Source: Myxococcales bacterium SG8_38 (GTDB lineage Bacteria; Myxococcota_A; Polyangia; Polyangiales; Houyiibacteriaceae). Taken from it: DNA of 48,313 nt. The notes beneath the pieces were generated by a model. It did no database searches. It saw only the letters and a program-made list of their open reading frames with translations, and was not told where the DNA came from. The stretch covers positions 1-48,313 of the forward strand of contig LJTN01000020.1 in NCBI GenBank assembly GCA_001303415.1, written 5' to 3'. This document shows, piece by piece, positions 1-48,313 of this stretch. The position numbers and the translations under genes were made by a program. Each line of letters opens with the position of its first letter. The first letter of the stretch is position 1.

Positions 1-290
1 AGTCCGGGGTGCTTGGGCACGTGGTATCCGAAGAAGGCAACGTTCGCTTGGTGCGGGCAAAGGTCGAGCTCGGGGAAGCCGATGCGGCGGTCGTGTATCG
101 AACGGACGTGACTCCTTACAGCCGGGTCCGGATCGTGCCCATACCGGCGGTCTTGAATGTGCGGGCGGACTATCACATCGGCATGATCGAACGGTCAGCC
201 CATCCGGAGCTCGCGGGGCGCTGGATCGCCTACGTTCAGTCCGAGGAAGGCCAGGGCATCCTGGCGCAACACGGATTCGTGACCGAGTGA
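1..290 (+). CDS. modA: Molybdate ABC transporter substrate-binding protein ModA (3' part only)
   Basis: This is the last 95 or so residues of the periplasmic protein that hands molybdate (possibly tungstate) to the ModBC permease. The frame is open from the first bases of the window, so the signal peptide and first lobe lie outside it. The tail contains the ModA-type stretch [13 protein letters not shown] and ends in the usual terminal helix ([12 protein letters not shown]). An in-frame GTG at base 9 is internal to the gene and is not a start. The stop codon shares its last base with the modB start (TGATG), so translation of modB is probably coupled. Sulfate-binding homologues are the main alternative; the permease next door argues for molybdate. 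Confidence 0.85.
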
Positions 291-1135
291 TGCACACGTT
301 TCGCGGCACCCCCTTGCTCCCCTCCTTGCTTGCATGGGGCTCTTCGCTCGCTCTTCTCGCCTTGATCGTCTTGCCGCTCCTCGCTCTCGGACTGTCCTCT
401 TCACCTTCGGAGCTAATCGCGGGCGTGCGCCATCCGCTGTTCTTGCCGGCTCTGTCCCTGAGCGCGCGCACCACCCTGACGAGCCTGGCGATCGTGGTTG
501 CCACGGGAACTCCGCTGGCATGGTGGTTGGCGGTGGGACCTCCACGTTACACGCGCGTCGTCGAGCTGCTGGTGGTGCTCCCGATCGTAATTCCCCCCGC
601 AGTGCTGGGCGTGGCAATGCTTCAGACCTTCGGACGCAGGGGGATCTTCGGCCCCTTTTTCGAGGCGATCGGCGTTCAGGTGCCATTCACCACGGTCGCC
701 GTCGTGCTGGCTCAGGTCGTGGTGGCCGCGCCGTTCTATGTCGAGTCGGCCGCGATTGCCTTCCGCAGGGTCGACGTGGATCTCGTGCTCGTCGCCCGTA
801 CACTGGGCGCGTCTCCCGCCGTGGCATTCTTCCGGGTGGCCGTTCCGGTGGCATCCGCAGGTCTCCTTGCGGGAGCCGCCCTCTCGTACGCCAGATCGAT
901 CGGCGAGTTCGGAGCGACGTTGTTGTTCGCGGGCAATTTGCCCAGGACCACCCAGACCATGCCGCTTGCCATCTATACGGCCCTCGAGGCCGATGTCCGT
1001 GCGGCGCTCGCGATCTCTTTGGTTTTGGTCGGCATCGCCATCGTGCTTCTTTTCGTGGTGCGCATCGGCCCGCAAGCTTTGTCGTCGTGGGCTCCCCAGC
1101 GAAGCGACTCCGGTTTGGAAGGGCCGCAGTCGTGA
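290..1135 (+). CDS. modB: Molybdate ABC transporter permease ModB
   Basis: Inner-membrane channel subunit of the molybdate importer, 281 residues and about six hydrophobic segments, normal for the family. Around residues 170-215 lies the cytoplasmic coupling loop ([18 protein letters not shown]) followed by [12 protein letters not shown]. The EFGAT form is typical of ModB; sulfate permeases usually read EFGAV. I chose the ATG at 290, which overlaps the modA stop as TGATG; a GTG one codon earlier (287) is also in frame. The 3' end overlaps modC as GTGA. The three genes therefore form a translationally coupled modABC operon. Assignment is secure at family level; transport of tungstate cannot be excluded. 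Confidence 0.9.
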
Positions 1136-1878
1136 GTTGGAACGTAGAGCTGCATGCACGCGTCGGCGCGCTCGACTTGAACGTCGCTATCGATGGTAAT
1201 GACACGCCGACGGTGCTCGTCGGTCCGAATGGATCCGGCAAGACGACGCTTCTGCGAATGATCGCCGGCGCGCATCGACCCTCATCTGGCCGCATCCGCA
1301 TCGGTTCCATGGTTGTCTTCGACTCCAACGAGGACGTAGATGTCCCTCCCGAAGCGCGACAAGTCGGATACGTGCCGCAAGGTTTTGGGTTATTTCCCCA
1401 TCTGCCCGTGACGGACAACGTTGCGTTTGGCCTCTCCGTTGGACGTAGGCGGCAACGCCGATCCGATCGGCGTGACGCTGCCGCGAGCCTTCTTGCTGAT
1501 CTCGGGTGCGCGCACCTAGCCGAGCGAATGCCTTCCGAGCTTTCCGGCGGCGAAAAGCAGCGTGTTGCCCTCGCGCGTGCTCTCATCGTTCAACCAAAGC
1601 TCCTGCTCCTCGACGAGCCCCTCGCTACGCTCGATCCTGGCTCCCGTCGGAAGTTGCGCACCTTCTTGGCGGACCACTTGAAGACCAAGCGCGGCCCAGC
1701 GATCGTGGTGACCCACGACGTGCGAGATGCAGAAGTGCTGGGCGGCGAGCTCTTTGTGCTCGAGAAAGGAAGAATCGTTCAGCACGGCACGGCCGAAGAG
1801 CTCAGGGCCGAGCCCGCCACGGACTTCGTCGCGGAGTTCTTCGATACGCCTCAGTCTGACATTCGCGGCATGGCTTGA
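1132..1878 (+). CDS. modC: Molybdate ABC transporter ATP-binding protein ModC (short form)
   Basis: ATPase that drives the ModB channel. Walker [10 protein letters not shown] is at residues 31-39, the ABC signature is [15 protein letters not shown], Walker B is [12 protein letters not shown], and the H-loop is VVTHD. The start is a GTG at 1132 overlapping the modB stop; the open frame extends far upstream but only as an antisense or out-of-frame shadow of modB. At 248 residues the protein ends soon after the ATPase core and lacks the C-terminal Mop/TOBE molybdate-sensing domain found in ModC proteins of about 350 residues. Feedback inhibition by bound molybdate is therefore unlikely in this version. 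A small stem-loop follows the stop codon. Confidence 0.88.
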
Positions 1879-1905
1879 GGCCCGTGCGAAGCGCGACCGA
1901 TTTCA

Positions 1906-1919
1906 AGCGGATGTCCGCT
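1906..1919. terminator. Possible weak bidirectional stem-loop between modC and the DUF481 gene
   Basis: The sequence AGCGGATGTCCGCT folds into a 5-6 bp stem with a very small loop in the 39-base gap between convergent genes. It is flanked by TTTC on one side and ATTTCTCT on the other, so short T-rich runs follow it in both directions. The stem is short and overlaps the stop codon of the minus-strand gene, so this is a weak call. Confidence 0.3.
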
Positions 1920-2889
1920 ATTTCTCTGACTTGAATGGGGTGTACACCAAGCTGAAGAGTGTCGTGGTGTCGGTCTTGTAGAGACCAGCGGGCTTGCTGT
2001 CGTAGAGCAACAGGAAGCGCGCCTCCAAGGCGAACTTGTCCGAAAGCTGCGACAAGAGGGCGATGGTGAAGTAGACGCGATTGTCCTCGAAGGCCGTCGC
2101 GTCTTGAGCAGGAATCTCGCTCAAGTTGCCGATGTACGTGATGCCCGAGAGGAGCGAGACGTGCTCGTTCAGCCGGTTCTCGTAGTCGAGAGCGAGGAGC
2201 AAGCCGTGAATGTTCGATGTCTCCGAGAATATCGCCACATCGGGATTCGCCACGGCTTCATCGGTGTAATTCTCGTACGTGTAGCTGTAGCCGATGCGGC
2301 CCGTGAAGAGGTGATCTTCTTCCTTGATGAATGCGCGCAAATAGCCTGCGCTGGCGAGAAGCTGGAGGTCGAACCCAGCCAGTGGATCCCAACGAAGACC
2401 GAGGCTCGACCAGATGGCATCCATGTCGGTGAAGTAGTACTCGTAGCGCGCGTTGAAGAACCACTGCTTCGCGACCGTGGAATAGCTGGAGTCCGGATCC
2501 AGAACGTCCGGTCTGGCTCGGCCGAAGTTGAATATCGAGTCGATCGTGAGACGATGATCTTTCTTCGAGAGCAGAAAGCCCGTACCGGCCTTGAGGTTCC
2601 AGGACTGGGTATTGCCCGTATTGACGGCGCCGCCGAAGCTCAGGTTCCAGTCGACTTTGACCGAATCCTCTTCTTTGGCAGCCTCGTCCGGAAGGCTCTC
2701 GACGTCCGGTGCTTCGGCGAACCTGGCTTCAGTCGCGGTTTCTGTCTTGCTGCCCTCGACGTCGACGGCGACGCTGTCTGGAATCTCGTCCTCTTGCGCT
2801 GACACGCTCGACCCCCAGCCGAGAAGCATCGTCGAAGCGAATACCGGCGCCCATCGGGCCCAAGAGGTCTGCACGCTTGCCTTCTTCAT
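1918..2889 (-). CDS. DUF481 (YdiY-like) outer-membrane beta-barrel protein
   Basis: Predicted outer-membrane protein of 323 residues. A cleavable signal peptide ends near ALA-type site VSAQED (about residue 31). A low-complexity acidic segment follows, then from about residue 80 the DUF481 barrel, which begins WNLSFGGAVNTGNT, the family hallmark (a strand plus a TGNT turn). Alternating aromatic and polar strands continue to the C-terminus, which ends with a hydrophobic strand (LFSLVYTPF). The start is an ATG preceded by an AAAGGAGAGGGAG ribosome-binding site. Family members are described as salt-induced or of unknown function; the substrate or role here is unknown. It converges on modC and has no operon partner. 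Confidence 0.75.
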   Translation of the reverse strand: MKKASVQTSWARWAPVFASTMLLGWGSSVSAQEDEIPDSVAVDVEGSKTETATEARFAEAPDVESLPDEAAKEEDSVKVDWNLSFGGAVNTGNTQSWNLKAGTGFLLSKKDHRLTIDSIFNFGRARPDVLDPDSSYSTVAKQWFFNARYEYYFTDMDAIWSSLGLRWDPLAGFDLQLLASAGYLRAFIKEEDHLFTGRIGYSYTYENYTDEAVANPDVAIFSETSNIHGLLLALDYENRLNEHVSLLSGITYIGNLSEIPAQDATAFEDNRVYFTIALLSQLSDKFALEARFLLLYDSKPAGLYKTDTTTLFSLVYTPFKSEK

Positions 2890-3050
2890 CGATTCTCCCT
2901 CTCCTTTTACGGGCGGAGCTTAGATGCCCGGTAGGCGCGATCAAGTTTTAGGACGATCGATCGGAAATATGCGGTCTGGCGGTACCTCGATGGTCGTGAC
3001 TTGCGAGTTGGAGCCGGTGGTGATCATTCTTGTGGGAGGGGTCGAGCAGG

Positions 3051-3824
3051 ATGGAGCTGAATGCGCACCGTTGGTTGTTGCTTTGCTGTCTTGGGGGCTG
3101 CGTGTCGGCCGTTCGGGGTGCACGGGAGCCGACGATGGTCGCAGGGCCCATCAGCGAGGAGAAGACGCAGTTGGTGACGGTCGTGTCGGATGGCTGGGAT
3201 GGGTTTCGGGCATCTCTTCGGCGGTACGAGCGGCTGCCCGGTCGTTCATGGACCGAAGTCGGCGCTCCGATCGACGTGGTGCTGGGCCATGCAGGATACG
3301 GCTGGGGTCGCGGCCTTCATGGCAGAGATGCGCCGGACGGCCGGAGCGGACCCGTCAAGCGCGAAGGAGACGGGCGCTCTCCGGCTGGCGTATTCGAGCT
3401 CGGTCCCATGTACGGCTACGAGTCATCGCCTCCGAAGACATCGCTTGCCTATGTCCCGGCGACGTCATCTCTTCGATGCGTCGACGACCCAGCGTCGCTC
3501 CACTACAACCGTATCGTTTCGACATCCGACCAAGCAACGGACTGGAATAGCGCCGAGCACATGCTTCGAAGCGATGATCTCTACGAGATTGCCATCCTGG
3601 TCGGTCACAACGCAGCCCCGCCAGTCCCCGGAGCCGGAAGCTGCATCTTCGTGCACGTCTGGGAGGGCCCGGAGGTGGCGGTCAGAGGTTGCACGGCCAT
3701 GGCAAAGGCACCGCTTCGCGCCCTGAGCAACTGGCTCGAACGAAACGCGGGCGTGCTCGTCGCGCTACCGCGAAGCGAGTACGAGGCTCTGAGAGAAGCC
3801 TGGGATCTGCCGGCGCACGACTGA
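3051..3824 (+). CDS. L,D-transpeptidase (YkuD-type) lipoprotein
   Basis: Predicted cell-envelope enzyme of 257 residues that would form or edit L,D cross-links in peptidoglycan, or attach proteins to it. The N-terminus has a lipoprotein signal with lipobox LGGC at residues 14-17. The catalytic core shows GDGRSPAGVF near residues 106-115 and IFVHVW...RGCTAM, giving the expected His202 and Cys214 of the HxxxGxxxxxxxxxGC-type active site. I prefer the ATG at 3051; a TTG at 3030 would add seven residues before the signal peptide. The spacing is looser than in classical ErfK/YbiS proteins and resembles the COG3786 branch. It stands alone, divergent from the DUF481 gene, with a 161-base gap between them that would hold both promoters. 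Confidence 0.75.
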   Translation: MELNAHRWLLLCCLGGCVSAVRGAREPTMVAGPISEEKTQLVTVVSDGWDGFRASLRRYERLPGRSWTEVGAPIDVVLGHAGYGWGRGLHGRDAPDGRSGPVKREGDGRSPAGVFELGPMYGYESSPPKTSLAYVPATSSLRCVDDPASLHYNRIVSTSDQATDWNSAEHMLRSDDLYEIAILVGHNAAPPVPGAGSCIFVHVWEGPEVAVRGCTAMAKAPLRALSNWLERNAGVLVALPRSEYEALREAWDLPAHD

Positions 3825-3988
3825 ATCGGCTCGGCGCCGCTTTCCCTCTGGCATTCCTCAAATGAGGACCTTCCAACCGAAATACCCTGGCTCGATCGCG
3901 TCATCGTCACGGTGGGGCAGAAGGTCACGTGGCGTGGCGCTTGCTGCGCCCGTCATTTCAAGCCACCTTCCTTCAAGACGCCGATCTC

Positions 3989-4798
3989 ATGAAAAGAGCT
4001 TATGTCACCACACTCTGCAACGGAGAGGGTTATCTCCCCGGCGTCGAGGCCCTCGGCAAATCGCTCGAGGCTCACGGGACGACCGTGCCGCGCGTCGTCT
4101 TGGTGACTGCGGACGTGTCGGAAGAGACGCGGCGTCGTCTGTCCAAGCAAGGGTGGCAGATTCGAACGGTCGAGCCGCTCGAGAACCCCAATCCGAGGAC
4201 GGTCCACCTCTTCGAACGGTTTAGCAACGTATTCACCAAGCTCCGGGCCTGGGAGGTCGTCGACCTCGACAAGATCGTCCTCCTCGATGCCGACGTGATC
4301 ACGCTGCAGAACATCGACGATCTCTTCGAGCGTCCCTCGCTGTCCGCTGCGCCCGACTTCTTTCTGCCCGACCGATTCAACAGCGGCGTGATGGTCATCG
4401 AGCCGTCGGCCGAGATGTTCCAACGAATGGTCGATGCCCTCTTCGAGACGCCCAGCTACGATGGCGGGGATCAAGGCTTCTTGAACACGTTCTTCTCGGA
4501 TTGGTACGCGATGGATGTCTCCCATCGTCTGCCTGCCGGATACAATCTTCAGAATTTCATCTTCCAGTTTCTCCAGGGGCATCCAAGCCTGCAGGCCGCC
4601 CTCAGACGCGAAGCCAAGGTCATTCACTACTCCGTGCAAAAGCCCTGGCAGGCAAAGGCTTCCTTCACTGGGGGCTCGCAAGAGTGGTGGAAAGCCTACT
4701 TCGGCGCCCACCCCGAAAAAGCAAGCGAGTGGAAGCGCCGTTGGCATGCGATGGAGGACTGGACCTTCGACCACGCAGTCGCCGCGATCATCAAGTAA
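3989..4798 (+). CDS. Glycosyltransferase family 8 (glycogenin-like)
   Basis: Predicted retaining sugar-nucleotide-dependent glycosyltransferase of 269 residues. The protein opens with the conserved strand KRAYVTTL, and the metal/nucleotide-binding DAD motif is at residues 100-102 in VLLDADVI. FNSGVMVI and GGDQGFLN follow, and VIHYSVQKPW matches the C-terminal HxxGxxKPW region of glycogenin-type enzymes. I chose the ATG at 3989 because the fold begins there, although it has no clear ribosome-binding site; a GTG at 3929 preceded by AAGG is the alternative. The stop overlaps the next start (TAATG), coupling it to a GH13 alpha-glucosidase, so both probably act on the same glucan or glucoside. The acceptor is unknown. 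Confidence 0.82.
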   Translation: MKRAYVTTLCNGEGYLPGVEALGKSLEAHGTTVPRVVLVTADVSEETRRRLSKQGWQIRTVEPLENPNPRTVHLFERFSNVFTKLRAWEVVDLDKIVLLDADVITLQNIDDLFERPSLSAAPDFFLPDRFNSGVMVIEPSAEMFQRMVDALFETPSYDGGDQGFLNTFFSDWYAMDVSHRLPAGYNLQNFIFQFLQGHPSLQAALRREAKVIHYSVQKPWQAKASFTGGSQEWWKAYFGAHPEKASEWKRRWHAMEDWTFDHAVAAIIK

Positions 4799-6513
4799 TG
4801 AGCAAGCACGACGTTCTTCAAAGCGACCTTCCCTGGTGGAAGCGCACCACGGTCTATCAGATCTATCCCCGCTCCTTCGCCGACAAGAGCGGTGACGGAA
4901 TTGGCGACCTGCCGGGAATCATCGACCGTCTCGACTACGTTCAGTGGTTGGGCTTGGAGACGATTTGGCTGTCGCCCTTCTTCGAAAGTCCGCAGGTGGA
5001 CTTCGGATACGACATCAGCAACCACTACGAAATCGCACCCGAGTACGGGACCCTCGACGATTGCCGTCGCTTGATCGACGAAATTCACGCTCGTGGGATG
5101 AAGGTCGTTCTCGACATGGTGCTGAATCACACTTCCGATCAGCATCCTTGGTTCGTCGAGTCGCGAAGCTCGCGCAACAGCCCATACCGTGATTTCTACA
5201 TCTGGCGCGATGGAAAGAAGCCCTACGGTGGGGCACCGCCCAACAATTGGCGGTCCATGCTCGGCGGCTCGGGCTGGCACTACGACGAGCAGACCGACCA
5301 GTGGTACTGGGCGAGCTTCCTGCCGTTTCAGCCCGATTTGAACTACCGAAATCCGAAGGTGAAGCGTGCGCTCTTGGACGTGGTCAGGCACTGGCTTCGC
5401 GAAGGCGCGGACGGCCTGCGGCTCGACATCTTCAACGCCATCTACAAGGACGCCTCCTTTGCCGACAACCCGCGTTCGCTCCGGGCGATTCCTTCGGAGG
5501 ACAACCCCGGCGGGTTCTTTCAGCGAGCCCTGCACAACCAGAACCACCCTGATACCTTCGCCTTTGCCCGCGAGCTCCGCGCCGCCGTCGACGAGTTCGA
5601 CGACCCCCCTCGTTTTCTCGTCGGTGAGGTGTTCGGTTCCCCGGATCTGCTGCGGGAGTACTGCGGACCCTCGGGTGATGGGCTTCACCTGGTCTTCTTG
5701 TTCAAGAGCCTTCGAACCCCTTTTCGGGCCGAGGCGGTGCGTGGATTGGTGAGCGAGCTCGAATCCGCGTTCCCCGAGCCGTTGCATCCCACTTACGTAT
5801 TCGGAAATCACGATAGGCCCCGCCAGATGGAACGCTTGGGGAACGACCCCGCGCGTGCCCGGTTGCTCGCCGCGTTCCAAATGACGGTGCGTGGGGTGCC
5901 ATTCGTCTACTACGGGGACGAGCTCGGGCTCTCGCACCACGACATGCCTCGCGAGAAAGCCTCGGACCCAGTCGCGCACCGGTTCCGTTTTCTACCGAAG
6001 CTCTTGCTGCCTCGCTTGCGCAAGCACGGCATCCTGACCAACCGGGACGAATGCCGGAGCCCGATGCCTTGGCATGCCGGACCGAACGCAGGGTTCGCTC
6101 CACCGACGGCATCTTCGACGTGGCTCCCTCTCCACCCGCAGAGCGCCATCATGAACGTGGCAGCACAAAAAGCGGATTCCACCTCGGTTCTCGCGGCCTA
6201 TCGGCGCATGCTTCGACTGCGGCGCCGGAGTCTCGCCCTGTCGTCGGGCGGGCTCGAGCTCTTCGAGCCGCCCGCCGACCCGAAGAAGGTCATGGCCTAT
6301 CGGCGCGTCTATCAGGATGCCGATCGAACAGAGACTGCCGAGGTGTTCCTGAACTTTTCTCGGCGAAGCGTGTCCCTCGACCTCAGGCACCTACCATCGG
6401 GCAAGCAATCGCGTCTCTTTTCGAATCTGCACGACGAACCTGTCGTCGCTCGAGCAAAGCACGTTCTGCGCCCCTGGGAGGCGGCGGTCGTGTTTTGCGG
6501 GGAGCCTGCATGA
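4798..6513 (+). CDS. GH13 alpha-glucosidase (oligo-1,6-glucosidase-like)
   Basis: Cytoplasmic alpha-amylase superfamily enzyme of 571 residues with no signal peptide, expected to hydrolyse alpha-1,4 or alpha-1,6 glucosidic bonds of small sugars. It begins with the family pattern TVYQIYPRSFADKSGDGIGD. The four conserved regions are visible: DMVLNHTS (106-113), DGLRLDIFNA with nucleophile Asp210, FLVGEVFG with acid/base Glu277, and YVFGNHDR with Asp339. The C-terminal beta-domain runs from about residue 480. The start is the ATG overlapping the GT8 stop; the frame is open upstream but out of phase with that gene. The next gene overlaps as ATGA. Trehalose synthase and sucrose-cleaving relatives share these motifs, so substrate is uncertain. 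Confidence 0.88.
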   Translation: MSKHDVLQSDLPWWKRTTVYQIYPRSFADKSGDGIGDLPGIIDRLDYVQWLGLETIWLSPFFESPQVDFGYDISNHYEIAPEYGTLDDCRRLIDEIHARGMKVVLDMVLNHTSDQHPWFVESRSSRNSPYRDFYIWRDGKKPYGGAPPNNWRSMLGGSGWHYDEQTDQWYWASFLPFQPDLNYRNPKVKRALLDVVRHWLREGADGLRLDIFNAIYKDASFADNPRSLRAIPSEDNPGGFFQRALHNQNHPDTFAFARELRAAVDEFDDPPRFLVGEVFGSPDLLREYCGPSGDGLHLVFLFKSLRTPFRAEAVRGLVSELESAFPEPLHPTYVFGNHDRPRQMERLGNDPARARLLAAFQMTVRGVPFVYYGDELGLSHHDMPREKASDPVAHRFRFLPKLLLPRLRKHGILTNRDECRSPMPWHAGPNAGFAPPTASSTWLPLHPQSAIMNVAAQKADSTSVLAAYRRMLRLRRRSLALSSGGLELFEPPADPKKVMAYRRVYQDADRTETAEVFLNFSRRSVSLDLRHLPSGKQSRLFSNLHDEPVVARAKHVLRPWEAAVVFCGEPA

Positions 6514-7088
6514 TCCCAATCCAGCGCCTCCCGTGGGCGTGCTGTTTGCTGCTAGGCGGGGCGCTCGTCGGCCACGACCTCTCCGTGGCACGAGCCGACA
6601 CCCTCGACCCGAAGCTACAGAGGTACATAGGCACGTACCGATACGTTGGCGGGGACCAAGACATCGAGGCGTTGGACGCCGCGATCGAAGAGGTGGTGAG
6701 CCAGATGAATTTCTTGATCCGAGGTATCGCGCGGCGCCGCTTGCGCGCCCCAAACCTGCCGTCCAAGAGAGTGATCGTTTCGGTGGAAGAGGGTCAGATT
6801 CAGATCGACAGACCGGGCCAACCGGAGGTTTCCGCCCCTGCGGATGGCAAGCCCATCACTTGGCGGCATCCCGAAGATGGCGACGTGTTCGAGGTTCGCC
6901 ACGGTGTCGACGCGCAAGGGGCGCTCTATCAGCGCTTCGCGGGGGAGCGCAGCGTTTCCCGTAATCGCTTCGTGCTCGGCGACGACGGCGAGAGCCTGAC
7001 GATCCACACGGTCATCACGGCGGACCGGCTTCCTGCACCCCTGCGGTTCAAGATGAGCTACCAGCGGGTGGAGCCGTCGCATTCTTGA
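6510..7088 (+). CDS. Secreted protein of unknown function
   Basis: A 192-residue protein I do not recognise. It has a typical Sec signal peptide with a hydrophobic core (CCLLLGGALVG) and a likely signal peptidase I site after ARA (about residue 29). The mature part looks like a compact alpha/beta domain, with no metal, cysteine or catalytic motif. The start ATG overlaps the GH13 stop (ATGA), so it is probably made together with the glycosyltransferase and glucosidase. The open frame upstream is only a shadow of the GH13 gene. Expression with sugar genes suggests, but does not show, a periplasmic role in the same process. Confidence 0.65.
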   Translation: MIPIQRLPWACCLLLGGALVGHDLSVARADTLDPKLQRYIGTYRYVGGDQDIEALDAAIEEVVSQMNFLIRGIARRRLRAPNLPSKRVIVSVEEGQIQIDRPGQPEVSAPADGKPITWRHPEDGDVFEVRHGVDAQGALYQRFAGERSVSRNRFVLGDDGESLTIHTVITADRLPAPLRFKMSYQRVEPSHS

Positions 7089-7189
7089 GGTTCTTGGGGT
7101 TTTCGCGACGCCGGAGGCCGGTTGCCCGCGCCTTCGACCGAGCCTAGAAATTGCCGCGTTGCCCATGACGACGAGGGAAGGAAGGACAG

Positions 7190-8176
7190 ATGAAGCTAAC
7201 GCGCAACTGTTTGTTGCTCTGTGTATTGACCCTGAGCACGGTCGGCTGTGCCACGGGCGACAGCGATGACGGCAACGGTCCGGAAGGAGCTGGGGTCTCG
7301 TTCACCGAATCGAACGCGGCGGGCCTGGCAGGAATCGCCGTGTCGGCGATCGAGGTCTTCCCGCGGCTGAGCGGTGCGTATCAAGCGATCGTAGAGGCCA
7401 TACAGACGCAGAATGCCCTCGGCTCCGCCGCCGTTCGAAAGAGCCTGCGTGAGCTCGGCGACATCGGTCTGTGCATCTCCGGCGAATCCAACCTGACTTG
7501 GAATGACGAAGACGACGATCTGGTTCTTTCGGCTGGAGACTCGGCGATGCTCGACTTGGTCGACTGCGACGAGCTCGCGGGCATGGTCACCTTCAGCTTC
7601 TCGGAAGTGGCTTTTGCATTGACCGTCGCCGACGTGGATCTGAGCGTGTCCGTGGACGACGACGTTCCGGGGGCTCCCGTTCTTCTGGAAGGGCGATTTC
7701 GAGTCGAGGTCAACGGAGTGCCCGGACCTCCGGAGTCTGCGATCGCCCGCTATCTGGTCGTCGACCAAGAAGACCCTACGCTCGGGCTCACCGCCAGTGT
7801 GGACGCGCAAAGGGAGTACGCGTTCGGCTGTTTCAATCTGTACTTCACCTTCGACCTCGAGCAGGGCGGCTACTTGCTAGCCGAGCCGTTTGGCGTCTTC
7901 AGCGTTCCGGGCGTGGGAGTGATGAGCATGGTGGCTGGAGGACTTCCACCCTTGATCTTCGAGAACGGCGACTACCCCGCCAGCGGCCAGATCAACCTTT
8001 ATGCTGAATCCGACGCCCTGCCGTGCGCCGCTCTTGGCATCGGCCCGGATGGCGTCGATGCGAATGACTCGTTCACGACATTGACGGCCACGGGTGGCGG
8101 AAGCGTGACCCTGGAAGGCGAAACCGAGACGCGCGCCCCGTTCTCGATCCAAACGACCTGGGACGACCTCCGCTAA
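7190..8176 (+). CDS. Lipoprotein of unknown function
   Basis: A 328-residue predicted lipoprotein: the signal peptide ends in the lipobox TVGC (Cys20), followed by an acidic linker (GDSDDGNGPEG) typical of surface-tethered lipoproteins. The rest is rich in acidic residues and short beta-type segments and contains a few scattered cysteines (for example LCISGE, LVDCDE and FGCFNL) that may form disulfides. I recognise no family. The ATG is preceded by a strong GAAGGAAGGACAG ribosome-binding site. A 101-base gap separates it from the gene upstream, so it may have its own promoter. It overlaps the convergent glycosylase gene by four bases. Confidence 0.65.
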   Translation: MKLTRNCLLLCVLTLSTVGCATGDSDDGNGPEGAGVSFTESNAAGLAGIAVSAIEVFPRLSGAYQAIVEAIQTQNALGSAAVRKSLRELGDIGLCISGESNLTWNDEDDDLVLSAGDSAMLDLVDCDELAGMVTFSFSEVAFALTVADVDLSVSVDDDVPGAPVLLEGRFRVEVNGVPGPPESAIARYLVVDQEDPTLGLTASVDAQREYAFGCFNLYFTFDLEQGGYLLAEPFGVFSVPGVGVMSMVAGGLPPLIFENGDYPASGQINLYAESDALPCAALGIGPDGVDANDSFTTLTATGGGSVTLEGETETRAPFSIQTTWDDLR

Positions 8177-8988
8177 TCGCCGCGAGGCTTCGGTTGGCAC
8201 CGCGGGCAATAATAGCTCGTTCGGCCTGCCGTCTTGATGGTCTTGATCGTGCCTTTGCAGCGAGGGCAGCTTGCCCCCGCTTCCCGGTGCGGCAGAAGAT
8301 AGGTCTTCGGCAACCGGTCCACCAGCTCTTCGGAGCCCGCACCACGGTCGATGGCGACCCGCAACACCCGTCGCATCGTCCTGTAGAGCTTTCGCAATGC
8401 GTCCGTGCTCAGATCTTGAACTCGGGTGTCGGGATGCAGCTTGGCTTGGAAGAGGATCTCGTCTGCATAGATGTTGCCAATCCCCGCCAACAGGGATTGG
8501 TCCATCAATGCTGCTTTGATCCCGCCCTGCTTTCCGTCCATCAGCTTTGCGAACGCGTCTTGGTCGAGCGAAAAATCCATGGCATCGGGCCCCAGCTCTT
8601 GGCTGGCAATGAATGCATCCAAGTCGTCGATCAGTCCGATCCGCCCGAAAAGCCGTTGGTTGTCGAAAGCGAGATGATAGCCATCGTCGAAGTCGAGGCG
8701 CAGCCGGTCATGCTCGGGGTCGTCGTCGAGGCTTTTGAAGTAGGCGAGGCGGCCGGTCATCCCGAAGTGAAAGGTGAGCCACCGGCCGTCATCCAAGGCT
8801 GCGAACAAATGCTTGCCACGACGGCTCGTCTCTTCCATCGAACGGCCGCGTAGCGCCTCTTTCAAACGCCTGCCCGAAATGCCCCGCAGGACCTTTGCGT
8901 TGCCGACGTGCACGTTCTTGATCTTCTTGTGGAGAGACGTTGCGTCCAAATAGCGTTTGAAGCTCTCGACGTCAGGCAACTCAGGCAT
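8173..8988 (-). CDS. Formamidopyrimidine-DNA glycosylase / endonuclease VIII family (Fpg/Nei)
   Basis: Base-excision repair enzyme of 271 residues that removes oxidised bases and nicks the strand. The mature N-terminus is PELPDVE: Pro2 is the catalytic nucleophile and Glu3 the general acid. Asp replaces the second Glu of the classical PELPEVE. RRGKHLF carries the conserved lysine, LLAGIGNIYADE is the helix-two-turn-helix segment, and the C-terminal zinc finger is CPRCKG...YYCPRCQ. The start was fixed at the ATG before PELP because proline must follow the initiator methionine. It overlaps the upstream hydrolase gene by eight bases. Fpg and Nei cannot be told apart by eye, so I give no symbol. 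Confidence 0.88.
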   Translation of the reverse strand: MPELPDVESFKRYLDATSLHKKIKNVHVGNAKVLRGISGRRLKEALRGRSMEETSRRGKHLFAALDDGRWLTFHFGMTGRLAYFKSLDDDPEHDRLRLDFDDGYHLAFDNQRLFGRIGLIDDLDAFIASQELGPDAMDFSLDQDAFAKLMDGKQGGIKAALMDQSLLAGIGNIYADEILFQAKLHPDTRVQDLSTDALRKLYRTMRRVLRVAIDRGAGSEELVDRLPKTYLLPHREAGASCPRCKGTIKTIKTAGRTSYYCPRCQPKPRGD

Positions 8989-9742
8989 AGACGCGCTCCA
9001 TCCCGTCGTGTGCGATCTCGACTCGTACGCCGTGCTCGGCGGCGAGGTCGCGGACCTTCGCCCCGACCGTTCGTTCATCGCTGCCCACGATGTCCGAGCC
9101 GCAATGTGTCACGATCATGCGTGACACGCCTTCCTCTGCACACCAGCCGAGCTGCTGTCGGACGTTGGCGTGCCCGAAAAGCTCGCCGGTCTTGCGGTGA
9201 CGGCGCACCATGTTGCGCGTGACAGTGGCGCCGTCGCCGATATAGGCAAGGATTCGGTGAAAGGCAGCTTTTCTATCCGGAATCCACACCACGTCCGGAA
9301 CGTAAAAGAGGCCCACCCGGTTCGCATGAATTCGATAGCCGACGGCCGGAGCACGTATGGAGTGCACCACCGGGAATGCTTCGAATCGGATGCCTTCGAT
9401 TTGGCGGGCGCTTCGGGGCGACAACACGTGACGCAGGTTTCGCTCGATTGGGAAATCATCGATGTGCTCCCAGGTATCCTCCGTGGCCCACACCGGACAT
9501 GGAGAGCCCGCGTCCAAGCCAAAGGCGTGGTCCGGGTGTGCGTGGGTGAGGACGATGGCGTGCGGAGCCACACGGGCGACACGCTCCCGCCAGGTCTCGC
9601 CGCAATCGATCATCACGCGCCGGCCACGATACGAGACGAGCGCCGAGGTATGCATTCGATGACGTCGGTTTTTGGGACCGATGTTGCCGCGCGTGCCCAG
9701 AAAAGTGATCTTCAATGCACGATCTCCATTCGGTTCGGACAT
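8981..9742 (-). CDS. Metallo-beta-lactamase-fold hydrolase
   Basis: Predicted zinc hydrolase of 253 residues. The protein begins LKITFLGTRGNIGP, and the metal motif THAHPDH at residues 66-72 gives two His, the Asp and the next His. Further ligands are likely in FPVVHS and YVPDV, and THCG lies near the C-terminus. This arrangement resembles the PhnP/RNase Z-like branch acting on phosphodiesters, but substrate is not evident. I chose the ATG at 9742; an in-frame GTG-type extension to 9847 would add 35 unlikely residues. Its 3' end overlaps the DNA glycosylase gene, so the two are co-transcribed. It is divergent from the sugar-transporter operon. Confidence 0.75.
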   Translation of the reverse strand: MSEPNGDRALKITFLGTRGNIGPKNRRHRMHTSALVSYRGRRVMIDCGETWRERVARVAPHAIVLTHAHPDHAFGLDAGSPCPVWATEDTWEHIDDFPIERNLRHVLSPRSARQIEGIRFEAFPVVHSIRAPAVGYRIHANRVGLFYVPDVVWIPDRKAAFHRILAYIGDGATVTRNMVRRHRKTGELFGHANVRQQLGWCAEEGVSRMIVTHCGSDIVGSDERTVGAKVRDLAAEHGVRVEIAHDGMERVYA

Positions 9743-9876
9743 GTCACCATGCAACGAATTGCCAGAGGGTGGCAATTGCCCACGTCGCTTGCCCCTTGAA
9801 TGATGGAAGGTTCCCTGAGAAGGTGTGTCGACGTCCCGCGCGCTCACAGTCCTTGGTGACGCACGAAGAAGGACAC

Positions 9877-11121
9877 ATGACGAGCAGCAGCACCTGGTTC
9901 ATTCTGTCTTTTGCGGCCGTCATCTCCATGGGGGGATGCCAGAGATCGAGCCCGCAGCGGCCGAAGCTCCGCTGGTATGTATTCGACGAGCCGTCAGGCG
10001 CTTTCGAGCGCGCTGCCAAACGTTGCAGCGAATCTTCCGAAGACCGCTACACCATCGAGGTTGCTCCTCTGCCCGCGGACGCCGACCAGCAGCGCGAGCA
10101 ACTGGTACGCCGGCTTGCCGCCGGAGACTCTTCCATCGACATCATCGGCATGGACGTCATCTGGACTGCCGAGCTCGCGGAAGCCGGCTGGATCCTCCCG
10201 TGGCCCGAAGATCTCGCGAGCAAGGCGCGCGAGGGACGCCTGAGCAGCATCGTCGACACGGCCAGCTACGAGGACGAGCTCTGGGCCGTTCCTTTCACGA
10301 CGAATGCTCAGTTGCTTTGGTACCGGGCCGACCGCGTGAAAGAGCCGCCAGCGACCTGGGAGCAGATGATCCGCATGGCGGAGGACCTCGGTGATCGAGG
10401 CACCATCCAAGCGCAGGGGGAGCGATACGAGGGCCTCACGGTGTTCTTCATCTCTCTGCTCGCGTCGGCTGGCGGCTCGGTTCTCGGACCCGATGGAGAC
10501 ACGGTTTCGCTCGACGAGGAGCCGACTCGCCAGGCGCTGTCGATCATGCAGCGACTGGCGAAGTCGCCCGCGACCGATCCGTCGTTGGCAACCACACGGG
10601 AGGATCAGGCCCGTTTGGCGTTCGAAACAGGCGAGTCCACCTTCATGATCAACTATACGTTCGTCTGGCCCAGCGCGAAGAGCAATGCCCCCGAGGTCGC
10701 TTCCCACATGCGTTGGGCGCGTTGGCCCTCCGTACTCGAAGGAAAGCCCAGCCGGGTCACGGTGGGTGGCATCAACTTGGGCGTGGGGGCGCATACTCGT
10801 CATCCAGGGCTCGCTCGTGAGGCTGCCCTGTGCCTCGCTTCGGAGCACAACCAGCGTTTGGCGGCGACCATGGGCGGTTTGCCTCCCAGCACGGCCACGC
10901 TTTACGACGATCCGGCGGTGCGCGAGACTTTCCCCTTTGCAGACCTTCTGCGGGAGACCTTGCGTGATGCCGTGCACCGGCCGAAGACACCACTCTACGT
11001 CGATGTCTCCCTCGCCATCAGCCACACCCTCCACCCCATGCGAGACGTCGAGCCCGCCGAAGACACGGAGCGGCTCCGCGATGCGGTGCAGAGGGCATTG
11101 CGGTCGGAGGGCTTGCTATGA
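9877..11121 (+). CDS. Sugar ABC transporter substrate-binding lipoprotein
   Basis: Extracytoplasmic solute-binding protein of 414 residues, family 1 (maltose/trehalose type). The signal peptide ends at a lipobox-like MGGC (about residue 21). Features of the family are IDIIGMDVIWTAELAEAGWILP, the hinge segment WAVPFTTNAQLLWYR, MINYTFVWP, and a C-terminal region with PLYVDVSLAISHTLH. The overall pattern resembles trehalose/maltose-binding proteins of the ThuE/LpqY group. The ATG is preceded by GAAGAAGGA. It starts a four-gene operon whose genes overlap or nearly touch. The nearby GH13 alpha-glucosidase fits an alpha-glucoside substrate, but that is inference from context. Confidence 0.85.
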   Translation: MTSSSTWFILSFAAVISMGGCQRSSPQRPKLRWYVFDEPSGAFERAAKRCSESSEDRYTIEVAPLPADADQQREQLVRRLAAGDSSIDIIGMDVIWTAELAEAGWILPWPEDLASKAREGRLSSIVDTASYEDELWAVPFTTNAQLLWYRADRVKEPPATWEQMIRMAEDLGDRGTIQAQGERYEGLTVFFISLLASAGGSVLGPDGDTVSLDEEPTRQALSIMQRLAKSPATDPSLATTREDQARLAFETGESTFMINYTFVWPSAKSNAPEVASHMRWARWPSVLEGKPSRVTVGGINLGVGAHTRHPGLAREAALCLASEHNQRLAATMGGLPPSTATLYDDPAVRETFPFADLLRETLRDAVHRPKTPLYVDVSLAISHTLHPMRDVEPAEDTERLRDAVQRALRSEGLL

Positions 11122-11993
11122 GCGCGCGCCGCATGGCAGAGCGCCGACTCGCCTGGCTGCTTTGCGCGCCGGCAGCGACGGCCATGCTCTTGGTGACCGC
11201 GTATCCGATGCTGTATGCCTCGTGGCTTTCCCTCTTCCGCTACGACCTGCGTTTCCCGGATGAACGGCAGCTCGTGGGTCTCGATAACTACGTGAGCGTG
11301 CTGACTTCGGAGGCTTGGTGGCAGGCGTTGTTCAACACCACGCTCATCACGCTGGGTTCCGTCTCTTGCGAGCTGATTCTCGGGTTTGTGTTTGCGCTCG
11401 TCATGCACCGAGCAGTGTTGGGTCTTCGGCTGGTTCGCACCGCGCTTCTCGTTCCTTACGGGATCATCACGGTGGTTGCCGCGATGAGTTGGCGCTTTGC
11501 CTTCGATCCGACGACCGGTTTCGTCAACGCGCTGTTGGGTCTGGAAGGCGCTTGGCTCGCCGAGCGATGGTCCGCTTTCTTCATCATCATCCAGACCGAG
11601 ATCTGGAAGACGACGCCCTTCATGGGGCTTCTGCTGCTCGCCGGCCTCACCCTCGTGCCAGTCGACTTGCTGCGCGCCGCACGGGTCGATGGGGCCAACG
11701 CCGTGCAGCGCTTCTTCAAGGTGACCTTGCCGTTGATGCGACCGGTGATGCTGGTCGCGCTCTTGTTTCGGACGCTCGATGCTTTTCGCATCTTCGACAC
11801 CGTTTTCGTGCAAACCAGAGGGGCCCAGAGCACCGACACCGTTTCCATCGTGGGCTACGATGCGCTCATCACGCGGCTCAATCTCGGTCTGGGGTCGGCG
11901 GTTTCCGTTCTCATTTTCCTTTGCGTGCTCGCCATCGCAGCGCTCTACGTGAAGGGGCTCGGGGTCGACGTGGCCGACCGGGAGGCTCCGTGA
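11118..11993 (+). CDS. Sugar ABC transporter permease, MalF/ThuF type
   Basis: Inner-membrane permease of 291 residues with six predicted membrane segments. The cytoplasmic EAA loop that contacts the ATPase is visible as [24 protein letters not shown] near residues 185-210. The N-terminal part ([22 protein letters not shown]) is the normal first segment of carbohydrate permeases. The start ATG overlaps the binding-protein stop as ATGA, and its own stop overlaps the next start. It should pair with the following permease to form the channel. Substrate is not readable from the sequence. Confidence 0.88.
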
Positions 11994-12829
11994 GCGAGAA
12001 GCGTGAAAAGCCCATCGAGCGTGTCTTGTGGGGCGCGGCCAGCTTGCTCGTGGTGACCTACGCGTTGATTCCCGTCGCCTGGATGGTTTCCTTGTCCCTC
12101 AAGCGCAGCGCGGATCTAGGCGACGATCGATTCTTGCCGCGGGTGGTGAGCTTCGAGCACTACGAGGCTGTATTCCGGGACCCTCAGTTCTCCGCGGCTC
12201 TGCGAAACTCGATCGGCATCGGCGCGATTTCTTCACTGGCCGCGGTTTTGCTCGGCATGTTCGCAGCCTATGCCATCGCGCGTCTGGACTTCCCCGGTCG
12301 ACGCTTGATCCTCGGCGCCGCGCTTTCCATCGCGATGTTTCCGCCGGTTTCCATCATCGGACCGCTATTCAACATGTGGCGGACGCTGGGGCTCTACGAT
12401 ACCTGGCTTGGGCTGATTCTTCCGTACATGACATTTACGCTGCCTCTGGCCATCTGGACGCTCTCTGCGTTCTTCAGGGAAATCCCCTGGGAGCTTGAAA
12501 GAGCCGCCCGCGTGGACGGCGCCACCCCTGTGCAAGCATTCGTGCACGTCATTGCGCCGTTGGCAGCCCCCGGCGTCTTCACTGCCGCCATCCTGGTATT
12601 CATCTTCGCCTGGAACGACTTTCTCTTCGCGATCTCACTCACGTCCACCAACGACGCTCGCACGGCGCCGGCGGCCATCGCGTTCTTCACGGGAAGCTCG
12701 CGTTTCGAGCAACCGACTGGCTCGATTGCAGCCGCTTCCGTGGTGGTAACCTTACCAATCATCGTCATAGTCCTTGCGTTTCAGCGGCGCATCGTCTCCG
12801 GGCTCACCGCCGGAGCTGTGAAGGGGTGA
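11990..12829 (+). CDS. Sugar ABC transporter permease, MalG/ThuG type
   Basis: Second channel subunit, 279 residues with six membrane segments. The EAA loop reads [23 protein letters not shown] near residues 170-190, and the segment [13 protein letters not shown] near residue 210 is typical of the MalG/CUT1 class. The start is a GTG overlapping the previous stop (GTGA); the same frame is open far upstream but only as a shadow of the first permease. Four bases separate its stop from the ATPase gene. Together with the previous gene it forms a heterodimeric carbohydrate channel. Confidence 0.88.
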
Positions 12830-12833
12830 GCAC

Positions 12834-13985
12834 GTGGCCGAGATCGAGCTAGACGGAGTCACCAAGCGTTTTTCGGGGGTTACCGCCTTGAACCGGGCGA
12901 GCTTCACGATTCGAGACGGCGAGCTCTTCATTTTGGTGGGGCCCTCGGGCTGCGGAAAATCCACGCTTCTGAACATGATCGTCGGCCTCGAGGACGTCAC
13001 CGAGGGGGAGATCCGAGTCGACGGCGAGGTGGTCAACGATCTCGATCCCAAGGACCGCAACATGGCGATGGTTTTTCAAAGCTATGCCATCTACCCACAC
13101 ATGACCGTGCGCGAGAACATGGCCTTTCCCCTCGAGTTGGCGAAAGCCTCCAAGGCCGAGATCGACGAGCGCGTGTCCCGTGCGGCCAAGATCCTGGAGC
13201 TCGAAGAGGTGCTCGATCGGAAGCCCCGCGCTCTTTCCGGAGGTCAGCGCCAACGCGTGGCCATGGGGCGCGCCATCGTTCGAAAGCCCAAGGTGTTCCT
13301 TCTCGACGAGCCGCTTTCCAATCTGGACGCCAAGCTCCGTGTGCAGATGCGCACCGAGATTCTCCGTCTTCAACGTCGCCTCGAGACCACCATGGTCTAC
13401 GTCACCCACGACCAAACGGAGGCCATGACCCTCGGCCACCGGATCGCGGTGTTGCGCAAGGGGGAAGTGCTTCAGATCGGCACTCCCCGAGAGCTCTATG
13501 AGTGCCCAAAGAATCTCTTCGTCGCCGGTTTCATCGGCTCGCCTGCCATGAATTTTCTGCCCGCGCGATGGGAAAACGGCAGGCTCGTGCTTCCCGTTGG
13601 CTCGATCGCACTCTCAGACGAGGAGGGTCGGCGGCTCGGCGCGGCGCGAGGTCGGCTGATTGCTGGCTTTCGGCCGGAGCACCTGCAGGCCGGCGGGGAG
13701 GAGCAACCGGGTCTGCGTTTCGAGGTCCAGGCCGAGGTCGTCGAGTGGTTGGGCGCCGACGTCTTCGTGTACTTCGACGTCGCCCTACGAGGCTTCGAGG
13801 AAGTCGAGTTGCCCGAGGACCTGGGATTGCAGGGCGACAATGGCGACCATCGGTCGCTGCTTGCGCGCGTCGATCCGAGCGCCGGTCTGCGGGAAGGCGA
13901 CACGTTCGAGCTCGGGCTCGACTCCCAGTACGTGCATGTTTTCGATGCCGAGAGCGGCGAGAATCTCAGCACGGCGAGAGACTAG
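12834..13985 (+). CDS. Sugar ABC transporter ATP-binding protein (MalK/UgpC type)
   Basis: ATPase of the importer, 383 residues. Walker A GPSGCGKST is at residues 36-44, followed by the Q-loop region MVFQSYAIYPHMTV, the signature LSGGQRQRVAMGRA, Walker B VFLLDEPLSNLDAKLR and switch histidine VTHDQTEAM. From about residue 235 a C-terminal TOBE/regulatory domain of the MalK type is present (FIGSPAMNFLPA...). The GTG start at 12834 sits a few bases after AAGGGG. Length and motifs are normal for CUT1 importers. Its end overlaps the convergent symporter gene by four bases (CTAG). Confidence 0.9.
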   Translation: MAEIELDGVTKRFSGVTALNRASFTIRDGELFILVGPSGCGKSTLLNMIVGLEDVTEGEIRVDGEVVNDLDPKDRNMAMVFQSYAIYPHMTVRENMAFPLELAKASKAEIDERVSRAAKILELEEVLDRKPRALSGGQRQRVAMGRAIVRKPKVFLLDEPLSNLDAKLRVQMRTEILRLQRRLETTMVYVTHDQTEAMTLGHRIAVLRKGEVLQIGTPRELYECPKNLFVAGFIGSPAMNFLPARWENGRLVLPVGSIALSDEEGRRLGAARGRLIAGFRPEHLQAGGEEQPGLRFEVQAEVVEWLGADVFVYFDVALRGFEEVELPEDLGLQGDNGDHRSLLARVDPSAGLREGDTFELGLDSQYVHVFDAESGENLSTARD

Positions 13986-15355
13986 CTCTCGGCCGGACGA
14001 CGTTCGAACGGCACGATGGCGAGGAAGACCACGATGCTCAGCGCCAGTGAGAGAAGAAAAGGCGCCTCGTGGTCGAAGATGTATTTGGCGCTCGCGGAAG
14101 AAACGAGGGCGACCATCAATGTCGCGCTTGCGGAAACGGGTCCTCCGAGCCGCGTGAAGAGAGCGGCGACGGTGATGACGGCGATACCCGCCGTTCCCAA
14201 GGAGTCTGCCTCGAGCACGAGCCCGTAGATGCTGTCTGCCGAAAGCGCGATCACGGAGCCGGCGACTCCTGCAACGACCACGAAGAGGCGCGCGCTGCGC
14301 AGCCGGCGTCGATCCCCTTCCTTTCGAGTGGGATCGCCAAAGAGATTGTGGGCAGCAAGCGCGCCAATGGCGAGAAGCGACGAGTCGATCGTCGACAGAA
14401 TCACCGAGACGATCGCGCCGATGAAGAGCACGTAGACGATGGGTCCCAACGTGTGCTTGGCCAGCTCGGGCAGGAAGTCCTCCCCGTTCGTCAGCGAAAG
14501 CGGGTAGTGGGCTCCGAGGAGGCCCAGGAGCACCGGAACCGCCCCGAGCGCGAGGTAAATGCTGCCAGCGAAAAGCGCCGCCTTCTTGGCGGCCGGCGCG
14601 CTCCGGCATCCGAGCGCTCGCGACACCGACTCCTGCGCGATGAGAGACCCGATCACCGGCACCAGCCAGACGTTGACCCGCGCGAGGACCGTCTCTCCCT
14701 CGGCCACGAGCCGCAACTGGCTCGGCTCGATGCGGCCTAGCGACGCGTCCCATCCACCGTAGGAGTGAACCAGCGCGAGGAGCGTGGCACAAAGGCCGAC
14801 CACGACCAGCATGCCCTGGAGCAGATCGGTCCATACGTCTCCAAGCAAGCCTCCGAGGTACGTGTAGAGGACGGCGATGACCGCGGCGAGGATGATGGCG
14901 ACTTCCAGCCCTAGCGGGGTCTGAAAAGACAGGATCTGACCCAGCGCGCGAATCTGAGCGGCCGACCACAAGACCGATGGTGGGATGAGCACGAAAGCGG
15001 CCACGCGTTCCGCCGTTCGGCCGAACCGGATGCGATACACGTCCGCGAGCGTCATCGAGCCGGTGCGCCAAAAACGGGCAGCGAAGAACGCCCCAAACAG
15101 CAAGAGTGAGAGCGCGTAACCGAAGGGATCTGCGCGGCCCCCAGACAGACCTTCTTGGTGAATCGCAGCTGAAGATCCGAGGATCGACTCGGCGCCGAAC
15201 CAAGTGATGAACAAGGAGAAGCCAGCGAGCGGCGCGCCCAGTCGCCGTCCGGCGACGAGATAGTCGTCCTCGTGGGCGACGCGACGCGAAGCCCAGTAGC
15301 CAATCGCGAGCTGGACGAGCACGAAGCCGAGGATGGCAATGGTGGTCGGGGTCAT
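13982..15355 (-). CDS. Sodium:solute symporter family (SSS) transporter
   Basis: Integral membrane transporter of 457 residues with 12-13 hydrophobic segments. Near the N-terminus is the SSS pattern: a first helix (AILGFVLVQLAIGYWA), DDYLVAGRRLG, then FSLFITWFGAESILGSSAAIHQEGL. The conserved LYTYLGGLLGDVWTDLLQGMLV lies around residues 150-175, and a later helix reads SVILSTIDSSLLAIGALAAHNL. These features place it in the PutP/PanF group, which uses sodium to import amino acids, vitamins, sugars or carboxylates. The substrate cannot be read by eye. The start ATG was chosen at the first helix; an in-frame start 13 codons upstream also exists. It is transcribed divergently from the peroxide-response unit. 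Confidence 0.82.
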   Translation of the reverse strand: MTPTTIAILGFVLVQLAIGYWASRRVAHEDDYLVAGRRLGAPLAGFSLFITWFGAESILGSSAAIHQEGLSGGRADPFGYALSLLLFGAFFAARFWRTGSMTLADVYRIRFGRTAERVAAFVLIPPSVLWSAAQIRALGQILSFQTPLGLEVAIILAAVIAVLYTYLGGLLGDVWTDLLQGMLVVVGLCATLLALVHSYGGWDASLGRIEPSQLRLVAEGETVLARVNVWLVPVIGSLIAQESVSRALGCRSAPAAKKAALFAGSIYLALGAVPVLLGLLGAHYPLSLTNGEDFLPELAKHTLGPIVYVLFIGAIVSVILSTIDSSLLAIGALAAHNLFGDPTRKEGDRRRLRSARLFVVVAGVAGSVIALSADSIYGLVLEADSLGTAGIAVITVAALFTRLGGPVSASATLMVALVSSASAKYIFDHEAPFLLSLALSIVVFLAIVPFERRPAES

Positions 15356-15494
15356 CTTGGCTCCGGGGCCGGCTCGCCAAAGAGGCCGAAGCATAGGCCA
15401 GACGTCGCTGGCAGGCCCGATCCGTCGCTGGGGGGAGGACTAGTGGTGCCAGGAGTCGCGACGAACCCAGGGCGCTGGCCGGTCTGAGCCTTCC

Positions 15495-15530
15495 TTGACA
15501 AGATCTATCTTTAGACTTAGTCTAAGTAAA
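15495..15530 (+). promoter_or_regulatory. Predicted promoter and Fur/PerR-type operator
   Basis: A perfect 7-1-7 inverted repeat, TTAGACTTAGTCTAA, occupies 15511-15525. This is the geometry of PerR/Fur boxes. A consensus -35 (TTGACA, 15495-15500) lies upstream; with a 17-base spacer the -10 would be TAGTCT (15518-15523), inside the operator. The expected transcription start then falls at about 15530, the A of the regulator's ATG, so the message may be leaderless. The regulator would block its own promoter by occupying the -10 region. Confidence 0.72.
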
Positions 15531-15943
15531 TGCGCCCAGACGAAGCAGCTCTGCTCGAGAAACACGGCATCAAGCCATCCGCGCAGCGCGTGGCCGTTGC
15601 GGAGTTCGTGCTTCATACGGACGCACACCCGTCGGCGGACGAGGTGTGGAGCCGAGTGCGCGAGCGCTTTCCGATGGTGTCTCGCGCCACCGTCTACAAC
15701 ACGCTGAATCTCTTCGTTGAAAAAGGGCTGATTCGCCAACTCACACTCACCGGTGGTCGCGTCGTGTTCGACCCCAACGTGGAGAAGCACCACCACTTCA
15801 TCGACGAGGAGACCGGTCGAATCTACGACGTGCCCTGGGAAGCGCTCCGCGTTTCCCGCGTCGACGACATCGACGGGTTCGAGGTTCATGCCTACCAGGT
15901 CGTGCTCCGCGGAAAGAAGCGAAGCCGCCGGCGGCGTACCTGA
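15530..15943 (+). CDS. Fur/PerR-family metal-dependent regulator without cysteines
   Basis: Transcription repressor of 137 residues. The winged-helix domain covers residues 10-80, with recognition helix SRATVYNTLNLFVEKGLI. The dimer/metal domain has the regulatory-site pattern: His33, Asp81, His87-89 and Asp100. The usual structural zinc site is missing: the HHHFxCxxCG pattern reads HHHFIDEETG, the C-terminal CxxC is absent, and the whole protein has no cysteine. A basic tail (KKRSRRRR) ends it. The ATG lies five bases after a perfect 7-1-7 operator and has no ribosome-binding site. With ahpC 33 bases downstream, it most likely senses peroxide in the manner of PerR; iron sensing of the Irr type is the alternative. 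Confidence 0.85.
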   Translation: MRPDEAALLEKHGIKPSAQRVAVAEFVLHTDAHPSADEVWSRVRERFPMVSRATVYNTLNLFVEKGLIRQLTLTGGRVVFDPNVEKHHHFIDEETGRIYDVPWEALRVSRVDDIDGFEVHAYQVVLRGKKRSRRRRT

Positions 15944-15976
15944 CTCTGTTCAGACAATTTGAACCAAGGAGGAGAC

Positions 15977-16516
15977 ATGTATACAGTTGGTCAAGAGTTT
16001 CCCGAGTTTTCGCTTCAGGCGGTGGTGAGCACCGACCCAGGCAAAGAGTTCGAGGAAATCACGAACGAAACATACGCAGGGAAGTGGCAGGTCATCTTCT
16101 TCTGGCCGATGGACTTCACGTTCGTTTGCCCGACGGAGATTGCCGAGTTCGGCAGGAAGAGCTCCGAGTTCGCCGAACGCAACGCGCAGGTTCTCGGCGC
16201 GAGCACCGACACGCACTACGTGCACCTGGCATGGCGGGAGAGCCATCCCGATTTGAAGAATCTGCCGTTTCCCATGCTTGCCGATACGAAGCGCGAGCTC
16301 TCCTCGGCTCTAGGCATCCTTCACCCGGAAGCGGGGGTATGTCTGCGCGCCACGTTCATCGTCGACCCCGAGGGGATGATCCGCTTCGCGAGCGTGAACG
16401 ACCTCGCGGTGGGTCGAAACGTAGACGAGGTCTTGCGCGTTCTAGATGCCCTGCAGACTGGGGAGCTCACCGCTTGTGGTTGGACCAAGGGAGAGCCCAC
16501 CCTCGACGCGGCGTAA
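15977..16516 (+). CDS. ahpC: Peroxiredoxin, alkyl hydroperoxide reductase C type
   Basis: Cytoplasmic thiol peroxidase of 179 residues that reduces hydrogen peroxide and organic peroxides. The peroxidatic site is DFTFVCPTEI with Cys51. Cys167 in TACGW near the C-terminus is the likely resolving cysteine, and Cys122 (GVCLRATFIVDP) is a third cysteine. The start is the ATG after a strong AAGGAGGAG site. It lies 33 bases after the Fur/PerR-type gene with no promoter or operator visible between, so both are probably made from the upstream operator-controlled promoter. No AhpF or AhpD reductase partner is adjacent. Confidence 0.92.
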   Translation: MYTVGQEFPEFSLQAVVSTDPGKEFEEITNETYAGKWQVIFFWPMDFTFVCPTEIAEFGRKSSEFAERNAQVLGASTDTHYVHLAWRESHPDLKNLPFPMLADTKRELSSALGILHPEAGVCLRATFIVDPEGMIRFASVNDLAVGRNVDEVLRVLDALQTGELTACGWTKGEPTLDAA

Positions 16517-16543
16517 TCGACGCCCGTCCTCGGAAAGCCAGCA

Positions 16544-17032
16544 ATGCGATTCGTGAAGGAGAGCGTGATCGAGGCAAGCGCAGAAACGGTGTTTGGCTTC
16601 CACGAATCACCAGATGCCTTCGAACGACTGCAACCCCCCTGGCAAGAAACACAAATCGTGCAGCCCCCCACCTCGCTCGAGGTGGGGACTCGCGTCATCC
16701 TGAAGGCCAAGCTCGGCCCGCTATGGCAAACCATCGTCGCCGAGCACGTGGCTTACGAGCCGGGAAGGATGTTCGCAGACCGAATGGTGAAGGGACCATT
16801 TCCCAAGTGGTTCCACAAGCACATCGTCACGCCCCAAGGCCCGGACAAGTGCATTCTAACCGATGACATCGAGTACGAGCTCCCTCTAGGAGCGCTCGGG
16901 CGCTTCTTCGGCGGATGGTTTGCGCGCGCCAGTCTCGAGCGCCTCTTCGAGTTCCGACACCGTGTGACACGCGAAGCCTGTGAGGCGCGCGGGAAGGGCG
17001 AATCAGGAGAGCGCCGAGCCTCAACGAACTAG
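16544..17032 (+). CDS. SRPBCC (START-like) domain protein
   Basis: A 162-residue protein of the polyketide cyclase/START-like superfamily. The characteristic opening is FVKESVIEASAETVFGFHESPDAFERLQPPW, followed by strands around FADRMVKGPFPKWFHKHIV and a long C-terminal helix (ASLERLFEFRHRVTREAC). It resembles the COG4276 branch, whose function is unknown and which is often next to epimerases. It follows ahpC by 27 bases, so it may be read through from the peroxide-response promoter. It overlaps the convergent ilvA gene by 12 bases. Confidence 0.72.
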   Translation: MRFVKESVIEASAETVFGFHESPDAFERLQPPWQETQIVQPPTSLEVGTRVILKAKLGPLWQTIVAEHVAYEPGRMFADRMVKGPFPKWFHKHIVTPQGPDKCILTDDIEYELPLGALGRFFGGWFARASLERLFEFRHRVTREACEARGKGESGERRASTN

Positions 17033-18232
17033 CTGCGCCTCGAGCCCGCGCCGTCCGAGCGCATCGAGAACCTGCTCGGCCTGTTCTTCGCCCCGCAACT
17101 GCAGAACCATCTCGACGACCGCGGCGCGTGCGGAGGAGGCGCCGAAAGCGCGTTGGTGGCTGATCTCGACGATGTTGCTATCGAGCTCTCCGATAAGCTG
17201 CGTCACTTGGCCGAGCGCGCCCGGGATGTCTGGCACTTCCACTCGAAGCCGAACCAACCGGTGGCTGCGCACCATGCCCCGCTGAAGCACCGAGGAGAGC
17301 GTCATCATGTCGATGTTTCCGCCGCAGAGAATCGTTCCAACCTGCTGTCCCTGAAATCGGTCCTTGTAACGAAGAGCGGCCGCGACGCCTGCCGCCCCGG
17401 CACCCTCCACGACCGTCTTTTCAATCTCTGCGAGCATGAAAATCGCCTGCTCGATGTCCTCTTCACGCACCAAGACGACGTCGTCGACCTGTGCTCTGAT
17501 GATCTCCATGGTGAGCTCGCCAGGAGACTTCACTGCAATCCCGTCTGCGACGGTGTCGTGATCAGGGATATCCCTTGGATCGAGCCCATGGAAGAGATGG
17601 TGTGCAGACGGATAGCGCTCGCTCTGCACGCCGATCACCTGAATGCTCGGCAAAATCGCCTTGGCGGCAATCGCGACACCGGAGATCAACCCCCCGCCGC
17701 CGATGGGTATCAAGAGGGTGTCGATGCCGTATCCGATCTCGAGCATCTCCAGGGACAACGTGCCCTGACCTGCAATGACCGCCGGATCATCGTATGGATG
17801 AACGAGCGTGAGGGCCCTTTCCCGTGCCAGATCTCGTGTGAACGCCCTCGTCTCGTCGAACTGGCTTCCATGAAGAATCACCTCTGCGCCATGGGCGCGG
17901 GTTTGCTCGACCTTCGCATTGGGCGTCGTACGCGGCATCACGATGGTGATGGGAATCCCCAGTCGTTTTCCGTGGTAGGCGAGCGCTTGGGCGTGATTTC
18001 CAGCCGACATGGCCACGGCGCCGCGAGCGCGCTCCGCGGCGCTCAAATCCAGCAAGCGATTCAGCGCGCCTCGCTCCTTGAATGAAGCGGTGAATTGCTG
18101 ATTCTCGTGCTTGAGGTAGAGGCGAGAGCCAACGATTGACGACAAAGTTTCGGAAAGCTCGAACGGAGTTCGCACGATGCTCGGTGTGATCCGCTCGTGT
18201 GCATGGCGGATGGTTTCGATGGAGACAGTCAC
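17021..18232 (-). CDS. ilvA: Threonine ammonia-lyase (threonine dehydratase) with ACT domain
   Basis: PLP enzyme of 403 residues that deaminates L-threonine (and serine) to 2-oxobutanoate. The PLP lysine is Lys52 in TASFKERGA, the phosphate-binding glycine loop is GGGGL at residues 178-182, and SAGNHAQALA is the substrate loop. From about residue 325 there is one ACT-type domain (LRVEVPDIPGALGQV), as in the approximately 400-residue form that can be catabolic or biosynthetic. The GTG start overlaps the stop of a truncated regulator tail (GTGA), a sign that the gene was once coupled to a full-length regulator. No branched-chain synthesis genes are nearby. Confidence 0.9.
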   Translation of the reverse strand: MTVSIETIRHAHERITPSIVRTPFELSETLSSIVGSRLYLKHENQQFTASFKERGALNRLLDLSAAERARGAVAMSAGNHAQALAYHGKRLGIPITIVMPRTTPNAKVEQTRAHGAEVILHGSQFDETRAFTRDLARERALTLVHPYDDPAVIAGQGTLSLEMLEIGYGIDTLLIPIGGGGLISGVAIAAKAILPSIQVIGVQSERYPSAHHLFHGLDPRDIPDHDTVADGIAVKSPGELTMEIIRAQVDDVVLVREEDIEQAIFMLAEIEKTVVEGAGAAGVAAALRYKDRFQGQQVGTILCGGNIDMMTLSSVLQRGMVRSHRLVRLRVEVPDIPGALGQVTQLIGELDSNIVEISHQRAFGASSARAAVVEMVLQLRGEEQAEQVLDALGRRGLEAQLVR

Positions 18233-18384
18233 GATTGCCGCTTGTCGTATCGCTCCAGCTTCCGGTACAGGGTACGCCGGTCGAGGCCGAGGAGCTTGGC
18301 GGCTCGAGTCTTGTTGTCACCCACTGCCTTGAGCACCCGTTCAATATAGCGCTTCTCGAGGAGCCACGTACACCGTCTTCGCAT
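18229..18384 (-). pseudogene. Remnant of an NtrC-type response regulator: Fis-type helix-turn-helix only
   Basis: Only the last 43 or so residues of a sigma-54 activator remain, starting near LLEKRYIERVL and including GDNKTRAAKLLGLDRR and TLYRKLERY. That is the classic C-terminal Fis-type DNA-binding domain. The receiver and AAA+ ATPase domains are missing. Upstream, the frame runs straight into the 3' end of the aldehyde dehydrogenase gene in another phase, so the join lies near 18370. An ATG at 18384, within the dehydrogenase gene, could in principle make a 51-residue stand-alone HTH protein. Its stop codon overlaps the ilvA start. I read it as a deletion scar, with a small chance of a functional mini-protein. 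Confidence 0.75.
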
Positions 18385-19720
18385 TGACGAACTCTTGAAT
18401 ACCCAGCCAACTGAGCTCTCGGCCGTATCCCGAGTCTCCAATGCCGCCGAATGGAAGCCGCGGGTCGGAACGAACGGCGTCGTTTACGAAGCACGATCCG
18501 GCGCGAAGTCGAGCACGAGCGATTCGCTCCCCCTCGCTCTGATCTGCCGTGAATACCGCGGCGCCCAGTCCAAACCGGCTGTCGTTTGCAATGTCGATCG
18601 CGTCGTCGTCGTCCTTGGCCTCGATGATTGCAGCGACCGGACCAAACAGCTCCTCCTCGTACGCTGGCATCCCGCGCGTCACGTTCGTGAGCACCGTGGG
18701 CGGGTACCAGGCCCCCGCCTTGTTTGGCACCTCACCGCCCAGCAACAGCTTGGCGCCGCGATCGATGCTCTCGCGCACTTGGCGGTGTAGATCGTCTCGT
18801 AGGCCCACGGTCGACATCGGTCCTACCTTGGTCGCCGGATCGGTTGGATCGCCCATCTGGAGGCTTTTCATTCGCGAGACGACCAGCTCTTCCAGCTTCT
18901 TTTTCAGCGGCGAGACGACAATGAAGCGCTTCGCTGCAATGCAGCTTTGACCCGTGTTGATCATACGTGCCTTGACCGTGATGTCAGCAGCACGTTCGAG
19001 GTTGGCGTCTCGAAGGATCACGTACGGGTCCGAGCCTCCGAGCTCGAGCACCGTCTTTTTCAGCGCGTGTCCGGCGGCTGCCGCGACCTTGCGTCCGGTT
19101 TCGGTGCTTCCGGTGAAGGTCACGGCCGCGATGCGTCGATCTTCGATGAGCGCGCGGACGTCTTTCGCTTCGACCAATGCGCTTCCGACCAGTCCGCTCG
19201 GAGCGCCTGCTTCTCGAACCAACGAAACGATGGCCTCCGAGCATCCCGGAACGTTCGATGCGTGCTTCAAAACGACTGCGTTGCCGGCCATCAAAGCGGG
19301 CGCGGCAAATCGGAAGAACTGCCAAAACGGGAAGTTCCAGGGCATGATGGCAAGCACGACGCCCAATGGAGCCAAGTGCACGTAGCTCCGCTCCGCATCG
19401 GTTTCTACGTGTTTGGGAGCGAGGAAACTGGCGCCATTGTCCGCGTAGTATTCGCACACCCATGCGCACTTGTTGGCCTCCGCCTCCCCTTCGCTGACGG
19501 GCTTGCCCATTTCTTTCGCGGCGAGGAGGGCAAGCTCCGAGGCTCTGTCGCGAAGAGTCGATGCGAGCCTTCGCAGCAGCTTGGCACGCTCGCTCAAAGT
19601 CGCTTGCGACCATGCGTCGAAAGCGTGATGTGCTTGCTGCAGCACGTGTTTCGCCTCATCGAGATCCACGTAGGGGGTCGGACCCATTTCTCCTCCGGTT
19701 GCAGGGTTGATGAGAGTCAT
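18341..19720 (-). CDS. Aldehyde dehydrogenase, succinate-semialdehyde dehydrogenase-like
   Basis: NAD(P)-dependent aldehyde oxidase of 459 residues. PWNFPFW is at 127-133, catalytic Glu226 lies in LELGGSDP, and nucleophile Cys260 in NTGQSC. The C-terminus contains the family's PFGGIGDSGYGRE and the final strand EFVNAKTVYV. This short form matches the Sad/YneI succinate-semialdehyde group. The last six or so residues (PREALY) are not family-like: they come from the start of a regulator's HTH segment read in another frame, so the natural stop was lost. The enzyme itself looks complete. The start ATG has a GGAAGAAGGG ribosome-binding site. Confidence 0.87.
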   Translation of the reverse strand: MTLINPATGGEMGPTPYVDLDEAKHVLQQAHHAFDAWSQATLSERAKLLRRLASTLRDRASELALLAAKEMGKPVSEGEAEANKCAWVCEYYADNGASFLAPKHVETDAERSYVHLAPLGVVLAIMPWNFPFWQFFRFAAPALMAGNAVVLKHASNVPGCSEAIVSLVREAGAPSGLVGSALVEAKDVRALIEDRRIAAVTFTGSTETGRKVAAAAGHALKKTVLELGGSDPYVILRDANLERAADITVKARMINTGQSCIAAKRFIVVSPLKKKLEELVVSRMKSLQMGDPTDPATKVGPMSTVGLRDDLHRQVRESIDRGAKLLLGGEVPNKAGAWYPPTVLTNVTRGMPAYEEELFGPVAAIIEAKDDDDAIDIANDSRFGLGAAVFTADQSEGERIARARLRAGSCFVNDAVRSDPRLPFGGIGDSGYGRELSWLGIQEFVNAKTVYVAPREALY

Positions 19721-19861
19721 GTTTCCCTTCTTCCTTTCACCCTTCGCCCCCCACGGCGAGCCTGTTCACGACGCGCTTATCGCGGGTCGCAGCCAATGGT
19801 ACCGTGCCACGCAAGACCGCGAATCCCCCAAATGCCGAAACTCGGTCAGATCCTACGCCGG

Positions 19862-20674
19862 TCAGGGTTCAGCCGGATAGGCAACGGACTCAGCCATCCC
19901 CTGCTTCGAGCCGGATGATCGTTTGGTTGCGAACGTGTATTGGATGCCAAGATACGCCCGTACCTCGAGTCGAGGCGCATTGAACGCAACGAACGCTGTG
20001 CTCAACGCTGCGAGAAGTCGAATTTCGCTGCCGAGAATGCCGTAGTCCGTTCCCAAGGAGCCGCCGAGATTGGCCGAGGCTCCGGAGCCCAGACACCACG
20101 TCTCGAACAGGACGTCGAGCTTGCGACTCACCGAGTAGCGCGCGTAGGGAGCTACGAACCATCGATGGACACTGTTGAGAACCGGCTCGTATCCAACGTC
20201 GAATCCGATCACGGCCCGGCGGCGCGCTCCGACGGCGAGCTCGCCCTGAAGGGGCAGCAAGGCGAAAGAGCGACTGATTCTGGCCATGTTGACAGCAAAC
20301 GCGGGCGACAAAGCCAGTGAGCCTCGATCGGTCTCGAAGAGCTCCCACTTGAGGCCCGGGGCGAGCAAAGAGTTGGGCCTCCACCACACCTCCCCCGCGC
20401 GAATGGGCAGCCCGTCGAGCGACGCGATGAATGTCATGTCGAGCGAGTCGACGAGCCCGACCGTGAGGTCCACCAAGGGGGCGCGCACCAAAGTCGTCTT
20501 GCCTTCATGCGCGACGCTCACCGCGAGGATGGGCTGAACCACTCCTGGTCCGACGGTGTTGGGATCATCGGAGATCAAGGGAGGCCCGGCCAAAACGCCG
20601 GCCGGCTGCAATACGAGCCCAAGCCCAATCAGGATACCGAAGAGCGTTCCTAGGTGCTTCCTCGGTAGATCCAT
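19862..20674 (-). CDS. Probable outer-membrane beta-barrel protein
   Basis: A 270-residue exported protein. The signal peptide (ILIGLGLVLQPAGVLA) is followed by PPLISDDPNTVGPG, a start seen in outer-membrane transporter-like proteins of the phenol-degradation MetA type. The remainder is a series of amphipathic strands with aromatic caps, including LLAPGLKWELFE and APYARYSVSRKLDVLFETW, and ends IQYTFA before a short polar tail. I chose the ATG at 20674 because the signal peptide begins there; the longer open frame upstream has no coding character. Substrate is unknown. It is divergent from the CBS-domain gene. Confidence 0.6.
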   Translation of the reverse strand: MDLPRKHLGTLFGILIGLGLVLQPAGVLAGPPLISDDPNTVGPGVVQPILAVSVAHEGKTTLVRAPLVDLTVGLVDSLDMTFIASLDGLPIRAGEVWWRPNSLLAPGLKWELFETDRGSLALSPAFAVNMARISRSFALLPLQGELAVGARRRAVIGFDVGYEPVLNSVHRWFVAPYARYSVSRKLDVLFETWCLGSGASANLGGSLGTDYGILGSEIRLLAALSTAFVAFNAPRLEVRAYLGIQYTFATKRSSGSKQGMAESVAYPAEP

Positions 20675-20910
20675 TTGAGCCCGAGCGGTGGCATGATCCT
20701 TGCGACCATGAGTAGCATGTGTCAGGTGAAACCAATACTCGTAGCGCGAGCTAGACCGGCTCAGAGCTGCGTTTCCCCCGCTAGGATAGACGATGAGCAC
20801 CACGTCTGATGAGTCCTTGCCTGGTTCGCTCGAGGCATTCGGAAGTCGGATTCTGCGATAGCCATGGCGCGCCTCCCTGCCTAGACTTGCGAGCAAGAGG
20901 AGAAGATAGA

Positions 20911-21378
20911 ATGGCAATCATTGGCTCATTGATGAAGACGCACATGGTGACCGCAGCACCCCACACCACGGTGGCCGAGGCCGCCCGTTCCATGGCAGAC
21001 AATGAGGTCGGTGCAGTCCTCGTCGTCGAAGATGGCGAGATTCGGGGCATCTTGTCTGAGCGTGACGTGGTTTCGCGCGTGATCGCCGAGGGCAAAGATC
21101 CAGCGACCACCCAGGTGTCGGAGGTTGCCACACCGGACGTTTTCGCCGTCGACGTGCACGTTCACGTCCGCGAGTGCGCAACGCTTCTACGCGACAGAGG
21201 GATTCGCCATCTGCCCGTGACGAAGGAAGGAAAGGCCGCGGGCATTCTTTCGAGCCGCGACTTCTTCGCGTACGTCGCCGAAGGGCTGGAGAGACTCATC
21301 GACCGCACCCGCTACGAGCAGAAGCTTCGCGAGGGCGAAGACCCCTACGATCACTTGGGGGGCTCATATGGCAAGTGA
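20911..21378 (+). CDS. Two-CBS-domain protein
   Basis: A 155-residue cytoplasmic protein made of a tandem CBS pair (Bateman module), which usually binds adenosine nucleotides. CBS1 spans about residues 8-65 (TTVAEAARSMADNEVGAVLVV, GILSERDVV) and CBS2 about 72-130 (VRECATLLRDRGIRHLPV, GILSSRDFF). The short charged C-terminus contains no other domain. The ATG follows an AGAGGAGAAG ribosome-binding site, and a 12-base palindrome (CTTGCGAGCAAG, 20886-20897) lies just upstream of that site. It has no operon partner, so its target is unknown. Confidence 0.85.
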   Translation: MAIIGSLMKTHMVTAAPHTTVAEAARSMADNEVGAVLVVEDGEIRGILSERDVVSRVIAEGKDPATTQVSEVATPDVFAVDVHVHVRECATLLRDRGIRHLPVTKEGKAAGILSSRDFFAYVAEGLERLIDRTRYEQKLREGEDPYDHLGGSYGK

Positions 21379-21442
21379 GCTCACGACTCAGCAGCGGAAC
21401 GAAGTCCTTAGTTCGCTCAGGTTCCAGTAGCACCGCCGCTGG

Positions 21443-22216
21443 TTACTGCGCCTTCTTGAAGATGGGGAGGTTTGCCTCGGTGGCTACGTAGATGACGTTG
21501 GGATTCTCGTTCAGCGTCTTGATCCAGAGGTACTGAAGGTACGAGTCGGACAGCGTCGAACGGACGATCTCTTGCGACTGTGCCGCCCCGCGAGCCCGCG
21601 CGATCTCGATTTCCGCGTCCTTTTCCGCTTGCTGCAGCTCGAACTGCTTCTGCTGGACTTTCTGCTCTGCAGTGAGCTTGGCTTCGATTGCGGCCTTGAA
21701 CCGCTCCGGGAGCTGGACGTCGCGGAGCAACACGTTCACTACTTCCACGCCTTGGGGACCGAGCACTGCGCTCAAGTTGTCCATGACGCTTTGACTCATT
21801 TGCTCGCGGCCTTTTTCGCTATACATGTCTCGCACCGGTTGTCCGGCCGCGACTTTCCGGATTTCCGATCGGAAGAGCGGCACGATGAGAGTCTCCCGAT
21901 ACGTGAGGCCGACCCTCTTTCGAATATCCGGCGCCATGTCGGGTTTCACCCGATAAAGCAGTGAAGTATCCAGGCCGACGACCATGCCTTCGGACGACGG
22001 CACCGAAGCGGTTTCCTTGATCTCTTGAAGCTTCACGTTCCATGTTTCGATGCTTCGAGCGACCGGGAACCGTAGGGTGAAGCCGGGCATGAGCGGTTCG
22101 TCCTTGATTTCGCCAAAGCTCATCAGGACTCCGACCTCACCGTCCTCGATCACCGTGCACCCCGTTGCGGCGGACAGCACGAATGCCGCCAGAAGCGTGA
22201 TTAGTGTGCGGCTCAT
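21443..22216 (-). CDS. SPFH/band-7 (prohibitin-like) lipoprotein
   Basis: A 257-residue membrane-associated protein of the stomatin/prohibitin superfamily. The N-terminus is a lipoprotein-type signal ending ATGC (Cys20) instead of the usual plain membrane anchor. The SPFH domain runs from about residue 24 (EVGVLMSFGEIKDEPLMPGF) to 165. A long charged coiled coil follows (ERFKAAIEAKLTAEQKVQQK through EIEIARARG). SPFH proteins form large rings that hold proteases or scaffold membranes. No NfeD or FtsH partner is adjacent. It is convergent with the CBS gene and divergent from the DUF1295 gene. Confidence 0.82.
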   Translation of the reverse strand: MSRTLITLLAAFVLSAATGCTVIEDGEVGVLMSFGEIKDEPLMPGFTLRFPVARSIETWNVKLQEIKETASVPSSEGMVVGLDTSLLYRVKPDMAPDIRKRVGLTYRETLIVPLFRSEIRKVAAGQPVRDMYSEKGREQMSQSVMDNLSAVLGPQGVEVVNVLLRDVQLPERFKAAIEAKLTAEQKVQQKQFELQQAEKDAEIEIARARGAAQSQEIVRSTLSDSYLQYLWIKTLNENPNVIYVATEANLPIFKKAQ

Positions 22217-22340
22217 GGTCTATACCTCCATCGTCTTTCTCATGGTGGTCCTAGCGTGACCTTCCTGGCCCCGCCATGGATTCAGGCTACAAAACTGCAA
22301 ACTGAGGCATTCTGCCCCCACCCGTGAGCGAGCCCTGAGC

Positions 22341-23228
22341 ATGGATTTCAAGCGCGTCGCACTCTCGTCGATCGTCACGATGGCAGCATTGGCTGCCGCT
22401 GCTGGCGTCGCTTGGGCGGCAAGCCAGGGTGGAGCCTCGATAGTCGGAATTCCCGTGGTCATGCTGTGCGCGGCGCTGGCGTTCGGAGTCCAGTGGATCG
22501 CGTTCCTACCTGCATATGCGAAGCAAACCGAGCGGTACTACGATGCCACGGGCAGCCTGACCTATGTGACCGTGGTCGGGTTTGCAATCATCGCCTCCCG
22601 AGCATTCGACCTACGCTCGATGATTCTCGGGTTGCTGATCTTCGTTTGGGCTGCGCGGCTGGGTACGTTCTTGCTGCGCCGCATTCGCTCCGAAGGATCC
22701 GACGGTCGATTCGATGACATCAAGCCGAGCGCCGCTCGGTTTTTCGTTGCGTGGACGCTGCAAGGGCTATGGGTCTTCCTGACGTCCTCGGCTGCCCTGG
22801 CAGCGATCACCACCGAGGCGCCGCGAGCTTTTGGTTGGCGCGACGTGCTCGGCGCCGCGATTTGGCTGCTTGGGTTCACGATCGAGGTGATTGCAGACTT
22901 TCAGAAGCGGCGCTTTCGCGAGCGAAACCCCGGACGCTTCGTGCACACCGGACTTTGGGCATGGTCACGGCATCCCAACTACTTCGGTGAGATCGTGTTA
23001 TGGCTAGGCGTTTTCACGATCGCCTCGTCCACCTTGGTGGGCTGGCAATGGGTCACCGTGATCTCGCCGCTCTTCGTGGTTTTCCTTCTCACCAAGGTCA
23101 GCGGAATCCCCATGCTGGAGAAGCGAGCCGAAGACCGCTGGGGCGATCACGAGAGCTATCGCCGCTACAAGGAAAGCACGCCCGTCTTGATTCCACGGCC
23201 GCCTCGTCGACGATCGGCAGAAGGGTAG
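22341..23228 (+). CDS. DUF1295 (steroid 5-alpha-reductase-like) membrane protein
   Basis: A 295-residue polytopic membrane protein with about seven hydrophobic segments. The diagnostic C-terminal half includes FQKRRFRERNPGRFVHTGLW, WSRHPNYFGEI and MLEKRAEDRWGDHESYRRYK, which define the DUF1295 family, distantly related to isoprenylcysteine methyltransferases and steroid reductases. Family members probably act on lipids or sterols using NADPH or S-adenosylmethionine, but the reaction is not established. It stands alone between a divergent SPFH gene and a convergent hypothetical gene. Confidence 0.85.
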   Translation: MDFKRVALSSIVTMAALAAAAGVAWAASQGGASIVGIPVVMLCAALAFGVQWIAFLPAYAKQTERYYDATGSLTYVTVVGFAIIASRAFDLRSMILGLLIFVWAARLGTFLLRRIRSEGSDGRFDDIKPSAARFFVAWTLQGLWVFLTSSAALAAITTEAPRAFGWRDVLGAAIWLLGFTIEVIADFQKRRFRERNPGRFVHTGLWAWSRHPNYFGEIVLWLGVFTIASSTLVGWQWVTVISPLFVVFLLTKVSGIPMLEKRAEDRWGDHESYRRYKESTPVLIPRPPRRRSAEG

Positions 23229-23240
23229 CGCATTGTCCCG

Positions 23241-23786
23241 TCATCCCTCCGGATCCTCGCGCCGCGGAGGAATCGGGTAGAGACGTTCCAGACAGTCGTT
23301 TCGACGGATGCCGAGCGCCTCCCGATGGATGAGCAGGTCGCGGCGAAGCCTCAGCGCTTCCTCCCGTTTGGCATCGTGGGCCGACAGCAGCGCGTTCTTT
23401 CGAGGTTGGTCGGTCTCGGAGCATAGAGCCCGTTCGATCAGCTCGAGCTCGAGCAGCGCATGATCGACTCTTGCGGCGCTTCGCCCGAGCGCATGGGCCA
23501 TCTCCTGAATGATCTCTTTTTCCAAGATTGCGTGCTGCTGCTTGACATCGAGCGTAGCTCTCAGTCGGTCCAAATACACGCTCTCGTAGCCTTGATCCTT
23601 CAGCTCCTCGACAAGCCGTTTCCAGGGTGGCTCACGCACCGCATGCCTAGTGTAATTCGAAAGCACCCACCGCTCACGCCACCGTGCCAACAGGGAAGCA
23701 GGCGATGGCTCACCTACGGTTTCTGAGCGACTATGCCCGACTGCAGCAGCCGCGCGACGAAACGCAACGGTCGCCAGCGGCCCCAA
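23241..23786 (-). CDS. Hypothetical helical protein
   Basis: A 181-residue protein that I do not recognise. It is almost entirely helical and charged, with likely coiled-coil stretches (KQQHAILEKEIIQEMAHALG and AKREEALRLRRDLLIHREALG), no signal peptide and no membrane segment. The best start is a TTG at 23786. Coding character is supported by codon usage and by the well-formed C-terminal region ending LYPIPPRRED. It lies 48 bases downstream of the SulP gene on the same strand and could be co-transcribed with it. Confidence 0.5.
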   Translation of the reverse strand: MGPLATVAFRRAAAAVGHSRSETVGEPSPASLLARWRERWVLSNYTRHAVREPPWKRLVEELKDQGYESVYLDRLRATLDVKQQHAILEKEIIQEMAHALGRSAARVDHALLELELIERALCSETDQPRKNALLSAHDAKREEALRLRRDLLIHREALGIRRNDCLERLYPIPPRREDPEG

Positions 23787-23834
23787 TCGGACGAGGCGAG
23801 GTCGAGCCCTGCTGTGCTCTGTCTGCCCCGACCG

Positions 23835-25391
23835 TCAGTGTGCCGATGATCGGGGGCCGGTGAGCGCGACCTTGGGCCCAGCATTTCCCATGATCTTCAT
23901 TTCGATGCCGTCGGCCTCCGCATGAGTCGCGAAGTCTTGAATGATCTCGCGGACGTCGTGGTCGAGTATTTTCGTGCTGGTCATGTCGATGGTCACGTCC
24001 GATCCCCTCGGGATCTCGCGGAGGATGCGCTTGAGCGCCGCTTTGTTGAGAAACGTCATGTGCTCGGTCAACCGAATGCTGATGCGACCGGGCTCGGTTT
24101 CTTCGCGGTAGAAATCGAGCTGATAATTGTAGATGAGAATATGGAAGACGGCGACCCCCATGCCGAGCATGATCCCGGTCAACAGATCGGTCAGCACCAA
24201 GCCGACGATCGTGACGATGAAAGGGAAAAACTGCCAGAATCCTTCCTTCCACATCTGCTTAAACAGCGAGACGCGCGCGAGCTTGTAACCGATCACTAGC
24301 AAGATGGCAGCCAAGCTTGCCAGCGGCATCTGATTAAGCACGTGCGGGATGGAGGCTACGCAGACCAAGAGCAGCACGCCGTGAACGAACGAAGCCAAGC
24401 GGGTCTTTCCACCAGCGTTGACGTTTGCCGAGCTTCGAACGATCACCTGGGTCAGGGGCAGGCCCCCGAGGAGCCCTGTCACGACGTTGCCGATGCCTTG
24501 GGCTTTGAGCTCTCTGTTCGTTGGAGTGACGCGCTTTTCGGGGTCGAGGTTGTCGGTGGCTTCGACGCAAAGGAGCGTCTCGATGCTTGCGATGAGCGCC
24601 AGAACCAGGCCGGTCGTGTACACCTCGATGTTGGCGACTTGAGAGAAGTCAGGACCCGTGAAGTGCGAAAAAAACTCGCCGAGTGAAGAGGATACCGGCA
24701 CGGCGACCAGGTGCTCGGGCGGGGGCGCCAGATCCGGCCTTAGCTTCGCGAGCGACGCAGTGACTGCGATGCCGAACGCGACGACGACCAGGGGAGCAGG
24801 AAGGGCCCGGATGATTCGCTTGTCTTTGACCGCGGGATGTTGCCACCCAATGAGAATGACGAGCGACACGATCGTCACCAGGATCGCGTTTGGGCTCAGC
24901 GCGGAAAGCGCGTAGCCGATTTCGGTGAAGGTGTTGTGTCCGTCCATCTGGAAGAACTCGAGCTCGCCTTCCCAGGACTCGTCGTATCCAAGCGCATGAG
25001 GGATCTGCTTGAGGATGAGAATCACGCCAATGCCTGCGAGCATTCCCTTGATGACGCTCGAGGGGAAGTAGTGAGCGATGACGCCCGCCTTCAAGAAGCC
25101 CGCAACGAGCTGCACCACGCCGCAGAACACCACCGCAAGCAAGTACGCATCGAAGCCCATGGATTCGATTCCTGCCGCGACCATCACCGCGAGCCCTGCC
25201 GCCGGCCCGCTCACGCCGATGCGCGAGCCGCTGAACACGGTGACGACGATGCCACCGCAGATGCCTGCGATGAGGCCGCTGAACAGTGGCGCCCCAGATG
25301 CCAGCGCAATGCCGAGGCACAAAGGAAGGGCCACGAGAAAAACGACGATACCCGCCCGGATATCGTCTCCCAAGAACCGTCGATCGTACAT
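23835..25391 (-). CDS. SulP-family anion transporter with STAS domain
   Basis: Membrane transporter of 518 residues for sulfate, bicarbonate or a related anion. The membrane domain has the SulP start (DDIRAGIVVFLVALPLCLGIA), the conserved GSRIGVSGPAAGLAVMV, and VEATDNLDPEKRVTPTNREL with QGIGNVVTGLLGGLPLTQVI. From about residue 430 there is a cytoplasmic STAS domain (SIRLTEHMTFLNKAALK, DVTIDMTSTKILDHDV). I prefer the ATG at 25391, next to the first conserved residues; a start 16 codons upstream is also in frame. The substrate is uncertain: bicarbonate carriers of this family look similar, and no carbonic anhydrase is adjacent. Confidence 0.87.
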   Translation of the reverse strand: MYDRRFLGDDIRAGIVVFLVALPLCLGIALASGAPLFSGLIAGICGGIVVTVFSGSRIGVSGPAAGLAVMVAAGIESMGFDAYLLAVVFCGVVQLVAGFLKAGVIAHYFPSSVIKGMLAGIGVILILKQIPHALGYDESWEGELEFFQMDGHNTFTEIGYALSALSPNAILVTIVSLVILIGWQHPAVKDKRIIRALPAPLVVVAFGIAVTASLAKLRPDLAPPPEHLVAVPVSSSLGEFFSHFTGPDFSQVANIEVYTTGLVLALIASIETLLCVEATDNLDPEKRVTPTNRELKAQGIGNVVTGLLGGLPLTQVIVRSSANVNAGGKTRLASFVHGVLLLVCVASIPHVLNQMPLASLAAILLVIGYKLARVSLFKQMWKEGFWQFFPFIVTIVGLVLTDLLTGIMLGMGVAVFHILIYNYQLDFYREETEPGRISIRLTEHMTFLNKAALKRILREIPRGSDVTIDMTSTKILDHDVREIIQDFATHAEADGIEMKIMGNAGPKVALTGPRSSAH

Positions 25392-25468
25392 GCCGCCCAC
25401 GGTATGGAGGCTTGATGATGCCTGCGCCAGCAGAATCATGGCCGGGAAATCGTGGACTCGAAAGGCAC

Positions 25469-25484
25469 GGAACCGAGCGGTTCC
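25469..25484. repeat. Perfect 7-bp inverted repeat upstream of the SulP gene
   Basis: GGAACCG-AG-CGGTTCC sits in the 150-base gap between astB and the SulP gene. A second GC-rich hairpin (GCGCC, loop, GGCGC) lies about 25 bases away on the astB side. Neither is followed by a T-run in the direction of transcription, so they could be weak or Rho-assisted terminators, or an operator. Confidence 0.3.
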
Positions 25485-25541
25485 CTTCTCGGAGACGCTG
25501 TTTCAGCGCCCCCGAGGCGCCTTCCTTTCTTGCGGCTGGGC

Positions 25542-26876
25542 TCAGTGTTGAAAATCGTAGAGCGCGCCGAGAGCCAAGATTCCCGTCAGCTCGTCCAGAG
25601 CCGCGCGGGATTCGTCGAGCAGCGATGGGTCGACGAGGTCCGACTCTTCGAGTCGGTCGCGGTAGTGCCGCCCGACCCAATCGTCTAGCTTACCAAAGAG
25701 ATCTTCGTCGAAGAGCACCGGCCCGTGGATGCGTTCCAGCTCTTCGGTCGCGAGCACGACTCGGAGGCGCAAACAGGCGGGGCCTCCTCCGTTTTCCATG
25801 CTTTGCCGCACGTCGATTACCTCCACTCGCCGGATGAAGGGGTCGCTCTCTTGGAGCGCCTGCAAGTAGCTCCAGACGCGCGCCGAGTCTTGGCACTCCG
25901 CAGGCACGATGAGCGCCATCTGGCCCGATGAAAGCGAGACCAGCTGGCTGTTGAACAGGTACGATGCCACGGCATCTTCGATTGGGACGTCCTTCGAAGC
26001 AACTTCGATCAGGTGAAGGTCGAAATCCGATTTGCTTCGCAACTCCTCTCCGACCCGCCCCGAGTCGATGAATGCGTCCTCGTGGAAGAAGAAGACGTTC
26101 TTGTTTCCCACTGCGATCACATCGCTATGGAACACGCCGGCGTCGATCGCCGCGGGTTGCTGTTGCGCGAACGCGAGACGCGTGTTTGACACGCCGTGAA
26201 GACGGGCTACTGCTTGCGAAGCTTCGAGGGTCTGCCGAGCGGGATGCCGCGATGGACCAGGCGCGCCCGATCGCAATGCATGCCGTCCGTAGACGAAGAG
26301 CTGTGTGCCGGGTTCTGCGTATTCGAGGCACAGACGCGAATGGTTGGCCGCGCCTTCGTCACCAAACGGCTCGGCCGGTGGCAAGGGCGCGTGATGAACG
26401 AATGTTTCCGGATCCGCGAAGATCCTGCGGAGCAATCGGGAGGTCGCAGGTACCTCGATCTGCCGGTGGAAATGACTTCTCAGATTGGCGGGCGTGAGGT
26501 GGACCTTGCCGTCTCGCGAATCGGCGCTCGGACATATGGTCGCCGCGTTGGCCGCCCACATGCTCGAGGCCGACGCGCACGCGCTCAGCAGCGCAGGGCT
26601 CTCCTTGCCGGCTCTCCGGACCACCTCGTGGTCGGTGCCCTCGAAGCCGAGGGCCCGCAGCACATCGACGGCCGGCCGGTCTTGAGGAGGAAGCACCGCC
26701 TGGGGCACCCCGAGGTCGTGGAGCAACTTCATCTTGCGGAGCCCCTGCTTTGCGGCAGCTCTCGGATTCGATGGCGCGTGCACGTTTCGCTGCGAGGCGA
26801 GATTGCCGCGTGCAAGGCCGCCGTAGTTGTGGGTGGGGCCGACCATTCCGTCGAAATTGACCTCGTGCGCGCTCAA
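25542..26876 (-). CDS. astB: N-succinylarginine dihydrolase
   Basis: Second enzyme of the arginine succinyltransferase (AST) pathway, converting N-succinylarginine to N-succinylornithine, two ammonia and carbon dioxide. It has 444 residues, close to the usual 447. The protein opens with EVNFDGMVGPTHNYGGLA, the AstB signature, and contains GDEGAANHSRL, FHSDVIAVGN with the catalytic histidine, and MENGGGPACLRLRV near the C-terminus with the active-site cysteine. The start is a TTG that overlaps the astD stop (TTGA); the frame is open upstream, but only as a shadow of astD. It is the last gene of the astA-astD-astB unit. Confidence 0.93.
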   Translation of the reverse strand: MSAHEVNFDGMVGPTHNYGGLARGNLASQRNVHAPSNPRAAAKQGLRKMKLLHDLGVPQAVLPPQDRPAVDVLRALGFEGTDHEVVRRAGKESPALLSACASASSMWAANAATICPSADSRDGKVHLTPANLRSHFHRQIEVPATSRLLRRIFADPETFVHHAPLPPAEPFGDEGAANHSRLCLEYAEPGTQLFVYGRHALRSGAPGPSRHPARQTLEASQAVARLHGVSNTRLAFAQQQPAAIDAGVFHSDVIAVGNKNVFFFHEDAFIDSGRVGEELRSKSDFDLHLIEVASKDVPIEDAVASYLFNSQLVSLSSGQMALIVPAECQDSARVWSYLQALQESDPFIRRVEVIDVRQSMENGGGPACLRLRVVLATEELERIHGPVLFDEDLFGKLDDWVGRHYRDRLEESDLVDPSLLDESRAALDELTGILALGALYDFQH

Positions 26877-28336
26877 AGCTCCATCCCCGGGGGCAACTCG
26901 GCCGGAAGCTTCGGCAAGTCCTGCTCGAGCGAGGCGACTGGATGCGCGCAGTAGTCCGCTGCGTAGTAGGCGCTCGGCCGATGATTGCCGCTTGCGCCGA
27001 CGCCGCCGAAAGGCGCGGCGCTGCTGGCGCCGGTCAGAGGGCGGTTCCAGTTGACCACACCCGCGCGAATCCGTTCCCGGAAACGCTCCCACACCGTGCG
27101 CTCGCCTCCGATGAGACCCGCCGCCAGCCCGAAACGCGTCTCGTTCGCCATGTCGACCGCCCTGTCGAAATCCTCGTAGAAAGCAAGCTGGAGCAACGGA
27201 CCGAAATGCTCTTCGTCGGGAAGGCTCGTTACGCCGGTGACGTCGATCAGCCCCGGCGAGACGAATCCAGTGCCCTCTTTCAGCTTGCGGAGCGTGAGGA
27301 TCGGCTCGCCGCCGAGCGCGACGATGTTCGCCTGCGCGTCGACCAAAGCGTTCGCCGCCTGCTCGGAAATCACGGGGCCCATGAACGGCGGCTCCGGATC
27401 ATCGAACCTGCCGACCCTCAGCTTGCGCGTGGCCTCCGCGAGTCGGCCGACCAATTGTCGTCCGAATGCGTCCCGTGGCACCAGAAGACGTCGAGCGCAC
27501 GTGCATCGTTGACCCGCCGTGACGTAGGCGGATTGCACGATGATGTAGATCGCCGCGTCGATGTCGGCGGCTCGTTCTAAGACCAGCGGGTTGTTGCCAC
27601 CCATCTCCAAGGCGAGGATCTTGTCGGGAGATCCCGCGAGCTGCCGGTGGAGCTCGTGCCCCACCGTAGCGCTGCCGGTGAACAGCAAGCCGTCGAGCTC
27701 CCGATGGGCGGCCGTGGCGGCGCCGACTTCCTTGGCGCCTAGCACCAGGTTGAGCACGCCTGGGGGTAGCCCTGCTTCTTCCCAGAGCCGCGTCGTCTCG
27801 ACTGCAGTCCACGGGGTGTGCTCGCTTGGCTTGAACACCACGGTGTTGCCCGCGATCAGGGCCGGCACGATGTGGCCGTTCGGCAGGTGGCCGGGAAAAT
27901 TGTACGGGCCCAGCACCGCCAGCACTCCCTGCGGCCGATGCCGTACGGCGGACCGGTACTCGCCCAAGTCACGCTCGGTGGTGCCGGTGCGCTCGGCGTG
28001 GGCTTGCACCGAGATGTCGATCTTCGCGCACATCGAATCGACTTCGGTTAGCGCCTCCCAGGTCGGCTTACCGGTTTCGAGCGAGATGGCGCCGGCGAGC
28101 GCCCCACGATGCGTTTCCAGCAGGGCGCCAAAACGCCCGATGATGTCGATGCGACGCTCTAGCTCGAGCCTGCTCCAGCCGGCGAACGCGCCGCGGGCCG
28201 CCAGGAAGGCCCGGTCGACCTGCGCCTCACTGGCGGCGCGTCCTTCCCAAACCACGCTTCCCACCGACGGGTCAAACGAGCGCAGCTCCGCGCCGAGTCC
28301 CTCCTCCCAGGCGCCTGCGATGTGGATCTGTAGCAT
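26873..28336 (-). CDS. astD: N-succinylglutamate 5-semialdehyde dehydrogenase
   Basis: NAD-dependent aldehyde dehydrogenase of 487 residues, fourth step of the AST pathway. LGPYNFPGHLPNGH is the ALDH nucleotide/oxyanion region in its AstD form, Glu lies in ALEMGGNNPLV, and the nucleophile is Cys in TAGQRCTCARR. The C-terminus has APFGGVGASGNHRPSAYYAADYCAHPVAS, diagnostic of AstD rather than general ALDHs (quoted here as two parts: APFGGVGASGNH and RPSAYYAADYC). It starts ten bases after astA ends and overlaps astB by four bases, so the three are one operon. Confidence 0.93.
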   Translation of the reverse strand: MLQIHIAGAWEEGLGAELRSFDPSVGSVVWEGRAASEAQVDRAFLAARGAFAGWSRLELERRIDIIGRFGALLETHRGALAGAISLETGKPTWEALTEVDSMCAKIDISVQAHAERTGTTERDLGEYRSAVRHRPQGVLAVLGPYNFPGHLPNGHIVPALIAGNTVVFKPSEHTPWTAVETTRLWEEAGLPPGVLNLVLGAKEVGAATAAHRELDGLLFTGSATVGHELHRQLAGSPDKILALEMGGNNPLVLERAADIDAAIYIIVQSAYVTAGQRCTCARRLLVPRDAFGRQLVGRLAEATRKLRVGRFDDPEPPFMGPVISEQAANALVDAQANIVALGGEPILTLRKLKEGTGFVSPGLIDVTGVTSLPDEEHFGPLLQLAFYEDFDRAVDMANETRFGLAAGLIGGERTVWERFRERIRAGVVNWNRPLTGASSAAPFGGVGASGNHRPSAYYAADYCAHPVASLEQDLPKLPAELPPGMEL

Positions 28337-28346
28337 CAGGCCTCGA

Positions 28347-29366
28347 TCACAACTCTAACACCCGCACCTGGTCACCCGCTCGAATCCGCATCAGATGGGC
28401 GGTTTCTTCCGACATGACAACCTCACCGGGGTCGCGCCGAACGATGTGGGCGACACAACATCGAAAGTCCTGCACGCGCGTGTTGGCGAGCAAGCACCGC
28501 GTAGCCTCGGCCTCTACTGGTCCGATCTCGATCAAGCAACGCTCGCTCGAGTGGACCGCCCGAATCTCGTCGCGGCGGCACTCCACGGTAGGGCCTCCGT
28601 CGAAGATGTCGACGTAGTTCTCGTAGTGGAAGCCCTCGTCTTCGAGCAGCTCCATGGCCCGCCTGCTGTTCGGATGCGGCTTCCCGATGGCTTCTTGCGC
28701 CTCGTTCGAAAGAAACACCACGTAGATCGGGTGCTTCGGCATGAGCTCTGCGATGAACGACTTGTGTCCGGTTCCCACCAGATGATCGGCCGTTGGAAAG
28801 TCCATCGAGAAGAAGTGTCGTCCGAGACCGTCCCAAAAAGGCGACCGGCCGCGATCGTCGGAGATTCCGCGGATCTCCGCGATTACCTTTTCCGCGAAAC
28901 GGTGGGGGAACTCCGCAATGAACAGAAGCCTCGACTTGGAGAGCAGGGTGCCCAGGCCCTTGCCGCGATGGGCAGGCCCGAGAAACAGGGAAGTGAGCTC
29001 GGTGCAGCCGGTATAGTCGTTCGAGAGATAGAGAGCCGGGTGCACCCGATGCACGTTGAGCTGCTTGGATGCATGCACCACGGTGCCGATGCGATAGCTG
29101 TAAGAAGCATCCTGAAGGCCGACGGCGGCTTGGAGCGCGCACATGCCCGCGATCTCCCCGCGATCATCGTCCGCGAGAACGAAGAAATACTCTTCGCTCG
29201 CCGGCTCGCGCGCTTCTTTCGCGAAGGACGTCGAGGACCTCGCGATCTTCTCGCGTAGGGTAGCGCGATCGACGGTCAGCGAGGTGAGGCCCGCGCGAAC
29301 CTGCGCCACGAGCCCTTCGATCCGTTTGAGGTCGGCCGTCTCGGCCGGTCGAATCACGAAGGTCAC
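28347..29366 (-). CDS. astA: Arginine N-succinyltransferase
   Basis: First enzyme of the AST pathway: it transfers succinyl from succinyl-CoA to L-arginine. It has 339 residues, near the family's 344. The conserved start is FVIRPAETADLKRIEGL. Later family blocks are ELTSLFLGPAHRGKGLGTLL (acetyl-CoA-type binding), EIRGISDDRGRSPFWDGLGR and FSMDFPTADHL, which identify AstA rather than a general GNAT. The start is a GTG at 29366, just before the conserved first strand; upstream open frame to 29546 lacks conservation. astC and astE, the transaminase and succinylglutamate desuccinylase of the pathway, are not in the window. Confidence 0.93.
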   Translation of the reverse strand: MTFVIRPAETADLKRIEGLVAQVRAGLTSLTVDRATLREKIARSSTSFAKEAREPASEEYFFVLADDDRGEIAGMCALQAAVGLQDASYSYRIGTVVHASKQLNVHRVHPALYLSNDYTGCTELTSLFLGPAHRGKGLGTLLSKSRLLFIAEFPHRFAEKVIAEIRGISDDRGRSPFWDGLGRHFFSMDFPTADHLVGTGHKSFIAELMPKHPIYVVFLSNEAQEAIGKPHPNSRRAMELLEDEGFHYENYVDIFDGGPTVECRRDEIRAVHSSERCLIEIGPVEAEATRCLLANTRVQDFRCCVAHIVRRDPGEVVMSEETAHLMRIRAGDQVRVLEL

Positions 29367-29424
29367 GCTGCCTAGGATCCCACAACTCTCGTCAGTCGGG
29401 AAAGGGAAGTACGCTACTTCGTGA

Positions 29425-30318
29425 TCAAAGCTCGGTGACGGGCCGGACGAGCACGCTGCCCCAAAGCATCGCGCGGTCCTCTTCGGCCCGGTTCCAGGGA
29501 GAGCCGGCGTCCGTCTCGCCAAAGCTGCGCAGCACCGTGACGGCATCGGGGGCAGCAGCGCGCCTCACGGCGGCAAACAGTCTTTGCCGGTACGCCTCGT
29601 CGGTTCCATCGAGGATGTTCGATAGCGTAAAACCATCGAAGCTCCCCGGAGGCTGCTGCTCCAGAAAATCCGCCGCATCCGCGTTCACCAGCTGAATGTC
29701 CTGGGCTCCGGGTGGTAGTGCGGCAGCCGTCAGCTCGCCTAGCAGGAGAGAACGCGCGAAGGGGTTTGTGCGATTGGGGTGCCGGGCGAAGCATCGCTCC
29801 ATCCGTGCGCGCATGACAGCGCCGAGGCGTTTCGGCAGGAACTCCAGCAAGCGCGGTGAATAGATCGATCGCAGCGCAGTGACCGAGAACAGCACGTCGA
29901 GACCAGTGCGAAAGCGCCAGGTATTGAGCTCGCGGTGCCAGACCTCGATCTGCTCCGCTGGATCGTCGAGCTCCACGAAAGCGCGCACCCGAGAAGGCCA
30001 CCAACCGGCCAGCGGGGCGAAGAAGCGAAAGAAATCCATGATGCGCTCCGCCCTGCCGCGGAACCCGGGATCGCCATCGATGCGACGTTGCGCGTAGGTG
30101 AGCTGGATCGGGTTGATGTCGACGGCGACGACCTGGTGCTGCGGCGCGAGCTTCATGGCCGTGCAGCCGGCCGAAGCGATGCAAAAGATGCGCCCACCGG
30201 GGCGAAACGCATCGAGCTCGATCGACGCATCCTCGTACATGCGTCCGAACAGGACCTGCCGCGGGCCGACCCGCGCGTCGAGGCGACCCCGCTCCCACAC
30301 CGTCACGGCTGCGGTCAT
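29425..30318 (-). CDS. BtaA-like (DUF3419) aminocarboxypropyl transferase
   Basis: A 297-residue S-adenosylmethionine-binding protein of the DUF3419 family, which includes BtaA, the enzyme that moves the 3-amino-3-carboxypropyl group of AdoMet to diacylglycerol in betaine-lipid synthesis. The AdoMet-binding core is visible as IFCIASAGCTAMKLA followed by VVAVDINPIQLTYAQRR near residues 44-80, and DGFTLSNILDG near residue 235 is the second family block. BtaB, the N-methyltransferase that completes the lipid, is absent nearby, so another acceptor is possible. It begins four bases after the DoxX-like gene and lies 58 bases upstream of astA. Confidence 0.72.
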   Translation of the reverse strand: MTAAVTVWERGRLDARVGPRQVLFGRMYEDASIELDAFRPGGRIFCIASAGCTAMKLAPQHQVVAVDINPIQLTYAQRRIDGDPGFRGRAERIMDFFRFFAPLAGWWPSRVRAFVELDDPAEQIEVWHRELNTWRFRTGLDVLFSVTALRSIYSPRLLEFLPKRLGAVMRARMERCFARHPNRTNPFARSLLLGELTAAALPPGAQDIQLVNADAADFLEQQPPGSFDGFTLSNILDGTDEAYRQRLFAAVRRAAAPDAVTVLRSFGETDAGSPWNRAEEDRAMLWGSVLVRPVTEL

Positions 30319-30322
30319 GCGC

Positions 30323-30712
30323 TCACGTCCCTGCCTCGGCCGGGATGCCGGCTGAAACCCAGGCCAAGACGAGAAACGCGAAGTTCTTGACCAGCATGCC
30401 CTTCGGGTCGTGGATCAAGTGCCGGGACCAGATCAAGCCATTGACGTTCAGGGTGACCAACAGCACCGTCTGCGCCAGCGCGCACAGCAGCGGTTCCACA
30501 CCGCTCAGCACCCACAGCCCCAGTGCAACCTCGACCACGCCGAGGGTCATGAGAAACGGCACGCCAAAACGTGGCCCGTAACGCGGGACGGCCTTGACGA
30601 CCTCCAGCTCTCGCGGCTCGCCGCGGAGCAGCTTGCACCAAAGGCCTTCGTAGAGCCACACCCCGGCCACTGCGATGCGAATCAACCAGTACGGCGGCAT
30701 GAGCTCCGGCAT
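30323..30712 (-). CDS. DoxX-like small membrane protein
   Basis: A 129-residue protein with four hydrophobic segments, as in the DoxX family. The start YWLIRIAVAGVWLYEGLW is the typical first helix, and a conserved-looking loop, YGPRFGVPFLMTLGVVEVAL, joins helices one and two. The function of such proteins is not settled; some are tied to redox or thiosulfate metabolism. It sits in a three-gene run with the SRPBCC protein 22 bases upstream and the BtaA-like gene four bases downstream, so all three are probably co-expressed. Confidence 0.7.
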   Translation of the reverse strand: MPELMPPYWLIRIAVAGVWLYEGLWCKLLRGEPRELEVVKAVPRYGPRFGVPFLMTLGVVEVALGLWVLSGVEPLLCALAQTVLLVTLNVNGLIWSRHLIHDPKGMLVKNFAFLVLAWVSAGIPAEAGT

Positions 30713-30734
30713 GTGTGTCCTTTCGGGGAAGGGC

Positions 30735-31265
30735 TCAGCCCGAAGCGGCTTTGCGCCGCATCGAAGCCAAGAGGTAACGGTGGAACCAGTGGCACACCAT
30801 GGCCTCGAGCGGCCTCCAAAGCCAACGGGGGCGTTTGTTGCTCACGTAGCGGGTTTCGACGGAAACCTCGGTTCGGCCGTCCTCGAGGGCGTGCAACGTG
30901 TAGCGACCGCCCGACAAGCGCATCCCGCCGCCAATCGAAAGCCTTTGCTCGGCGACTTCGAACTCGTAGAGCTGGTCCGGTTGAATGTCGGTCGTGCGCT
31001 TGAGGAGATAGCCGCCCTCGTACAAGCACTTCGCTTCGTTACCCACCTGCGCGGCCTTGCCTTCGGTACGAATCGGAACCGGCAAAAGGAGCCGCAAGTA
31101 GAGCGGAGGCCGTGCCCCGATCTCTTCGTAGAACATCAAGCTGCTCCACGCTTGGGCCGGAGCTGCGTCGAAGACCATCCGTGTGATCACGGCTACCGGC
31201 GGTGCCACGACGATGGCCGCCTCCTCGAGCTCTCCGCTCACCCCCGCTTTCATTTCGATAGTCAT
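30735..31265 (-). CDS. SRPBCC-like protein of unknown function
   Basis: A 176-residue protein with a START/SRPBCC-type layout: an early strand and helix (VITRMVFDAAPAQAWSSLMF), a run of beta strands (KCLYEGGYLLKRTTDIQP, GGRYTLHALEDGRTEVSVET), and a final amphipathic helix (WRPLEAMVCHWFHRYLLASM). There is no signal peptide. Proteins of this fold bind hydrophobic ligands or transfer lipids. It leads the run with the DoxX-like and BtaA-like genes, which fits a lipid-related role, but this is inference. Confidence 0.6.
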   Translation of the reverse strand: MTIEMKAGVSGELEEAAIVVAPPVAVITRMVFDAAPAQAWSSLMFYEEIGARPPLYLRLLLPVPIRTEGKAAQVGNEAKCLYEGGYLLKRTTDIQPDQLYEFEVAEQRLSIGGGMRLSGGRYTLHALEDGRTEVSVETRYVSNKRPRWLWRPLEAMVCHWFHRYLLASMRRKAASG

Positions 31266-31403
31266 TTCGACGCTGTGTAGCTAATTGGGGCAGGAGCGAC
31301 AACAATCAAGGATCATTCGGCTGATATTGATCTTCGATTTCGCCCTTGTTTCGGGGCCCGGCGTTGACTAGGACAAGTGCAACGCTGCGGTAGAGTGAGG
31401 CAC

Positions 31404-32111
31404 ATGCGTGAGCAGCGATTCGGCGATATCCTCGTTCGCCTGACGGGAGGTGGCGATCGCGAAGGCGGAGGGGAGGGTCCTCTCGTCGTCTTGATGCACG
31501 GGTTTGGTGCTCCGGGAACCGACCTGGTCGGCCTTTGGCGAGTGCTGGACGTGCCCCGCGGGGTGCGTTTTGCGTTCCCCGAAGCGCCCCACGAGATGCC
31601 GGGCATGCTCGGGGCCCGTGCTTGGTGGATGCTCGACCTTGCCCGTGCCGAGGAGGCGCTTGCCCGCGGGCCCAAGAGCTATGCCCACGAGATTCCTGCC
31701 GGGATGGAGGAGGCGACCGAGCGCGTCGTGCGGATGCTGGATTCCCTGCAGACCGCCCTGGGGGTCCCCGATGACCAGCTCGTCTTGGGCGGATTTTCGC
31801 AAGGGTCCATGGCCGCGTGCAACGCCGTCTTCACGAGGGATGTCGCCGCTGCGGGCTTGGTGATCTTATCCGGCACCCCGGTCAACCTCGAGGCGTGGAA
31901 GGCCGGAATGAAGTCTCGGCGCGGGCTCCGTGTGTTTCAAAGCCATGGCACCCACGATCCTTTGCTGTCGTTTCGTGCCGCCGAGGAACTGCGCGACGAG
32001 ATGCACGACGCGGGCCTGCGCAACGAATGGATCTCCTTTCGAGGGGGCCACGAGATCCCAATGCAGGTGCTCGATGGGCTCGGGCGCTTCATCTCCTCTG
32101 CGGTCCGCTAG
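31404..32111 (+). CDS. Alpha/beta-hydrolase, carboxylesterase/lysophospholipase type
   Basis: Soluble serine hydrolase of 235 residues of the carboxylesterase 2 (YpfH/EstB-like) group. The oxyanion region is VLMHGFGAPGTD, the nucleophile elbow GFSQGSM gives Ser132, the acid is Asp184 in GTHDPLL, and the base is His215 in GGHEIP. The start ATG at 31404 follows GAGTGAGG. The protein has no signal peptide. Substrates of this family are short acyl esters or lysophospholipids. It is convergent with the acyl-CoA ligase gene, 16 bases away. Confidence 0.87.
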   Translation: MREQRFGDILVRLTGGGDREGGGEGPLVVLMHGFGAPGTDLVGLWRVLDVPRGVRFAFPEAPHEMPGMLGARAWWMLDLARAEEALARGPKSYAHEIPAGMEEATERVVRMLDSLQTALGVPDDQLVLGGFSQGSMAACNAVFTRDVAAAGLVILSGTPVNLEAWKAGMKSRRGLRVFQSHGTHDPLLSFRAAEELRDEMHDAGLRNEWISFRGGHEIPMQVLDGLGRFISSAVR

Positions 32112-32127
32112 TGACCGGGGGTGACGC

Positions 32128-33795
32128 TCACGCCTCCCAGACGACGGGCTGACCTGCGGCGTACCATTGGTCCACCCGAGGTCCGTACGTGTCTTCCAGC
32201 ATGCTGCGTTTGATCTTCATCGTGGGGGTCAAGAAACCATTTTCGATGAGCCAGGGGTCCTTGACCACTGCCAGGAACTGAAGGCGTTCAAAGGGCTCGA
32301 CCTTCCTGTTGACCTCGCTCAGCAAGGCGCGCAGCTCGCCTTCGAAGCGTTGCCGCTCGGTGTCGGTGACGAGCTTGGGGCGAAGCCCTTCGGCAGGAAG
32401 GATCAGCGCGAACGGTTGCGGATGTCCAGACCCGCTCACGCAGCAGAGCTCGACCTCCGCGTGGTTGTTGAGCAGGTTTTCGATCGGCACCGGAGCGACG
32501 TACTTGCCTTTGCTGGTCTTGAAGAGCTCCTTGACCCTCCCGGTGATTTTCAGACGGCCTTCCTCATCGCGCTCTCCCCGATCACCCGTCCGGAAGTAGC
32601 CGTCCTCGGTGTAGCATTCGGCGGTCATCTCGGGCTCCTTGTAGTAGCCCGTCATATTTCCTGGTGACTTGATCAGCACCTCTCCCTCGTCGCTGATCTT
32701 GACGTCGACGCCAGGCATGGGGCTGCCCACGTAGCCGACCCGCCCATGTCCGGGGTACGAAGCGTGAGAATACGCGAAGTCTTCGCTCATGCCGTAGCCC
32801 TCGAGAAGCTCCAAGCCGAGGTCTCGGTACCATTGAACGAGATCCGGCGGGATCGGAGCCGAGCCGCTGAGCGCGAGCCGAACGTGTTGGAGCCCGAGCC
32901 CCGAAAGCACCTTCTTCTTGATGACGCGGTTCAGCAACGGGATCCGAAGAAGCCGATTCAGCTTCTCTGGGGGCAGCTTGTGGAAGACGCCCTGTTGAAA
33001 CTTCAGCCACAGGCGCGGCACCGAAACGAAGATCGTCGGCTGCGCGCGATTGAGGTCGGCCACGAACGTGTCGAGCGACTCCGCGAAAAAGAGCTGCATC
33101 CCCGTGTGTAGCCCCTGAACCTCGACGCAAAGCCGCTCGAAGACGTGGGCGAGCGGTAGGTAGGAAAGCATTCGGTCGTTCGGCCCGGCGTGAAAGATCT
33201 CCTCTCCACCTTTCACGGCGGCTGCCATCGAGCCGAAGCTGTGCATCACGCCCTTGGGCCGGCCGGTGCTCCCCGAGGTGTAGACGATGATGGCCAGCTC
33301 GTCCGCCTCGCGGGAGGGGTTCTCTCGCATCGGCTCCGTTCGTGCGATGATCGAATCCCACGATTCGTAGTCGTTGGGCGGAGAGAGCGGGAACGAGATG
33401 CATGGCATGTTCCGTGGAATGCCCCTTTTGATCTCGTCCCAGTCGTCCAGCTTCCCGACGAAGAGCAGCTTCGACTCGCTGTGGTCGAGGATGTAGTCGA
33501 TGGTCTCCGCGTTCAGCGTCGGATAGAGAGCCACGCTCACGTGTCCCGCCATCCAGATCGCCAGGTCCGCGAGGATGAAATGCGCGCAGTTCTTCGAGAT
33601 GAGCGCGATGTGGCTGCCCGGTTCGAGATCCAGCGACTTCAGCTGCGCGGCCATGCGCCTCGCTTGGTCCATCGCCTGGGCCCAAGTGTAGGTTTCGACC
33701 TGTCCCTCACCGATGGGTTGGGTCATCCAGAGCCGGTTCGGCGCGGTCTTCTCCCAGTGATAAACGTCCTCTAGCGCAGTCTGAAGCTCTGCCAT
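32128..33795 (-). CDS. AMP-forming acyl-CoA synthetase (long-chain fatty acid type)
   Basis: Adenylate-forming ligase of 555 residues that activates a carboxylic acid with ATP and joins it to CoA. The P-loop motif is YTSGSTGRPKGVMHS. YLPLAHVFER is the segment typical of long-chain acyl-CoA synthetases, LLEGYGMSE is motif A5, GYFRTGDRGERDEEG holds the conserved Asp, and LKITGRVKELFKTSKGKYV (A8/A10 region) carries the adenylation lysine. The start is the ATG beginning MAELQTAL; upstream frame is not conserved. Chain length is uncertain. The gene is divergent from an MBL hydrolase, with 121 bases between them. Confidence 0.88.
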   Translation of the reverse strand: MAELQTALEDVYHWEKTAPNRLWMTQPIGEGQVETYTWAQAMDQARRMAAQLKSLDLEPGSHIALISKNCAHFILADLAIWMAGHVSVALYPTLNAETIDYILDHSESKLLFVGKLDDWDEIKRGIPRNMPCISFPLSPPNDYESWDSIIARTEPMRENPSREADELAIIVYTSGSTGRPKGVMHSFGSMAAAVKGGEEIFHAGPNDRMLSYLPLAHVFERLCVEVQGLHTGMQLFFAESLDTFVADLNRAQPTIFVSVPRLWLKFQQGVFHKLPPEKLNRLLRIPLLNRVIKKKVLSGLGLQHVRLALSGSAPIPPDLVQWYRDLGLELLEGYGMSEDFAYSHASYPGHGRVGYVGSPMPGVDVKISDEGEVLIKSPGNMTGYYKEPEMTAECYTEDGYFRTGDRGERDEEGRLKITGRVKELFKTSKGKYVAPVPIENLLNNHAEVELCCVSGSGHPQPFALILPAEGLRPKLVTDTERQRFEGELRALLSEVNRKVEPFERLQFLAVVKDPWLIENGFLTPTMKIKRSMLEDTYGPRVDQWYAAGQPVVWEA

Positions 33796-33916
33796 GGCCA
33801 CTCCTGTTGGGCGAGGGCCGGGAGGATACACCGATCGAGACGTTTTGGGGGGGCCCAATTGCCGCTTCGGCTCCCGTGCGCCCGGCAGCGGTTCTGGTAG
33901 CCTCGTGACAGCTCTT

Positions 33917-34660
33917 ATGGGACCGGTGGAGGCGCATTTCGTAGGGAGCGGCGACGCGTTTGGGAGCGGAGGCCGCCTTCAAACGTGTATTGCAATCCGA
34001 ACGTCGGAGGATCTCTTCTTGGTCGATTGTGGGGCCTCGTCCCTGATCGGGATGCGTCAGCAGGCGATCGAGCCGCGCAACGTGAGCAAAATCCTGATCA
34101 CACACTTGCACGGCGACCATTTTGGCGGTCTTCCCTTCTTCCTGCTGGACGCCGAGCTGGTCTCCAAGCGGCGCGACCCGCTCACCATCGCCGGTCCGCC
34201 CGGGCTCGAGGAGCGGCTCACCAAGACCATGGAAGCGCTCTTTCCGGGGTCCTCCCAGGTGGATCCATCCTTCGAGCTGCGATTCGTCGAGCTGCGGCCC
34301 CGAGACCCCACCACGATCGACCAGGTCCGGGTCACGGCCTTTCCCGCGGCCCATTTCAGCGGCGCACCCTCGTACAGCCTGCGTGTGGAGGTCGAAGGCA
34401 AGGTGTTCGTCTACTCGGGAGATACCCAGTGGACGGACAACCTGATCGAGGCTTCCGCCGGTGCCGACTTGTTCGTCTGCGAATGCTACGTCTTCGACGA
34501 GCAAGTGCCGCTCCACAACGACTACCGCACGGTCCTGCAGAACCTGCCCCGTTTCACGTGCAAGCGCGTCGTTCTCACCCACATGAGCGACGCCATGCTG
34601 TCGCGTTTGGACGATGTCGAGCTCCCGACCTCCGAGGACGGTTTGCGGTTGACCTTGTGA
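33917..34660 (+). CDS. Metallo-beta-lactamase-fold hydrolase (RNase Z-like)
   Basis: Predicted zinc-dependent hydrolase of 247 residues. EAHFVGSGDAFGSGGR at the start and ITHLHGDHFGG give the HxHxDH metal site. PAAHF supplies a further ligand, and VYSGDTQWTDNL the bridging Asp. LTHMSDAML near the C-terminus supplies the last conserved His. Length and spacing fit the RNase Z/arylsulfatase-like branch of the superfamily, but the exosite arm used by tRNA-processing RNase Z is not seen, so tRNA processing is unlikely. The SDR gene follows after 28 bases. Confidence 0.78.
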   Translation: MGPVEAHFVGSGDAFGSGGRLQTCIAIRTSEDLFLVDCGASSLIGMRQQAIEPRNVSKILITHLHGDHFGGLPFFLLDAELVSKRRDPLTIAGPPGLEERLTKTMEALFPGSSQVDPSFELRFVELRPRDPTTIDQVRVTAFPAAHFSGAPSYSLRVEVEGKVFVYSGDTQWTDNLIEASAGADLFVCECYVFDEQVPLHNDYRTVLQNLPRFTCKRVVLTHMSDAMLSRLDDVELPTSEDGLRLTL

Positions 34661-34688
34661 GAGCCTCTTCCCGGACTAGGATCCGGGC

Positions 34689-35381
34689 ATGCTCGATTTT
34701 TCTGGTCGCGAGACGGTGGTCACGGGCGGGACCGGTGCGCTCGGCAGCGCGGTCGTCGGCCGTCTGCTCGAGGCAGGGGCCCGGGTTCACGTCCCCGTGT
34801 TCCGATCCGAAGAGCTCGAAGGATTCCCTCATCGGAACCACGAGGCGATCGAGCTCCACGAGGGCGTCGACTTGAGCGTGGAAGCGGATGTCGCTCGGCT
34901 CTTCGATGCCACGAGCTTACTTTACGCAAGCATCCACTTGGCGGGCGGTTTTGCGATGGGCGCCATCGGCTCGACCGAGCTCGGCGTTTGGGAGCGCCTC
35001 ATGCGGATGAACGCCACCACGTGTTTCCTCTCTTGCCGCGAAGCGGCGAGGACGATTGGCGCGAGGGCAGGCCGCATCGTGAACGTTGCCGCGCGACCCG
35101 TGCTGGTCCCTACAGCACAGATGGCTGCTTATGCCGCATCCAAGGCTGCCGTTGCGGCTCTGACGCTGTCGCTTGCCGAAGAGCTCGCCAGCTCCTCGAT
35201 ATGGGTCAACGCGGTGGTCCCCAGCATCATCGACACGACGGTGAACCGAAGCGCGATGCCGGGCGCCGACTACGTTCGATGGCCGAAGCCCGCCGAGATC
35301 GCCGAGACGATCGTGTTTTTGGCTTCGCCCCAAAACGCAGTGACCCGGGGCGCCCTCGTGCCCGTTTACGGAATGAGTTAG
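34689..35381 (+). CDS. Short-chain dehydrogenase/reductase, atypical active site
   Basis: A 230-residue Rossmann oxidoreductase. The cofactor loop is TGGTGALGSAV (residues 12-22), and the catalytic Tyr and Lys are in YAASK. Where most members have NVSS, with the catalytic serine, this protein reads NVAAR, so the usual serine is missing; a Thr or polar residue in the following loop (PVLVPTAQ) may compensate. A cofactor-binding but catalytically altered protein is possible. The downstream aldo/keto reductase gene begins nine bases later, so the two are co-transcribed. Confidence 0.82.
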   Translation: MLDFSGRETVVTGGTGALGSAVVGRLLEAGARVHVPVFRSEELEGFPHRNHEAIELHEGVDLSVEADVARLFDATSLLYASIHLAGGFAMGAIGSTELGVWERLMRMNATTCFLSCREAARTIGARAGRIVNVAARPVLVPTAQMAAYAASKAAVAALTLSLAEELASSSIWVNAVVPSIIDTTVNRSAMPGADYVRWPKPAEIAETIVFLASPQNAVTRGALVPVYGMS

Positions 35382-35390
35382 CCTCCGCCC

Positions 35391-36383
35391 ATGAAGTACA
35401 CCCACTTAGGGCGGACCGGCGTCACCGTGTCTCGAGTCTGCCTCGGTTGCATGAGCTATGGAACGCCCGAGTGGCGGCCGTGGATCCTCGATGCGGAAGC
35501 TTCGGCCCCCTTCTTCAAGCGCGCGATTGAAGCGGGGATCAACTTCTTCGATACGGCCGACATGTACTCGCTGGGAGTGAGCGAAGAAGTGACCGGTCGT
35601 TGGCTCCGCGAGTACGGCGTGCTCGATGAATTGGTGATTGCGACGAAGGTGTTTTTCCCGATGAACGACCGTCCCAACATGGGCGGTCTCTCGCGCAAGC
35701 ACATTCAACAAGCGTGCGAAGACAGCTTGCGGCGTCTCGGTGTCGAAACCATCGACCTCTATCAAATCCATCGTCTCGACCCGCATACGCCCATGGAAGA
35801 GATGTTGTGCGCGCTCGATCACTTGGTTACCCAGGGAAAGGTTCGATACATCGGTGCTAGCTCCATGTACGCCTGGCAATTTCAGCGTCTTTTGTCGATG
35901 TCGGAGCAGCATGGTTGGGCCCGCTTCGTCACGATGCAGAATCACTACAACCTGGTGTACCGCGAGGAAGAACGCGAGATGATCCCACTTTGCCAGGATC
36001 AGGGTGTCAGCGTCGTACCCTGGTCGCCGCTCGCTCGCGGGATGCTCGCAGGCACCCGAAAGATACTGGGCGATAGCTCGACGAGCCGTTCGTCCAGCGA
36101 CGAGCTCGATCAGAAGCTCTACGATCAGCCTTCAGACTGGGAAGTCGTGGAGGCCGTCAAGCAGGTTGCCGCCGCGCGCGGAGAGCCGCCTGCGAGGATT
36201 GCGCTCGCTTGGCTTCTATCGAAGCCTGCCGTGACTGCACCCATCGTCGGCGCGACCAAGCTCGGGCACTTGGATGACGCCATTGCGGCGATCGACATCG
36301 AGCTCACCGACGAAGAGATCGCGACGCTGGAAGCGCCCTATCGAGCCCATCCGGTCAAAGGGATGCAAGCGCCACGCACATGA
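35391..36383 (+). CDS. Aldo/keto reductase
   Basis: A 330-residue NADPH-dependent carbonyl reductase with a TIM-barrel fold. The catalytic tetrad is visible: Asp54 and Tyr59 in FFDTADMYS, Lys86 in VIATKV and His127 in YQIHRLD. VPWSPLARGMLAGT and the C-terminal VGATKLGHLDDAIAAIDIEL form the cofactor clamp. The N-terminal LGRTGVTVSRVCLGCMSYG is typical of the YajO/Gcy-like AKR group. No clear substrate. It is in tandem with the SDR gene and converges on another SDR. Confidence 0.88.
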   Translation: MKYTHLGRTGVTVSRVCLGCMSYGTPEWRPWILDAEASAPFFKRAIEAGINFFDTADMYSLGVSEEVTGRWLREYGVLDELVIATKVFFPMNDRPNMGGLSRKHIQQACEDSLRRLGVETIDLYQIHRLDPHTPMEEMLCALDHLVTQGKVRYIGASSMYAWQFQRLLSMSEQHGWARFVTMQNHYNLVYREEEREMIPLCQDQGVSVVPWSPLARGMLAGTRKILGDSSTSRSSSDELDQKLYDQPSDWEVVEAVKQVAAARGEPPARIALAWLLSKPAVTAPIVGATKLGHLDDAIAAIDIELTDEEIATLEAPYRAHPVKGMQAPRT

Positions 36384-36395
36384 TGGGATGACCGA

Positions 36396-37232
36396 TCATC
36401 GGCGCTCCTCGAGCTCCGATCGTAGGCTTCGAATCATCAGGCGCTCGTATAGACCGGGCGCGAGCCGGGAAAGCAGGGCGCTCGTCTTGCCGACTGGAGT
36501 CAGCACGATGCGTCTTTTCCCCGTCCGGGCAGCCTTCAAGACCTCGGCGGCCAGGTCGTTCGGGTCGCCCAACCGTCCGATCTTCGAGCGCGGTCGCGCA
36601 ATCCGCTGACCGTCGCCGCCCAGTGTCGATGCTTCCAAGCCGGATTCGACGAAGGAGGGGCACACCATCAGCACGCCGACGCCATGCTCGGCGAGCTCGG
36701 CGCCGAGGCTCTCGAAGAGCCCGTGCATGGCGTGCTTGGAAGCAGCGTAGCCGCTGCGCCCGTAAAGCGGCGCCAAGCCCGCGATGCTCGATATTGCGAT
36801 GATCAATCCCCGAGTTGCCACGAGGTCGGGCAGACACGCTTGCGTGCAGTATAGGGCGCCAAAGAGATTGACCTCCATGACGCGGCGAAAGACCTCCGGT
36901 CGCGTCTCGGCGAACGCGCTTCGATGAACGATGCCCGCGTTGTTGATGAGCACGTCGATCCTGCCGAACGTCTCGCGAACCTTCGCCATGGCTTCGTGTA
37001 CTTGTTGGACATCCGTGATGTCGCAGGGATGCGCAATCGCGTCGATGCCCGCCTCTCTCAGCGATGCGCTTGCTTCCTGCAACGGGCTCGAGGGAAGGTC
37101 GAGAAGCGCAATCTGGGCGCCCGCACCGCCGAATCGTCGTGCGAGCGCTTGCCCGATGCTCCCCGCACCGCCCGTGATCACGACGGCGCGCTGCTGAAAA
37201 TCACGACGCAAGGAGACCTCGCGCCCGGGCAT
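36396..37232 (-). CDS. Short-chain dehydrogenase/reductase
   Basis: A 278-residue SDR with the full set of motifs: TGGAGSIG cofactor loop, NNAG, catalytic serine in AISSIAG, and YAASK. The C-terminal helix-rich tail (SALLSRLAPGLYERLMIRSL) is typical of SDRs that sit with acyl-CoA or sterol metabolism genes. The start overlaps the epimerase gene by 32 bases if the ATG at 37232 is used; a TTG at 37211 would shorten the overlap. It is the third gene of a coupled TPP-enzyme, epimerase and SDR unit. Confidence 0.85.
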   Translation of the reverse strand: MPGREVSLRRDFQQRAVVITGGAGSIGQALARRFGGAGAQIALLDLPSSPLQEASASLREAGIDAIAHPCDITDVQQVHEAMAKVRETFGRIDVLINNAGIVHRSAFAETRPEVFRRVMEVNLFGALYCTQACLPDLVATRGLIIAISSIAGLAPLYGRSGYAASKHAMHGLFESLGAELAEHGVGVLMVCPSFVESGLEASTLGGDGQRIARPRSKIGRLGDPNDLAAEVLKAARTGKRRIVLTPVGKTSALLSRLAPGLYERLMIRSLRSELEERR

Positions 37233-38172
37233 AAAGCTCGAATGCCTCGCGGCTCGTGAGCTGTGGGACGTACCCGTATTCCTCCTTGAGCCGACGATTG
37301 GAGAGCACCGGCCGGTATCGCAGGAACGCCACTCTCTCCGGTCCGTTCTCGGTCACGCCGAGGCTCTTGAGCAGCCACAATGCCGCTTTCACGAGGGAGG
37401 CGGGGAGCGGCACGTAGGGCTTGCCGAGCAGGCGTGCTATCTCGCGCGGGGTGAGCGCGCCATCGCCCGCCTGGTTGTAGATCCCGACCTTGTTCGAAAA
37501 GACGGCATCGACGAGGCAGGCCACGAGGTCCTGGTCCCAAATGAACACGAACGGGGATTCGGCGCCCACGATTCCGAGGATGACCGGCTTTTCGAATAGA
37601 TCCGTCACGGGGCTGTGCACGTCGGGGCCCACGACCGTACCCGGTCGGAAGATCACCTGTTCAAGCTCGGGACGCTCCTCTCGCCATCGCGCCAGCATCT
37701 CCTCGATCAAACGCTTGTTTTTCGAGTACTCGAACTCCTCGTTGCCGCGAAGCGGGTCGTTCTCGTCGAGCCATTCCGGATTGTCGGGATGATAGCCATA
37801 GGCCGCGCCGCTCGAGGTGACGATCAGTCTCTTGGCGTCGACGGCTTCGCAGGCCTCGAGCACGTTCTGGGTTCCGAGCACGTCCACGCGATAGGCGAGG
37901 TCCTTGGGTGCCCCTTCGGGCATCCGGACGATCGACGCGAGGTGCACCACGGTGTCGATGCAGTGCTTGCGAAACAGCTCTTTCAATGCCGGGTCGCAGA
38001 TGTCGCCCCGCTCGTAGATCACACCTGCGATCCGGTTTGCGGGATCGACCTCGGTCCAGTCGAGGGCGACGAGCACCGAGAGCTCGTCCAGGCGTTTTGC
38101 GAGCGCCGCAACGCAGAGGCGACCGACATATCCGGCCGCCCCGGTCACCAGGACCGCGGGGCCCGTGCCCAT
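37201..38172 (-). CDS. NAD-dependent epimerase/dehydratase (extended SDR)
   Basis: A 323-residue extended SDR. The protein begins with the nucleotide loop VLVTGAAGYVG, has VVHLASIVRMP (residues near 75) and a catalytic segment TSSGAAYGYHPDNP. In the last, the usual YxxxK pair appears later as EFEYSKNKRLIE. The C-terminal part (QAGDGALTPREIARLLG) is the substrate domain. Members act on nucleotide sugars or on sterol/steroid-like ketones. The start ATG overlaps the TPP-enzyme stop (TGATG), so the two are translated together. Confidence 0.85.
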   Translation of the reverse strand: MGTGPAVLVTGAAGYVGRLCVAALAKRLDELSVLVALDWTEVDPANRIAGVIYERGDICDPALKELFRKHCIDTVVHLASIVRMPEGAPKDLAYRVDVLGTQNVLEACEAVDAKRLIVTSSGAAYGYHPDNPEWLDENDPLRGNEEFEYSKNKRLIEEMLARWREERPELEQVIFRPGTVVGPDVHSPVTDLFEKPVILGIVGAESPFVFIWDQDLVACLVDAVFSNKVGIYNQAGDGALTPREIARLLGKPYVPLPASLVKAALWLLKSLGVTENGPERVAFLRYRPVLSNRRLKEEYGYVPQLTSREAFELYARARGLLAS

Positions 38173-39923
38173 CAGGCTCCCGGCTCCTGGTGCATGGCCT
38201 TGAACTCCTGAAGGCCGGGGGCGAAGAGGTGCATGTTGCGGTCCACATCGACGTGAATGACGGACGGCTTGCCAGAGTCGACGCAGCGCTGAAGCGCGGC
38301 CTCGAGCTCGGACGGGTCGGAAACGCGCTCGCCGTGGCAGCCCATCGCTTCGGCCACCTTGTCGAATGCGATCTCCTCGAAATCGGCATTGATGGTGCCC
38401 TGCTGCTCGGTTCCGATGACCGGCCGCAGCATCCCGAGCCCTATCGTCTGTGTCAGCTTCACCATGCCCCACTGCCTATCGCAGAGCACGAGGTAGATTA
38501 CCGGAAGTTGGTGACGCAAAGCCGCCTCGAGCTCCTGCATGTGAAAGCCCATGGCGCCATCACCAATGATGCACACCACCTTCGCGTCCGGTTTCGCAAT
38601 TTGGCCCCCGAGGGCCTGTGCAACACCCGCACCCAACATTCCGAACTTGAAAGTCGACAGCAACGCGTCCGGACGATTGATCTCCGAAAAGAAGCTCGCC
38701 CAGACGGTCGCGTTCCCGCCGTCGAACACGTAGACCGCGTCGTCGCCAAAGAAACGCTTGCACGCGTTCGGCACATGGGCGCTGTGCATGGGGCTCGCCG
38801 TGTTTTGCAACGCCATGTCGAGCTGTGCGCGAACCTTCGCCTGGCCCTCGCTCAGGCTCGCCGTTCGTGCGCGATTGGCCTGCAGGCGGTCCTTGCTCAG
38901 TGGGGATTTCTCGAGCTCGCTTGCAAGCGCAGACAAGAATACGTTGGCATCCGCGAGGATGGCGAGATCGGTAGCCTTGTTGAGCCCGAGGATCTCGTCG
39001 TCGATGTCGACCTGGATCATCTTCTGCTCTCCGGGCTTGCCCCAGTACGGGGGCTTTCCCCACCAGTCGGTCTCTCCGAGGCGCGAGCCGATGACCAGCA
39101 CCAGGTCGGCTTCGCTGCGTGCCTTGTTGATCGGCTCCATCGCCCAAATCGGCAAGAGCTGCTCGTGGTTGTCGGGTAGGGCGCCACGGCCCGCCCAACT
39201 GGTGGTGACGGGCGCGCCCAGCGCCTCGGCCACCTTTCGCAGCGCTTCGGAGCCATGGGAGTGCAGCACCCCGCTACCTGCGTGGATGTGCGGCCGCTCC
39301 GCGCTTCGCAGCATTTGCGCTGTCTGCACAACCTCGGCTTGCGAAGGCGCGATGGGCGTCGTCCGCCGATAGGCTCGGGGGGGACGCAGGTCAATTCCGT
39401 CCGCCTCGAATACCCCGTTCATGATCGTTTCCGGAACGTCCAGATGCACCACGCCCGGACGTCCGCTCCAACTGATCCGCGCCGCGCGTCTGAATAGCTC
39501 GGGAAGCCGCTCGAAGGAGGGAACCGCGCCGCTCCACTTGGTCATGGGTCGTGTGACGCCGGCTTGATTGAAATACTGGTAGGTACCCCCACGGTCCGGA
39601 TACGCGATCGGCGTTCGCCGGCTCGAGGTGATCAAGAGGACACGATTCCCCTCTCCATTTTCCACGGCGACGCCAGGCAGGATGTTGGCCACGCCGGGTC
39701 CGTTCGATGCCATGCACACGCCGAGCTTTCCGGTGAGTCGGGCGTAGGCCCCCGCCATGTGCGCCGCGCTCGTTTCGTGCCTCGGGGAAACGAAGCGGAT
39801 GCCGTGCTTTTCGAAGCTTCCGAAAAAGCCCAAGTACGTGCCGTCGACGATTCCGAACACGACCTCGACGCCTTCCGCTGCGAGCATGCGAGCCAGCGCC
39901 TCTCCTCCAACCATCTGGGTCAT
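38172..39923 (-). CDS. Thiamine diphosphate-dependent enzyme (acetolactate synthase-like)
   Basis: A 583-residue enzyme with the three-domain layout of acetolactate synthase and relatives: an N-terminal pyrimidine-binding domain with catalytic Glu50 in SPRHETSAAHMAGAYAR, a central domain, and a C-terminal TPP domain opened by GDGAMGFHMQELEAAL. The magnesium/diphosphate motif, usually VLNNR after about 27 residues, reads VLCDR here, so the first Asn is Cys and the second Asp. The substrate is open: glyoxylate carboligase, sulfoacetaldehyde acetyltransferase and benzaldehyde-type lyases look similar. An AGGAAGG site precedes the ATG at 39923. Confidence 0.85.
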   Translation of the reverse strand: MTQMVGGEALARMLAAEGVEVVFGIVDGTYLGFFGSFEKHGIRFVSPRHETSAAHMAGAYARLTGKLGVCMASNGPGVANILPGVAVENGEGNRVLLITSSRRTPIAYPDRGGTYQYFNQAGVTRPMTKWSGAVPSFERLPELFRRAARISWSGRPGVVHLDVPETIMNGVFEADGIDLRPPRAYRRTTPIAPSQAEVVQTAQMLRSAERPHIHAGSGVLHSHGSEALRKVAEALGAPVTTSWAGRGALPDNHEQLLPIWAMEPINKARSEADLVLVIGSRLGETDWWGKPPYWGKPGEQKMIQVDIDDEILGLNKATDLAILADANVFLSALASELEKSPLSKDRLQANRARTASLSEGQAKVRAQLDMALQNTASPMHSAHVPNACKRFFGDDAVYVFDGGNATVWASFFSEINRPDALLSTFKFGMLGAGVAQALGGQIAKPDAKVVCIIGDGAMGFHMQELEAALRHQLPVIYLVLCDRQWGMVKLTQTIGLGMLRPVIGTEQQGTINADFEEIAFDKVAEAMGCHGERVSDPSELEAALQRCVDSGKPSVIHVDVDRNMHLFAPGLQEFKAMHQEPGA

Positions 39924-40074
39924 GGCGATCCTTCCTGCGTCCGCGTGATCGAGCACAAAGCAGCACGGGACGCGAGCGACGACTCTACACCGGTGCTTTT
40001 CGCGAACGAAAGCGAAACATTTGCGCCGGAAAAACCGCAAGGACGGGCTGGGAAAAACGCGACACGAGGTAGGG

Positions 40075-40221
40075 GTTCGCGTGGGGGCGGCGGGGTGGGG
40101 ATTGCGGGCTCACGCTTCGCGATTACCTCTCGGGCGTTGACGGTCTATGGATATGCGACCGAAGCGCAACCGCAGCGTCGGAACACGGACCCATCCTCCC
40201 CACCCCGCCTCCCACGCGAAC
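40075..40221. repeat. Long GC-rich inverted repeat with a nested second stem
   Basis: Arms at 40075-40101 and 40197-40221 are reverse complements: GTTCGCGTGGG (11 bases) pairs fully, then after a small bulge a 13-base GGCGGGGTGGGGA pairs fully. The 95-base loop contains a further pair, CGCTTCG (40113-40119) with CGAAGCG (40160-40166). The whole would form a long, stable cruciform or RNA hairpin. It lies between the four-helix-bundle gene and the TPP gene, both on the minus strand. Confidence 0.75.
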
Positions 40222-40239
40222 GCCTGCCTCGGGCGGCGC

Positions 40240-40274
40240 GCCAATCGGAGCTGGCAGCATGCATGCCGATTGGC
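40240..40274. repeat. 9-bp inverted repeat
   Basis: GCCAATCGG (40240-40248) and CCGATTGGC (40266-40274) are perfect reverse complements around a 17-base loop that itself contains the palindrome GCATGC. It is one of several structured pieces downstream of the four-helix-bundle gene. Confidence 0.6.
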
Positions 40275-40338
40275 ACTTCGCACGTCCGCTCCACCTCATG
40301 TCGCGTTTTTCCGAGCCCTCCATACGTCGCCGTCAACG

Positions 40339-40392
40339 CTGCAGCTGCCCCTGCCGCTGCCCTTGTCACCGACGCTGCCCCTGCTCCTGCCC
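40339..40392. repeat. CTGNNN hexamer array, downstream copy
   Basis: Nine consecutive six-base units, seven of which begin CTG (CTGCAG, CTGCCC, CTGCCG, CTGCCC, two degenerate units, CTGCCC, CTGCTC, CTGCCC). The same kind of array with the same orientation and register occurs on the other side of the four-helix-bundle gene. In the sense of that gene the units read as NNNCAG, mostly GGCAG. It is a direct repeat, not a CRISPR: units are 6 bases with no spacers. Confidence 0.75.
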
Positions 40393-40419
40393 ACTCGCGA
40401 GTCCGTCGCGACCCGTCCT

Positions 40420-40446
40420 CCGGCGATCGGGTGTCGTCATCGCCGG
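40420..40446 (-). terminator. Stem-loop just after the four-helix-bundle stop codon
   Basis: CCGGCGAT (40420-40427) and ATCGCCGG (40439-40446) form a perfect 8-bp stem with an 11-base loop, starting four bases beyond the stop codon of the minus-strand gene. There is no T-run after it, so it may protect the 3' end or need Rho, instead of being a classical terminator. Confidence 0.5.
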
Positions 40447-40449
40447 CTC

Positions 40450-40776
40450 CTAGCGACCCGAGAGTCGCCAGGACATGGCGCAGACTTCGTCGAGCGCGAT
40501 GTCCACGGTTCGAATGTGTGCGCCCGTCACGTACCCGTATGCCACCGCGGGCCGAAGCCCGGCTCGGACTTCTTTCGCGGACCCGCAGGCGCTCGCAAAC
40601 CGCGCCTTGGCGGTCCCAGCGTCATTGCCGTCGGCTTCGGCAATGTTCAGCACGACGCTGTTCATCGCCCGGTGAATCTGGTCGAAAAGCGCCTTGTCGC
40701 GCTTGCGCACGGCCGGCAGCGCCTGCCGAAGCCCGCCTGCCGCTTCGAGTGCCCGTTGCTGAATGATGAGTCCCAT
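40450..40776 (-). CDS. Four-helix-bundle protein (23S rRNA intervening-sequence protein family)
   Basis: A 108-residue soluble helical protein. The family pattern is clear: RALEAAGGLRQALPAV in helix 1, RAMNSVVLNIAEADG (the NIAE motif) in helix 2, FASACGSAKEVRAGLRPA in helix 3 and IDIALDEV-like segment TVDIALDEVCAMSWRL in helix 4. Relatives are encoded in 23S rRNA intervening sequences, and related folds occur as Avd in diversity-generating retroelements; they bind nucleic acid. Here there is no rRNA or reverse transcriptase. The start ATG at 40776 follows AAAGGAGATC, but that site lies in a strong inverted repeat. The open frame continues upstream through a Ser-Gly repeat coded by the hexamers, which I judge untranslated. 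Confidence 0.82.
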   Translation of the reverse strand: MGLIIQQRALEAAGGLRQALPAVRKRDKALFDQIHRAMNSVVLNIAEADGNDAGTAKARFASACGSAKEVRAGLRPAVAYGYVTGAHIRTVDIALDEVCAMSWRLSGR

Positions 40777-40778
40777 GA

Positions 40779-40857
40779 GTGATCTCCTTTGCGGGGGTGC
40801 GTGGGTTCCCCCGAAAGGGCGCCAGCCCGCCCCACGCACCCGCGCAAAGGAGATCAC
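40779..40857 (-). promoter_or_regulatory. Near-perfect 27-base inverted repeat burying the ribosome-binding site
   Basis: Arms 40779-40805 and 40831-40857 pair at 26 of 27 positions around a 25-base loop. On the minus strand the second arm contains the AAAGGAGATC ribosome-binding site and ends two bases before the ATG, while the first arm carries the matching GATCTCCTTT, which also resembles the 3' end of 16S rRNA. In the mRNA the site would be fully double-stranded, so translation should need unfolding, cleavage (for example by RNase III) or a binding protein. Confidence 0.8.
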
Positions 40858-40885
40858 GAGGACACGTCCCCACAAGAGACTGTCG

Positions 40886-40951
40886 CTGCAACTGCCACTG
40901 GGACTGCCACTGCCGCTGCCGCTGACGCTGAGACTGCCGCTGCCACTGACC
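40886..40951. repeat. CTGNNN hexamer array, upstream copy
   Basis: Eleven uninterrupted six-base units, all beginning CTG: CTGCAA, CTGCCA, CTGGGA, CTGCCA, CTGCCG twice, CTGACG, CTGAGA, CTGCCG, CTGCCA, CTGACC. It is in the same orientation as the array on the far side of the four-helix-bundle gene, so the pair acts as flanking direct repeats. On the gene's own strand it would code Ser-Gly repeats in an open frame, but no start or ribosome-binding site for it is visible. Confidence 0.8.
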
Positions 40952-41057
40952 CGGCTTCGAGGCCCGCGTGTACTGACGTCTACGCAGGAGGACGGGTCGG
41001 GATGGGCAGCACAGCGAGGGGGCGGGAGCCTAGTGGTGTGGTGACTTGAGGAGTCGG

Positions 41058-41076
41058 GCGAGCGGGTCCCGCTCGC
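41058..41076. repeat. 9-bp GC-rich hairpin before the dehydratase operon
   Basis: GCGAGCGGG-T-CCCGCTCGC is a perfect 9-bp inverted repeat around one base, 13 bases before the GTG start of the first dehydratase gene. With such a small loop it is more likely an operator-type palindrome or a transcription end from the other side than an RNA hairpin. Confidence 0.5.
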
Positions 41077-41089
41077 GAGCACTCCTCGC

Positions 41090-42184
41090 GTGTCAACGGT
41101 CGCCGGCCACGCTCCGTCCTTTCCCAGCCGCCGCGAGGTGATCGAGCACGTGCGCGCGCTCGGTCGGGAGGTCGTTGCTGTGATGCCCATTCACTATCCG
41201 CGGGCGATGTTGCGGGCGCATCGGCTCCATCCGATCGAGATTTGGGGTCCTCCTCGAGTCCCGCGAGTCGAGGGCAGCCGGCACTTTCAGGCCTATACGT
41301 GTGACATCGTGGTCAAAGCGACCTCGTTCGTGCGCTCGGGCGGCATCGCTGGCACCAAAGCAATCCTCGTTCCGCACACCTGTGATGCGCTGCAAGGCAT
41401 GGCCTCGGTGCTCGGTGATTTTCTCCATCCCGAGCAACGCGTCCTGACGCTCTATCTGCCAAGGGGCCGTCGCACCTCCGATCGTGACTTCTTGCGGGAG
41501 GAGCTGCAGCGTCTGGGCGCCAAGCTCTCCGAGGTCAGCGGGCATCAGCCCAGTCGGGCGGACTGGATGGAAGCGTTCGAGGCGGAAGACGCGGCCGACG
41601 CCGCCCTGGCCGACCTCTATCGGCGCCGCGAGCGGCTGGCGGTTTCCGACCGGCACTTCTATCAGGTCATCCGCGCGCGCGAGTATCTGACCGCCGAGCA
41701 ATTCTGCGAAGCGGCGACTGCGGTTCCCGAGGGAAACCGGCCGCGAACTGGCGTCGGTCTCATGATCTCGGGAATCGTGGCAGAGCCGCTCGAGCTCTTC
41801 GACCAGATCGAAGCCTTGGGGGCCCACATCGTCGGTGATGACTTGGCTTGCGGGTTTCGTCGGGTCTATTCGACCTCCATGCGCAACGACCCGTTCGAAC
41901 GGAGCGCCAGCAGATTGCTCAAGGGTCCGCCCGACCCGACTTGCGGCACACCGGTTCGCGACCGCATCGAGGCCCTTCAAACCCGAATGCGCGCGCTCGG
42001 CGCGCGAGGGCTGCTCGTCTACGATCCGAAGTTCTGCGAGCCCGAGCTGTTCGACGTCCCGCTCCTGCGCAAGCATCTACACGAAGCTGGCTTTCCCGTG
42101 CTGCACGTCGAGTTCGAGATGGGCGAGACACTCCCTCATCAGACCCTTTCCCGCATCGAAGCCTTCGTGGAGACCCTGTCATGA
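41090..42184 (+). CDS. 2-hydroxyacyl-CoA dehydratase family subunit (HgdB/BcrC-like)
   Basis: Iron-sulfur subunit of 364 residues of the 2-hydroxyacyl-CoA dehydratase / benzoyl-CoA reductase superfamily. After the N-terminal segment SRREVIEHVRALGREVVAVMP, cysteines appear at the places where this family binds a [4Fe-4S] cluster: YTCDIV (Cys71), PHTCDALQG (Cys98) and YDPKFCEPELFDVP near residue 330. The GTG at 41090 is the only sensible start. The stop overlaps the next gene (ATGA). The substrate is not evident: alpha-hydroxyacyl-CoA dehydration and aromatic ring reduction both fit this family. Confidence 0.85.
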   Translation: MSTVAGHAPSFPSRREVIEHVRALGREVVAVMPIHYPRAMLRAHRLHPIEIWGPPRVPRVEGSRHFQAYTCDIVVKATSFVRSGGIAGTKAILVPHTCDALQGMASVLGDFLHPEQRVLTLYLPRGRRTSDRDFLREELQRLGAKLSEVSGHQPSRADWMEAFEAEDAADAALADLYRRRERLAVSDRHFYQVIRAREYLTAEQFCEAATAVPEGNRPRTGVGLMISGIVAEPLELFDQIEALGAHIVGDDLACGFRRVYSTSMRNDPFERSASRLLKGPPDPTCGTPVRDRIEALQTRMRALGARGLLVYDPKFCEPELFDVPLLRKHLHEAGFPVLHVEFEMGETLPHQTLSRIEAFVETLS

Positions 42185-43539
42185 CCGGACGTGAAGCTCT
42201 CCCTCACTACGTCGAGTCGACTCGCCTGCAGCACTTCGTCAACTACGAGGTGGTCGGCAAGTCCGCGCTCCGAGTCCAGCGTTGGCGGGATCAATGGAAG
42301 CTCGCCACGAGGCGTCCCCGCCCCGACAGCCCGCTCAGTCCGCCCCTACGTTGTGTTGCGTACATGAAGGAGATCATGAGTCGTCACTACCTCGAGGGAC
42401 GGTATGCCGCTGGTGTTCGCAAAGTGGCTTGGGTGACGAGCGGCGCGCCCACCGAGCCCCTTCAAGCCCTCGGCTATTTCCTCGTTTATCCGGAGAACCA
42501 CGCGGCCCTCTGCGGGGTTCGCCGAAAAGCGCAAAGCATCGCCGAGGAGGCAGAGCACGCCGGTTGGTCTCGCGACATTTGTTCCTACGCGCGCACCGAC
42601 ATCGGTTCGATGCTGTCGGGCAAGACACCTGCCGGGCGGCTCCCGCGGCCCGACGTCCTCGTGTGTTGCACCAACATCTGCCAAACCGTCCTGCACTGGT
42701 ACCGGGTGTTGGCGGACTACTTCGGTTGCCCGCTCGTTCTGATCGACACCCCGTTCTTGTTTCACGAGGCGCATGAGCACGAAGTGGCCTACGTGAAGCG
42801 CCAGATCGAGGACATGATCTGCGTGGCCGAGGAAATCGCTGGAAAGTCCCTCCATGAGAAGCGCTTTCAGGACGTGATGGCCAACGCGCGGCGCGGGGCG
42901 GAGCTCTGGCTCGAAATCCTGAACCGCTCCCAGCACCGGCCCGCACCCATGACGGCATTCGACGGCTTCATCCACATGGGCCCGATCGTCGACATGCGCG
43001 GCGAGGCCGTCGTCGTTGCGTACTACGAACGCATGCTGGCCGAGCTCGACGAGCGCATCGATCGCGGCATCGGCGCGATCAAGAACGAGCGGTACCGAGT
43101 GCTTTGGGACAACCTCCCCATCTGGTTCAAGATCGGTGATCTTTCCAAATGGCTCGCCGAGCGCGGTGTGAACGTCGTTGCTTCCACGTACACCTACGCC
43201 TGGGGCGAGCTTGCACCGATGATCGATCCCGATCATCCGCTCGACTCCATGGCCCGGGTCTATCTTCATCCCATTTTGAACCGCTCGACGGGGCACAAGC
43301 TCGAGTCGATGAAGCGGATGGTGGACGAGTTCGAGCTCGATGGCGTCATTCTGCATTCCGATCGCTCCTGTAAGCCCTACTCGCTCGGGCAGATCGATCA
43401 GCGTGATCGCCTGGTCAAGAAGCTCGGGGTTCCAGCGCTGCTACTCGAGGCGGATCACAACGACCCACGCGACTACGCCGAGGAGCAAGGAAGCAATCGG
43501 CTCGAAGCGTTCGTGGAAACGATGGAGGCGAGGGCGTGA
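42181..43539 (+). CDS. 2-hydroxyacyl-CoA dehydratase family subunit (HgdA/BcrB-like)
   Basis: Partner subunit of 452 residues. Family features are TSGAPTEPLQALGYFLVYPEN, AALCG and SRDICSYARTDIGS, then CCTNICQTVLHWYRVLADYF with LVLIDTPF. Later comes VILHSDRSCKPYSLGQ with the last cluster-binding cysteine, then PALLLEADHNDPRDY, the family's LExD block. The longer, BcrB-like length suggests the complex is a heterodimer in which each subunit holds one cluster. The ATG at 42181 overlaps the previous stop; the same frame is open further upstream but is only a shadow of the first subunit. Its stop overlaps the activator gene. Confidence 0.87.
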   Translation: MTGREALPHYVESTRLQHFVNYEVVGKSALRVQRWRDQWKLATRRPRPDSPLSPPLRCVAYMKEIMSRHYLEGRYAAGVRKVAWVTSGAPTEPLQALGYFLVYPENHAALCGVRRKAQSIAEEAEHAGWSRDICSYARTDIGSMLSGKTPAGRLPRPDVLVCCTNICQTVLHWYRVLADYFGCPLVLIDTPFLFHEAHEHEVAYVKRQIEDMICVAEEIAGKSLHEKRFQDVMANARRGAELWLEILNRSQHRPAPMTAFDGFIHMGPIVDMRGEAVVVAYYERMLAELDERIDRGIGAIKNERYRVLWDNLPIWFKIGDLSKWLAERGVNVVASTYTYAWGELAPMIDPDHPLDSMARVYLHPILNRSTGHKLESMKRMVDEFELDGVILHSDRSCKPYSLGQIDQRDRLVKKLGVPALLLEADHNDPRDYAEEQGSNRLEAFVETMEARA

Positions 43540-44309
43540 GCCACGTTGCAGCGATCGGAATCGACGCAGGCTCCACCACCTGTAAGCTCGTGGCCGTCGA
43601 CCGTGACGGCGCAATCATCGCTTGGCTCTTGGAGCCGACGGAGCCGCGAGTGGAGATTCAGGTGAGGCGGATGCTCGACGCGCTTCGCGCGGAGATTCGA
43701 ATCGAAACGGCGGTTCCGGCGATCGCAACCGGCTACGGTCGCAAGCTGATCAAGCAGGCCACCCGCAACCTCACGGAGATCACGTGCCATGCCAGGGGGG
43801 TTTTTCGGGATTTGGGACGCGCCGGGACGCTGATCGACATCGGGGGTCAGGACAGCAAGGTGATTCAGATCGGCGAGGACGGCCGGCCGGTGGACTTCAT
43901 GATGAACGACAAGTGCGCTGCGGGTACGGGCCGGTTCCTCGAATACACCGCCGCGCGCCTCGGCGTTCCCATCGAGGCTCTCGGGAAACGCGCGCTCTCG
44001 GTCAGCTCCGAGGAGCCCATCAGCTCGACTTGCACAGTCTTCGCGGAGTCCGAGATCATCTCTCTGATCGCGCGGGGGGCGGAGCCCGACGCCATCCTGC
44101 GAGGTCTCCACCGCTCGCTGGTCGGACGTGTCGTCTCCATGGCCCGCAGCGTGGGCATCGTGCCCCCGGTCATGCTTTCGGGAGGCGTGGCCCGGAACGA
44201 AGCAGTCCGGACCATGATCGCCGAGGCGACGGGCGAGGATGTCATCGTCCCGCGGCAGCCCCAGCTCATGGGCGCATACGGCGCCGCCCTCTTGGGTAGC
44301 GCTGCCTAG
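43536..44309 (+). CDS. 2-hydroxyacyl-CoA dehydratase activator (BadF/BadG/BcrA/BcrD ATPase family)
   Basis: ATP-driven electron injector of 257 residues (archerase) that reduces the dehydratase at very low potential. The ASKHA-type ATPase loops are GIDAGSTTCKLVAVD (residues 8-22) and LIDIGGQDSKVIQI (99-112). The two cysteines that, across the dimer, hold one [4Fe-4S] cluster are Cys127 in NDKCAAGTGRF and Cys166 in SSTCTVFAESEI. SGGVARNEAV and QLMGAYGAAL close the fold. A single activator matches dehydratases; class I benzoyl-CoA reductases have two different ones. The start is a GTG overlapping the previous stop (GTGA). Confidence 0.92.
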   Translation: MSHVAAIGIDAGSTTCKLVAVDRDGAIIAWLLEPTEPRVEIQVRRMLDALRAEIRIETAVPAIATGYGRKLIKQATRNLTEITCHARGVFRDLGRAGTLIDIGGQDSKVIQIGEDGRPVDFMMNDKCAAGTGRFLEYTAARLGVPIEALGKRALSVSSEEPISSTCTVFAESEIISLIARGAEPDAILRGLHRSLVGRVVSMARSVGIVPPVMLSGGVARNEAVRTMIAEATGEDVIVPRQPQLMGAYGAALLGSAA

Positions 44310-44334
44310 CTCGAACGCGCAAGATCACCTCCCG

Positions 44335-44691
44335 ATGGAGATCTGGAAGGAGTTTCGCTTGGAAGCGGCCCACATGCTGCCAAACGTGCCCGACGGGCAC
44401 AAGTGCAAGCGATTGCACGGCCACTCGTACCGAGTCCGGATATTCGTCGAAGGGGAGCTCGACCCCACGCTCGGCTGGGTCGTAGATTTTGCCGACATCG
44501 CGGACGCCTTCGAGCCGTTGCGTCTTCGGCTCGACCACTACTATCTCAACGAGATCGAAGGGCTCGAAAACCCAACCAGCGAGGCGCTGGCACGTTGGAT
44601 CTGGCGCCGGCTGCAGCCGACGCTTCCCATCCTGAGCCGCGTCGAGGTTGGCGAAACGTGTACCTCCGGCTGCGTCTATCGTGGCGACTGA
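44335..44691 (+). CDS. queD: 6-carboxy-5,6,7,8-tetrahydropterin synthase family (QueD-like)
   Basis: A 118-residue T-fold enzyme that converts dihydroneopterin triphosphate to 6-carboxytetrahydropterin, the second step towards queuosine and other deazapurines. Zinc ligands are His13 (EAAHML) and His28/His30 (LHGHSY), the catalytic cysteine is Cys24 (HKCKRLHGH), and the conserved LDHYYLNEI and VGETCTSGC follow. It starts 25 bases after the activator gene with no obvious ribosome-binding site, in the same direction. No other queuosine gene (queC, queE, queF) is in the window. Confidence 0.9.
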   Translation: MEIWKEFRLEAAHMLPNVPDGHKCKRLHGHSYRVRIFVEGELDPTLGWVVDFADIADAFEPLRLRLDHYYLNEIEGLENPTSEALARWIWRRLQPTLPILSRVEVGETCTSGCVYRGD

Positions 44692-44717
44692 GCGGGCACG
44701 ACCGCAGCGCCGTTCAT

Positions 44718-46271
44718 CTACACCCGATTCTGAGCAGCAGATGACGGCCGCTGCTCGGTCTCCCGCTCCATCGAAGGCCTGAGGTGCTCGGGGAGCTCGT
44801 CGCGGCGGAAGACGTCGTCGAGGTTCTCGGCCCGTCGTATGACCGCTGCACGATCTCCGGTAACCAGCACGGCCGCGGGACGGGGCATAGCGTTGAAGTT
44901 GCTGGCGGACACTTCTTGGTAGGCGCCGGTGTCGAGGAAGGCGAAGATGTCGCCTACTTGCACCTCGGGCACTCGCACGGCGCCAAGCAGACGATCCCCG
45001 TAACAGCTTCGCCCCACCACGTCGGCTTTGATCGTCTTCGGTGCGTCGAGCCGGTTCGCGACACAGTAATCGTGGAGATGATGCTCGAAGCGTCCGCCCG
45101 TCATCCAGAACTCGGAGGTGTCGATGGTCACGAGGTTCCATCGGATCGGCGAGGTCATCGTCTTGGTGGCTTCGACCGTGGTCAGGTGCACTCCGGCATT
45201 TCCGTGGATTGCGCGTCCGGGCTCGAGCTGCAGCGTGATGCCCTCCGGGTCGATCCCGTGCTTCGGAAGCGCGTCGAGCAGCGCCGCGGTGGTCGCCGCC
45301 CCGTAGTGCTCGATGCTCGGGGCAACGATGGTGTTGGGATGACCTTCGATGAGCGTCAGGAGCTTGTCGATCACGCGATAACGAGCGTTGGCCCCGAGGT
45401 ACTTCAGGCCGAGCGACAGCATGTGCAGCGTGCCGAGCAAGAACGGGTCGCGATAATCCGTGGCTGCATTGTGCGGGTCTCTCGGAATCGCGAATCCCCC
45501 ACCGATGCTGATCTCTTTCGGGCGGTATCCGCCGAGAGCGGTACAAACTCGACCCATGTCGCGCGCGTACGCGTGCATCTGTGCTTCCCAGTAGCGAGTG
45601 GAGCGATGATGCCGTCCGTGATGCGCATGAAAGCCGACGACCTCGACGTTCGGGAGCTTCATCACGCGTTTGCCGGCCTCGATGACCTCGTCGATGGAAA
45701 GGCCTCCCTTGTAGACGAGCGCCACCAGATCGGTCGGGACCATGCCGTCCGATGCAAAGTCGCTCTTCTTCACGAACTCCGAGATCGCAGGCCGGATTCG
45801 AAGGCGAACCGAAGCGGGCTTCGGTAGCGTCGGCGCCAGCTCCTCGAGGAACGCGACGTCGCGCAGGCTGTCGATGGTGAGCCTCGCGCCCACCTCGAGC
45901 GTGCGGCGGATATGCTCCTTGCTCTTGGGCACCCCGTTGACTGAAATGAACCTCGGGTCGACTCCGGCACGGAGGGCGACGTCGAGCTCGCCTGCCGAGT
46001 AAATGTCGGCGCCGCAACCTTCGTCGGCGAGAATCCGCTGAATGGCGAAGATCCAATTCGCCTTGGCGGCGGGCATCACCTTCACGGGGCCGGCGGTCCA
46101 GCCCTTCTCGAAGGCGTCGCGGAAACGGCGCACATTGCGCCGAATCTGATCCTCGGAAAACACGAACAGCGGCGAGCCGAACCGCTCGACCAGGTCGGTG
46201 CTTGCGAGCTCCTCGACGAACAATACGCCGTCCCGGTTGCTCAAACAGTCATCGATGCTTGTGCTAGCCAT
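44718..46271 (-). CDS. PLP-dependent decarboxylase, diaminopimelate decarboxylase family
   Basis: Fold-III PLP enzyme of 517 residues. The PLP lysine is Lys70 in PAAKAN, the substrate/phosphate loop GFHAHHGRHHR follows, ISIGGGFAIPRD is the glycine-rich phosphate site, LEPGRAIHGNAG is the PLP-ribose region, and GRSCYGDRLL carries the catalytic cysteine of the neighbouring subunit. It is longer than typical LysA (about 420) because of insertions, including a loop around HNAATDYRDPF. With no lysine genes nearby it may act on a different amino acid or in secondary metabolism. GGAGCG precedes the ATG. Confidence 0.82.
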   Translation of the reverse strand: MASTSIDDCLSNRDGVLFVEELASTDLVERFGSPLFVFSEDQIRRNVRRFRDAFEKGWTAGPVKVMPAAKANWIFAIQRILADEGCGADIYSAGELDVALRAGVDPRFISVNGVPKSKEHIRRTLEVGARLTIDSLRDVAFLEELAPTLPKPASVRLRIRPAISEFVKKSDFASDGMVPTDLVALVYKGGLSIDEVIEAGKRVMKLPNVEVVGFHAHHGRHHRSTRYWEAQMHAYARDMGRVCTALGGYRPKEISIGGGFAIPRDPHNAATDYRDPFLLGTLHMLSLGLKYLGANARYRVIDKLLTLIEGHPNTIVAPSIEHYGAATTAALLDALPKHGIDPEGITLQLEPGRAIHGNAGVHLTTVEATKTMTSPIRWNLVTIDTSEFWMTGGRFEHHLHDYCVANRLDAPKTIKADVVGRSCYGDRLLGAVRVPEVQVGDIFAFLDTGAYQEVSASNFNAMPRPAAVLVTGDRAAVIRRAENLDDVFRRDELPEHLRPSMERETEQRPSSAAQNRV

Positions 46272-46353
46272 GATCCGCTCCCTGGAAGGCCTCAAAAGCC
46301 TTCAATTACTGACGGTGAATAATTACGTATGGACCCATCCACCTGATCCTGTA
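46272..46353. promoter_or_regulatory. Short AT-rich divergent promoter region
   Basis: An 82-base gap separates the decarboxylase from the LuxR-type regulator. It contains an AT-rich patch (about 46301-46330) that stands out in this GC-rich DNA, the direct repeat AATTAC at 46304-46309 and 46321-46326, and an inverted repeat GAAGGC...GCCTTC (46285-46303). These would suit overlapping promoters and an operator for the regulator, but no clear -35/-10 pair can be assigned. Confidence 0.45.
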
Positions 46354-47400
46354 GTGGTATGGTGCGTGGATCCCCGGGGCCCGGCAATCATCGATTTCGT
46401 GGAGGCAGCGTACGATCTGCAGCCCGAGCCGAGCGACTGGCTCGCAGCGCTCATGCGAACCGGGGCGCCGATCCTCGATTTCGGGCTCGGAACGTTCGCA
46501 CTGACGCTGGTACGGCCTCCGAAGCCCGGCCCGGTGGTGATCGAGCACGCGCAGCTGGAGCTGGCCCCTGCTGGTCTGGCCGAGCGCCTGGCGCGTTTGC
46601 AGGGCGAGCTCGACATGCGCCTTCTCTGGCCGATCAGCCGGCCGGGAGTCCCAAAGACGCTGAGCGAGGTCACGCGAGACCATGCTCCCGGCGCGTTTCA
46701 GCATATCATGCGCCATTTCGACTTCGCAGAGGACGGCCTCGGGGTGTCTGCATGCGGACCGGGCGGACGTGGCATCTATCTCATCGTGCCACTTCCGAAG
46801 ACGAGAAGCCTGACGCCGCGAGCGCGAGAGCGCTGGCAGATGCTGGCGGCCCACCTCGGAGCAGGATACCGGCTGAGGCACGCAGCGCTGTCCGCTTCGG
46901 AGACGTCCGGGACCGATCTGCCTCACGGCGCCGAGGCAGTCATCGACCCGTCCAGCTTTCGAGTGACGGATGCCCGCGGCCCAGCCAAGTCGCGGGGCGG
47001 GCTCGACGCGCTGAGAGAGGCGGCACTGGTGGTCGACCGTGCGCGAGGGCGGATGCGCAGCACCGAGCCGGAGAAGGCACTGGAGCTTTGGCGCGCTTTG
47101 GTCCGCGGCCGATGGTCGACGATCGATTGGTTCGATTCGGACGGACGCAGGTACGTGCTCGGCGTGCCCAATGCGTTCGGGGTGAGCGACCTGCGCGGGC
47201 TAACCGAGCGCGAATTCCAAGTCGTCGCCTACGCGGCTTCCGGCCAGATCAACAAGATGATCGGGTATCACCTCGGGATTTCGAAGGGCCGCGTGTCTTC
47301 GTTGTTGGGCTCGGCCATGCGCAAGCTGGGGGTGAACAATCGCGCTCACCTCGTTCGACTGTTTCGCGGTCTCGACTGCGGAGTCGAGCCAAGCGACTGA
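46354..47400 (+). CDS. LuxR-type (GerE-domain) transcription regulator
   Basis: DNA-binding regulator of about 348 residues. The C-terminal LuxR-type helix-turn-helix is clear: GLTEREFQVVAYAASGQINK followed by MIGYHLGISKGRVSSLLGSAM and RKLGVNNRAHLVRLF. The N-terminal part is a poorly conserved sensor-like domain beginning near AIIDFVEAAYDLQ and has no autoinducer-binding pattern I can recognise. The start is uncertain: GTG at 46354 is chosen because the DNA before about 46331 is AT-rich and looks like promoter; other in-frame starts are 46270, 46315 and 46366. It is divergent from the decarboxylase, which it may control. Confidence 0.78.
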   Translation: MVWCVDPRGPAIIDFVEAAYDLQPEPSDWLAALMRTGAPILDFGLGTFALTLVRPPKPGPVVIEHAQLELAPAGLAERLARLQGELDMRLLWPISRPGVPKTLSEVTRDHAPGAFQHIMRHFDFAEDGLGVSACGPGGRGIYLIVPLPKTRSLTPRARERWQMLAAHLGAGYRLRHAALSASETSGTDLPHGAEAVIDPSSFRVTDARGPAKSRGGLDALREAALVVDRARGRMRSTEPEKALELWRALVRGRWSTIDWFDSDGRRYVLGVPNAFGVSDLRGLTEREFQVVAYAASGQINKMIGYHLGISKGRVSSLLGSAMRKLGVNNRAHLVRLFRGLDCGVEPSD

Positions 47401-47414
47401 GCCCAAGACCCCGC

Positions 47415-48313
47415 TTAGGATTCACCCGCGTCGCCGATGCGGATGGTCACCTTGCCGAGGCCTTTTCCACGCGCGACGACTTGGTCCCTGGGCTTCAAGA
47501 AGGCCGTGGTATCGCTCCCGAGCTTGGCCTCGAGCTTCGTGAATCGGCTCAACCCGAGGAGCCCGCTCAACCGCACCAGCCAGCGCGGCGTCTTCATGGC
47601 GACTCCCCCCGGTGTCCCGGTCAGCACGATCGTTCCCTTCTCGAGCGGCGTCTCGGGGTACTTGGTCTGGATGAAGCGAAGCATTTGGCGCGGCGTGTAG
47701 ATCAGATCGTCGGTCGATTGCGTCTGCCGCACCTCTCCATTCACGATCGTCTCGATCACCACGCACGGAATCGTATCCTGCTTGGCTTCGTTTGGGACCC
47801 ACGCCCGATCGGCCACCGGCATGAATCCGGGAAAGCTCTTCGATGCGCCCCAATAGTCGTGTGGATTGGGCTGTCCGTCTCCCAGAATGGCGAGCGTGCG
47901 CGCCGATAGATCATTGGCGATGAAGAAGCCGAGGCGTGGCACGAAGCCCGCGTCGTCGAGTGAACGCGGATCGATGTCCTCGAGCAGCACGAGGCCCATC
48001 TCCACCTCGTAGTCGAGCAGCGGAGAGATCGCGTCGTACTTTCGTCGAAGCGTCTCTCCGAGGCCCGGTTCGACGCTATCTGCGGTCTCGCAAAGCGCAT
48101 CTGTGTCGGGCATGGCGACGGTGGCATCGGTCCGGACCAGCGCCCTCGGGTCCTTCCGAAAGACCGGTGGCATGGCCTCTGGGTCAAAGGCTGAAGCCGT
48201 CTCTTCGATGTGCCCCGCGTAGGAGAGCCCGATGCCGAACGCCTGCGGCGGCGCTTCGAGAGGGACATAGGAGCCGTTGCCGAGGTCGTAGCATTGGAGG
48301 GTCGCGGGCTTGG
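47415..48313 (-). CDS. Fumarylacetoacetate hydrolase (FAH) family protein, 5' end beyond the window
   Basis: The frame is open to the end of the window, so about 298 residues are present and the true start lies outside; the ATG at 48173 is internal. Just inside the edge are blocks that fit the family (QCYDLGNGSYVPLE, GLSYAGHIEET). Metal-binding acids are in DYEVEMGLVL, ANDLSARTL follows, and a later segment reads IVLTGTPGGVAMKTP. FAH-family enzymes are metal-dependent hydrolases, decarboxylases or isomerases of beta-keto acids in aromatic breakdown. Substrate is unknown. It converges on the regulator gene, 14 bases away. Confidence 0.85.
   Translation of the reverse strand, partial: KPATLQCYDLGNGSYVPLEAPPQAFGIGLSYAGHIEETASAFDPEAMPPVFRKDPRALVRTDATVAMPDTDALCETADSVEPGLGETLRRKYDAISPLLDYEVEMGLVLLEDIDPRSLDDAGFVPRLGFFIANDLSARTLAILGDGQPNPHDYWGASKSFPGFMPVADRAWVPNEAKQDTIPCVVIETIVNGEVRQTQSTDDLIYTPRQMLRFIQTKYPETPLEKGTIVLTGTPGGVAMKTPRWLVRLSGLLGLSRFTKLEAKLGSDTTAFLKPRDQVVARGKGLGKVTIRIGDAGES

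Follow-up and report, generated by a model that had tools for sequence, protein, structure and literature searches.

A hairpin-led four-helix-bundle protein gene as a copy of a dispersed, possibly mobile unit in an uncultured Polyangiaceae-like genus

REP/RAYT and IS200/IS605-type elements are Y1 transposons that recognise hairpins, and MITEs are short, dispersed, intergenic sequences that differ in presence and absence. Proteins of the PF05635 (S23) family belong to another setting: according to the available part of one source, they are known from intervening sequences (IVSs) of 23S rRNA, and a Xanthomonas protein of the PF05635 type is a pentamer (PMC4990558). The accessible part of a second source describes a resemblance between PF05635 and Avd (PMC10053308). 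Stand-alone PF05635 genes carry the annotation 'four helix bundle protein', with no function given.

Here we present an analysis of a PF05635 gene in a stretch of 48,313 nucleotides (the window; contig LJTN01000020.1) from the genome of Myxococcales bacterium SG8_38 (G000; 3.62 Mb in 105 contigs). In this case PF05635 lies outside rRNA, mostly in genomes with no detected reverse transcriptase (RT), as the sole cargo of a dispersed, hairpin-led convergent unit.

The gene and hairpin in the window

The original prediction for this locus was a 23S-intervening-sequence-type protein gene preceded by a long hairpin that covers its ribosome-binding site, and the hairpin, the gene and the spacing between them are as it described (Table 1). 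The two arms, 27 nt each and 25 nt apart, are complementary at 26 of 27 positions (96%); AAAGGAGATC lies inside the proximal arm, which is separated from the ATG by two bases (TC). Folded as RNA, positions 40770-40862 reach -62.7 kcal/mol (z -7.6), with 0 of 200 shuffles as good, and the hairpin by itself has a z of -8.0.

Table 1 Features of the element copy in the window and of its immediate surroundings
Feature	Position	Strand	Basis or remark
Gene A (ATG at 40776, stop ending at 40450, product of 108 amino acids), four-helix-bundle protein of the 23S rRNA intervening-sequence-protein family	40450..40776	-	PF05635 / TIGR02436
Proximal (3') hairpin arm with AAAGGAGATC, ending 2 nt before the ATG	40779..40805	-	sequence, covariation
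Loop of the hairpin (25 nt); either strand has smaller inner pairing	40806..40830	-	
Distal (5') hairpin arm, 26/27 complementary to the proximal arm	40831..40857	-	
End motif GTCCTCG at the hairpin base	40857..40863	-	read by eye in alignments
(CAGYGN)n array on the 5' side of the element	40886..40955	-	
Degenerate (CAGYGN)n-type array on the 3' side, same direction	40339..40390	-	
8-bp stem-loop after the stop codon, no T-run, special to the window copy	40420..40446	-	
MITE-like repeat with 26-nt inverted ends; insertion context, outside the element	40040..40325	+	
'Tail' repeat; insertion context, outside the element	40955..41100	+	22 genome matches including itself

The assignment of the protein was likewise confirmed. 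Protein A scores above the curated cut-off of PF05635 (E 6.5e-11; 42.8 bits against 33.8) and above that of TIGR02436 (42.2 bits against 24). An AlphaFold2 model of the monomer (mean pLDDT 93.8) has four helices, at residues 2-26, 28-48, 53-79 and 85-105; as modelled, the protein is a four-helix bundle with a fold like that of the S23-family proteins 2GSC and 2RLD. Chains of these two entries make up the ten best Foldseek matches (TM 0.77-0.87; best E 1.1e-3, none at or below 0.001), and they are followed by Avd of diversity-generating retroelements (DGRs; 8UB7 and 4DWL, TM about 0.8, E 0.04 and 0.08). A PDB sequence search with protein A gave no match up to E 1, and neither defence (padloc) and phage (phrogs) families nor plasmid and phage records matched it.

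The locus is intergenic, with protein genes on both sides. An Rfam scan of 39600-41600 returned no family at the gathering score and no rRNA; its ten weak matches were mostly to microRNA families. A sigma-70 promoter scan found none, and two terminator-like matches stand without further support. The unit sits in a hexanucleotide array flanked by two other dispersed repeats. One of these, the MITE-like repeat, has inverted ends of the GGGCTCGGAAAAACGCGACACGAGG type and is also seen in G000 on contigs C44, C67, C96 and C100, among others; its 90 matches in the genome vary in length, and some are halves of one copy. The 'tail' repeat often adjoins it.

A convergent two-gene unit and its distribution

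The gene is one member of a multi-copy family found in an uncultured, Polyangiaceae-like genus of Myxococcota. A search gave matches in 75 of 144 genomes, among them 14 of the 18 congeneric genomes (own genome not counted; G007 matched weakly). A and B matches in a single genome number at most 16, the figure for G016; G001 has 15. All named relatives were assembled from metagenomes, with the labels Deltaproteobacteria, Myxococcales, Polyangiaceae or simply 'bacterium'. The gene had been called solitary, which is true of the window alone, where A stands without B; across the genus it belongs to a dispersed element that usually has two genes.

The usual unit consists of a (CAGYGN)n array, hairpin A, gene A, a convergent gene B, hairpin B and a further array. 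Complete convergent A/B pairs were found at 14 of the 20 relative loci fetched; three others have part of B, and N gaps follow A at the remaining three. A and B are paralogous PF05635 genes, B being 45-50% identical to the window A protein when aligned. In the 14 complete pairs the start codons lie 653-656 bp apart and the stop codons overlap by 4 bases, which leaves no room for a stem-loop after the stop. The stem-loop that the original prediction placed there does exist in the window (-13.4 kcal/mol with a z of -2.7, matched by 4 of 200 shuffles); it is not a feature of the family.

Each gene has its own hairpin just before the start codon: the 14 pairs all have the A stem and 12 of them the B stem, the two exceptions being L062, which meets a contig end, and L069, where the hairpin has been lost. 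At L069 (900-960) the B gene without a hairpin keeps part of the distal arm and has a different start region. The Shine–Dalgarno sequence (SD) lies in the gene-proximal arm in nearly all A leaders, and the distance from the end of the stem to the ATG is mostly 2-7 nt in both A and B leaders. At L031 the SD has changed from GGAG to GGAC with a matching change in the other arm, so that the stem is kept and the SD weakened. Read by eye, the alignments have GTCCTCG or GTCATCG at the base of the hairpin at both ends of the unit, with A and B agreeing in G000 and G006. GTCCTCG is found at the outer base of the B hairpins in these two genomes as well, GTCATCG is common in other genomes, and in G016 the B end is without either set of letters.

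Beyond both hairpins lie (CAGYGN)n arrays that run in the same direction, and then neighbours that differ from copy to copy. Other dispersed repeats aside, only the unit and its arrays are common to the copies.

G000 holds three A-type and three B-type matches, four of the six cut by contig ends. Near copies of window A lie on C29 and C34 (protein identity 94-95%), each with a hairpin, and the B-type matches are on C37, C65 and C39. C34, C37 and C39 end inside A/B genes and C65 begins inside one, as would be expected of a repeat that breaks assemblies. Since C37, C65 and C39 have 63 identical bases in common, they account for no fewer than two B genes. Within the limits set by contig ends, A and B are met in this genome only as single genes.

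Among 40 full-length A genes the median dN/dS is 0.12 (647 of 780 pairs, dS 0.05-1.5), and it is 0.10 within genomes. By this sequence measure gene A is under purifying selection, a result that concerns the A genes only. Inside one genome the A genes have a mean DNA identity of 85%, so their amplification is not very recent.

Two distant relatives of the same order, G125 and G135, have divergent gene pairs about 460-560 bp apart with two nested stems each. Hairpins of this kind thus reach beyond the genus, though not into every relative; some distant B-type leaders that were dropped, for example L039 and L042, have no obvious similar hairpin. The likely start codon of the distant copies L192-L196, L208 and L209 falls within the outer hairpin arm. 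In 10 of 10 copies from G125 and G135, one and the same inner-stem position carries a C·T mismatch, which reads G·A on the complementary strand.

Arrays of at least four (CAGYGN) units occur at seven places in G000: five beside A or B, one without a gene on C44 and one in an apparent gene on C74. C44, C13 and C49 carry the same repeat composite with an array and no gene. Arrays were also found in 8 of 9 other genomes tested, three of them without an A match (G003, G004 and G018); G009 had none. The proposal that the element makes the arrays is weakened by the arrays in these three A-less genomes and in the apparent coding gene on C74, and the element seems to sit in arrays more than it creates them. 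Because they also occur without the element, even in A-less genomes, the arrays may be a neutral landing ground or unrelated to it. The hexanucleotide repeat of the apparent coding gene on C74 spans 16694-16836. A further inverted repeat, of the TTAACCCTTTCAAAAAGGGGACAGTCCCC type, was seen by eye in or beside arrays and in intergenic gaps (L055, L172 in G013 and L269 in G011).

Orthologous sites differ in the presence or absence of the unit, through gain or loss. Between a lipoprotein-like and a CinA-like gene, G016 carries the whole unit with its arrays (about 1.16 kb). The same site in G018, whose CinA is 95% identical, measures about 15 bp and holds one repeat unit, and in G008 it measures about 75 bp and holds only an array. 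With these two included, the unit is absent from 11 of 11 other genomes that have both neighbours (15 of the 18 matching genomes were viewed, G001, G013 and G017 being left aside, and the left neighbour was not found in three). A second site is 134 bp long in G018 against 1013 bp in G016. There, G018 has a few repeat units and 17 nt, 15 of them like the A end, where G016 has the full unit (L281, 4500-4740). This apparent remnant of an A end makes it probable that the unit was lost from the second site, and loss from the first site of G018 is then possible too. The window site spans 1156 bp, and in G009, G012 and G004 the corresponding gap is about 119-313 bp long and holds neither A nor B; orthology rests here on gene order, as the left neighbour is only about 50% identical. 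The gene flanking a G013 copy has no close match elsewhere in the genus. Both ends of the unit run into (CAGYGN)n arrays, which would hide a target-site duplication, and no movement of the unit was seen in the genomes compared.

Paired changes and strand asymmetry in the stems

We collected 54 A and 43 B leaders. An identity of at least 70% (A) or 62% (B) was required, duplicates were removed together with short rows and rows containing N, and the counts used 41-48 A and 29-31 B leaders, with 44 distinct A stems and 29 distinct B stems. Four broken or misplaced leaders (L027, L102, L121 and L122) were kept out of the 44-leader covariation set, and the last three of these out of the 41-copy pairwise set. 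For B, RNAalifold gave a consensus fold of 15 pairs; stem lengths vary by row, and arms defined for each sequence were therefore used.

In the 44 A leaders, 95.5% of 1213 stem cells pair, compared with 41.5-54.1% in slid structures. Double changes are found at 13 of 30 pairs, a number reached by 12 of 500 shuffles, and the 122 compensated cells compare with a shuffled mean of 31; counted by further pair types there is no excess (25 against 24.8 in shuffles). The two arms of a copy pair at a mean of -48.7 kcal/mol, against -30.3 kcal/mol for arms taken from different copies, some A stems having been found short; a foreign arm pairs better than the copy's own in 149 of at most 2162 tests. Comparison of 41 A copies in pairs, which are not independent of one another, gave 4674 compensated differences, 3327 of them of the transversion type. 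One-sided differences in the same non-independent pairs number 1054 for the distal arm, about twice the 537 of the proximal arm. The B stem is of the same kind. The alignments indicate that the hairpin is not accidental: nearly every copy keeps a near-perfect stem while its letters change. The original prediction had staked the reality of the hairpin on its persistence and on compensating changes, and it holds up on both counts, the one loss among relatives being that of a B hairpin at L069.

The mismatches that remain in the stems are unevenly divided between the strands. Where one strand has an A·C mismatch, the other can form a G·U or G·T wobble. A·C accounts for 19 mismatches in the 44 A stems and 13 in the 29 B stems, and G·T for 2 in either set. 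Of the remaining types, C·T occurs 11 times in A and once in B, C·C 6 times and once, and A·G 2 and 9 times; further types are rarer. On the mRNA strand, G·U is found in 2 of the 1213 cells of the A leaders. Mismatches were polarised by the nearest relative, which was not possible for 6 in A and 12 in B. Polarised transitions in the distal arm comprise 12 (A) and 8 (B) distinct events leading to A·C and none leading to G·T; in the proximal arm the events are G·T 2 (A) and 2 (B) and A·C 1 and 1. Given the high T and G content of the distal arm, composition alone would yield about 70% A·C, and 20 of 20 would then arise by chance with a probability of about 0.0009 (P about 0.001), for events that share ancestry and are not fully independent. 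Hand-chosen distant hairpins (16 starts at 11 of 20 loci, picked for visible hairpins, 15 of the 16 yielding arms) have 8 A·C and no G·T mismatches. The more stable stem is the antisense one in 24 of the 41 A copies, the sense one in 4 and neither in 13; for the 29 B copies the numbers are 12, 2 and 15.

In a convergent pair, the antisense strand corresponds to the 3' end of the partner's read-through transcript or of the unit's DNA strand. The asymmetry is a pointer, not proof, that selection acts on the fold of the strand antisense to each gene. With wobble tolerated on the antisense strand, the working fold is more likely to be that of the opposite DNA strand, or of the 3' part of the partner's read-through transcript, than that of the gene's own leader. 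Mutation bias could be behind part of the asymmetry.

Explanations and relation to known systems

Taking these results together, we think that the feature probably represents a copy of a small dispersed element, selfish or of a mobile type, which chromosomal sites acquire and lose. Such an element would settle in, or travel with, hexanucleotide arrays, and its two hairpins, judged from sequence, would be its structured ends, bound by the A and B proteins. With the SD held in the stem, full-length transcripts would be poorly translated and expression would be kept low. Occlusion of translation can fairly be inferred from the position of the SD within the proximal arm in nearly all A leaders; hiding of the ribosome-binding site is probably a side effect of the conserved hairpin ends, with an mRNA switch as a possible added role. 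Were control of translation the main role instead, the hairpin would hide the SD, protein A (or B), RNase III or kinetic folding would control translation, and the copy number would be incidental. This is close to the RNA switch or self-control of the original prediction, and it can claim the place of the SD, the 2-7 nt that mostly separate stem and ATG in A and B leaders, the likely start codons inside the outer arm in some distant relatives of the same order, and the strong covariation. It is weakened by the mismatches, often A·C with hardly any G·U on the mRNA strand (2 of 1213 cells), a pattern that selection on a leader fold would not be expected to produce, by the 20 to 0 division of polarised distal-arm transitions and by L031, where a compensated change keeps the stem at the expense of the SD. 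We regard an mRNA leader switch or autoregulation as the principal explanation as unlikely, though a serious candidate.

The copies could also be an old multi-copy host family, not mobile, spread by segmental duplication and gene conversion, with the arms equalised by copying from arm to arm. Diverged copies under strong purifying selection would fit this, as would the share of compensated differences that are transversions (3327 of 4674), which wobble steps cannot reach, and the absence at one site that resembles loss. The neighbours of the copies differ, however, and the CinA site is empty in 11 of 11 other genomes with both neighbours; we consider such an origin very doubtful. A further candidate is an RNase III-cleaved intervening sequence of the 23S type, whole or fragmentary. 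The protein family is the same, and the hairpin is about the size of the Coxiella IVS stem (28 bp in the available part of PMC4990558), but the copy has no tie to an rRNA gene, the hairpins precede the genes and nothing in 39600-41600 reached an Rfam gathering score, which makes this explanation highly improbable. With a fold z of -7.6 and covariation across 44 leaders, a chance inverted repeat has a negligible probability.

The unit contains no recognisable transposase, integrase or RT; A and B take up the whole 653-656 bp between its two start codons. RVT_1 had no match in 17 of the 19 genus genomes, including the window's own and the element-rich G012 and G001, and one match each in G013 and G016, both of which bear the element, so that in these two an RT may play a part. 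A Y1 transposase (PF01797, E 0.001) is present in 13 of the 19 genomes, 12 of them over the cut-off and the window's own among them; at this threshold it had no match in the other six, which include G016 and G001. An RT or a Y1 transposase as the required mover was rejected, each having no match in some element-bearing genomes.

A more specific version of the mobile-element explanation, which we hold to be doubtful, is that the element has no recognisable transposase or polymerase, that its paralogous Avd-like proteins A and B handle the hairpin ends, that the distal arm is recopied from the proximal arm and that the element lands in hexanucleotide arrays. The distal arm would be rebuilt during propagation by copying of the proximal arm from a folded-back 3' end, of RNA or DNA. 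Rebuilding of this kind would explain the near-perfect Watson–Crick arms, the paired transversions and the excess drift of the distal arm, as well as the tolerance of wobble mainly on the strand whose 3' end bears the hairpin concerned. If the unit does move by itself, it would be a transposable element without a known catalytic enzyme. The unit offers PF05635 a testable role, the binding of its own hairpins, and provides dozens of natural covarying protein–hairpin pairs.

The protein fold and family were already known. The paired, hairpin-led intergenic unit has apparently not been described: no report of one was found in the open-licence literature, judged by titles and the starts of abstracts, which is no proof of absence. 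Among small hairpin-bearing elements, the unit is like REP/RAYT and IS200/IS605 in having structured palindromes beside, or at the ends of, a small coding unit. Unlike them, it has no Y1 transposase of its own, and its A and B stems tolerate wobble on opposite strands of the unit. With MITEs it has in common that it is short, dispersed, intergenic and variable in presence, but it encodes conserved proteins. The model of protein A has the same fold as Avd of DGRs (8UB7 and 4DWL); in contrast to a DGR, the unit is present in genomes without an RVT_1 match, a match that the window's genome lacks, as do 16 of the other 18 in the genus. Also close is the 23S rRNA IVS with an S23p/IVP gene, as in Coxiella and Leptospira, which is a small selfish element, as the unit would be, with a protein of the same family and which in Coxiella has a similarly long, near-perfect stem (about 28 bp in the part of PMC4990558 available). 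The unit differs from these IVSs in lying outside rRNA in many dispersed intergenic copies, in usually having two convergent genes with a leader hairpin each, and in carrying its hairpin arms upstream of the open reading frame, where they do not enclose it.
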